Below are positions 1 to 29,688 of a stretch of 29,688 bases of DNA, one piece after another (position 1 is the stretch's first letter; each line of letters opens with the position of its first letter). Source of the stretch: a virus; the IMG/VR virus record IMGVR_UViG_3300037233_000077, positions 1 through 29,688 of that record, one strand, 5' to 3'. The position numbers were made by a program, and so were the translations under genes. The notes beneath the pieces were generated by a model. It had not been told where the DNA came from, did no database searches, and worked only from the letters and a program-made list of their open reading frames with translations.

Positions 1-108
1 AAGAACGAAGCCCGCGATTGGCCCGACTGGCGAACATCATCACCCGATCAGGCAATCGAGCATGTACACCCGCTTCCTCTCCCGCCCGCACCCGGCAGCA
101 AGGGGTGA
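1..108 (+). CDS. C-terminal end of a protein cut by the window edge
   Basis: An open frame runs from the first base to a TGA at 106-108 and gives 35 residues rich in proline, with no start in the window. It is probably the tail of an upstream early gene, because the next gene starts only a few bases after its stop and uses the purine-rich bases just before that stop as a ribosome binding site. There is no recognisable domain. It could be a chance open frame, since it is short. Confidence 0.35.
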   Translation, partial: KNEARDWPDWRTSSPDQAIEHVHPLPLPPAPGSKG

Positions 109-112
109 TGGG

Positions 113-271
113 ATGAGGAACAGCTATAAAGGATTTAAGACAATGAAGGTGACGCCGAAGCAAATTGGCCGCGCCATCGTTAACTCACGCAGAATTATCC
201 GCAGCAACAACCCGCCATGGCTTAAGAAGCTGGCTCACGTTGTTCTCGCTCTTTCTGCAACAAAGGGGTGA
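113..271 (+). CDS. small basic hypothetical protein
   Basis: This encodes 52 residues if it starts at ATG 113, which has AAGGGG about 7 bases upstream. A second candidate start is ATG 143, preceded by AAGGA at a good distance, giving 42 residues. The product is rich in Lys and Arg and ends in a hydrophobic stretch (LAHVVLALSA). The bases before this start and before the next one are similar (AAGGGGTGATGGG in both), so the two junctions may be related by duplication. I recognise no family. Confidence 0.45.
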   Translation: MRNSYKGFKTMKVTPKQIGRAIVNSRRIIRSNNPPWLKKLAHVVLALSATKG

Positions 272-278
272 TGGGGCT

Positions 279-494
279 GTGACTCCGGTACAGCGCAAAA
301 CTATTCAGGATGTTTATATTCGCCTGTGCAGCGACAGTCGCTTTCGCCTGAGTATGGCAGAAGCGGCACAATACACAGGGCTGATACTCAAAATTCACGC
401 TCTATCCGTTTGGATAGCCCTCGGCCTTGACAACATGGAGCGCATTGCGAATGGAACGCACAACTGTCTTTCCATGCGAAGCTTAAACCCATGA
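279..494 (+). CDS. hypothetical protein, 71 aa
   Basis: The likely start is GTG 279, 7 bases after the previous stop, with AAAGGGG upstream. An earlier in-frame start exists but would overlap the previous gene by over 100 bases. The product is mostly helical in character, with a central segment (MAEAAQYTGLILKIHALSV) resembling a small helical DNA- or protein-binding fold, but no named family is recognised. Its stop overlaps an ATG (ATGA at 491), so translation of the next frame is probably coupled. Confidence 0.5.
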   Translation: MTPVQRKTIQDVYIRLCSDSRFRLSMAEAAQYTGLILKIHALSVWIALGLDNMERIANGTHNCLSMRSLNP

Positions 495-538
495 AATCCT
501 CCCCCGAGACAATCGCAAAGCTGGAGAGGGCGAAGTGA
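491..538 (+). CDS. possible 15-residue coupling peptide
   Basis: ATG 491 overlaps the preceding stop as ATGA, and the TGA at 536-538 overlaps the GTG start of the next gene as GTGA. The peptide is 15 residues and charged. It may serve only to carry ribosomes from one gene to the next and to cover the GGAGAGGG ribosome binding site of the following gene. The only support is the two stop/start overlaps, so it may not be a real product. Confidence 0.25.
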   Translation: MKSSPETIAKLERAK

Positions 539-720
539 CCCGTAAGGAATTTGAGGCCGCCGAAGAAGATGACTGGCAGACAATCGCCGCGCTGCTCAAG
601 GCAGGGTGTTCGATGCCGCTTCGATTGAAACGGAAATACGACGCCCATCAGGATGATATGAAACGTCGGATGTTCCCGGCGTATTACCGACAGCTTCGCG
701 CAATCCAGGGGGAGCAGTAA
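535..720 (+). CDS. hypothetical acidic/basic small protein, 61 aa
   Basis: It starts at GTG 535, with GGAGAGGG a few bases upstream. The N-terminal half is acidic (an EAAEEDDW stretch) and the C-terminal half basic (KRKYDAHQDDMKRR). No cysteine pairs, membrane segment or known motif is visible beyond one Cys. It belongs to the run of small early genes whose starts overlap the previous stop. The function is unknown. Confidence 0.55.
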   Translation: MTRKEFEAAEEDDWQTIAALLKAGCSMPLRLKRKYDAHQDDMKRRMFPAYYRQLRAIQGEQ

Positions 721-737
721 GTGACTAAGGTAAGCCC

Positions 738-1166
738 GTGATCCCCACCTATCTCTACCCAGACCGCTCTCGCATCAACCACTTGCTTCCAGTGCTCTGG
801 GCCTTCCCATATCTCACATGCAAAGACCTTGGCGAGATCCTGCATTGCAGCCCATCCTTGGTTTCCAAATATGCCTACAAGCTTGGTCTCCCCTCAAGAC
901 TCCGCCAGCCACAATCTACTTGCTCCCGTGGCCACAGCAAGCCTCCCGGCCAGAGCTGCCCCACTTGTTTCTACCTGCGCAAACATAACAGAAAGTTCTC
1001 CAATGTCAGACTCAACCAAAGGCCAGGTCTTGTTAAAGGATCAGTCGGTCACCAAGATAAGCCTGAGTCTAATCCAAGAAGACGAGTCCTGGGTCTTCGA
1101 GTGGGGGCAGAACAGGTTAGTCCTCCCAACCAAGATTGCCATGGAGATAGCGGGCAAGATAGATAG
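738..1166 (+). CDS. HTH and zinc-ribbon-like DNA-binding protein
   Basis: The start GTG 738 has AAGG about 7 bases upstream. Residues about 28-55 (CKDLGEILHCSPSLVSKYAYKLGL) read as a helix-turn-helix. Residues about 61-77 hold Cys-x3-His and Cys-x2-Cys (CSRGH ... CPTC), a pattern of small zinc ribbons. This suggests a phage DNA-binding or regulatory protein. The last 55 residues overlap the next gene in another frame and look non-native (Pro, Arg and Gly rich). The ancestral protein was therefore probably about 90 residues, and the rest is read-through after loss of a stop, or the two genes really do overlap. Confidence 0.6.
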   Translation: MIPTYLYPDRSRINHLLPVLWAFPYLTCKDLGEILHCSPSLVSKYAYKLGLPSRLRQPQSTCSRGHSKPPGQSCPTCFYLRKHNRKFSNVRLNQRPGLVKGSVGHQDKPESNPRRRVLGLRVGAEQVSPPNQDCHGDSGQDR

Positions 1167-1290
1167 CCAGTCGAGCTTCAATGACGGGGTTGAGGCCTGC
1201 GCCATGCAGATACAAACCTATGTGGATAAACAACCAAACGGGGTTCTGCGCGAAATTCCTCGTCTCCTCCGCAACCTAAAACGGGAGTAA
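1003..1290 (+). CDS. hypothetical protein, 95 aa
   Basis: ATG 1003 is the first plausible start of this frame (AGAAAG upstream); earlier in-frame starts lie deep inside the HTH gene. The product opens with MSDSTKGQ and has alternating hydrophobic residues suggesting beta strands (TKISLSLIQEDESWVFEWG), followed by helices. No catalytic motif is seen. It overlaps the preceding gene by 164 bases in a different frame. Confidence 0.6.
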   Translation: MSDSTKGQVLLKDQSVTKISLSLIQEDESWVFEWGQNRLVLPTKIAMEIAGKIDSQSSFNDGVEACAMQIQTYVDKQPNGVLREIPRLLRNLKRE

Positions 1291-1294
1291 CACT

Positions 1295-1540
1295 ATGGGC
1301 AACATCCATCACCTAGCAAGGCAAGAGTCGTTGATTAGGAAACGCCTCCAAGAACCGCTCTCCGTGCGGCAGCACCGGCTTAGCCATATAAGTATCGGCT
1401 CTCCCAGGGAGCCCTTAAACGTAATCGCGCCTATCATGCCAAAGTCTCTCCCCACTCAATACGCGCCAAATCACACCCTGGCCTGGAAGATCATAGCCCT
1501 CGGTATGGCCTCAGCCTTAAAATCAGGTCTATCCAATTGA
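1295..1540 (+). CDS. hypothetical basic protein, 81 aa
   Basis: ATG 1295 follows a GGAG ribosome binding site at about 1284, just inside the end of the previous gene. The product is rich in Arg and His in its first half, with a short hydrophobic helix near its end (LAWKIIALGMASAL). The family is not recognised. Its stop overlaps the TTG start of the next frame (TTGA), a pattern that recurs in this phage. Confidence 0.5.
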   Translation: MGNIHHLARQESLIRKRLQEPLSVRQHRLSHISIGSPREPLNVIAPIMPKSLPTQYAPNHTLAWKIIALGMASALKSGLSN

Positions 1541-1872
1541 AATTTCATTCTCCCGACCGGCCCAGACTATCAGTAACACCCCACTCCCTTGGGGTTGGCC
1601 AATACGTCTGGGATGGTAAGCCAGTCGCTGCCCTGCCAGATTTAATCATTGCTCCAAGGCCAGAAGAGGCCTTTGATATTCAGATCATGCTCCAAAGCAC
1701 TCCTGGCCAATACACTTGGTATGAAGCTATGCTTCCAATGGATCAAATCCCTTTCTTTTTGGCCGCTTGGCTGGCAGACCCAGAGCAGGTAATGGTAGAC
1801 TATTTCAAATATCCTGGGCCAACCAAGAGCCCAGCTGGTAGTGAGGAACTATCCGCAGGGGATTTGTTTTAA
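1537..1872 (+). CDS. hypothetical protein, 111 aa
   Basis: The start is the TTG at 1537, overlapping the preceding TGA. The product ends at the TAA that overlaps the ATG of the next gene. It has aromatic and proline-rich segments (GQYVWDGKPVAALPD; GQYTWYEAMLPMDQIPFF) and an acidic C-terminus. No motif points to a function. It is flanked by small early genes on both sides and is probably co-transcribed with them. Confidence 0.55.
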   Translation: MKFHSPDRPRLSVTPHSLGVGQYVWDGKPVAALPDLIIAPRPEEAFDIQIMLQSTPGQYTWYEAMLPMDQIPFFLAAWLADPEQVMVDYFKYPGPTKSPAGSEELSAGDLF

Positions 1873-2186
1873 TGACTAAGCATTTCGAGAATGGCAAGCT
1901 CATTCGTGTGCATATTCATCTCAATCAGGATGATGCTGATATAATTAAAACCTTTGCTAAGAGTAAAGGCATATCTATAGCTGAATTTACTCGGCAGTCA
2001 GTTCATACAGCGTTACGAGGGCTTAGACCAGGGCAGATTATAGCCTATGATAGAGTCCTTCGCTACGATATGGAAAATGCCCAGCGGTTCTTAACCAGAG
2101 CAATCGCTAGAATACAGAAGCCAAAACAAGGCACTACAATTATAGAGCTGCCGCATAAACATACCAAGCGGAAAAAGAAATGTTAG
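1872..2186 (+). CDS. ribbon-helix-helix DNA-binding protein
   Basis: The start ATG 1872 shares its first base with the TAA of the previous gene. Residues about 11-50 have the ribbon-helix-helix layout: a beta strand (IRVHIHL), a first helix (DDADIIKTFAKSKG) and a second helix (SIAEFTRQSVHTAL). This is the Arc/CopG fold, which usually binds operator DNA as a dimer. The C-terminus is highly basic (HTKRKKK). The gene is AT-rich relative to its neighbours, which suggests separate acquisition. It lies directly upstream of the promoter at 2253-2281, so it is a candidate regulator of that promoter. That role is inferred from position only. Confidence 0.65.
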   Translation: MTKHFENGKLIRVHIHLNQDDADIIKTFAKSKGISIAEFTRQSVHTALRGLRPGQIIAYDRVLRYDMENAQRFLTRAIARIQKPKQGTTIIELPHKHTKRKKKC

Positions 2187-2252
2187 GCACTACACTTGGC
2201 ACACTTTTGCACTACAAAATAGCCCACCACGGCCATTATCCAGACCGTGCCA

Positions 2253-2281
2253 TTGACATACGCCGCACCGCCGTCCATTAT
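2253..2281 (+). promoter_or_regulatory. sigma70-type promoter
   Basis: A perfect -35 TTGACA (2253-2258) is followed by a 17-base spacer and the -10-like CATTAT (2276-2281). Transcription would start near 2288 and run into the gene at 2338 and the recombination/replication genes beyond. The match is to the bacterial housekeeping consensus, so the host polymerase would be expected to read it. Confidence 0.6.
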
Positions 2282-2297
2282 GCACCGTCACGCATCG

Positions 2298-2314
2298 GGC
2301 GCTAAGTACGCGCC
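2298..2314 (+). other. hairpin in the leader of the 2338 gene
   Basis: GGCGC (2298-2302) and GCGCC (2310-2314) form a 5-bp stem with a 7-base loop, between the predicted transcription start and the ribosome binding site. No run of T follows, so it is not an ordinary terminator. It may be an operator half-site pair or a leader structure. Confidence 0.35.
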
Positions 2315-2337
2315 GCAGACCGGGGAACATCACCACC

Positions 2338-2817
2338 ATGGCAATCCATACACCACTCACCATCCTTGGCATCGAATTCTCATTCGTGCAGCGCTACGCG
2401 AAGGGACACGTTTGCAATGAGGCAGAGGCCCGAGTGCTAAACAGCTCCCTCGGTGAAGCCCTGCACAACAATTTCGCGCGGAGAGTCAAGGCAGCGCAGG
2501 AAGCCAACCAAGCGGGGCTACAACCAAGCCATATTGCCAAGCTAAAAGAGGACTTCCTCAAATATGAGTCTGCTTACTTCATTGGCATGGGCTACCAAGA
2601 CCCCATAGTGGCCCTCTCAAGGAAGCTGGCCAAAGAGGCCATATCGGTCCAATTACGCAAGGGCGGCGTTGATCCAAAGTCCAAAGATGAGGCCTGGTTC
2701 GATACCAAGATCGAAGCGGCCCTTGCAGCCAAGCCATACTTTCGCCAGGAGGCCACAAGGAGAATCGAATCTACCCGAGAGGTTGCCTCCCAGGTAATTG
2801 ACGGCCTTGATCTCTAA
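2338..2817 (+). CDS. conserved-looking phage protein of unknown function, 159 aa
   Basis: This is the first gene after the promoter at 2253. ATG 2338 has GGGGA about 11 bases upstream. The segment CNEAEARVLNSSLGEALHNNFARRV (residues about 30-54) resembles a short conserved stretch I associate with uncharacterised proteins common in tailed phages. The rest is helical and lysine-rich, without catalytic motifs. Being first in the operon ahead of recombination and replication genes suggests an early role. Confidence 0.7.
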   Translation: MAIHTPLTILGIEFSFVQRYAKGHVCNEAEARVLNSSLGEALHNNFARRVKAAQEANQAGLQPSHIAKLKEDFLKYESAYFIGMGYQDPIVALSRKLAKEAISVQLRKGGVDPKSKDEAWFDTKIEAALAAKPYFRQEATRRIESTREVASQVIDGLDL

Positions 2818-2819
2818 CC

Positions 2820-3026
2820 ATGAACGAGGGGGAAATTCTCTACCAAGCTCTATCTGCCAAGATTGGCATTGTGGTGAGATGCGGTGATCAGCTCACACTT
2901 GCCCGCCAGCGCCTCTACGCAGCGCGTGAGCGCCTTAAAGACCCCACTCTTGCTGGGTTGCAAATTCGGGCTGGCTTCAATGGCGAGCTGTGGATACTCT
3001 CTGGGGGCCAGCATGAAGCTATCTGA
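2820..3026 (+). CDS. hypothetical protein, 68 aa
   Basis: ATG 2820 lies 2 bases after the previous stop with no strong ribosome binding site, so coupled translation is likely. The product is mostly helical (LTLARQRLYAARERLKD). It overlaps the start of the next gene by 14 bases. No family is recognised. Confidence 0.55.
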   Translation: MNEGEILYQALSAKIGIVVRCGDQLTLARQRLYAARERLKDPTLAGLQIRAGFNGELWILSGGQHEAI

Positions 3027-3213
3027 ACAGGCCACCGCGATGCTGGAGCGAATTGAGGAATACCGTATGGCCGTGCACAAAGTCGCAACCACCAAGCTCG
3101 AAGCGATCCCTCTTGCCTTCGGGGAGCTTCAAGAGGCTGAATACGCCCTCAACCGCTCCGTTCGCATGTTTAGAGAGTCCTACCAGAATGTGAGTCTCCT
3201 CGATGGTGCATAA
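3013..3213 (+). CDS. hypothetical helical protein, 66 aa
   Basis: The start ATG 3013 has GGGGG at 3003-3007. Earlier in-frame starts would lie inside the previous gene. The product is predicted to be almost entirely helical, with Glu/Arg-rich segments (SEQATAMLERIEEYRMAV), and may form a coiled coil. The function is unknown. Confidence 0.55.
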   Translation: MKLSEQATAMLERIEEYRMAVHKVATTKLEAIPLAFGELQEAEYALNRSVRMFRESYQNVSLLDGA

Positions 3214-3421
3214 GCTCAAGGAAGAAACGGTGAGAGTGCATTGTCATATCTATTCGAGAGATATCACTCGGATTGAGGCTATGTTCACACCGAGATTAAA
3301 ATTTGCCACCGCCCTGCGCGAGCTGGTCCGAGTGATGTTGGATCGAATCGAGGCCGAGGCGAAGCAAGGCGTAGCCCCACTCCCCACCATGGATGATCTA
3401 GATTTGGGAGAGCAGGAATGA
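3203..3421 (+). CDS. ribbon-helix-helix-like DNA-binding protein
   Basis: ATG 3203 overlaps the end of the previous gene by 11 bases. Residues about 7-48 follow the ribbon-helix-helix layout: strand (TVRVHCHIY), helix (RDITRIEAMFTP) and helix (FATALRELVRVMLDRIE). The strand resembles that of the 1872-2186 protein (RVHIHL versus RVHCHI), so the two may be distant paralogues. A regulatory role is inferred from the fold alone. Confidence 0.5.
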   Translation: MVHKLKEETVRVHCHIYSRDITRIEAMFTPRLKFATALRELVRVMLDRIEAEAKQGVAPLPTMDDLDLGEQE

Positions 3422-3669
3422 GCACAGAGACCTTACCTGTTCCAACGGACAGCCCATTGGCTGAGGCTACCGTGGATAGCCTAGATGAGCTGTTCCGCCG
3501 CGACCCGCTAAAACTCACCGATGGCGACGTAGACAAGATTGTAGCAGAATTACGCAGAAAGCGCGCCTTATGGGTGCAGGCTGCCGCTGAGGGCAAGACG
3601 AGAGCACCGAAGGAAAAGGCACAAAAGGCAGAGGCAAAGCCTGAGATGGACTTGAGTGATATAATATGA
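3418..3669 (+). CDS. small acidic/basic phage protein, 83 aa
   Basis: It starts at ATG 3418 in an ATGA overlap. The central segment LDELFRRDPLKLTDGDVDKIVAELRRKR is in two pieces of helix and resembles small conserved phage proteins of unknown function that I have seen with this LDELF...DPL...D...IV..LR pattern. The C-terminus is Ala/Lys/Glu-rich and probably disordered. It is flanked by overlapping small genes. Confidence 0.6.
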   Translation: MSTETLPVPTDSPLAEATVDSLDELFRRDPLKLTDGDVDKIVAELRRKRALWVQAAAEGKTRAPKEKAQKAEAKPEMDLSDII

Positions 3670-3860
3670 TGGAATTTAAGCAGCTTGCCGATGCAGCCCT
3701 CTTACTCATAGACTATAACGAAGCTAATAGAGATATTGGCTTCCTCAACAAGTCTATCGCTATGGATCAAGAAAGGCTTACAACTGCGGTAGCGCAGAGA
3801 GACAAGGCAGTCAATAAGCTGGAAGGTATGGGCATAGTTATGCCGGGGGAAAAGCCTTGA
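3666..3860 (+). CDS. coiled-coil hypothetical protein, 64 aa
   Basis: The start is ATG 3666, overlapping the previous TGA. Residues about 20-52 look like a coiled coil (DIGFLNKSIAMDQERL...RDKAVNKLE). The gene is AT-richer than its neighbours. No catalytic residues are apparent. The stop overlaps the TTG start of the next small gene. Confidence 0.55.
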   Translation: MMEFKQLADAALLLIDYNEANRDIGFLNKSIAMDQERLTTAVAQRDKAVNKLEGMGIVMPGEKP

Positions 3861-3979
3861 ACATCAATAGTGACTGGCTCAAAAATCAATTTGCAGAAGC
3901 AAAGCGAGATGTAGAGTTGTGGCCGGAGTGGATGAAGAAGGTAGCACACTTTGACGGTGCAAATCGCTTCCATGACTGA
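3857..3979 (+). CDS. short conserved-looking phage protein with a WPEW motif, 40 aa
   Basis: TTG 3857 overlaps the previous TGA (TTGA) and has GGGGGAAAAG just upstream. The peptide contains LKNQFAEAKRDVELWPEW, which matches a pattern I know from small uncharacterised phage and prophage proteins (a helix followed by W-P-x-W). It ends at 3979, overlapping the start of the nuclease gene by 8 bases. The function is unknown. Confidence 0.5.
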   Translation: MNINSDWLKNQFAEAKRDVELWPEWMKKVAHFDGANRFHD

Positions 3980-4910
3980 GCCAAACCCCTCATTTTCCAA
4001 GGCTCTCCCCGGTCTCCAGATTGCCTGGGACAGCACCTCCATGGGCGCGCTGAAAAAGTGCCCCCGCTTCTACCAATATAACATCGTCGAGGGCTGGGCA
4101 CCCAAAGGCGAGCAGGTCCACTTACATTTCGGCATCCTCTACCATGCATCCTTGGAGCGTTACGATCATGCAAGGGCCGAGCAGAAGTCTCACGATGAAG
4201 CCACCAGGATTGCAGTAAGGTATGCTTTAGAAAATACCTGGGACGTAGGCCTGGGGAGACCATGGATATCCGATCACAACCAGAAAAACCGCGCAACATT
4301 AGTGCGCTCTATAGTCTGGTATTTAGATCAATTCGGCGCGGATGATCCATTCAAGACTATTATCTTGGCCAATGGCAAGCCAGCGGTGGAGCTGAGTTTT
4401 AGGCTGGAACTAGACTACTCTGCCCATATGACCGGGGAGACCTTTCTACTATGTGGCCACTTGGATCGCCTTGTGGAATATCAAGAGAAAGTCTACATCT
4501 CCGACCGTAAAACCACCGGCCATACTTTAGACGAGCGCTACTACGAGCAATTTTCCCCCGACAACCAATTCTCCACCTATGTCTTTGCTGGCAAGGTGGT
4601 CTATGCCAAGCCAATAGAGGGCATAATTGCCGATGCGGCACAGATAGCAGTATCATTTTCTCGCTTCGAGCGCCGAACCATCCCGCGCGCGCAGAGTCAG
4701 CTCGACGAGTGGCACAGAGACCTTGGCTATTGGTTGAACAACGCGCAGGGCTACGCAAAGGCAAACTATTGGCCCCAGAACGATCGCGCCTGCTACGGTT
4801 GTACTTACAGGTCAATATGTAGCAAACCACCTCAGGTACGCGATCAGTGGCTCGCAGCTAACTTTGTGAAAAGACAGTGGAATCCGTTGGCAGTTCGAGG
4901 GGATATCTAA
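3972..4910 (+). CDS. Cas4/AddB-like PD-(D/E)XK nuclease with predicted Fe-S cluster
   Basis: The product is 312 residues from ATG 3972; upstream TTG/GTG starts are possible. Motifs of the RecB/Cas4 nuclease superfamily are in order: Cys30, Gly54-x3-His58, Asp165 in GHLDR, Asp178-x-Lys180 in SDRKT, and Gln199-x3-Tyr203. Cys274, Cys277 and Cys283 follow. One N-terminal plus three C-terminal cysteines is the 4Fe-4S layout of Cas4 and AddB. Such enzymes degrade or resect DNA ends, giving 3' tails for recombination. The gene is directly followed by a RecA-fold ATPase and a probable ssDNA-binding protein, which supports a phage recombination module. There are no Cas genes nearby, so a CRISPR role is unlikely. 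Confidence 0.85.
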   Translation: MTEPNPSFSKALPGLQIAWDSTSMGALKKCPRFYQYNIVEGWAPKGEQVHLHFGILYHASLERYDHARAEQKSHDEATRIAVRYALENTWDVGLGRPWISDHNQKNRATLVRSIVWYLDQFGADDPFKTIILANGKPAVELSFRLELDYSAHMTGETFLLCGHLDRLVEYQEKVYISDRKTTGHTLDERYYEQFSPDNQFSTYVFAGKVVYAKPIEGIIADAAQIAVSFSRFERRTIPRAQSQLDEWHRDLGYWLNNAQGYAKANYWPQNDRACYGCTYRSICSKPPQVRDQWLAANFVKRQWNPLAVRGDI

Positions 4911-4912
4911 AC

Positions 4913-5803
4913 ATGGCTGACCCAAACAAAATCCTATTCATTGGCGAATCCTCTGCCGGCAAGACCTGCGCCCTTGCCTCCCTACTATCCGCTGGCTACA
5001 ACGTGCGCGTGATTGACACAGACAACGGCCTCTCTGCCTTGAAAAATATCATGGAAGACCCCCAATCAAAATACGAGAAAGGCAGCCTGGAGCGCCTCTC
5101 CTATATCACCCTGACCGAACCAATGCGCATGGCAGCGGGCCGTATCATCCCCGCGCGGGCTACAGTGTGGAACAAGGCTGTTGCCATGCTGAACGACTGG
5201 AAAAATGACGATCCGCTTTTAGGCACGGTCTGCAGTCTAGGCGGGGTTCAATCATGGACTGAGAAGGATGTACTGGTGATTGATACCCTCTCCACCATGT
5301 CCCAGGCGGCAGTAAACTTTCATCTCGGTATTAACGGGGCGATAGGCGCGATCCGTACTTCTAACGAGGGGCGCAGAGACATTGGCGCGGCTCAGCAGCT
5401 CATCCGTTCCATGCTCCAACTTCTCTACGATGTAAGTGTCAAGTGCCATGTGATTATCAACTCCCATGTGACCTACGTTCGCCAGGATGGGAGTGGTGAT
5501 CTAACGCCGGGCGAGAACGCCCCAACCCAGGGCTTCCCATCATCCATTGGCCGGGCGCTGAGTCCAGAGATTCCGCGCTACTTCAACGCGGTCCTTATGG
5601 CAAAGGTCATGGGAGCTGGTGCCGCTACGCGGCGCAGAATTTACACTATATCCCAGGGCAACGTCAATCTGAAAAACGTCGCCCCCATGCGAGTAGCCCC
5701 CGAATATGCACAAGAAAGTGGCTTGGCAGAGTACTTCAAGGCCGTCAAAGGAGAAACCAAACCAGATGCGACCATCCCTAATCCTAATAGTGCGGCTGCA
5801 TAA
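4913..5803 (+). CDS. RecA-fold ATPase, Sak4-like recombinase
   Basis: ATG 4913 follows the nuclease stop by 2 bases and has GAGGGGAT upstream. Walker A is at residues 11-18 (GESSAGKT) and Walker B ends at Asp124 (DVLVIDT). The single compact RecA core of 296 residues fits the phage Sak4 group (AAA_24-type), which promotes single-strand annealing or strand exchange together with a phage ssDNA-binding protein. The C-terminal tail is Pro/Asn/Ala-rich. The neighbours (nuclease upstream, DUF669-like protein downstream) fit this. A general AAA ATPase of unknown role is the alternative. Confidence 0.75.
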   Translation: MADPNKILFIGESSAGKTCALASLLSAGYNVRVIDTDNGLSALKNIMEDPQSKYEKGSLERLSYITLTEPMRMAAGRIIPARATVWNKAVAMLNDWKNDDPLLGTVCSLGGVQSWTEKDVLVIDTLSTMSQAAVNFHLGINGAIGAIRTSNEGRRDIGAAQQLIRSMLQLLYDVSVKCHVIINSHVTYVRQDGSGDLTPGENAPTQGFPSSIGRALSPEIPRYFNAVLMAKVMGAGAATRRRIYTISQGNVNLKNVAPMRVAPEYAQESGLAEYFKAVKGETKPDATIPNPNSAAA

Positions 5804-6032
5804 TGAGAACCAGGAAGAGTTCAATGCCGAGTTGCAATTAGACGAAGAGACCCTTCTTGCCGCCTGTGTATCACCTGGCTTTAAGTCTTTAGGAGAACTG
5901 GAGGAACTACAATGGGAAGCTAAAAAACAAGCACGCGATAAGGCACAGGCCAAATTGAGTCAAGATCTCGGCTTGGCCTTCGGTACTATATTATCTGTCC
6001 TTACCAATCACTTTGCCCAGACTAAACACTAA
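5790..6032 (+). CDS. hypothetical helical protein, 80 aa
   Basis: The start is uncertain: GTG 5790 gives 80 residues with a 14-base overlap, while ATG 5766, with AAAGGAG upstream, gives 88. The product is acidic at the N-terminus, with Ala/Lys/Glu helices in the middle (LQWEAKKQARDKAQAKL). It lies between the RecA-fold gene and the probable ssDNA-binding gene, so a minor role in recombination is possible. No family is recognised. Confidence 0.5.
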   Translation: MRLHNENQEEFNAELQLDEETLLAACVSPGFKSLGELEELQWEAKKQARDKAQAKLSQDLGLAFGTILSVLTNHFAQTKH

Positions 6033-6042
6033 TCTTGCCTTA

Positions 6043-6056
6043 GCCGATAGATCGGC
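6043..6056. promoter_or_regulatory. 14-bp palindrome upstream of the ssDNA-binding gene
   Basis: GCCGAT, two bases, then ATCGGC form a near-perfect dyad in the 53-bp gap before the gene at 6086. No long T run follows, so it is more like an operator or a small leader hairpin than a terminator. Confidence 0.35.
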
Positions 6057-6085
6057 ACTTTCCTTCAACCATGGAGCTTTATCCA

Positions 6086-6520
6086 ATGCCTGACTTTTCA
6101 TCTCTCCTTTCCAAGCCGGTCGACGACATTAAGCGCCCGGCAAGCCTACCACCTGGGACGTACTTCGGCACGGTTAAGAATTTCGAAGTGGGGGAGTCTC
6201 CCGAGAAAAAAACCCCTTTCGTCCGGTTCAACTTTGCCCTGACTCATGCCGGGCCGGACATTGACCCCAATGACATGGCCGAGGTGGACCTTTCCAAAAA
6301 GCAACTGCGCCAGGACTATTACATCACCCCTGATGCAGAATATCGCCTCAAGGAGTTCCTTGAGTCAATGAAGATTCCGTCGAAAGGCCGAACCTTCCAG
6401 TCCATGTTGCCCGACGCTATCAGCCAGCCTGTCATGCTGGACGTTGTGCAGCAGCTCAACCAGAAAGACCCTACAGCACCCCCGTACAACAACGTGCGCT
6501 CTTGTAAAGGTGCTCAGTAG
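6086..6520 (+). CDS. probable DUF669-type single-stranded DNA-binding protein
   Basis: ATG 6086 is preferred over ATG 6071 because GGAG at 6073-6076 is then 9 bases upstream. The product is 144 residues. Segments such as MPDFSSLLSKPVDDIKRP, LPPGTYFGTVKNFEVGE and KKTPFVRFNFAL resemble a conserved phage family often found beside Sak4-like recombinases and described as DUF669-like or ssDNA-binding. It would coat single strands made by the nuclease and hand them to the recombinase or polymerase. The assignment rests on remembered resemblance and neighbours; there are no catalytic residues to check. Confidence 0.6.
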   Translation: MPDFSSLLSKPVDDIKRPASLPPGTYFGTVKNFEVGESPEKKTPFVRFNFALTHAGPDIDPNDMAEVDLSKKQLRQDYYITPDAEYRLKEFLESMKIPSKGRTFQSMLPDAISQPVMLDVVQQLNQKDPTAPPYNNVRSCKGAQ

Positions 6521-6549
6521 TCTAGCCTATCCTGCGCCTGCCCAGTGTG

Positions 6550-6574
6550 GCCCCGAGCTGGTTATCTTCGGGGC
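6550..6574 (+). promoter_or_regulatory. hairpin just upstream of the methyltransferase gene
   Basis: GCCCCGA (6550-6556) and TCGGGGC (6568-6574) form a perfect 7-bp stem with an 11-base loop. It ends 7 bases before the AAGGAAG ribosome binding site of the gene at 6596. ATTT follows, too short for a clear terminator. It could attenuate transcription or control methyltransferase translation. Confidence 0.45.
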
Positions 6575-6595
6575 ACCATTTAAGGAAGAGCCAGA

Positions 6596-7930
6596 ATGGC
6601 AACAAGTCAAGAGTTCGAGTATCTTCCATTAAATGAGATTACTGTAGATCGGGCCTCAAGGCAACGATCTAAGGTAGACCCAGGAGACTTGGTTGACTCC
6701 ATCAAACGCCTGGGTGTTCTAAACCCGATTATTATTACCAAGCAGAAAGTCCTCATTGCTGGCGAACGGAGGCTTGAGTCGGCTAAATTGGCTGGGCTCA
6801 AGAAAATCCCCTGTAGGTATTACGAGGATTTGACTGATACCCAGACCAAGTTGATCGAACTCGAAGAAAACCTAAAACGCAGCGACCTTCCATGGCGCGA
6901 CCAAGTTAGCGCGATAGTAAAGCTGCATGAACTCTACCGCTGCCTCCAGCCCAAATGGACTCAAGGCGCGACAGCAAGAGCTGCAGGGCTCAACGACACA
7001 ATTGTCTCCCAGGCCTTGCGTATCTATGAGTCCTTTGACTCTCCCAAAATTGCCCATGCGGCTGGCATTTCAGCCGCATTCAACATCCTGTCTCGCCAAG
7101 ACGACCGCGCTGCGGGCGATGCTATGAGCGAGATCATGGAGGCCGGGGCCAAGTTCTTTGACGAGCCAAAGCCAGTGATAGTAGACGGAGTGGAACAGCC
7201 ACCTGTGGTGGAACCCTACGTTCCACCGAGCAGCGACGCCAGTATTCTGCTGGCTGATTTCTTGGACTGGGCTCCCTCCTACGATGGGCAGAAGTTCAAC
7301 TTCATCCACTGCGACTTTCCATACGGGATAAATTTTAATACCGGGCCGCAGAGCGGCCGCGACAAATGGACAACCTATCAAGATGATCCAGAGATATACT
7401 GGCGCCTAATCCGCGCTCTTTGTGCGAATCTGGATCGCCTGATGGCCCACGAAGGCCATCTCATGTTCTGGTTTTCTATGGAGCACTACACGCAGACCCT
7501 AGAGACATTTGCCAAACTAGCGCCGAGTCTGGCATTTGATCGCTTTCCTTTAGTTTGGATTAAGACTGATAACGTGGGCGTGCTGCCTGATCCGAAACGT
7601 GGTCCCAGGAGAATCTATGAAACGGCCCTTATCGCTTCCAGAGAGGACAGGCTTATTGTCAAAGCTGTATCGAATGCTTATGGCGCGCAAACCGATAAAC
7701 GTCTGCATCCTTCTACGAAACCAGAACCTGTATTGCGCCATTTCTTCGAGATGTTCTGTGATGCTTCTACCAGAATGCTCGATCCTACTTGTGGTTCCGG
7801 CTCCTCGCTTCGTGCTGCGGAGAGTCTTGGCGCGAAACATACGCTTGGGCTTGAGCTGAGTGAGGAGCATTGCACAAGTGCTCGCTCGGCGCTGAGGCAA
7901 TTCCGCGCGCTTAGGGCGATCAGCAAGTGA
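6596..7930 (+). CDS. ParB-domain DNA methyltransferase fusion
   Basis: The start is ATG 6596, with AAGGAAG upstream. Residues about 8-110 form a ParB/Sulfiredoxin-like domain with the GERR box at 56-59 (LIAGERRLESAKLAGL). Residues about 200-435 are a DNA N4/N6 methyltransferase: motif IV as DFPY at 240-243, and later the SAM-binding DPTCGSGSS from 396. Catalytic motif before SAM motif is the beta-class order. The family is known in phages and may protect phage DNA from host restriction or mark it for packaging or partition. The motif IV Phe in place of the usual Pro (DFPY rather than DPPY) is a tolerated variation. The enzyme is expected to be orphan, as no restriction endonuclease is adjacent. 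Confidence 0.88.
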   Translation: MATSQEFEYLPLNEITVDRASRQRSKVDPGDLVDSIKRLGVLNPIIITKQKVLIAGERRLESAKLAGLKKIPCRYYEDLTDTQTKLIELEENLKRSDLPWRDQVSAIVKLHELYRCLQPKWTQGATARAAGLNDTIVSQALRIYESFDSPKIAHAAGISAAFNILSRQDDRAAGDAMSEIMEAGAKFFDEPKPVIVDGVEQPPVVEPYVPPSSDASILLADFLDWAPSYDGQKFNFIHCDFPYGINFNTGPQSGRDKWTTYQDDPEIYWRLIRALCANLDRLMAHEGHLMFWFSMEHYTQTLETFAKLAPSLAFDRFPLVWIKTDNVGVLPDPKRGPRRIYETALIASREDRLIVKAVSNAYGAQTDKRLHPSTKPEPVLRHFFEMFCDASTRMLDPTCGSGSSLRAAESLGAKHTLGLELSEEHCTSARSALRQFRALRAISK

Positions 7931-8115
7931 GTCATAAACCAGACCTTATAGCTGTCTACAATCTGACAGCTGGTATTACTCTTATTGCTTGGAAACTTAA
8001 AGAGGATGGCTTTGGTCGAGATGAGTGTTTTCGAATGGTATTATCACAAGACAGGGCACTCGGTATTGCTATAAATCTGCTTCAAACACTACACATTGGA
8101 GTAGACAAGAAGTGA
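7927..8115 (+). CDS. hypothetical protein, 62 aa
   Basis: GTG 7927 overlaps the methyltransferase stop (GTGA) and its own stop overlaps the next GTG (GTGA at 8112). The product is helical with a single Cys, and the gene is AT-rich compared with both neighbours. No motif is recognised. It is probably a small late-acquired gene that couples translation of the methyltransferase and the UDG-like protein. Confidence 0.55.
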   Translation: MSHKPDLIAVYNLTAGITLIAWKLKEDGFGRDECFRMVLSQDRALGIAINLLQTLHIGVDKK

Positions 8116-9239
8116 GCCAGCCCTTCACCCACACCTCTGGCCCCAGAGCCGCCAAGATCGTCCTAGTGGGCGAGGCTTGGGGCAAGGACGAGGCTGAGAT
8201 TGGTGGGAGGCCCTTTGTAGGCCAATCGGGGAGAGAGCTGGCCAGGATGCTCAACGAAGCAGGGATTATCAAAAATCCCCTTCCCGAGCGTTTCCTGTCC
8301 TCGCAAGATATGTGCAATTTCTGGGATATGAGCCCTGTGCTTTGCACTAATGTTCTTGCGCTTCGCCCTCCCGATAATAACCTAGATAAAGTCTGCGTTT
8401 CCAAAAAGGAGACCCCCTCTGACTATTCCTACCCCTCTCTCAAACAAGGCAAATACCTGTCACCTTCGCTATTGCCCGAGCTATCCCGCTTGCTCGAAGA
8501 AGTTGGCTCTTTTCCTCGGTCCCTCGTCATCGCCTTCGGCAATACAGCCTGTTGGGCGCTCCTGCGGACTACGAAGATTAGTTCTATTAGAGGTACAACT
8601 TCGTACTCAGTTCGTCTCGATAGGCCAAATGATCCAGATGTTAAGGTGAAGGTGCTGCCCACGTTTCATCCAGCAGCGGTGTTGAGGAACTGGAGTCTGA
8701 GGCCAGTTGTAGTGGCAGACTTGATGAAAGCGAAGCGCGAGGCGGAATTTCCCGAAGTCAAGCGGCCAGAGCGGGAAGTCCTCGTTGCAACCACCCTGGC
8801 CGAGATAGACCAGTGGTATAGAGAAAATAAAGATGCGAAGATAATCTCGGTCGATATTGAAACCGGCGCGGGGCAAATTAAATGTATTGGCTTTGCCTCT
8901 ACCAAGGAGCGCGCCTTAGTAATTAGCTTTGTAGATTTAAGAAAACCCGATTACAATTTCTGGCCAGAGGCCTCTAGCGAGGCCCTTGCCTGGAGTTGGG
9001 TAAGACGCATTCTTGATCTCCCCGCAGTGAAACTCTACCAAAACGGCTTGTACGATTTGCAATATATCTGGCGCATGGGAATAGTGTCGAGGAATTGCCG
9101 GGCAGACACTATGCTTCTACACCACAGTTTATTCCCCGAACTTCAGAAAGGCCTTGGCTTCCTAGGCTCGATCTATTCCAATGAACCAGCATGGAAGCTA
9201 ATGCGCTCCCACAATGAGGAGACCAAACGCGATGAATAA
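8112..9239 (+). CDS. UDG-like domain fused to N-terminal part of PolA-type 3'-5' exonuclease
   Basis: GTG 8112 overlaps the previous stop and has GGAG 10 bases upstream, giving 375 residues. Residues about 13-200 are a family 4/5-like uracil-DNA glycosylase domain: GEAWG at 20-24, GRPFVGQSG at 32-40 and HPAA at 186-189. Residues about 223-375 begin a DnaQ-like exonuclease: exo I Asp248 and Glu250 (SVDIET), exo II Asp315 (NGLYD). The protein stops before exo III. UDG domains fused to family A polymerases are known in phages such as SPO1. Here the missing exo III and the polymerase are in the gene at 11008. Motif 1 has Trp where Pro is usual, and no Fe-S cysteine set is visible, so glycosylase activity is uncertain. 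Confidence 0.82.
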   Translation: MSQPFTHTSGPRAAKIVLVGEAWGKDEAEIGGRPFVGQSGRELARMLNEAGIIKNPLPERFLSSQDMCNFWDMSPVLCTNVLALRPPDNNLDKVCVSKKETPSDYSYPSLKQGKYLSPSLLPELSRLLEEVGSFPRSLVIAFGNTACWALLRTTKISSIRGTTSYSVRLDRPNDPDVKVKVLPTFHPAAVLRNWSLRPVVVADLMKAKREAEFPEVKRPEREVLVATTLAEIDQWYRENKDAKIISVDIETGAGQIKCIGFASTKERALVISFVDLRKPDYNFWPEASSEALAWSWVRRILDLPAVKLYQNGLYDLQYIWRMGIVSRNCRADTMLLHHSLFPELQKGLGFLGSIYSNEPAWKLMRSHNEETKRDE

Positions 9240-9429
9240 ATTGCTAATAGCAGAATTGCTAACAGTTACAGAAAATATCAAACTAGCTATTAGTGAACTA
9301 AATGCAGATCGACCAGCAATGGCTTCTGGCTGTATAGGTGCATCTGCTTCTATACTTGAGAGCATCAATAAGAAATTGGCAAGACAACAAGGCTGGCCTG
9401 ATGAACAGTACAAAGTAAAAAGGAAATAA
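9232..9429 (+). CDS. hypothetical helical protein, 65 aa
   Basis: ATG 9232 overlaps the stop of the UDG-exonuclease gene by 8 bases; ATG 9214 is an alternative. The product is alpha-helical (LLIAELLTVTENIKLAI; SASILESINKKLARQQG) and the gene is AT-rich. It is the first of six genes that separate the two halves of the polymerase. No family is recognised. Confidence 0.55.
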   Translation: MNKLLIAELLTVTENIKLAISELNADRPAMASGCIGASASILESINKKLARQQGWPDEQYKVKRK

Positions 9430-9430
9430 A

Positions 9431-9814
9431 ATGCCTGAGCAAGTAGACATAGTTCGCACCGGCCTAGAGCAAGCCATCAAGCTCTGCCATGATAAGGCCA
9501 TCAAAAATGGCTGGTGGACAGACCCCAAGACCAAGCAAAGGATTTTGCGCAACAAGGGAGAGCTGCTTTGCCTGATCCACTCCGAAATAAGCGAAGCCAT
9601 GGAGGGGGAGAGGAAGTCCCTCATGGACTCCCACTTACCAAATCGCCGTTCTGCCGAGGTCGAGCTTGCCGATGCCCTAATTCGTATCTTCGACTACGCT
9701 GGCCAATTTGGCTATGACCTAGCCGGGGCCATGCTAGAGAAGCTAGTCTACAATGATGAGCGGTGGGACCACAAGCCTTCCGCTCGCTCGCAAGATGGAG
9801 GGAAGAAGTTTTGA
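9431..9814 (+). CDS. MazG-like nucleotide pyrophosphohydrolase
   Basis: ATG 9431 follows the previous stop by 1 base. The 127-residue product has the all-alpha NTP pyrophosphohydrolase signature, Glu52-x2-Glu55 (SEISEAMEG) followed by Glu78-x2-Asp81 (EVELADAL), the metal-binding residues of the MazG/dUTPase-2 superfamily. Such enzymes hydrolyse (d)NTPs to monophosphates and, in phages, are linked to nucleotide pool cleaning or lowering of host ppGpp. The specific substrate cannot be read here. It sits between the two polymerase halves, next to the UDG-like gene. Confidence 0.8.
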   Translation: MPEQVDIVRTGLEQAIKLCHDKAIKNGWWTDPKTKQRILRNKGELLCLIHSEISEAMEGERKSLMDSHLPNRRSAEVELADALIRIFDYAGQFGYDLAGAMLEKLVYNDERWDHKPSARSQDGGKKF

Positions 9815-9972
9815 CCAGTCAAACAAGGATAATTCTGATCGTGGCGCTGGGCTTTATGCTTACCGCTTGCGGCATGGCCATACTTTGGGGAGTCGGCGGA
9901 ATACTTTTATTCATTGGTCTTGGCCTTCTATTCACTGCCCTCACCGATTGGCTATCAGATTGGGCTGACTAG
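9811..9972 (+). CDS. small two-helix membrane protein with lipobox-like site, 53 aa
   Basis: TTG 9811 overlaps the MazG stop (TTGA) and has GGAGGG 8 bases upstream. Two hydrophobic helices are visible (IILIVALGFMLTACGMAILW and GGILLFIGLGLLFTAL), with a short acidic tail (DWLSDWAD). The stretch LTAC matches a lipoprotein signal (L-x-A-C), but the second helix makes a polytopic membrane protein more likely. It could be holin-like, yet no endolysin is beside it. The function is unknown. Confidence 0.6.
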   Translation: MTSQTRIILIVALGFMLTACGMAILWGVGGILLFIGLGLLFTALTDWLSDWAD

Positions 9973-9973
9973 T

Positions 9974-10366
9974 ATGGCAATACCACAACTCTATGATGTT
10001 GCCCATGATGAAATGCGTGATATCACACAGGCAGATGTAGATGCGCTAATGAAGATAGCTACTGTGATGGCAGCACTGCCAGAGGTAGCTATACCCAACA
10101 ATCCACGTTTTGATTTCATATTCAGATTAGCCCTGTACCCAAATCGCATGAGGCCAGGGCGCTGCTTTGTTGCTGAGGCAAAGGAAATTCTACCATATCC
10201 AGGTGTTACAGGTCTCAACGGAAAACTATTATATCCTAGTATACCAGATACGCCATTCGCTATACGCACTGATTTACCTATCGAGTTTGCTACTGCGTTA
10301 ATCTCACGGTGGAATAGCTTTATAGAAAAGCAGACTGACAAATATGCAGGCCAAAGGGAGGATTGA
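9974..10366 (+). CDS. hypothetical protein, 130 aa
   Basis: ATG 9974 lies 1 base after the previous stop, without an obvious ribosome binding site; coupling is likely. The gene is AT-rich relative to the replication genes around it. The product has a helical N-terminal part (DVDALMKIATVMAAL) and a Pro-rich middle. No motif is recognised. It belongs to the group of genes between the two polymerase halves. Confidence 0.55.
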   Translation: MAIPQLYDVAHDEMRDITQADVDALMKIATVMAALPEVAIPNNPRFDFIFRLALYPNRMRPGRCFVAEAKEILPYPGVTGLNGKLLYPSIPDTPFAIRTDLPIEFATALISRWNSFIEKQTDKYAGQRED

Positions 10367-10371
10367 ACTTG

Positions 10372-10797
10372 ATGCGCCACTATAAATCCGGCTCTACCTG
10401 GGCTCTCTGGCGCTGGACCTTTGTGCCGACAGGGTACATAACTAGGCTGCATTTAGTAAAAACCCCTTGGTTTGCTATCTGCCTCCACTGGCTTAACGGC
10501 CCAGACCCGGAGCCATATCTGCATGACCATCCGGTAGACTTTCTATCTATCGTCCTCCGTGGAGGCTATACCGAGTCCCTCGACTCCGGGCTTTCTATAG
10601 TATATCCTGGGGCTGTGACCCTTTCCCACAGAGTGAGGTTGTTCAACTTAGTATCTTGTGAGACAAAGCATAGAATTACGCAGGTTGAGCCCAATACCCT
10701 TACCCTAACCTTCATGGGACCGAAGATGCAAGATTGGGGTTTCTATCTTCCTTCTGGCCGAGTGTCTTGGCAAGAGTACAATAGGAGATACAAGTGA
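10372..10797 (+). CDS. cupin-like protein
   Basis: ATG 10372 is favoured because GGGAGG at 10356-10361 lies 10 bases upstream; TTG 10363 (overlapping the previous stop) is an alternative. The 141-residue product has HDHP (His51, His53) followed by SIVLRGGYTE (Glu68) and a later His in ETKHR, which fits the metal-binding pattern of a single-domain cupin. Aromatic residues are abundant. Cupins may be enzymes or sugar/metal binders, so no substrate is proposed. Confidence 0.6.
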   Translation: MRHYKSGSTWALWRWTFVPTGYITRLHLVKTPWFAICLHWLNGPDPEPYLHDHPVDFLSIVLRGGYTESLDSGLSIVYPGAVTLSHRVRLFNLVSCETKHRITQVEPNTLTLTFMGPKMQDWGFYLPSGRVSWQEYNRRYK

Positions 10798-11072
10798 AAA
10801 CCTATGCGCGCCATACCAGACAGCGTTTCGGTCTATTCTGGATAGAGGGTGATGGTATAAATCCTAAAACTATGCAGAAGACGCGGAGCCTATGTCTGTT
10901 CATCCCGCTCTTTCCTTGGTATGGGTGGACTTACAGTTTTACCACCGATACAGCATTCCGCGGTTGGTACATCTGGAGTCTGCGATTTAATGTATCTGTA
11001 GAGGTTCGTGTCTGCCGAGCAGAGCTTACCTTTGCTTCCCTATCCATGGCAGACTATTGTGCCCATAATTAA
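10794..11072 (+). CDS. hypothetical aromatic-rich protein, 92 aa
   Basis: GTG 10794 overlaps the cupin stop (GTGA). The product is rich in Trp, Phe and Tyr (LFIPLFPWYGWTYSF; FRGWYIWSL) and has three cysteines. Its last 65 bases overlap the start of the polymerase gene in another frame. It may be membrane-associated, but there is no clean transmembrane helix. No family is recognised. Confidence 0.5.
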   Translation: MKTYARHTRQRFGLFWIEGDGINPKTMQKTRSLCLFIPLFPWYGWTYSFTTDTAFRGWYIWSLRFNVSVEVRVCRAELTFASLSMADYCAHN

Positions 11073-12537
11073 AACCCACGAACTAGTTCAAGGCCAAGTA
11101 CTCCCGGAAAATCTCCAGGTCTATAATGGCTTGGACGCGATGATTACTCTTGAGTGCTTTGAGGCAATCTCCGCCCTTCGGCCAGGGCCAAATCTAATCT
11201 ACAATTTCGAGCGCGCCTTGCAAGGGCCAGCACTTGAAATGATGCTTCGGGGATTTCGTATCGACGAAATTGAGCGCCGCAACGGTGTAGTCCTGCTTAA
11301 GGGCCAGATTGGCAGACTTACTACCATCTTGGACCGTCTCGCGATAGAAGTCTGGGGCAAGCCTCTCAATCCTCGTTCCCAACAACAGCTGCAGAAATTC
11401 TTCTACACTGCTATGCAACTCCCCGAGCAATGGACTTCCAAACGGGGAGAGAGAAAGCTCTCCATGAACCGGGAGACTTTAGAGAAATTGCTTACCTACT
11501 TCCACGCGCAACCAGTGATATTGTGCATCTTGGGTATAAGAGAACTGGCCAATCAGCTGAACGTATTAGAGACGGAGATAGACACAGATGGGCGCTTGCG
11601 TCAGAGCTATAACATCGCAGGGACTGAAACGGGGAGACCTAGTTCGAGTAGTAATGCCTTCGGCACAGGCACGAACATCCAGAACATCACGCATGAGCTT
11701 CGCACAATTTTTATTGCTGATGTTGGCTGGAAACTGGCTGAGATTGATTTCGAACAGAGTGAGGCGCGAGATATTGGGTGGCTCTGTTGGGTTATCTTCG
11801 GCGACTCCACGTATCTGGACCATTGTGAAAGTTACGACCTCCACACGGCAACCGCGCGGCTTGTCTGGAAAGACCTCCCGTGGGGGAAGGACAAAGCGCA
11901 GAATAGGCAAATAGCGGAGAGGCCCTACTACAGGCATTTCTCTTATCGTGACATGGCAAAGCGAGGAGGCCATGCGTGCAATTATCTGGTCTCTGACTTC
12001 ACCATGGCTCGTCATCTAAAGATCGACCTCAAGCTCGCCTCAGCCTTCCAGAAAGCCTACTATTCTGCCTATTCTGCCATCCCCAGATTGCATCGTTGGG
12101 TCGCGCAAGAAATCCAGACCAAGGGCAAGCTAACCACTTGCTTCGGTCGCACCAGGGAGTTCTTTGGGAGGCATAGCGATGAGGCAACGCTCCGCGAAGC
12201 CGTTGCCCACTGCGGCCAAAGCCCCTCAGCGGATAGAACCTCCCTATCCATGTGGCGCGTTTGGCACAAGATGAGGGGCATTCAATTACTGCATGAGAAC
12301 TACGACTCGATCATATTCCAATACCGTGTAGAGCAGGAAAGCAGTATTCTCCGTGAGGCCATGGAGCTAACCCAAATCCCGCTCTTCCACAATAACAGAA
12401 AGTTCACCGTGCCAGTTGACTGTAAGGTGGGCTGGAACTGGGGAGATTGGGATGAGACCACAAATCCCAATGGCCTCAAGAAATACAAGGGCCAAGACCT
12501 ACGCAAGCGAGTAGAGGGGCTAGATCGTGTCCTCTGA
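11008..12537 (+). CDS. family A DNA polymerase, C-terminal part (exo III plus polymerase domain)
   Basis: The start is GTG 11008 (TTG 11032 or GTG 11059 possible), with GAGG close upstream. The 509-residue product begins with about 34 residues of new sequence, then exo III Tyr39-x3-Asp43 (YNGLD). Polymerase motifs follow: TG-RPSS near 208-213, motif A Asp247 and Glu252 (DFEQSEAR), motif B Arg314 and Lys318 ending near Tyr326, and motif C Asp433 (YDSIIFQY). Catalytic aspartates are present; motif C carries Ser where Pol I has Glu. The enzyme would replicate phage DNA. Its proofreading exo I and exo II residues are in the gene ending at 9239, so the two proteins must associate for a whole exonuclease domain. 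Confidence 0.88.
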   Translation: MSAEQSLPLLPYPWQTIVPIIKTHELVQGQVLPENLQVYNGLDAMITLECFEAISALRPGPNLIYNFERALQGPALEMMLRGFRIDEIERRNGVVLLKGQIGRLTTILDRLAIEVWGKPLNPRSQQQLQKFFYTAMQLPEQWTSKRGERKLSMNRETLEKLLTYFHAQPVILCILGIRELANQLNVLETEIDTDGRLRQSYNIAGTETGRPSSSSNAFGTGTNIQNITHELRTIFIADVGWKLAEIDFEQSEARDIGWLCWVIFGDSTYLDHCESYDLHTATARLVWKDLPWGKDKAQNRQIAERPYYRHFSYRDMAKRGGHACNYLVSDFTMARHLKIDLKLASAFQKAYYSAYSAIPRLHRWVAQEIQTKGKLTTCFGRTREFFGRHSDEATLREAVAHCGQSPSADRTSLSMWRVWHKMRGIQLLHENYDSIIFQYRVEQESSILREAMELTQIPLFHNNRKFTVPVDCKVGWNWGDWDETTNPNGLKKYKGQDLRKRVEGLDRVL

Positions 12538-12763
12538 GACTGACAAAATCCTCAAAGATATGCTGGCACACTACCGCGCCGAGTCTCCCTTACCCATGGT
12601 GCGCTTCGTAGAAAAGATGGGGGAGGGAGAATCACCGCTCTTGGTCTTGCTCTTATATCAAATGCAGCACATGACTATAACCATGCAAATGATGTGCAAA
12701 GAATTGGAGCTGGATGCTGTAGGCCATTTCGTTACTGACGTTGCTCCGCCAAAAGGCAACTAG
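12527..12763 (+). CDS. hypothetical Met-rich helical protein, 78 aa
   Basis: GTG 12527 overlaps the polymerase stop by 11 bases. The product is helical, with a Met-rich hydrophobic segment (LLVLLLYQMQHMTITMQMM). It lies between the polymerase and the helicase-like gene, so a replication accessory role is possible, but there is no motif to support it. Confidence 0.55.
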   Translation: MSSETDKILKDMLAHYRAESPLPMVRFVEKMGEGESPLLVLLLYQMQHMTITMQMMCKELELDAVGHFVTDVAPPKGN

Positions 12764-12766
12764 ATT

Positions 12767-13975
12767 GTGGACTGGATTGAAGACTTCCTTGACTACACCT
12801 CCGGTCTCCCATCTCCGAAGATATTTCGGCAGTGGGCTGGGATTGCCGCCCTAGCAGGGGCGCTGGAGAGGCGCGTTTGGGTAATGTCTGCTGGCAGGCC
12901 GGTGTACCCCAATCTATATACCTTGCTCGTTGCAACCCCGGGAGTAGGAAAGAATGTCATCCAAGAGGCGCATAATCTCTGGTTCCAGAGTAAGAAATTC
13001 AAAGTTGCCCCCAATTCAATCACCAAAGCAGGACTTGTTGATGCTCTCGCTGAAGCTGGGACAACTATTGTGCTGTCTGATGATCTTATTGAGTATCATA
13101 CTATGTTGGTTGCCAGCGCTGAATTTGGTGTCCTGGTCCCGGCCCACGACCTTGAGTTTCTCTCCGTACTTAACTATATATTTGATAATCCTCCTAGTTA
13201 CTCTGAACGTCGCCGCTGGGTCAATGGTGGTAAGGAGATAGTAATTGTCAACCCACAGCTCAACATCATCGCTGGCACCCAGCCGGGGTTTCTATCCGCG
13301 CTCTTGCCAGAAGAAGCCTGGACTATGGGCACTACATCCCGCCTAATCATGGTGTATGCCAGCGAGGCGGTCCAAGTAGACCTCCATCTGGAAGAGCACG
13401 GCGCGGTCCATGAATACACCGCCAAGAACAAATCCCACGGCCAAGCCCTCATAGACCGACTCTCTGCGCTCTTTGATATCCATGGTGCGTTCTACTGGAC
13501 TCCCGATGCAGCGCGCGCAGCCAAGTCCTGGTACGATAACAAGTGCCCCCCACAGCCAGGGCACAGCAAGTTATTCCACTACATCCCTCGCCGCTTCATC
13601 CATGTACTAAAACTGGCCATGGTGAGCAGCGCCTCGCAGAATGACAAAATGATAATCACTTTAGAGGACTTCGACCGGGCGAGAGAATGGCTCTTGGATG
13701 CTGAACTAAAAATGCCCGATATCTTCCGCGAAATGACGCAGCGCAGCGATACTCAAATCATCCAGGAAATGCACCTATTCCTTTGGGGCCTCTATTCTAA
13801 AAAGAAAGAGGCCATCCATGAGTCACACTTGGTGGATTTCCTCCAGGCAAGAGTGCCAAGCGAGAAGGTGTTTAGAATAATAGAAGTTGCCGAGAAAGCA
13901 AACTTTCTTATACGGGAAGCAGGTTTGAATAAGATGTATCGGCCTCGGCCTCTCCACGCGCGCGGGGTTGAGTAA
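12767..13975 (+). CDS. DUF3987-like P-loop ATPase, probable replicative helicase/primase component
   Basis: The start is GTG 12767, 3 bases after the previous stop; product 402 residues. The N-terminal segment SPKIFRQWAGIAALAGAL and the P-loop at 56-63 (ATPGVGKN) resemble the DUF3987/primase-helicase family common in phages. Walker B-like IVLSDD is at 101-106, and a sensor-like LNIIAGTQPG lies near 165-175. The residue after the P-loop lysine is Asn63, where Ser or Thr is normal. It is the last gene of the + strand block and is followed at once by a terminator-like hairpin. Helicase activity is inferred from the family and position. Confidence 0.72.
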   Translation: MDWIEDFLDYTSGLPSPKIFRQWAGIAALAGALERRVWVMSAGRPVYPNLYTLLVATPGVGKNVIQEAHNLWFQSKKFKVAPNSITKAGLVDALAEAGTTIVLSDDLIEYHTMLVASAEFGVLVPAHDLEFLSVLNYIFDNPPSYSERRRWVNGGKEIVIVNPQLNIIAGTQPGFLSALLPEEAWTMGTTSRLIMVYASEAVQVDLHLEEHGAVHEYTAKNKSHGQALIDRLSALFDIHGAFYWTPDAARAAKSWYDNKCPPQPGHSKLFHYIPRRFIHVLKLAMVSSASQNDKMIITLEDFDRAREWLLDAELKMPDIFREMTQRSDTQIIQEMHLFLWGLYSKKKEAIHESHLVDFLQARVPSEKVFRIIEVAEKANFLIREAGLNKMYRPRPLHARGVE

Positions 13976-13999
13976 GGGCTTGGATATAGGCCCACTTTT
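13976..13999 (+). terminator. terminator-like hairpin at the end of the + strand block
   Basis: GGGCTT (13976-13981) and AGGCCC (13988-13993) pair with one G-U, leaving a 6-base loop. ACTTTT follows. It starts directly after the TAA of the helicase-like gene, where transcription must end before the convergent - strand block. The T run is only 4, so strength is uncertain. Confidence 0.5.
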
Positions 14000-14050
14000 G
14001 GAGTCTAAAGTAACCCACTATTCCTTTTTGCCTAACACCCTGCTGTCCAT

Positions 14051-15742
14051 TTAATTATTTGCCCCTCTATCATCATACCAGCCCTCAGTAGTGATATACC
14101 CTGTGGTTGCCTGAGTAGCACCCCAAGCGACAGCGCTAGAGGTATTTGTCAGTGCTTGCCACTTCCCACCAGTATTGGTTAGAAAGAGCGGGCTCAGCGT
14201 GAGGCTCGGTGATAAGTCAAGGGCAAAGATTGGCTTAACTTGTATCCCTCCCCCACCGCTTACAGCTACTACATTACCATAGGCTGTAGTGACCACCCCC
14301 AGTGGGACGCTCAAGGTGAGCGTTGAGTAAGCGGTGGTCAGGGAGACCGCGCTGCCATCTAGCGCTGCCGTGACAAGGCGAAAGTTATCCCCTTGCTGAA
14401 CGAAGGGCACAATGACAGTGGTTGGGCTGCCGCACAGATTGGTGGTGCAGGTAAAGAAGCTCCCAATCCGTCTAAAGGCCGTGGTGCCGCTAGGCGCGTT
14501 TGCCGCCGTGGGGGATGAGTCAAAATATAGGTCTGGCAACCCGTTATTGATGATGGCAAAGACATGGTATGATGTTGCCGCTGTAATCGTTAACCCGGCC
14601 CCCATGCCGTTGCCGCCCGATCCCGCCGCCCATGTACCGCCCGTAGACTTAGTAAACGCGGGCAACACAATGTTCGAGATCTGCTGGCTATCCGTTGTCT
14701 GCCCCGCGCTAATATCCAAGACCGTGCTTGCACTAACCGGGTCATTGGATAGGATCAGGCCAGCAATATAGTCTCGCTGGGGGGAAGAGATATTGCTAGA
14801 TGCAAGGCGCCAATTCCCACTTCCCTCTGAGATGAACGTGATAACATTGCCAGGTGCGGTAGTGATATTACCAGCAGGGAGAATAATAGCAGAGGAATTT
14901 TGGATAGTCAAAATCCCCGCGAACTCTAAGGTCCGCCTGGTTCCGGCTTGAACGCTTTCGAAAGCTGAGATATTAGTTACACCCGTGATAAAGATATAAT
15001 TCCCTGGCGCTGCGCCTATCGCCACTGTTGGGGCGGATGCCAAGGTGGCAGCCGTCTCGTTAATGGCCGCACCAGACAGAGTAATAGTGGTGCTGAAGAC
15101 ACCAGCATTTTGGGTCAGTAATTGCAGCTCCACTCCGTCATAGAACAGCAAGAACGCATTATTAGCTGTAAACTCGTTGCCCACTAGTGGCACTGGCCCT
15201 GCACTACTCAGCTTAGTCACACTAACCGGCCCGAGGGCGCCAGCAGTGTTGGAGATATTAAGAGTGAGCGCGCCAGTGTTGGTAAAGCCAGCTATCCCCG
15301 CATACCATTGGCCGGGCGCTAGCCCTGCTGGTTGCTGGGCCGAGGTGATAGAGAGGGCTTGCGTGTTGGCAGAACCAGTGGTGGTCCCACCGGAGAAATA
15401 CGGTGTAAGTGCTGGCGTGTCCTGGGTCAGCTGATCCCAGATGGTGTTTCCGACACTATCAAATAGCTGCTGTCTATATTGCCCCTGCCCATAAATGATG
15501 GCCCGTCCATTGGCGTCCAAGGTCACGCAGGGAGAGGTATTAGCCAGCGTCTGCAGCGCATTCTTCCAGGTAGTCTTCGGCGTCAAGGTCGCCGGGATAT
15601 AGAAACAGACCTGGCCACTAGCGTAAGGTGCTCCATTCCCATCCACAAACTGGGTCTCACCATTGGGCAAGATGGTAGCACTATAGGCAGGGAGAATGCA
15701 GAGCAAGCTCCCCACCAAGGCCCAGCTTAGGGCCTTGGTCAT
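14051..15742 (-). CDS. tail-fibre-like protein with N-terminal signal peptide, 563 aa
   Basis: The favoured start is ATG 15742, with AAGGGG 7-8 bases upstream. ATG 15790, with GGAG upstream, would add 16 residues. Residues about 4-22 form a hydrophobic signal sequence ending AYSA. Residues about 25-100 resemble the head-binding region of phage tail fibres (QVCFYIPATLTPKTTW, LDANGRAIIYGQGQYRQ). The rest is Gly/Ala/Ser/Thr-rich beta-type sequence, and it ends in GWYDDRGANN. It is the last gene of the virion block, the usual place for a receptor-binding protein. A cleavable export signal is unusual for a virion protein. Confidence 0.65.
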   Translation of the reverse strand: MTKALSWALVGSLLCILPAYSATILPNGETQFVDGNGAPYASGQVCFYIPATLTPKTTWKNALQTLANTSPCVTLDANGRAIIYGQGQYRQQLFDSVGNTIWDQLTQDTPALTPYFSGGTTTGSANTQALSITSAQQPAGLAPGQWYAGIAGFTNTGALTLNISNTAGALGPVSVTKLSSAGPVPLVGNEFTANNAFLLFYDGVELQLLTQNAGVFSTTITLSGAAINETAATLASAPTVAIGAAPGNYIFITGVTNISAFESVQAGTRRTLEFAGILTIQNSSAIILPAGNITTAPGNVITFISEGSGNWRLASSNISSPQRDYIAGLILSNDPVSASTVLDISAGQTTDSQQISNIVLPAFTKSTGGTWAAGSGGNGMGAGLTITAATSYHVFAIINNGLPDLYFDSSPTAANAPSGTTAFRRIGSFFTCTTNLCGSPTTVIVPFVQQGDNFRLVTAALDGSAVSLTTAYSTLTLSVPLGVVTTAYGNVVAVSGGGGIQVKPIFALDLSPSLTLSPLFLTNTGGKWQALTNTSSAVAWGATQATTGYITTEGWYDDRGANN

Positions 15743-15753
15743 GGAGCAACCCC

Positions 15754-15782
15754 TTGACAAATGCTTTAGTTTGTGGTAGAGT
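15754..15782 (+). promoter_or_regulatory. promoter-like sequence opposite the virion operon
   Basis: TTGACA (15754-15759), a 17-base spacer and TAGAGT (15777-15782) match the sigma70 layout (6/6 and 4/6). They face the + strand small ORF at 15802, whose AGGAGG lies at 15791-15796. The predicted start of transcription would fall right before that ribosome binding site. Confidence 0.4.
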
Positions 15783-15786
15783 TCAA

Positions 15787-15873
15787 TCATAGGAGGCTCC
15801 AATGTTTATCACACTCATGGTCGTCATAGCTGTCTGGACTGGCTGGCAAATCCTCAAGGATGCACTGACTCAT
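15787..15873 (-). CDS. possible 28-residue coupled peptide
   Basis: ATG 15873 overlaps the stop of the transglycosylase gene (ATGA), and its TGA overlaps ATG 15790 of the tail-fibre frame. The product is polar and acidic with three Asp-rich clusters. No ribosome binding site is visible, so it would depend on coupling. It competes with the + strand peptide on the same bases. Confidence 0.25.
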   Translation of the reverse strand: MSQCILEDLPASPDSYDDHECDKHWSLL

Positions 15874-15879
15874 TGTTGA
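15802..15879 (+). CDS. 25-residue membrane peptide, antisense to the virion operon
   Basis: ATG 15802 has AGGAGG 5 bases upstream and the promoter-like sequence at 15754. The peptide opens MFITLMVVIAVWTGW, a single hydrophobic helix, and ends with a short charged tail (ILKDALTHC). This resembles small toxic membrane peptides or lysis-related peptides in general form only. The same bases carry a 28-codon open frame on the - strand in exactly opposed register, which makes one of the two a mirror image of the other. Without transcription data this is tentative. Confidence 0.35.
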   Translation: MFITLMVVIAVWTGWQILKDALTHC

Positions 15880-18224
15880 GGCTGTGGGTATAGAGGATTT
15901 ATACCAGTAGCCGCGCCAATTCTCCATGGCGGCGCTGCGAATTGTGCTCCAGGCACAGAAGCCAATCTAGCCAGCGCTGCATTTCTAGACAAGATATTTG
16001 CACCTATTCTGCTTGCGTATGGCAGCGCTGCGCCAGCTAAGGCTGCTCCTGCGCCACTACCAAGCACGTTACTTGTAGCGGCACCAAGATGGCTTGCTAC
16101 AACCTCACCAAGATGCTCACCAACTCCACCAAGCGTCAATGCTGACAACCCAGTGAAGAGAGGCGCACCTGCACCTGGGCGCACACCTATATCCTGCACT
16201 CTTTGAGTTGCATTCACAGTCGCATCAATCTTTGCGCGCGCAGCTGGATCAGGATAGAGAGCTTCCTTGGCTTCTGGACTCAAAGAGGCCCACTGTTTGG
16301 GAAACTTGTTTGATACCACACTACCAACTGATTCTGGATCATCCAGCCCAGCCTGTCTAAGTTTGAGCGCACCAAGCTCATCGGCCGCTTGAGGCATTTC
16401 GCTTCGCACTTGGCTGAGGAAGTAATCTCCATTCTTCCCGCTTCCCAAGAGTGACTTAGCTGCGGCTTCCGGTGCAATAGTGTTCTGTGCAGGATTGGAC
16501 GACTTAGTAATCTTGCTTCCAATGGTGTTGGCAATTCCATAAAGTCGAGAGGACTCCGCATTGGCTGCATCGAACGCCGCAGGCAGACTTGGATCAACAC
16601 TTCCCACTGCATTTCGCATGTCAGTGGTAGCTGCCGCATAGAGCCTACTCAGGTTGGAGTCACCAATCTTCTCCACCACTTCCGGTGTACCGCGCGCTCC
16701 ACCAATGGCACTACGTACAGCTGACATATCTTGATAGGTGAGAGGCGTCATTCCATAGCCAGTTGCTTCATCCAGCGCGCCACCAATCTTGGCAGGGAGA
16801 GAGGGCTTAAGCAAGGATACTATGGGGGCTGCTGCTCCACCCTGGCCTCTAATTTCATCGAGCGCTTTACTAAAGGCAGTCGTTGGAACTGGTGTAGTTG
16901 CTGGCACAGCACTATCTATTGGTGCCCAGGCAGCAGACACCTTAGCTGGCAGTGTATTCTTTAACCAGTCCTGCGCGTTGCTTTGCACAGCTTCTCCAGC
17001 CTGTTGCAACGTCCTACTCGCCCCATGCTGGGCAGCTACCTGCTCCACACTGTTCCCTAAGTCTTGTGCTGTCCGACCAGCCACATCCTCCCCCGGTTTC
17101 AGTGCAGCCTGCACTCCTGGGCTATTTGCCACATAGGCAGGGCTTCTCACTGGTATACCAGCATCTGCAAAATCCTGCGCAGCTGGATTCAAGTTGCCAG
17201 CAAGAATGTTACCGCCACGAGTGGCTAGGCTGGCCCCTCCACCAGCAAGTACACTACCTGCTATTCCAGCTGGTATTTCAGCACCTGGAGCATAAGTGTG
17301 TGCCAAGTCTGCCGCTGTATTACCACCAGCACCAGCTGCCAAGGTGGGTAGTACAGCCTCTCCAGGGCCAGTTAAAGCGAAGGGTAATGCTGTACCCACA
17401 CCTTCAGCTGCCACACCAAGCTGGCGCTGTGCTGGATTCTCAGGCTGCATATTAGTCTGATCAACAAGGCCAGCACTGCGAGCCAGCCCAAGAGTTTGAT
17501 CGCTTGTTGGAAAGAGCGTATTGTTTGGGTCTTCTGGTTGCTGCCCCATAGAGCGCAGCAATGGATTGCCCACATACTGCATTCCCGCGCGTTCCAGATC
17601 GCCGGGAATGCCAGCCGCTATAGTAGCGCCTTTTATGGCCTGGCTTCCAGCGTAGAGTGGCGCGTGAAATATACCTCCTGCTGGCGGGGGAGCCTCAGAG
17701 ACACTTTGCTCTTGTGGTTGGGCTTGCCCTGGAGCTGCCGGATGATTGGCAACAGCGGGCAAGCTATCCAGGCTATCACCTTGCCCTGCTCCTTGACTTG
17801 CCACATGATTAACTGCTGGTAGGCTATCTAGCGGATCACCCTGAGCTATCACACCGTTCTTGGCCCCATCGCTGGGGATATATTGGGCCAGTATCTTCCC
17901 AGGATATGCCTGTGTCTTCGGCCCCCAGATGTTCTGGTTCGGCCCTCCATGGTAGGCCATAAGGGCAGTATTTAGATCACCGTACTTATCCAGATTCTGC
18001 CGCATGATCTTAGCCTGTGCCATAGTGGCCGCAGGCTTATCAGTTGGATCGACATTCAGATTAGCAGCCGTCTTTGGCATGAGCTGGGCAACACCAACTG
18101 CGCCCTTCGAGCTAACCGCGTTTGGATCGCCAGAGGAGTCCTCAACACCTTGCTGAGCCACTAGCAAGGCCGGATCAAGCCCGTATTGATTTGCTGCCTG
18201 ATTAACGTAGTCCGGGTATGGCAC
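15870..18224 (-). CDS. ejection protein with N-terminal lytic transglycosylase domain, 784 aa
   Basis: GTG 18224 follows the previous TAA directly and has GGGAG 8 bases upstream. Residues about 5-115 are a lytic transglycosylase (SLT) domain: Glu28 in GVEDSSGDPNAV is the likely catalytic acid, followed by GAVGVAQLMPKTA and AYHGGPNQ. The remainder is Ala/Gly/Pro-rich and helical, as in internal virion proteins. In podoviruses such as P22 (gp16) or T7 (gp16), these proteins enter the cell ahead of the DNA and open peptidoglycan. A 12-residue unit GD-LDSLPAV-H occurs twice at about 130-165. Confidence 0.82.
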   Translation of the reverse strand: MPYPDYVNQAANQYGLDPALLVAQQGVEDSSGDPNAVSSKGAVGVAQLMPKTAANLNVDPTDKPAATMAQAKIMRQNLDKYGDLNTALMAYHGGPNQNIWGPKTQAYPGKILAQYIPSDGAKNGVIAQGDPLDSLPAVNHVASQGAGQGDSLDSLPAVANHPAAPGQAQPQEQSVSEAPPPAGGIFHAPLYAGSQAIKGATIAAGIPGDLERAGMQYVGNPLLRSMGQQPEDPNNTLFPTSDQTLGLARSAGLVDQTNMQPENPAQRQLGVAAEGVGTALPFALTGPGEAVLPTLAAGAGGNTAADLAHTYAPGAEIPAGIAGSVLAGGGASLATRGGNILAGNLNPAAQDFADAGIPVRSPAYVANSPGVQAALKPGEDVAGRTAQDLGNSVEQVAAQHGASRTLQQAGEAVQSNAQDWLKNTLPAKVSAAWAPIDSAVPATTPVPTTAFSKALDEIRGQGGAAAPIVSLLKPSLPAKIGGALDEATGYGMTPLTYQDMSAVRSAIGGARGTPEVVEKIGDSNLSRLYAAATTDMRNAVGSVDPSLPAAFDAANAESSRLYGIANTIGSKITKSSNPAQNTIAPEAAAKSLLGSGKNGDYFLSQVRSEMPQAADELGALKLRQAGLDDPESVGSVVSNKFPKQWASLSPEAKEALYPDPAARAKIDATVNATQRVQDIGVRPGAGAPLFTGLSALTLGGVGEHLGEVVASHLGAATSNVLGSGAGAALAGAALPYASRIGANILSRNAALARLASVPGAQFAAPPWRIGAATGINPLYPQPQQ
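17741..17840 (-). repeat. duplicated linker in the transglycosylase protein
   Basis: Two copies of GDxLDSLPAVxxH lie about 20 residues apart, just after the SLT domain, and the DNA of the two copies is recognisably similar. They probably form a flexible linker or a repeated short binding motif. Confidence 0.5.
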
Positions 18225-19691
18225 TTACTGGGCTCCCTGCAACTCGACCGGAGCATATTTAGACATACCCGGTGGCACCTGCACTACGTCTCCATTGCCG
18301 CGCTTCACATATGTTCCAGGCATATACTTTTGCAAATCGGAGGCACTTTGGACTGTAGGCGGATTAACCTTGCTGACTGCGCGCTCTGCATAGGCCTCTG
18401 GCGGATAGGCTTTATTGAATGCCTCATTCGCACCAATGAGATTGCCCTTGTTGGTCTGCACCCAGTTGGTCTCGAAATTTCTTCGGTCAATCTCTCTCTG
18501 CGCCAGCTCACCCCAACCGGCAAGCAGGTATCTCGCACCAGTAACGGAGTTGTTCAACCCAGGCTGGGTTGAGATACTTGCTTGGATAACGCTCGCCGCT
18601 TCTCTCTGCGCCCCAAACATAGAATTTTGCAGAGCAAAGCCAGCCAGCTTAGTTTCCTTGGCAAATTCCTCTGCATCTGCCACCTTGGTTGGATCAAATG
18701 GCAGCTTATCATCTGGTATGCCACTTGCCTGCGCTGCGGTATTGATTGCCCGCGCGAATTGCATCCGAGCATCTGCACCTGTGCCAGGATTGAGGAAGCC
18801 CCCATTTTGGGCCAGCCCTTCAAGGTCTTGCTGCATGAATTGGAGGCGGCCCTTGAGTAAGACCGCTCCCTCGTAGGCCTTCCGGCCCTCATCGGTATAG
18901 TTGGCCGCTGCCCCTTCGACCATCTTCTCATATCCTGGAGCGAGGGCTGTCGGCACACCCTGCGGTGCAGCATTGCCCTGGGAAGGAGCAAGAGTATTAC
19001 CTGGAGGTGTCTGCCCACCTGTACTGCCAGCAAGTGGATTAGTGGGCTGTTGTGGCCCCCCTCCCTGCCCTGCCACAAACGCGCCTCTGGTGCCAACAAT
19101 AGGCTGGTTCTGCGCGTTGAAGCCAACAGGTGTCGGCGTGCTAGATTCTGCTGGTGTCATGCTTAACGGAATAGCATTGCCTGTAGGCGTGACAGCACCA
19201 GTGAGTGATGTGCTGGCCGGTGCCAGAGTTCCACCAGTGGGAATAAGTGATGGCCTTCCGAAGACCGCCGCATGTTGATCGGAGTTCTGTTGTGCAATGC
19301 CAGAAAATTCCATTCTGTGCTGATTGTACTCTGCCATATCAGCCGGATTATTTGGATCAAATGGGTGCCCATCGGCTGTCGAAGTCAGCGAGGATATAAT
19401 GCCCTGCTTCGCATTCTGAGCAATAGTCCTACTCGGCCCTGGCGGAATAGCATTTACATAGTTGTCCAGCATTGCAGGGAGCTGCGTTGGGTCTTTCGCG
19501 CTCGCGCCGATATTGGACAGATTCTGAAAACTAACCCCTACATTCTTCTGTTGTTCATTCTGAATTTGCTGCTGCATGAGCACATTCTGCGTCATGGCAT
19601 TGCGCAGGCTGATTACAGAACTGGCCATGCCCAGGATATTGGGGGGAGGCGGTGGTGTTACCAGATCGCCTTGCGGCGGATACAAGTCCAT
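18225..19691 (-). CDS. probable internal virion/ejection protein, 488 aa
   Basis: ATG 19691 has GGGAGG 7 bases upstream and lies directly against the previous stop. The N-terminal part is Gln/Asn-rich and helical (AMTQNVLMQQQIQNEQQ). The middle (about 130-240) is Pro/Gly/Thr-rich and probably disordered, and the C-terminal third is helical. It sits between the other ejection proteins and the transglycosylase, like P22 gp20, so it is probably ejected with the DNA. There is no enzymatic motif. Confidence 0.6.
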   Translation of the reverse strand: MDLYPPQGDLVTPPPPPNILGMASSVISLRNAMTQNVLMQQQIQNEQQKNVGVSFQNLSNIGASAKDPTQLPAMLDNYVNAIPPGPSRTIAQNAKQGIISSLTSTADGHPFDPNNPADMAEYNQHRMEFSGIAQQNSDQHAAVFGRPSLIPTGGTLAPASTSLTGAVTPTGNAIPLSMTPAESSTPTPVGFNAQNQPIVGTRGAFVAGQGGGPQQPTNPLAGSTGGQTPPGNTLAPSQGNAAPQGVPTALAPGYEKMVEGAAANYTDEGRKAYEGAVLLKGRLQFMQQDLEGLAQNGGFLNPGTGADARMQFARAINTAAQASGIPDDKLPFDPTKVADAEEFAKETKLAGFALQNSMFGAQREAASVIQASISTQPGLNNSVTGARYLLAGWGELAQREIDRRNFETNWVQTNKGNLIGANEAFNKAYPPEAYAERAVSKVNPPTVQSASDLQKYMPGTYVKRGNGDVVQVPPGMSKYAPVELQGAQ

Positions 19692-20072
19692 TTAACGGCC
19701 TCCCAATTGAGCCAGCATGTGCATGGAGGTAAGGGAGAGGTTTTGCCGGGCGCGCTCTTTATTCTGCATAACTTGTTGGTCTTGCTGTTGGTGCTTTAGC
19801 ACAAGTTGCTTGATCCAATCAGCCAGTGCTGGCCCTTGCAATGGCATGGTAGCTAACTCTGCCGCCAGAACCCTACTCGGGAGAGTCCCATTCTGCACTA
19901 AAGGCATGGAGGCCTTTAACACATCATCCTGGGTAACATTGTATCCGAGCTTCTCAAGCGGTGCCAGTGCCGCAATGACCTTGGTGAGATATTGCTGGGC
20001 TTTACCAAGCATGGCAAATTGCTGTTGCGCCTTATCATGCGCGTCGGATAGAGCCTGCAATGGAACTGGCAT
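19692..20072 (-). CDS. probable ejection-module protein, 126 aa
   Basis: ATG 20072 starts 3 bases after the stop of the upstream gene. The product is all-alpha with Gln-rich helices (DAHDKAQQQFAMLGKAQQYL; LKHQQQDQQVMQNKERA), possibly coiled coil. Its place between two ejection-type proteins suggests a part of the same internal complex. The function is inferred from position. Confidence 0.55.
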   Translation of the reverse strand: MPVPLQALSDAHDKAQQQFAMLGKAQQYLTKVIAALAPLEKLGYNVTQDDVLKASMPLVQNGTLPSRVLAAELATMPLQGPALADWIKQLVLKHQQQDQQVMQNKERARQNLSLTSMHMLAQLGGR

Positions 20073-20075
20073 GAT

Positions 20076-20921
20076 TTAGGCTCCCTCGAAGTTATAGCTG
20101 TTGCCATAGCCAACAGATTGGCCACTAACGCCAGTAGGATTGGTAAGGCCGGAGCTATTCTGCAACAAGCCCGATAGCAAGAGCGTCTGCCCAATGCTAG
20201 AGCCAACACCAGATAGACCGCCAGCCGTAGCATTGGCAGACCCAATCTGGCCAGCTGCACTTGCACCACCAGCATTGGCTGCAAGGGTATTGGCTGCAGT
20301 GGTATTCTGTGTGCCAAGCACGCCAGTCTCCGCCGCCGCGTTCTCGCCAGTAGCAACTTGGTTATTCAGCATATTATAGATTTGCTGGTTCTGGCCCAGG
20401 TAGTTAGTGAACTGTTGCTGGTATGTCGTTGCCGCAAGGCCCTCCGCATAGTTGGCTGAACCTTTGAGGGCCGCTCCACTTCGGCCAAGGCCTTCATTTG
20501 TGTAGGCATTCTCTGTGTTCTGCAGCCCCTGATTTAGTGTGAATTGATACCCAGGTGTATTGGCCAGCTGTGCCATTGTTGGCTGGAATGGTGCGGTAAG
20601 GCTGGAGTAGCCAAGTTGCCCAGCCCCTGCCGTCGGAGCAACACCAGTATTCGGATTGGCCCCGGTGAGTTGGCCCAGCTGTGTAGCTGCATTCTGGCCA
20701 ATGTTATTGTACGGGGCAAGGCTTTGTACTATCGTACCTTGCTCTGCTTGTTGGGCAGCAGAGGCCTTATTTAAAGCATTTGCTTGTGTGTTGGCTGCGC
20801 TACTTGCGGCAGAAGATTGTATCTCTGCACTTGCCACTGTGGCCACAGCTGCCGTCGCGCCAACTGCGATGACGCACTTTATGCCTTCTTGCACATCGCA
20901 TTGCCAAACTAGATCAAGCAT
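20076..20921 (-). CDS. DNA transfer/ejection protein (P22 gp7/gp20-like type), 281 aa
   Basis: ATG 20921 has AAGG 8 bases upstream and overlaps the previous gene by 13 bases. The N-terminus has a hydrophobic stretch (CVIAVGATAAVATVASA), then Ala/Gln-rich helices. The segment TPGYQFTLNQGLQNTENAY, with GLGRSGAALKGSANYAEGLA after it, is characteristic of a family annotated as phage DNA transfer proteins. These are small internal proteins injected with the genome that help form a channel across the cell envelope. Confidence 0.7.
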   Translation of the reverse strand: MLDLVWQCDVQEGIKCVIAVGATAAVATVASAEIQSSAASSAANTQANALNKASAAQQAEQGTIVQSLAPYNNIGQNAATQLGQLTGANPNTGVAPTAGAGQLGYSSLTAPFQPTMAQLANTPGYQFTLNQGLQNTENAYTNEGLGRSGAALKGSANYAEGLAATTYQQQFTNYLGQNQQIYNMLNNQVATGENAAAETGVLGTQNTTAANTLAANAGGASAAGQIGSANATAGGLSGVGSSIGQTLLLSGLLQNSSGLTNPTGVSGQSVGYGNSYNFEGA

Positions 20922-21364
20922 TTGCGATACCTTTTCTCTATCATGGTGTAACCAAGAAACTCAAACAATTCCCCTTTGTCCGAGCTAGTCTTTGTTCCAT
21001 CGTAGAGCGCCATGACGCCACGGGCTTTGCTAGTTTGCTCAACAGCTTGGAACAACAGTACCGCATTCCTACCCCTGCGCCAATCAGGATGAAGCCAATA
21101 GAGATCAGACTTGCCAGCAAGTATTTGGCTGTGGTGAAGCAGGGGCTCAATAATAGACGCATGGTAGCCAACCATCCTACCTATTGCTCTTGCCACAACT
21201 ATGTGAAGCGCGCCTACTTTCTCCAGCGCGTTTAGTTTAGGAATATCTGGCTTAAGCTCCCAGCCAAAGTTATTCCCATCCCCAACCTCAGCATAATGCT
21301 GTGCCCAGAGATTGCTTGCCTCTTCCCTTACATCAGACCACTTCTCTACCGCGAAAGTTATCAT
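20909..21364 (-). CDS. GNAT-like N-acetyltransferase, 151 aa
   Basis: ATG 21364 overlaps the previous stop (ATGA). The fold order fits GNAT: strand and helix early, then IGRMVGYHASII, a strand DLYWLHPDWRRGR with the acetyl-CoA-binding RRGRNA turn, a helix (LFQAVEQTSKARGV), and a final FEFLGYTMIEKRY. GNAT enzymes move an acetyl group from acetyl-CoA to an amine. The target here is unknown. It is the last of three modification-type genes inside the virion operon, and a virion or host protein target is possible. Confidence 0.7.
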   Translation of the reverse strand: MITFAVEKWSDVREEASNLWAQHYAEVGDGNNFGWELKPDIPKLNALEKVGALHIVVARAIGRMVGYHASIIEPLLHHSQILAGKSDLYWLHPDWRRGRNAVLLFQAVEQTSKARGVMALYDGTKTSSDKGELFEFLGYTMIEKRYRKCLI

Positions 21365-21930
21365 GGCCAGTATTTCACATCCATCAGCAAGTGGATTCTA
21401 TCATCAGCTGAGTTATTGATGACTTCGTGCTCTTGATGGGCATTGAACCACCAGACCTCGCCAGTCAACATGCAGACTTGTTCATTGCCACAGATAAACA
21501 TAGAGCCGGGGAGACCTTGGAGGACAACGTGGTATCGCCCAATGTTGCCTTGCTCCACATACACCCCTCCCGCGTCAGCATGGCGAGCAATCTTGCTTCC
21601 CGGCTTCATCCGGGTGACAAGCAGGCGTTCTAGTTGATGCCCATCCACAAGGCGCATAAGGTCGAGTACCAAGGCTTTTGCCTGAGGCAACTTAGCCACT
21701 GCTGGATACCAGACGCTTCCAGGATCGTCTATTACCTGCGATACATCCGTTAGGTCTTTCACCTTATCTACGTCTGAGAACCTCAGCCAGATATCGTCCA
21801 CATCACCATGGGGAGTACCAGTATATTTGGTACGAAAGGTGTTTTGGTTCCATAGTTCTGGCTGGCGCACGATTGCATGAAGCAGGGGAATGGTGTTGAC
21901 CCCTTGCAGGGTTCTGTGAAAATTCCTCAT
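21361..21930 (-). CDS. aspartyl/asparaginyl beta-hydroxylase-like 2-oxoglutarate/Fe(II) dioxygenase, 189 aa
   Basis: ATG 21930 overlaps the previous stop (ATGA). Iron ligands are visible as His117-x-Asp119 (ARHAD) and His168 (QEHEV), with Arg178 (DDRIHL) as the likely 2-oxoglutarate-binding residue. The central RYHVVLQGLPGSMF and GEVWWFNAHQEHEVIN fit the Asp/Asn hydroxylase cupin. Such enzymes hydroxylate Asp or Asn side chains of proteins using O2 and 2-oxoglutarate, but phage members have few known substrates. Confidence 0.75.
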   Translation of the reverse strand: MRNFHRTLQGVNTIPLLHAIVRQPELWNQNTFRTKYTGTPHGDVDDIWLRFSDVDKVKDLTDVSQVIDDPGSVWYPAVAKLPQAKALVLDLMRLVDGHQLERLLVTRMKPGSKIARHADAGGVYVEQGNIGRYHVVLQGLPGSMFICGNEQVCMLTGEVWWFNAHQEHEVINNSADDRIHLLMDVKYWP

Positions 21931-22520
21931 GCAAAGACTTTCTGTTTGAGTCTGCCATCATAGTACGCGCAGGCCTGACCGAAGACGTTATTGTACCCAA
22001 CCGCGTTGGCAGCCAGCTTCGCCTGGAGCACTTGTTGATCTTGCTCTACGATGACAGACTTGGCTATGGCCCACCAGTCGGGGTCGAACTTGTAAGGGAG
22101 GCAAAATTCAAATAGCCTCTTGGCTGTTGGTTCTTTGAACAAGTCGTCAAATTTGACCTTGAGCACGCCAGACAGGGATTCTATTTCATCCAGCGCAAAG
22201 TCAATCCTTCTCAGCGCTCCCTCTACCGCGCGCGGATCGTAGCCCTGCAAGGTCATGGCATAGAGCACTTCATCTATCGGCCTTCTCAAGACCACAATCT
22301 TCGCGTGAGACAGTTTCTCTATCACCTCAGGCCAGATCAATGCGAGCGAGGTATCGGCAATGCCAAACTTCTGCCGATCAAAGATCAAATCCAGATCGGA
22401 GGCCTTTTTCAATGCCACGCTGACATTGTGAAAGCACATCCAGTCTTTATATGTCAGATATGCGCCAGTCCAAGCGCAGGCGCTTCGAGGAAGGGAGAAC
22501 ACAAGGAATGGCCTTGTCAT
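21927..22520 (-). CDS. sulfotransferase-like protein, 197 aa
   Basis: ATG 22520 overlaps the collar gene stop (ATGA). The N-terminal FSLPRSACAW (residues 8-17) matches the 5'-phosphosulfate loop of PAPS-dependent sulfotransferases (PRSG-type), and VVLRRPIDEV (76-85) matches the 3'-phosphate-binding strand. The later part has FDDLFKEPTAKRLFEF, also typical. The usual Gly and Thr of the loop are replaced (SAC), so it may be a variant or a different P-loop-like transferase. It would transfer a sulfuryl group to an unknown acceptor. Confidence 0.65.
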   Translation of the reverse strand: MTRPFLVFSLPRSACAWTGAYLTYKDWMCFHNVSVALKKASDLDLIFDRQKFGIADTSLALIWPEVIEKLSHAKIVVLRRPIDEVLYAMTLQGYDPRAVEGALRRIDFALDEIESLSGVLKVKFDDLFKEPTAKRLFEFCLPYKFDPDWWAIAKSVIVEQDQQVLQAKLAANAVGYNNVFGQACAYYDGRLKQKVFA

Positions 22521-23020
22521 GTTTTTATCAGCCAGTTGAATGTCGCCAAGATTGGCAACAATCTTAGATTTAGATTGAACGGCAGGTCTGCAGGCATGTT
22601 GGGCAGATTGAACGTGACAACTCCATCCCCAATGCCATACTTTGTGCCAATAGCAGCATAGAGCGCAGCAAACGCTGATCTACTCACTGCCTGCCCATTA
22701 CACAGCAGCCAGCCAGTAGGGATCATCGCCTCTGTGCCAGCAAATGGCAGCATGAAGCCCGAGCTTACTACCAGTGCAGCCAGTTGCGCCAGCAATTCTG
22801 GGTCATCTTCAATCTCGTTAATAACCGCACTAGCTACGGAGGCGGCAGAAAGCACCGTCCCATCCGTATTGATGAAACCAATTAGCTGCCCAGTTGCACT
22901 CCCAGTTCGCATCCACAAGGCAAGCAATAGCTTGAAGAAACTCGCCGTTGGCGTACCATCTGGGTTCACGATGGGCTGCGCGATTTGGGGAGGAGCTGAG
23001 GAGAGTGGCTGGCCTGACAT
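22517..23020 (-). CDS. tail collar domain protein, 167 aa
   Basis: ATG 23020 follows the previous TAA directly. The N-terminal part is a short phage-type segment (PPQIAQPIVNPDGTPTASFF). Residues about 88-142 match the phage tail collar domain: PFAGTEAMIPTGWLLCNGQ, then AVSRSAFAALYAAIGTKYG and GDGVVTFNLPNM. The protein ends NWLIKT, a common end of collar proteins. It probably forms part of the tail tip or needle of this short tail, next to the gp10-like hub gene. Confidence 0.75.
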   Translation of the reverse strand: MSGQPLSSAPPQIAQPIVNPDGTPTASFFKLLLALWMRTGSATGQLIGFINTDGTVLSAASVASAVINEIEDDPELLAQLAALVVSSGFMLPFAGTEAMIPTGWLLCNGQAVSRSAFAALYAAIGTKYGIGDGVVTFNLPNMPADLPFNLNLRLLPILATFNWLIKT

Positions 23021-24568
23021 TTAGCTACCCATTGGGAGCGCGTCGATCCACGCTCCATTCAAGGCTTCAGCGAAATTGCCAGACCAGAACAATTCAAATA
23101 CCCTATCCCGCGCCATACCAAGGCGTCGCCATTGCGGCTGCTTGAGGGTCTGCCCTTGAGCGCCAAGGCTTTGCCCGATGGCATTGCCAAAGGTCTTGCC
23201 ACGATCATCGCTCCAGCGGAGATATACCTTCGGTGGAGGGGGAGGCTGGTCAGCGCCCTCCAGCAAGAGTGGAGCCCCGCCTTCAGTTGTGATAATGGCA
23301 CCGGCCTGAGTACCCAAGACGGTAACGTCTGCTGAGGTGCCCATGGCAGTTCCGCACTCGATATCGGCCCTAAAGCAGGCATAATGGATACGATTGCCAT
23401 TGGATACCAGATGGGGAAAGCCTCTGCGCCGCACTATGGGCGCACCGTTGTCGGTCGCGTTGGTCGGGTCTATTTGGTATAGGTTCCCATTTTGCCAATC
23501 CAGCGCCACGTTGATTTGATTTGGCGCAATGGCCGCGCATTGCACGCGCCCACGATGCTCTATACCATCACCATCGCACCAGCTTTCTTCATGCCAAAGG
23601 CCAGTCTGCAGATCGTAGGCCCAGGTCTTATCGGCGGAGGGAAAGTTAATAACGTAGAATATATGCCCTCCCTGCTGGTAGATATAGGACGAGGCATCAG
23701 CCAGGGTGGGATATTTAGAAAACTCCACTTCTATCGCATGGGTAGAGATTCTATCCAGCCGATAGTTATTCCCCTTGACCACTACGCCCTTGCCGTCCTT
23801 GTCCATGGAGAGGAAAAAGATATTCAGATCATGCTTGGCAATTGTGTACTTGGCCACACAGCCATGCTCCACAAACGTCCCTGGCAAGATTGCAAACGGA
23901 AAGCCTGAGTTGCCCGCGTTGTACCAAATCTCTGTAGTCAGTTCCCCTACCAGCCAGACTTCCCTGTGCATACAGATGATAGTAACGAGCTGATCAGAGA
24001 AGCCAGTCTTGCTGGCAAAATAGAGTGGATCCCAGGCAAAGTCATTGGGGAGAGTGCTTTGGAAACCCTGGGTGCCAGGGATGTTGGATAGCAAGAACGT
24101 ATCCACAAAGTCACAGCGATCTGCCCCGAGAAAATTCGGATCAGTAATGCGAGTCATGGCATTGGTAGCCAGCACTATCTCATACCCCAATGGGGTGCCA
24201 TCCACCAGCAATATCTCGTCACTATCGTCCACCATGGAGACAGGGGTGATACCAGGGCCAATTTCTCCCAATAGGGTGAACTCCCAAGTGGGCGAGATAG
24301 AATAGACATTCTGCCCAATGACAGCGTAGAGCTGATTATTGGTTGCCCAGTATAATCCACGGCCAGCACCAGCTACGGGAGGCTTGGCCAACAATGTGAG
24401 CCCCGCCCTTGGATAGTGCGTAGTTGGAGCCTCCCCATCCGGCTGGTTCTTCTCTGGAAATAAATTCACGCATCTTTGCGCGTTGGCAATAACAGACCTT
24501 GCCTCGTAGGCTCCCCCTAGAAGGGGGAGCGCTCCGGTGTTATCAAGCTTCCTGAGAGGAACCGCCAC
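23021..24568 (-). CDS. P22 gp10-like tail hub / packaged-DNA stabilisation protein, 515 aa
   Basis: GTG 24568 follows the previous stop by 3 bases. Early sequence PLLGGAYEARSVIANAQRCVNLFPE and LYAVIGQNVYSI, together with many short beta-rich repeats and aromatic residues, fits the gp10 family. In P22, gp10 forms a ring below gp4 and closes the tail channel after DNA packaging; it is about 470 residues. The gene order gp4-like then gp10-like is also that of P22. A perfect 9-bp hairpin lies at codons 13-20. Confidence 0.8.
   Translation of the reverse strand: MAVPLRKLDNTGALPLLGGAYEARSVIANAQRCVNLFPEKNQPDGEAPTTHYPRAGLTLLAKPPVAGAGRGLYWATNNQLYAVIGQNVYSISPTWEFTLLGEIGPGITPVSMVDDSDEILLVDGTPLGYEIVLATNAMTRITDPNFLGADRCDFVDTFLLSNIPGTQGFQSTLPNDFAWDPLYFASKTGFSDQLVTIICMHREVWLVGELTTEIWYNAGNSGFPFAILPGTFVEHGCVAKYTIAKHDLNIFFLSMDKDGKGVVVKGNNYRLDRISTHAIEVEFSKYPTLADASSYIYQQGGHIFYVINFPSADKTWAYDLQTGLWHEESWCDGDGIEHRGRVQCAAIAPNQINVALDWQNGNLYQIDPTNATDNGAPIVRRRGFPHLVSNGNRIHYACFRADIECGTAMGTSADVTVLGTQAGAIITTEGGAPLLLEGADQPPPPPKVYLRWSDDRGKTFGNAIGQSLGAQGQTLKQPQWRRLGMARDRVFELFWSGNFAEALNGAWIDALPMGS
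24510..24530 (-). promoter_or_regulatory. perfect 9-bp hairpin inside the start of the gp10-like gene
   Basis: GCTCCCCCT (24510-24518) and AGGGGGAGC (24522-24530) are exact inverted copies around a 3-base loop. In the - strand mRNA they lie about 40 bases downstream of the GTG start. No T run follows, so it is not a standard terminator. It could slow early translation or mark an mRNA processing site. Confidence 0.5.
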
Positions 24569-24571
24569 TTA

Positions 24572-24973
24572 CTACGCACTCAGGATACGGAACCAGAGTC
24601 CCTTGCTTGGGCAGACGTAAAGCGCGCGGGAGTTACCACCCTGGGCCAAAGCAGCACCAGCACCACCATCGTTGACTTGATCCGTGCTCTGTGGAAACAC
24701 GTTCATGGAGGTAGCGGTGTCATTTATCACAATGATGGTGGAGAGACTTACTCCCTTCGGATTTGGAATTGCAGGTGGAAGAGCCACACTATCCCCACCA
24801 GTGGCAACTGTGGCCACTCGGCAAGCACCAGCCTTCAAGACAGGAGTCTTGCTACTCAGCCCACCACCAGCTAAGGCTGTAATGTTGTCCTGGTTGCCAA
24901 AGACCTGACCAATGAGCTGATTTATCAGCTCGCCTTCGACTACGTTCTTACCTACTTGTACTTGATCGGGCAT
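24572..24973 (-). CDS. probable head decoration or head-surface protein, 133 aa
   Basis: ATG 24973 has AAGGA 9 bases upstream. The pattern VSLSTIIVINDTATSMNVFPQSTDQVND...ALAQGGNSRALYVCPSKGLWFRI resembles a beta-sandwich family of phage surface proteins whose strands read VTIVN...VQVFP...AL..G....FVC...G.W. It lies between the gp4-like and gp10-like genes. Decoration is an inference from the resemblance. Confidence 0.5.
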   Translation of the reverse strand: MPDQVQVGKNVVEGELINQLIGQVFGNQDNITALAGGGLSSKTPVLKAGACRVATVATGGDSVALPPAIPNPKGVSLSTIIVINDTATSMNVFPQSTDQVNDGGAGAALAQGGNSRALYVCPSKGLWFRILSA

Positions 24974-24985
24974 GGGGGAGATTCC

Positions 24986-25744
24986 TTATCTGGTTGTGTC
25001 GGAATAGATATTGTATTGGCCAGACCGGATTAAGTCTGGCGGCATGGTTAGGCGAGCGATTTGGGTATTGGCCCCGCGGAGAACGTTGAGGGCGTCTTTT
25101 GCCAGGCCTATCACCATTTGCCACTGGAGGACTTGGACCTGATCGCGCGAGATTGGATAGCGCACTCCCAGTCGCACCACAAGATTGTAGAAAATCGCCG
25201 CGTAGTATTCTGCGGGCAGGTTGAGTGGAGTAGTGAGCGCAGGGAACTGCACGAGCACATCCTTGAGGCTCAAGTGCAATTCATAGATGGAGGCCTGCGG
25301 GACAGGATAGGGATGGATAATACCAAGGGCTGGCGTCCCATAGGCATTATCATAGAACAGCCTATTGGGGAAGCTCTGCAAGAGCTTCAAGGGAATCCGA
25401 TTGTAGTCCTCCCTTGCTTGAAGAATGTCGAGCATATAGTCCACCTGATTTGGTGGGGCGTTGTTGAGCATTCTTACAAAGGCACTCTCGATCCTATCTG
25501 GCCTGACTGAGATGTTAAAATTTCCACCGGGGCCAACGGTGTAAGTCGCAGCCCCGGTGGAAACAAAGCTCACATCAATCAGGTGATAGACCAGCCAGCG
25601 TTTTCTATTCCACTGGGCAATCATCAGGTTTAACGTATCAAGAGCATCATTGACATCTTCTGGCTGCGGGTCTTGGCCAACTCCAAGCGCGCCGCAATCC
25701 TTGAGCGCTAATTTAATAATGTCAAGTGGTGTCTTGATAGTCAC
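24986..25744 (-). CDS. P22 gp4-like tail accessory factor / head completion protein, 252 aa
   Basis: The start is GTG 25744. The N-terminal TPLDIIKLALKDCGALGVGQ, PEDVNDALDTLNLMIAQWNRKRW and the closing LRGANTQIARLTMPPDL match the gp4 family (packaged-DNA stabilisation protein). In P22, gp4 binds the portal and extends the tail channel; it is 166 residues there, so this member has about 85 more. It precedes the gp10-like gene as in P22. Confidence 0.8.
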   Translation of the reverse strand: MTIKTPLDIIKLALKDCGALGVGQDPQPEDVNDALDTLNLMIAQWNRKRWLVYHLIDVSFVSTGAATYTVGPGGNFNISVRPDRIESAFVRMLNNAPPNQVDYMLDILQAREDYNRIPLKLLQSFPNRLFYDNAYGTPALGIIHPYPVPQASIYELHLSLKDVLVQFPALTTPLNLPAEYYAAIFYNLVVRLGVRYPISRDQVQVLQWQMVIGLAKDALNVLRGANTQIARLTMPPDLIRSGQYNIYSDTTR

Positions 25745-25747
25745 AGG

Positions 25748-26062
25748 CTAGGCTGCCTTTATAGTGCCGACCGGGCCAACAGCAGGCTTGACAGCGCCCT
25801 TGGCCAAGTCATTCTTGGCGCGGAGTTCTGTAAGTGCCTTCTCGCTCTCAAATAGCTTCGCAGCCAATTCAGCATTCTGCGCTTCGAGCGATGCAGTAGC
25901 CTGCCCCGCTTCCGGCATTGGCTCTGCAATGATGGCCATTTCCTGGCGCTGGTCACTTACCACCACCCGAGAGCCATCCTTGCGAGTTACCCACTTTGGG
26001 TATTCTTGGAACCGATAAGGAGCGAAGCTCATCTTCTCATACATACCTTGGAACGGACGCAT
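25748..26062 (-). CDS. hypothetical virion-operon protein with EYPKWV motif, 104 aa
   Basis: ATG 26062 is the longest start (GGAAAA upstream); ATG 26032 is also possible. Residues about 19-40 contain QEYPKWVTRKDGSRVVVSD, which is repeated in the protein at 26159-26620. The remainder is an Ala/Glu/Lys coiled coil (ASLEAQNAELAAKLFESEKAL). Similar small proteins lie near the coat gene in some phages; the function is unknown. Confidence 0.6.
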   Translation of the reverse strand: MRPFQGMYEKMSFAPYRFQEYPKWVTRKDGSRVVVSDQRQEMAIIAEPMPEAGQATASLEAQNAELAAKLFESEKALTELRAKNDLAKGAVKPAVGPVGTIKAA

Positions 26063-26067
26063 GGGAG

Positions 26068-26157
26068 TTATTTTCCTTTCTTGGGTTTGGGCTTTCCAAT
26101 CACACTCCCAGCCTTAGCACTATAGCCGAGAGTGTTCTTGGGAGATTTCTTAGGCAT
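26068..26157 (-). CDS. 29-residue basic peptide
   Basis: ATG 26157 starts 1 base after the previous stop, and TAA ends at 26068, 5 bases before the next start. The peptide opens MPKKSPKNTLGY and is Lys/Pro-rich at both ends, with a short neutral centre. Coupled position inside the virion operon supports it. It may bind nucleic acid, but nothing beyond its charge shows this. Confidence 0.45.
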   Translation of the reverse strand: MPKKSPKNTLGYSAKAGSVIGKPKPKKGK

Positions 26158-26158
26158 G

Positions 26159-26620
26159 TTACCGGCGAACTGGCGTTAAGGGAGCTGGTGCAACAGCATC
26201 GGTCCTTACTACCTGCTCTGGATTGGTGGAATTGGGAAGGTTAGTTGTGGGATAGCCAGGAGTAGTCTTTTCAACAACCTCACCCGATGACCGTCCACCC
26301 ACCACAGGAGCAGGGACAGTGCTCGGCTTAAAGCCAGGCATATCGCCAGGCTGCATCACATCGCCTTGAGGCGTCGGACGGAGATACTCGTCCTCTTCCT
26401 CTCGATTGGAGACAATCGTTCGCTCACCATTACGCTCGACCCATTTTGGGTATTCCTGTGGATCGGGGAGGGAGAGCAGGCTCCCATCCTGGGCACGAAA
26501 CTCAACGACTCCCTTGACATTGCTATGCAACAGCAAGGAAGTGATTTCACCCTGGAGGGAAGTGAGCCCGCTTGGGCTGAGGTCGTTAGGGATTTCGATT
26601 GCAACATTGAGGAAACGCAT
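26159..26620 (-). CDS. hypothetical virion-operon protein with EYPKWV motif, 153 aa
   Basis: ATG 26620 has GGAG 9 bases upstream. Residues about 36-62 read FRAQDGSLLSLPDPQ then EYPKWVERNGERTIVSN, sharing the EYPKWV unit with the 104-residue protein downstream. The C-terminal half is Pro/Gly/Thr-rich and probably disordered. It is the first gene after the terminator behind the coat gene. Confidence 0.6.
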   Translation of the reverse strand: MRFLNVAIEIPNDLSPSGLTSLQGEITSLLLHSNVKGVVEFRAQDGSLLSLPDPQEYPKWVERNGERTIVSNREEEDEYLRPTPQGDVMQPGDMPGFKPSTVPAPVVGGRSSGEVVEKTTPGYPTTNLPNSTNPEQVVRTDAVAPAPLTPVRR

Positions 26621-26638
26621 GTGAAGAGACTCCTATAC

Positions 26639-26671
26639 AAAAAGGGTGGAGGGAGCGCCTTAGCCCCCTCC
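26639..26671 (-). terminator. terminator after the coat gene
   Basis: On the - strand a GGAGGG/CCCTCC stem (26671-26666 with 26653-26648) with a 12-base loop is followed by ACCC and five T residues (26643-26639). It sits between the coat gene and the next gene and could reduce transcription downstream of the coat, giving high coat expression. Partial read-through would be needed for the tail genes. Confidence 0.5.
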
Positions 26672-26676
26672 TGGGA

Positions 26677-27927
26677 TTAGATGGCATCGCCGACTGCACA
26701 GCACCATTCAGGACGGATGAACAGGTAGCCGTAGAGCACGTCGAGTCGAGTGACCATCTGATCGGTAGCGATCACATAGTCGGTAATCATACGCATCGAG
26801 ACTCCATCGTAGGACTCGCGCGCAGTTTCGTGGACGCCCTTCGGCATCTCCAAGTCTGCGGTGGCGAGCGTGATGGCCTCGGGAGCGTAGGCGATGTTCT
26901 TGCGATAGACAACAGCCGACAGTGTGACAATTGAGATGTTCGCCCCGTTAGCAGGGGAGGCATCGACGGTCTGGTACTGTTGCGGAGTGTTGGCCGGAGC
27001 AGGGGCGGGAGCGAAGGGAATGAGCGCCGGGTAGATCGGGATAGAAGTCCCATTGGCCGCAACGGCAGCCGTGACAACGAATTGACGAAGCTGACCCTCG
27101 CTCTGCTTGGTGACACGGTTTACCAGATTAGTTCCGGCAAACGTAATAATATCACCTTGGTTGAGACCACCAGCGAAGGCGTTGACCGTGATCGCAGTCC
27201 CGGTCTGCCCTGCACCGTTCACGGTGCCACCAATCTCCGCTGGCGCGCCAGTGCCAGTGTAGGCTGCAGTGGTGTGCTTCAGCACCGTCTGGTCCATAAA
27301 CCAGTCGAAGCCGAGAGCTTCCTGCATCTGACCAGTCTCGTATTGAGCGCCGATCATCTTGGAGGGGTTGAAGAGCCCAGCAAGACTTGAGACCGTTCTT
27401 GCCATCGTGAGCGGGTCGAGCATGAGCTTGCGATTGCCGCGCGGGGCTGAGTTGATATCCAGCAACGCACCGGCCTGCAGCCAGGTAGACGCCAAAGGCG
27501 TCTGCAGGTTCCCGTTAACGTCCTGGTTGGCAGTGAAGTTGGCAACGCCCGCTTCAACGCCAGTCATAACGTCGGCCGCAACTGCACCAGCAAGCACGTT
27601 GACCATCGGGGCAAGAACACGCCGGGAGAAGTCATCCAAGCTCATCGTGCGGTCGGAAGTCGAGTAGCTCACATCGACATGCTTTTGAGTGGCCAGGGGC
27701 AGGGTGATGGATTGCTCTGCAGTGTCTTGGGCTGAAAGCGCCGGGCCAGTGGTAACAGTAAAGTCGTTGGGCAGGCGGATTCTCAGCGTCGTGCCGATCT
27801 TCGCCCCTGTCTGGGCGAAGCTATCGTCATACTGACGATCAATGTGCATGATAAACTCGTTGGAATTGATGAAAAGTCTCACCGCTTCCCGAGTTATCAT
27901 GTTGATGGTTAGAAGTGAATTAGCCAT
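26677..27927 (-). CDS. major coat protein, P22 gp5-like
   Basis: ATG 27927 has AGGAG 6 bases upstream. The product is 416 residues (P22 gp5 is 430). The N-terminus MANSLLTINMITREAVRLF is the hallmark of P22-type coat proteins, and the following IGTTLRIRLPNDFTV, SDRTMSLDDFSRRVLAPMVN and SPANGAN fit. It would form the HK97-fold icosahedral shell with the scaffold from the gene at 28330. The GC-rich gap upstream has no promoter I can see, so it is probably expressed from upstream with the scaffold. Confidence 0.88.
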   Translation of the reverse strand: MANSLLTINMITREAVRLFINSNEFIMHIDRQYDDSFAQTGAKIGTTLRIRLPNDFTVTTGPALSAQDTAEQSITLPLATQKHVDVSYSTSDRTMSLDDFSRRVLAPMVNVLAGAVAADVMTGVEAGVANFTANQDVNGNLQTPLASTWLQAGALLDINSAPRGNRKLMLDPLTMARTVSSLAGLFNPSKMIGAQYETGQMQEALGFDWFMDQTVLKHTTAAYTGTGAPAEIGGTVNGAGQTGTAITVNAFAGGLNQGDIITFAGTNLVNRVTKQSEGQLRQFVVTAAVAANGTSIPIYPALIPFAPAPAPANTPQQYQTVDASPANGANISIVTLSAVVYRKNIAYAPEAITLATADLEMPKGVHETARESYDGVSMRMITDYVIATDQMVTRLDVLYGYLFIRPEWCCAVGDAI

Positions 27928-28075
27928 TTGGTGCTCCTAGGCGCAGCGCGCCCTGCTACTTGTTGCTGGGAGACGGTCCAAAGGACTTTGGCAGTGGCCG
28001 TGGGGAAGGTTGGCTAGACCTTTATGCTTGCGCCCAGTAACATGCCGTGGTGAGGCCCGGCAAGGAGCCGTAGGT
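27928..28075 (-). other. 148-bp leader region upstream of the coat gene
   Basis: This gap has no gene. It carries an exact 14-base dyad CCAAAG-GA-CTTTGG (27979-27992), enclosed by ACGG (27974-27977) and CCGT (27999-28002), so the mRNA could form a two-tier hairpin 75-125 bases ahead of the coat start. No promoter with a recognisable -35/-10 pair is seen. Confidence 0.45.
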
Positions 28076-28327
28076 TTAGTCTAGATCGTGCAGTAAGCTA
28101 AGTATTGTACGTCCTTGGTCACGGATCATAGAACAAGCATGTGAGACACTACTACGCCAGTACTTGTCTTCTCTACTCGTGTACAAGTCCTGCACCTCTT
28201 TATCAATACGCTCGAAGGCAGACTCAATCGCTGATTCCAGTGCTTGAAGCGGAGTTTCTGGTAGACCAGGCACCATCTTACTAGCACATATAGCCTGCAG
28301 ATATTTATAATGCGGTGATAGCTCCAT
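28076..28327 (-). CDS. hypothetical protein between scaffold and coat, 83 aa
   Basis: ATG 28327 starts 2 bases after the scaffold stop. The product is helical (LQALESAIESAFERIDKEVQDLY) with two Cys, and the gene is AT-rich. Similar small genes lie between scaffold and coat in some phages. There is no motif for a function. Confidence 0.55.
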   Translation of the reverse strand: MELSPHYKYLQAICASKMVPGLPETPLQALESAIESAFERIDKEVQDLYTSREDKYWRSSVSHACSMIRDQGRTILSLLHDLD

Positions 28328-28329
28328 GT

Positions 28330-29361
28330 CTATGCCCGCTTCCGCTTCTCAGCAAGCTGCTTATTGCGCAGCTCCATCCAATCAGCAGTGGACATTTTGT
28401 CGTCTTCGAGTCTTGGTGCACTACGCGAGCGCCCACCAACGGTGGTGTCGGCAGGCGGGACGACACGTGATACTTGGGTCTCGCCAATCTGCTTTGCCTG
28501 GGCAAACTTTGCTAACGCCACTCCCTGCTTAGATGGGGGCAGTGCCATCATCCGAGCGGCCTCGTCGTTGTTGGCAGGCTTAGCCAGTTCGGCCAAGACT
28601 AGAGCTGGCGCATCCAGCTCCAGCACGGCCTCGATAAACGGCCTGGGCATATTTGGCACGGTAGCCCCATTCTGGCCTTTGATTAGGAAAGGCGAGATAT
28701 TGTGGAGCTGCTGGACCTCTTTATCCAAGTCTGGATTGTCCTTGCGTCCGGCAGTGAGCACCTTAATGCAGGCCTCGTTGAAGGCCGTCTCGGCAGCAAG
28801 GGCTTGCGCTTCCTTGACAACCTCTTCACGGTTTATTGTAGGAACAGTTTTACCCTCTGCCTTGAGCTGTTCAAGCTGAGTCTTTAGAGCGGCCACTTCG
28901 CGTTCCGTTCCGCGCCAGTTACCAGTAATGGTGTCAATTCTATCCTGCGCCCACTTTGGCACAAGGCCACCTTTGGTGCGGAGTTCTTTAATCTCCGCGA
29001 TAGCGGCCTCTAAGGTCTTCGGAAGAGTTGCAGCCTCAGCAGCAGCTTTATCTGCGATTACCTTGTCGGCTGCTGCCTTGTCTGCCAGCGCCTTATCAGC
29101 TAAGGCCTTATCGGCTGCTGCCTTATCATCATCCGCTTTCTTCGCGGCTGCGTCAGCAGCGATCTTGTCAGCCGCCAGTTCGGCCTCTGTCTTTTCAGCA
29201 CAGAGGATTGTGGACTGCACATTGCAAATCCACTCAAGCTGGGCACTATCTCGGTCCGAGTTCTTCATGGAGGAAGCATCCTTCATCTGGGAGTGTGGGG
29301 CAATGCTAGGGCGGTGATTTGGACTGGATTTGGTCAAAGGTGGGCGAAAGGGCATACCCAT
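28330..29361 (-). CDS. probable scaffold protein, 343 aa
   Basis: ATG 29361 has GAGG 7 bases upstream. An Ala/Asp/Lys-rich helical region (about 60-110) contains repeated DKxxA units, then long helices (TEREVAALKTQLEQL). The C-terminal STADWMELRNKQLAEKRKRA is basic, like the coat-binding tail of phage scaffold proteins. Its position just upstream of the coat gene is that of P22 gp8 (303 residues). It would guide procapsid assembly and then leave. The assignment relies on composition and gene order. Confidence 0.65.
   Translation of the reverse strand: MGMPFRPPLTKSSPNHRPSIAPHSQMKDASSMKNSDRDSAQLEWICNVQSTILCAEKTEAELAADKIAADAAAKKADDDKAAADKALADKALADKAAADKVIADKAAAEAATLPKTLEAAIAEIKELRTKGGLVPKWAQDRIDTITGNWRGTEREVAALKTQLEQLKAEGKTVPTINREEVVKEAQALAAETAFNEACIKVLTAGRKDNPDLDKEVQQLHNISPFLIKGQNGATVPNMPRPFIEAVLELDAPALVLAELAKPANNDEAARMMALPPSKQGVALAKFAQAKQIGETQVSRVVPPADTTVGGRSRSAPRLEDDKMSTADWMELRNKQLAEKRKRA
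29038..29126 (-). repeat. tandem 15-bp repeat encoding DKxxA
   Basis: About six consecutive 5-residue units of the form D-K-A/V-A/L/I-A are encoded in direct repeats of 15 bases. They would form a charged alpha helix in the scaffold-like protein. Such repeats can change copy number by slippage, so unit number may vary among relatives. Confidence 0.65.
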
Positions 29362-29370
29362 AATTCCGCC

Positions 29371-29688
29371 TCAGTGGAACATTTTGCTAATACGTTTAGT
29401 CTGAGTCCTGGCTCTCCCCGGGCGTAGCTCGTTGTCTTTAATCAAGGCATCAGCGATCTTATCTTTCTGATCCTTGTTCAGATTTGGTGAGTTCAAGGCT
29501 CCAGCTAGGCTCTTTCTTGCGGCGGGAATTAGATCACGCCAGCGCTCTCCAACCCAGATAGCCCGATTTGGATTGAGTTCATACCAGAGATTGTTCTTGG
29601 CCAGCCTTTCATAAAGGGCCTGTGCACATTCCTGGGCGGTCTCCTTAATGAGAGGATGGACCCATCCATCCCTGCTCGGCCTTGCTAG
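29371..29688 (-). CDS. C-terminal part of a hypothetical protein cut by the window edge
   Basis: An open - strand frame runs from the right edge to TGA at 29371-29373, giving 105 residues without a start in the window. It is well-formed coding sequence, mostly helical (ECAQALYERLAKNN; WRDLIPAARKSLAGAL), with a basic end (RTQTKRISKM). In P22-type phages the gene next upstream of the scaffold is the portal, but this does not look like a portal end. It may be a small protein between portal and scaffold. Confidence 0.55.
   Translation of the reverse strand, partial: LARPSRDGWVHPLIKETAQECAQALYERLAKNNLWYELNPNRAIWVGERWRDLIPAARKSLAGALNSPNLNKDQKDKIADALIKDNELRPGRARTQTKRISKMFH

Follow-up and report, generated by a model that had tools for sequence, protein, structure and literature searches.

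A phage family A DNA polymerase gene is split at a conserved site between exo II and exo III, and its two products probably form one two-chain enzyme

In this study, we analyzed 29,688 nt of viral DNA (positions 1-29,688 of the IMG/VR record IMGVR_UViG_3300037233_000077), referred to here as the window. Two genes on its plus strand, designated P1 and P2, together carry a UDG-like domain, the parts of a 3'-5' exonuclease domain and a family A polymerase domain, and a group of other open reading frames (ORFs) lies between them:

8112..9239, plus strand: P1, UDG-like domain followed by the segment of the 3'-5' exonuclease domain that carries exo I and exo II (375 aa)
8853..8861, plus strand: exo I, Asp248-x-Glu250 (D-I-E codons); D and E in 103/103 split loci covering the site
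9054..9056, plus strand: exo II, Asp315 codon; D in 104/104 split loci
9232..11072, plus strand: inserted cargo of six ORFs (PHROGs matches), varying between relatives
9232-9429, plus strand: cargo ORF starting within the last codons of P1 and overlapping the P1 stop
9431-9814, plus strand: cargo ORF, MazG-like pyrophosphatase (PHROGs)
9811-9972, plus strand: small cargo ORF with a TTG start
9974-10366, plus strand: cargo ORF
10372-10797, plus strand: cargo ORF, cupin, cysteine-dioxygenase-like (PHROGs)
10794-11072, plus strand: cargo ORF
11059..12537, plus strand: P2, exo III helix preceded by a short N-terminal extension and followed by a complete family A polymerase (492 aa; PF00476, starts of relatives, Klenow fit)
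11122..11136, plus strand: exo III, Tyr-Asn-Gly-Leu-Asp (YNGLD); Y and D in 104/104 split loci

The N-terminal UDG domain of P1 matched PF03167 (7e-17). In the AlphaFold2 model of P1 (66 rows; pLDDT 91.8, below 50 only in the last 8 residues), the N-terminal half aligned to the family-4 UDG 4zbx (Z 18.5, rmsd 2.6, 166 residues aligned), and Foldseek matched the exonuclease part to Klenow and ExnV1. By its predicted UDG superfamily fold, P1 fits a family 4-like UDG and is a putative glycosylase. The C-terminus of P1 reads ...ETKRDE, and P1 contains no exo III. These results agree with an earlier note on this DNA, which had assigned a UDG-like domain, exo I (Asp248, Glu250) and exo II (Asp315) to the gene ending at 9239 and exo III plus the whole polymerase to the downstream gene.

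The polymerase domain of P2 matched PF00476 (1.8e-32) and contains the motif A Asp, motif B Lys and motif C Asp of family A; the first two are present in every locus covering them and the third in 95/97 rows. Motif C of the window (12290-12320) reads ENYDS versus the usual QVHD, in which His is changed to Tyr and the catalytic Asp is kept; Tyr is found in place of this conserved His in the window and in 12/97 rows. Neither exo I nor exo II was detected in P2 by sequence and domain reading. The exo III residues had previously been numbered Tyr39 and Asp43, which is correct when counted from a start at 11008. However, we dropped that start because P2 of relatives has a conserved M-x-x-I-x-T start that lies 17-28 residues, mostly 20-25, ahead of the exo III Tyr, and the true start is most likely the GTG at 11059, giving Tyr22 and Asp26.

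If the end of P1 (KRDE) is joined to NLQVY of P2, 65 residues separate the exo II Asp from the exo III Tyr, and in four intact relatives this spacing is 65-66 residues; therefore nothing has been lost at the break, in accordance with the clean break proposed before. About 17 extra residues of P2 lie ahead of this junction point. The AlphaFold2 model of P2 (66 rows; pLDDT 91.3) had values of 67-80 for the first 50 residues and above 90 for most others. Lower confidence at this terminus would be expected for a chain modelled without its partner, but is no demonstration of docking. Because the P2 model aligns to Klenow residues 468-928 (1kfs_A; Z 33.0, rmsd 4.2, 415 residues aligned), the break is predicted to fall in Klenow segment ~470-485, just ahead of the exo III helix. 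Thus, all residues of a PolA-type 3'-5' exonuclease are present, on two chains instead of one, and the active site is divided between two proteins as the earlier note had claimed: P1 has no exo III of its own and P2 no exo I/II. Across the clade, P1 stops 14-20 residues past a conserved Trp, and the position of the P2 start ahead of exo III varies little.

In IMG/VR, queries with P1, P2 and alignments of these retrieved over 140 loci in which the two genes occur together; P1-like stretches number more than 570 in all, of which a minority was examined. After removal of near-copies, 104 non-redundant split loci remained, one of which (L174) belongs to a second split clade described below. Since the same break recurs in all of them, it is beyond chance. 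In every locus of the main group with both genes, P1 and P2 are separate, and their order and strand do not vary; either gene alone was seen only near contig ends. The same arrangement was found by tblastn in an isolated virus, Caulobacter phage Kuura, in which P1 (annotated as hypothetical) is followed by two small genes and then by the DNA polymerase; the Kuura paper reported a DNA polymerase and did not mention a split. A read error is excluded by more than 100 contigs and this isolated phage, and conservation and dN/dS also rule out a pseudogene.

The exo I D/E, exo II N/D and exo III Y/D residues are invariant in all split loci covering them (one fragment does not cover exo I). Among close pairs, the UDG part had a median dN/dS of 0.094, the exo I-II part 0.057, the exo III part 0.059 and the polymerase 0.068. 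These values are rough, since many of the pairs approach saturation at synonymous sites and the pairs are not independent. The exonuclease pieces evolve as slowly as the polymerase, under strong purifying selection, and the combination of invariant residues and low dN/dS resembles a working exonuclease rather than a dead one.

The distance between P1 and P2 ranged from -1 to 2793 nt across the split loci (median near 600), and the gaps contained 220 ORFs in 132 clusters, with up to eight unrelated ORFs per gap. Some clusters correspond to nucleoside 2-deoxyribosyltransferase-like proteins, MazG-like pyrophosphatase, dNMP phosphatase, ligase, methyltransferase and HNH endonuclease, and many others are small proteins without assignment. 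Six ORFs were counted in the window, the number given in the earlier note, and several of them overlap by a few bases. The insert is not required for the split, because the stop and start codons overlap in L171 and L141 and only 2 nt separate the genes in L094. The inserted genes are variable cargo that is absent from some relatives and lies outside the mechanism.

In 36/104 loci, including the window, the ATG of the first cargo gene falls within the conserved Asp-Glu codons at the C-terminus of P1 (GATGAA; 9226-9239 in the window), 7 nt upstream of where the P1 stop ends. GAT is favoured over GAC at this Asp-Glu end, unlike in the rest of the gene. An HNH gene is present in the gap of 9/104 loci, six of which have it starting on the P1 stop (7-10 nt before its end); the window gap contains no HNH gene.

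Phylogenetic trees were built on joined P1 and P2 sequences with the break region omitted. All sampled loci of the main split group formed one clade (bootstrap 100, SH-aLRT 99), whose sister clade consists of intact single-gene relatives. A second split set (L174-L181) has the same break, with P1 ending in ...IKDES and P2 reading MKMDESFLRYSALD, and it clustered with L186-type intact polymerases (98/94). Forcing both split sets together costs 48 log-likelihood units, and one common split clade was rejected by the AU test (p = 0.0002). The simplest reading of these trees is two independent splits at one site; an ancestral split followed by several re-fusions is a less simple but possible alternative.

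Breaks at other positions were also observed in related UDG-PolA polymerases. These lie between UDG and exonuclease in L265 and L244, at the exonuclease/polymerase boundary in L182, and at one place inside the polymerase domain (profile position ~546-556) in L184, L231, L237, L259, L260, L261 and L264, where the break arose in at least four tree positions.

It is very probable that P1 and P2 constitute one two-chain family A polymerase whose proofreading site is completed when the chains assemble. P1 would supply the UDG-like domain and most of the exonuclease domain, including exo I and exo II, and P2 would supply the last exonuclease helix with the exo III Tyr and Asp, as well as thumb, palm and fingers. 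The chains would dock non-covalently via the cut exonuclease domain, thereby completing the two-metal proofreading site, and the polymerase without P1 should be exonuclease-deficient. We infer that the chains assemble, that the complex is active and that proofreading requires it; invariant catalytic residues alone are no proof that a P1-P2 complex forms. As to the origin, an insertion at the exo II-exo III site, plausibly by an HNH homing endonuclease, would have left two coupled genes, and small phage genes may since then have been gained and lost at the junction. The HNH genes starting on the P1 stop fit such an origin, as in Aeh1 nrdA, although an HNH gene could instead have entered an already split gene.

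The earlier note had left open whether proofreading depends on two subunits or is off. In the latter case, P2 would be an exonuclease-deficient polymerase and P1 would be retained for its UDG-like domain, which could accommodate the complete polymerase domain on P2 alone and the lack of exo III on P1. However, a dead domain would decay, whereas no split locus that can be read has a change in the exo I, II or III residues and the exonuclease part of P1 is more constrained than its UDG part (0.057 vs 0.094). Assembly is therefore strongly favoured, because the catalytic residues are kept and the exonuclease pieces evolve as slowly as the polymerase, and loss of proofreading is very unlikely. We consider it similarly improbable that P1 is a free UDG/nuclease acting in repair or with another partner while P2 carries out replication by itself or together with an exonuclease of the host. 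Stand-alone PolA-type exonuclease genes do exist, such as ExnV1 (PMC9629493) and the subunits of LUZ24, PaP3 and phiEco32, but the exonucleases of these three phages retain exo III (FEYCLQD in PaP3, FTYCEQD in phiEco32) and P1 does not; in addition, the exo III segment is invariant on P2.

A normal polymerase could also be restored if the two parts were rejoined by RNA splicing (group I/II intron) or by protein trans-splicing (split intein). Phage polymerase genes are known to carry group I introns and inteins, an intron has been suspected in the split polymerases of OM43 phages (PMC10580990), and the L180 polymerase gene has an intein-like insertion. Nevertheless, rejoining appears extremely unlikely. 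Rfam scans of the window gap (E ≤ 1) and of 11 loci (gathering thresholds) matched no intron family (one weak snoRNA match was judged to be chance), and L171 and L141 have no gap at all, whereas elsewhere it holds up to eight unrelated ORFs; an intron-interrupted gene was rejected on the lack of intron families and on the gapless relatives. A split intein was rejected too: with P1 ending 14-20 residues past the Trp and P2 starting a short distance ahead of exo III, neither terminus has residues for intein halves. The N-terminus of P2 is also a conserved start of its own (T6 at ≥90%).

Split phage polymerases have been reported previously. In phages of the LUZ24 group and phiEco32, the family A polymerase and the 3'-5' exonuclease are encoded by separate genes (PMC3517423) with several unrelated genes between them, as here. 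However, their break is at the domain boundary, and the exonuclease chains of LUZ24, PaP3 and phiEco32 carry all three exo motifs, whereas in the window exo III is on the polymerase chain; identity of P1 with such a subunit was rejected, as P1 ends before exo III. The gp43A and gp43B proteins of Aeromonas phages 25 and 44RR likewise form a two-chain replicative polymerase, with an endonuclease or untranslated insert between the genes, and those of phage 25 co-purify and are active (PMC2988022), a precedent for the assembly proposed here. These belong to family B and occur in few phages, whereas the present polymerase belongs to family A, is broken inside the exonuclease active site and is conserved in a large clade. 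OM43 phages MEP401/402 encode a family A polymerase on two ORFs that flank a small one (PMC10580990), but their break is inside the polymerase domain and the whole exonuclease domain is on the first ORF. Another essential phage enzyme in two pieces is Aeh1 NrdA, which is split by an HNH homing endonuclease (mobE insertion) and functional (PMC2988022), a further precedent; it is a different enzyme whose insert is still an endonuclease, whereas the insert here is mostly other cargo or absent. The intact UDG-exonuclease-polymerase proteins of Mel-JY34, MW202489 and Desulfofustis phage LS06 have the same domains in the same order and are homologous over most of their length, but consist of one chain, unbroken between exo II and exo III. 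Our literature search of open-access papers found no published exo II/exo III split. While split phage polymerases are already known, a conserved break inside the exonuclease active site appears to be undescribed.

The two-chain reading would provide natural, stable cases of one proofreading site built from two proteins, and would show to what extent a replicative polymerase can be taken apart without being lost. Supplying or omitting one chain would allow the role of proofreading in phages to be tested directly, with no need to mutate the active site. The position of the break points to a permissive split site relevant to the design of split polymerases, the junction adds a place that gathers nucleotide-metabolism genes, and the split accounts for the hypothetical-protein annotation of the first half in Kuura. 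A broader proposal is that a large phage clade and, independently, a second one evolved an obligate two-subunit proofreading polymerase through a break of the exonuclease active site in the same loop, with the junction as a reusable cargo site and the P1:P2 ratio setting fidelity. We regard this combination as possible but rather doubtful; if true, these phages could tune their mutation rate by the ratio of the subunits.

Several additional observations were made in the window and its relatives. In the second split clade, P2 of L180 (5594-8068) contains the intein-like insertion at polymerase motif B (KKCMPGDTEV...VTGNSNHG), and the polymerase ORFs of L239, L241, L242 and L245, together with P2 of L047 and L082, are ~250-300 residues longer than usual and possibly contain other inteins. 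Just upstream of P1, at 6596-7930, the window encodes a ParB-like domain fused to a DNA methyltransferase, and P1 of the second split clade is likewise preceded by such a gene. A DUF3987 primase-like gene is located at 12767-13975 on the plus strand, and genes for DNA ejection, head closure and major head proteins at 20076-27927 on the minus strand; together, these structural genes and the primase-like gene are a podovirus-like gene set.
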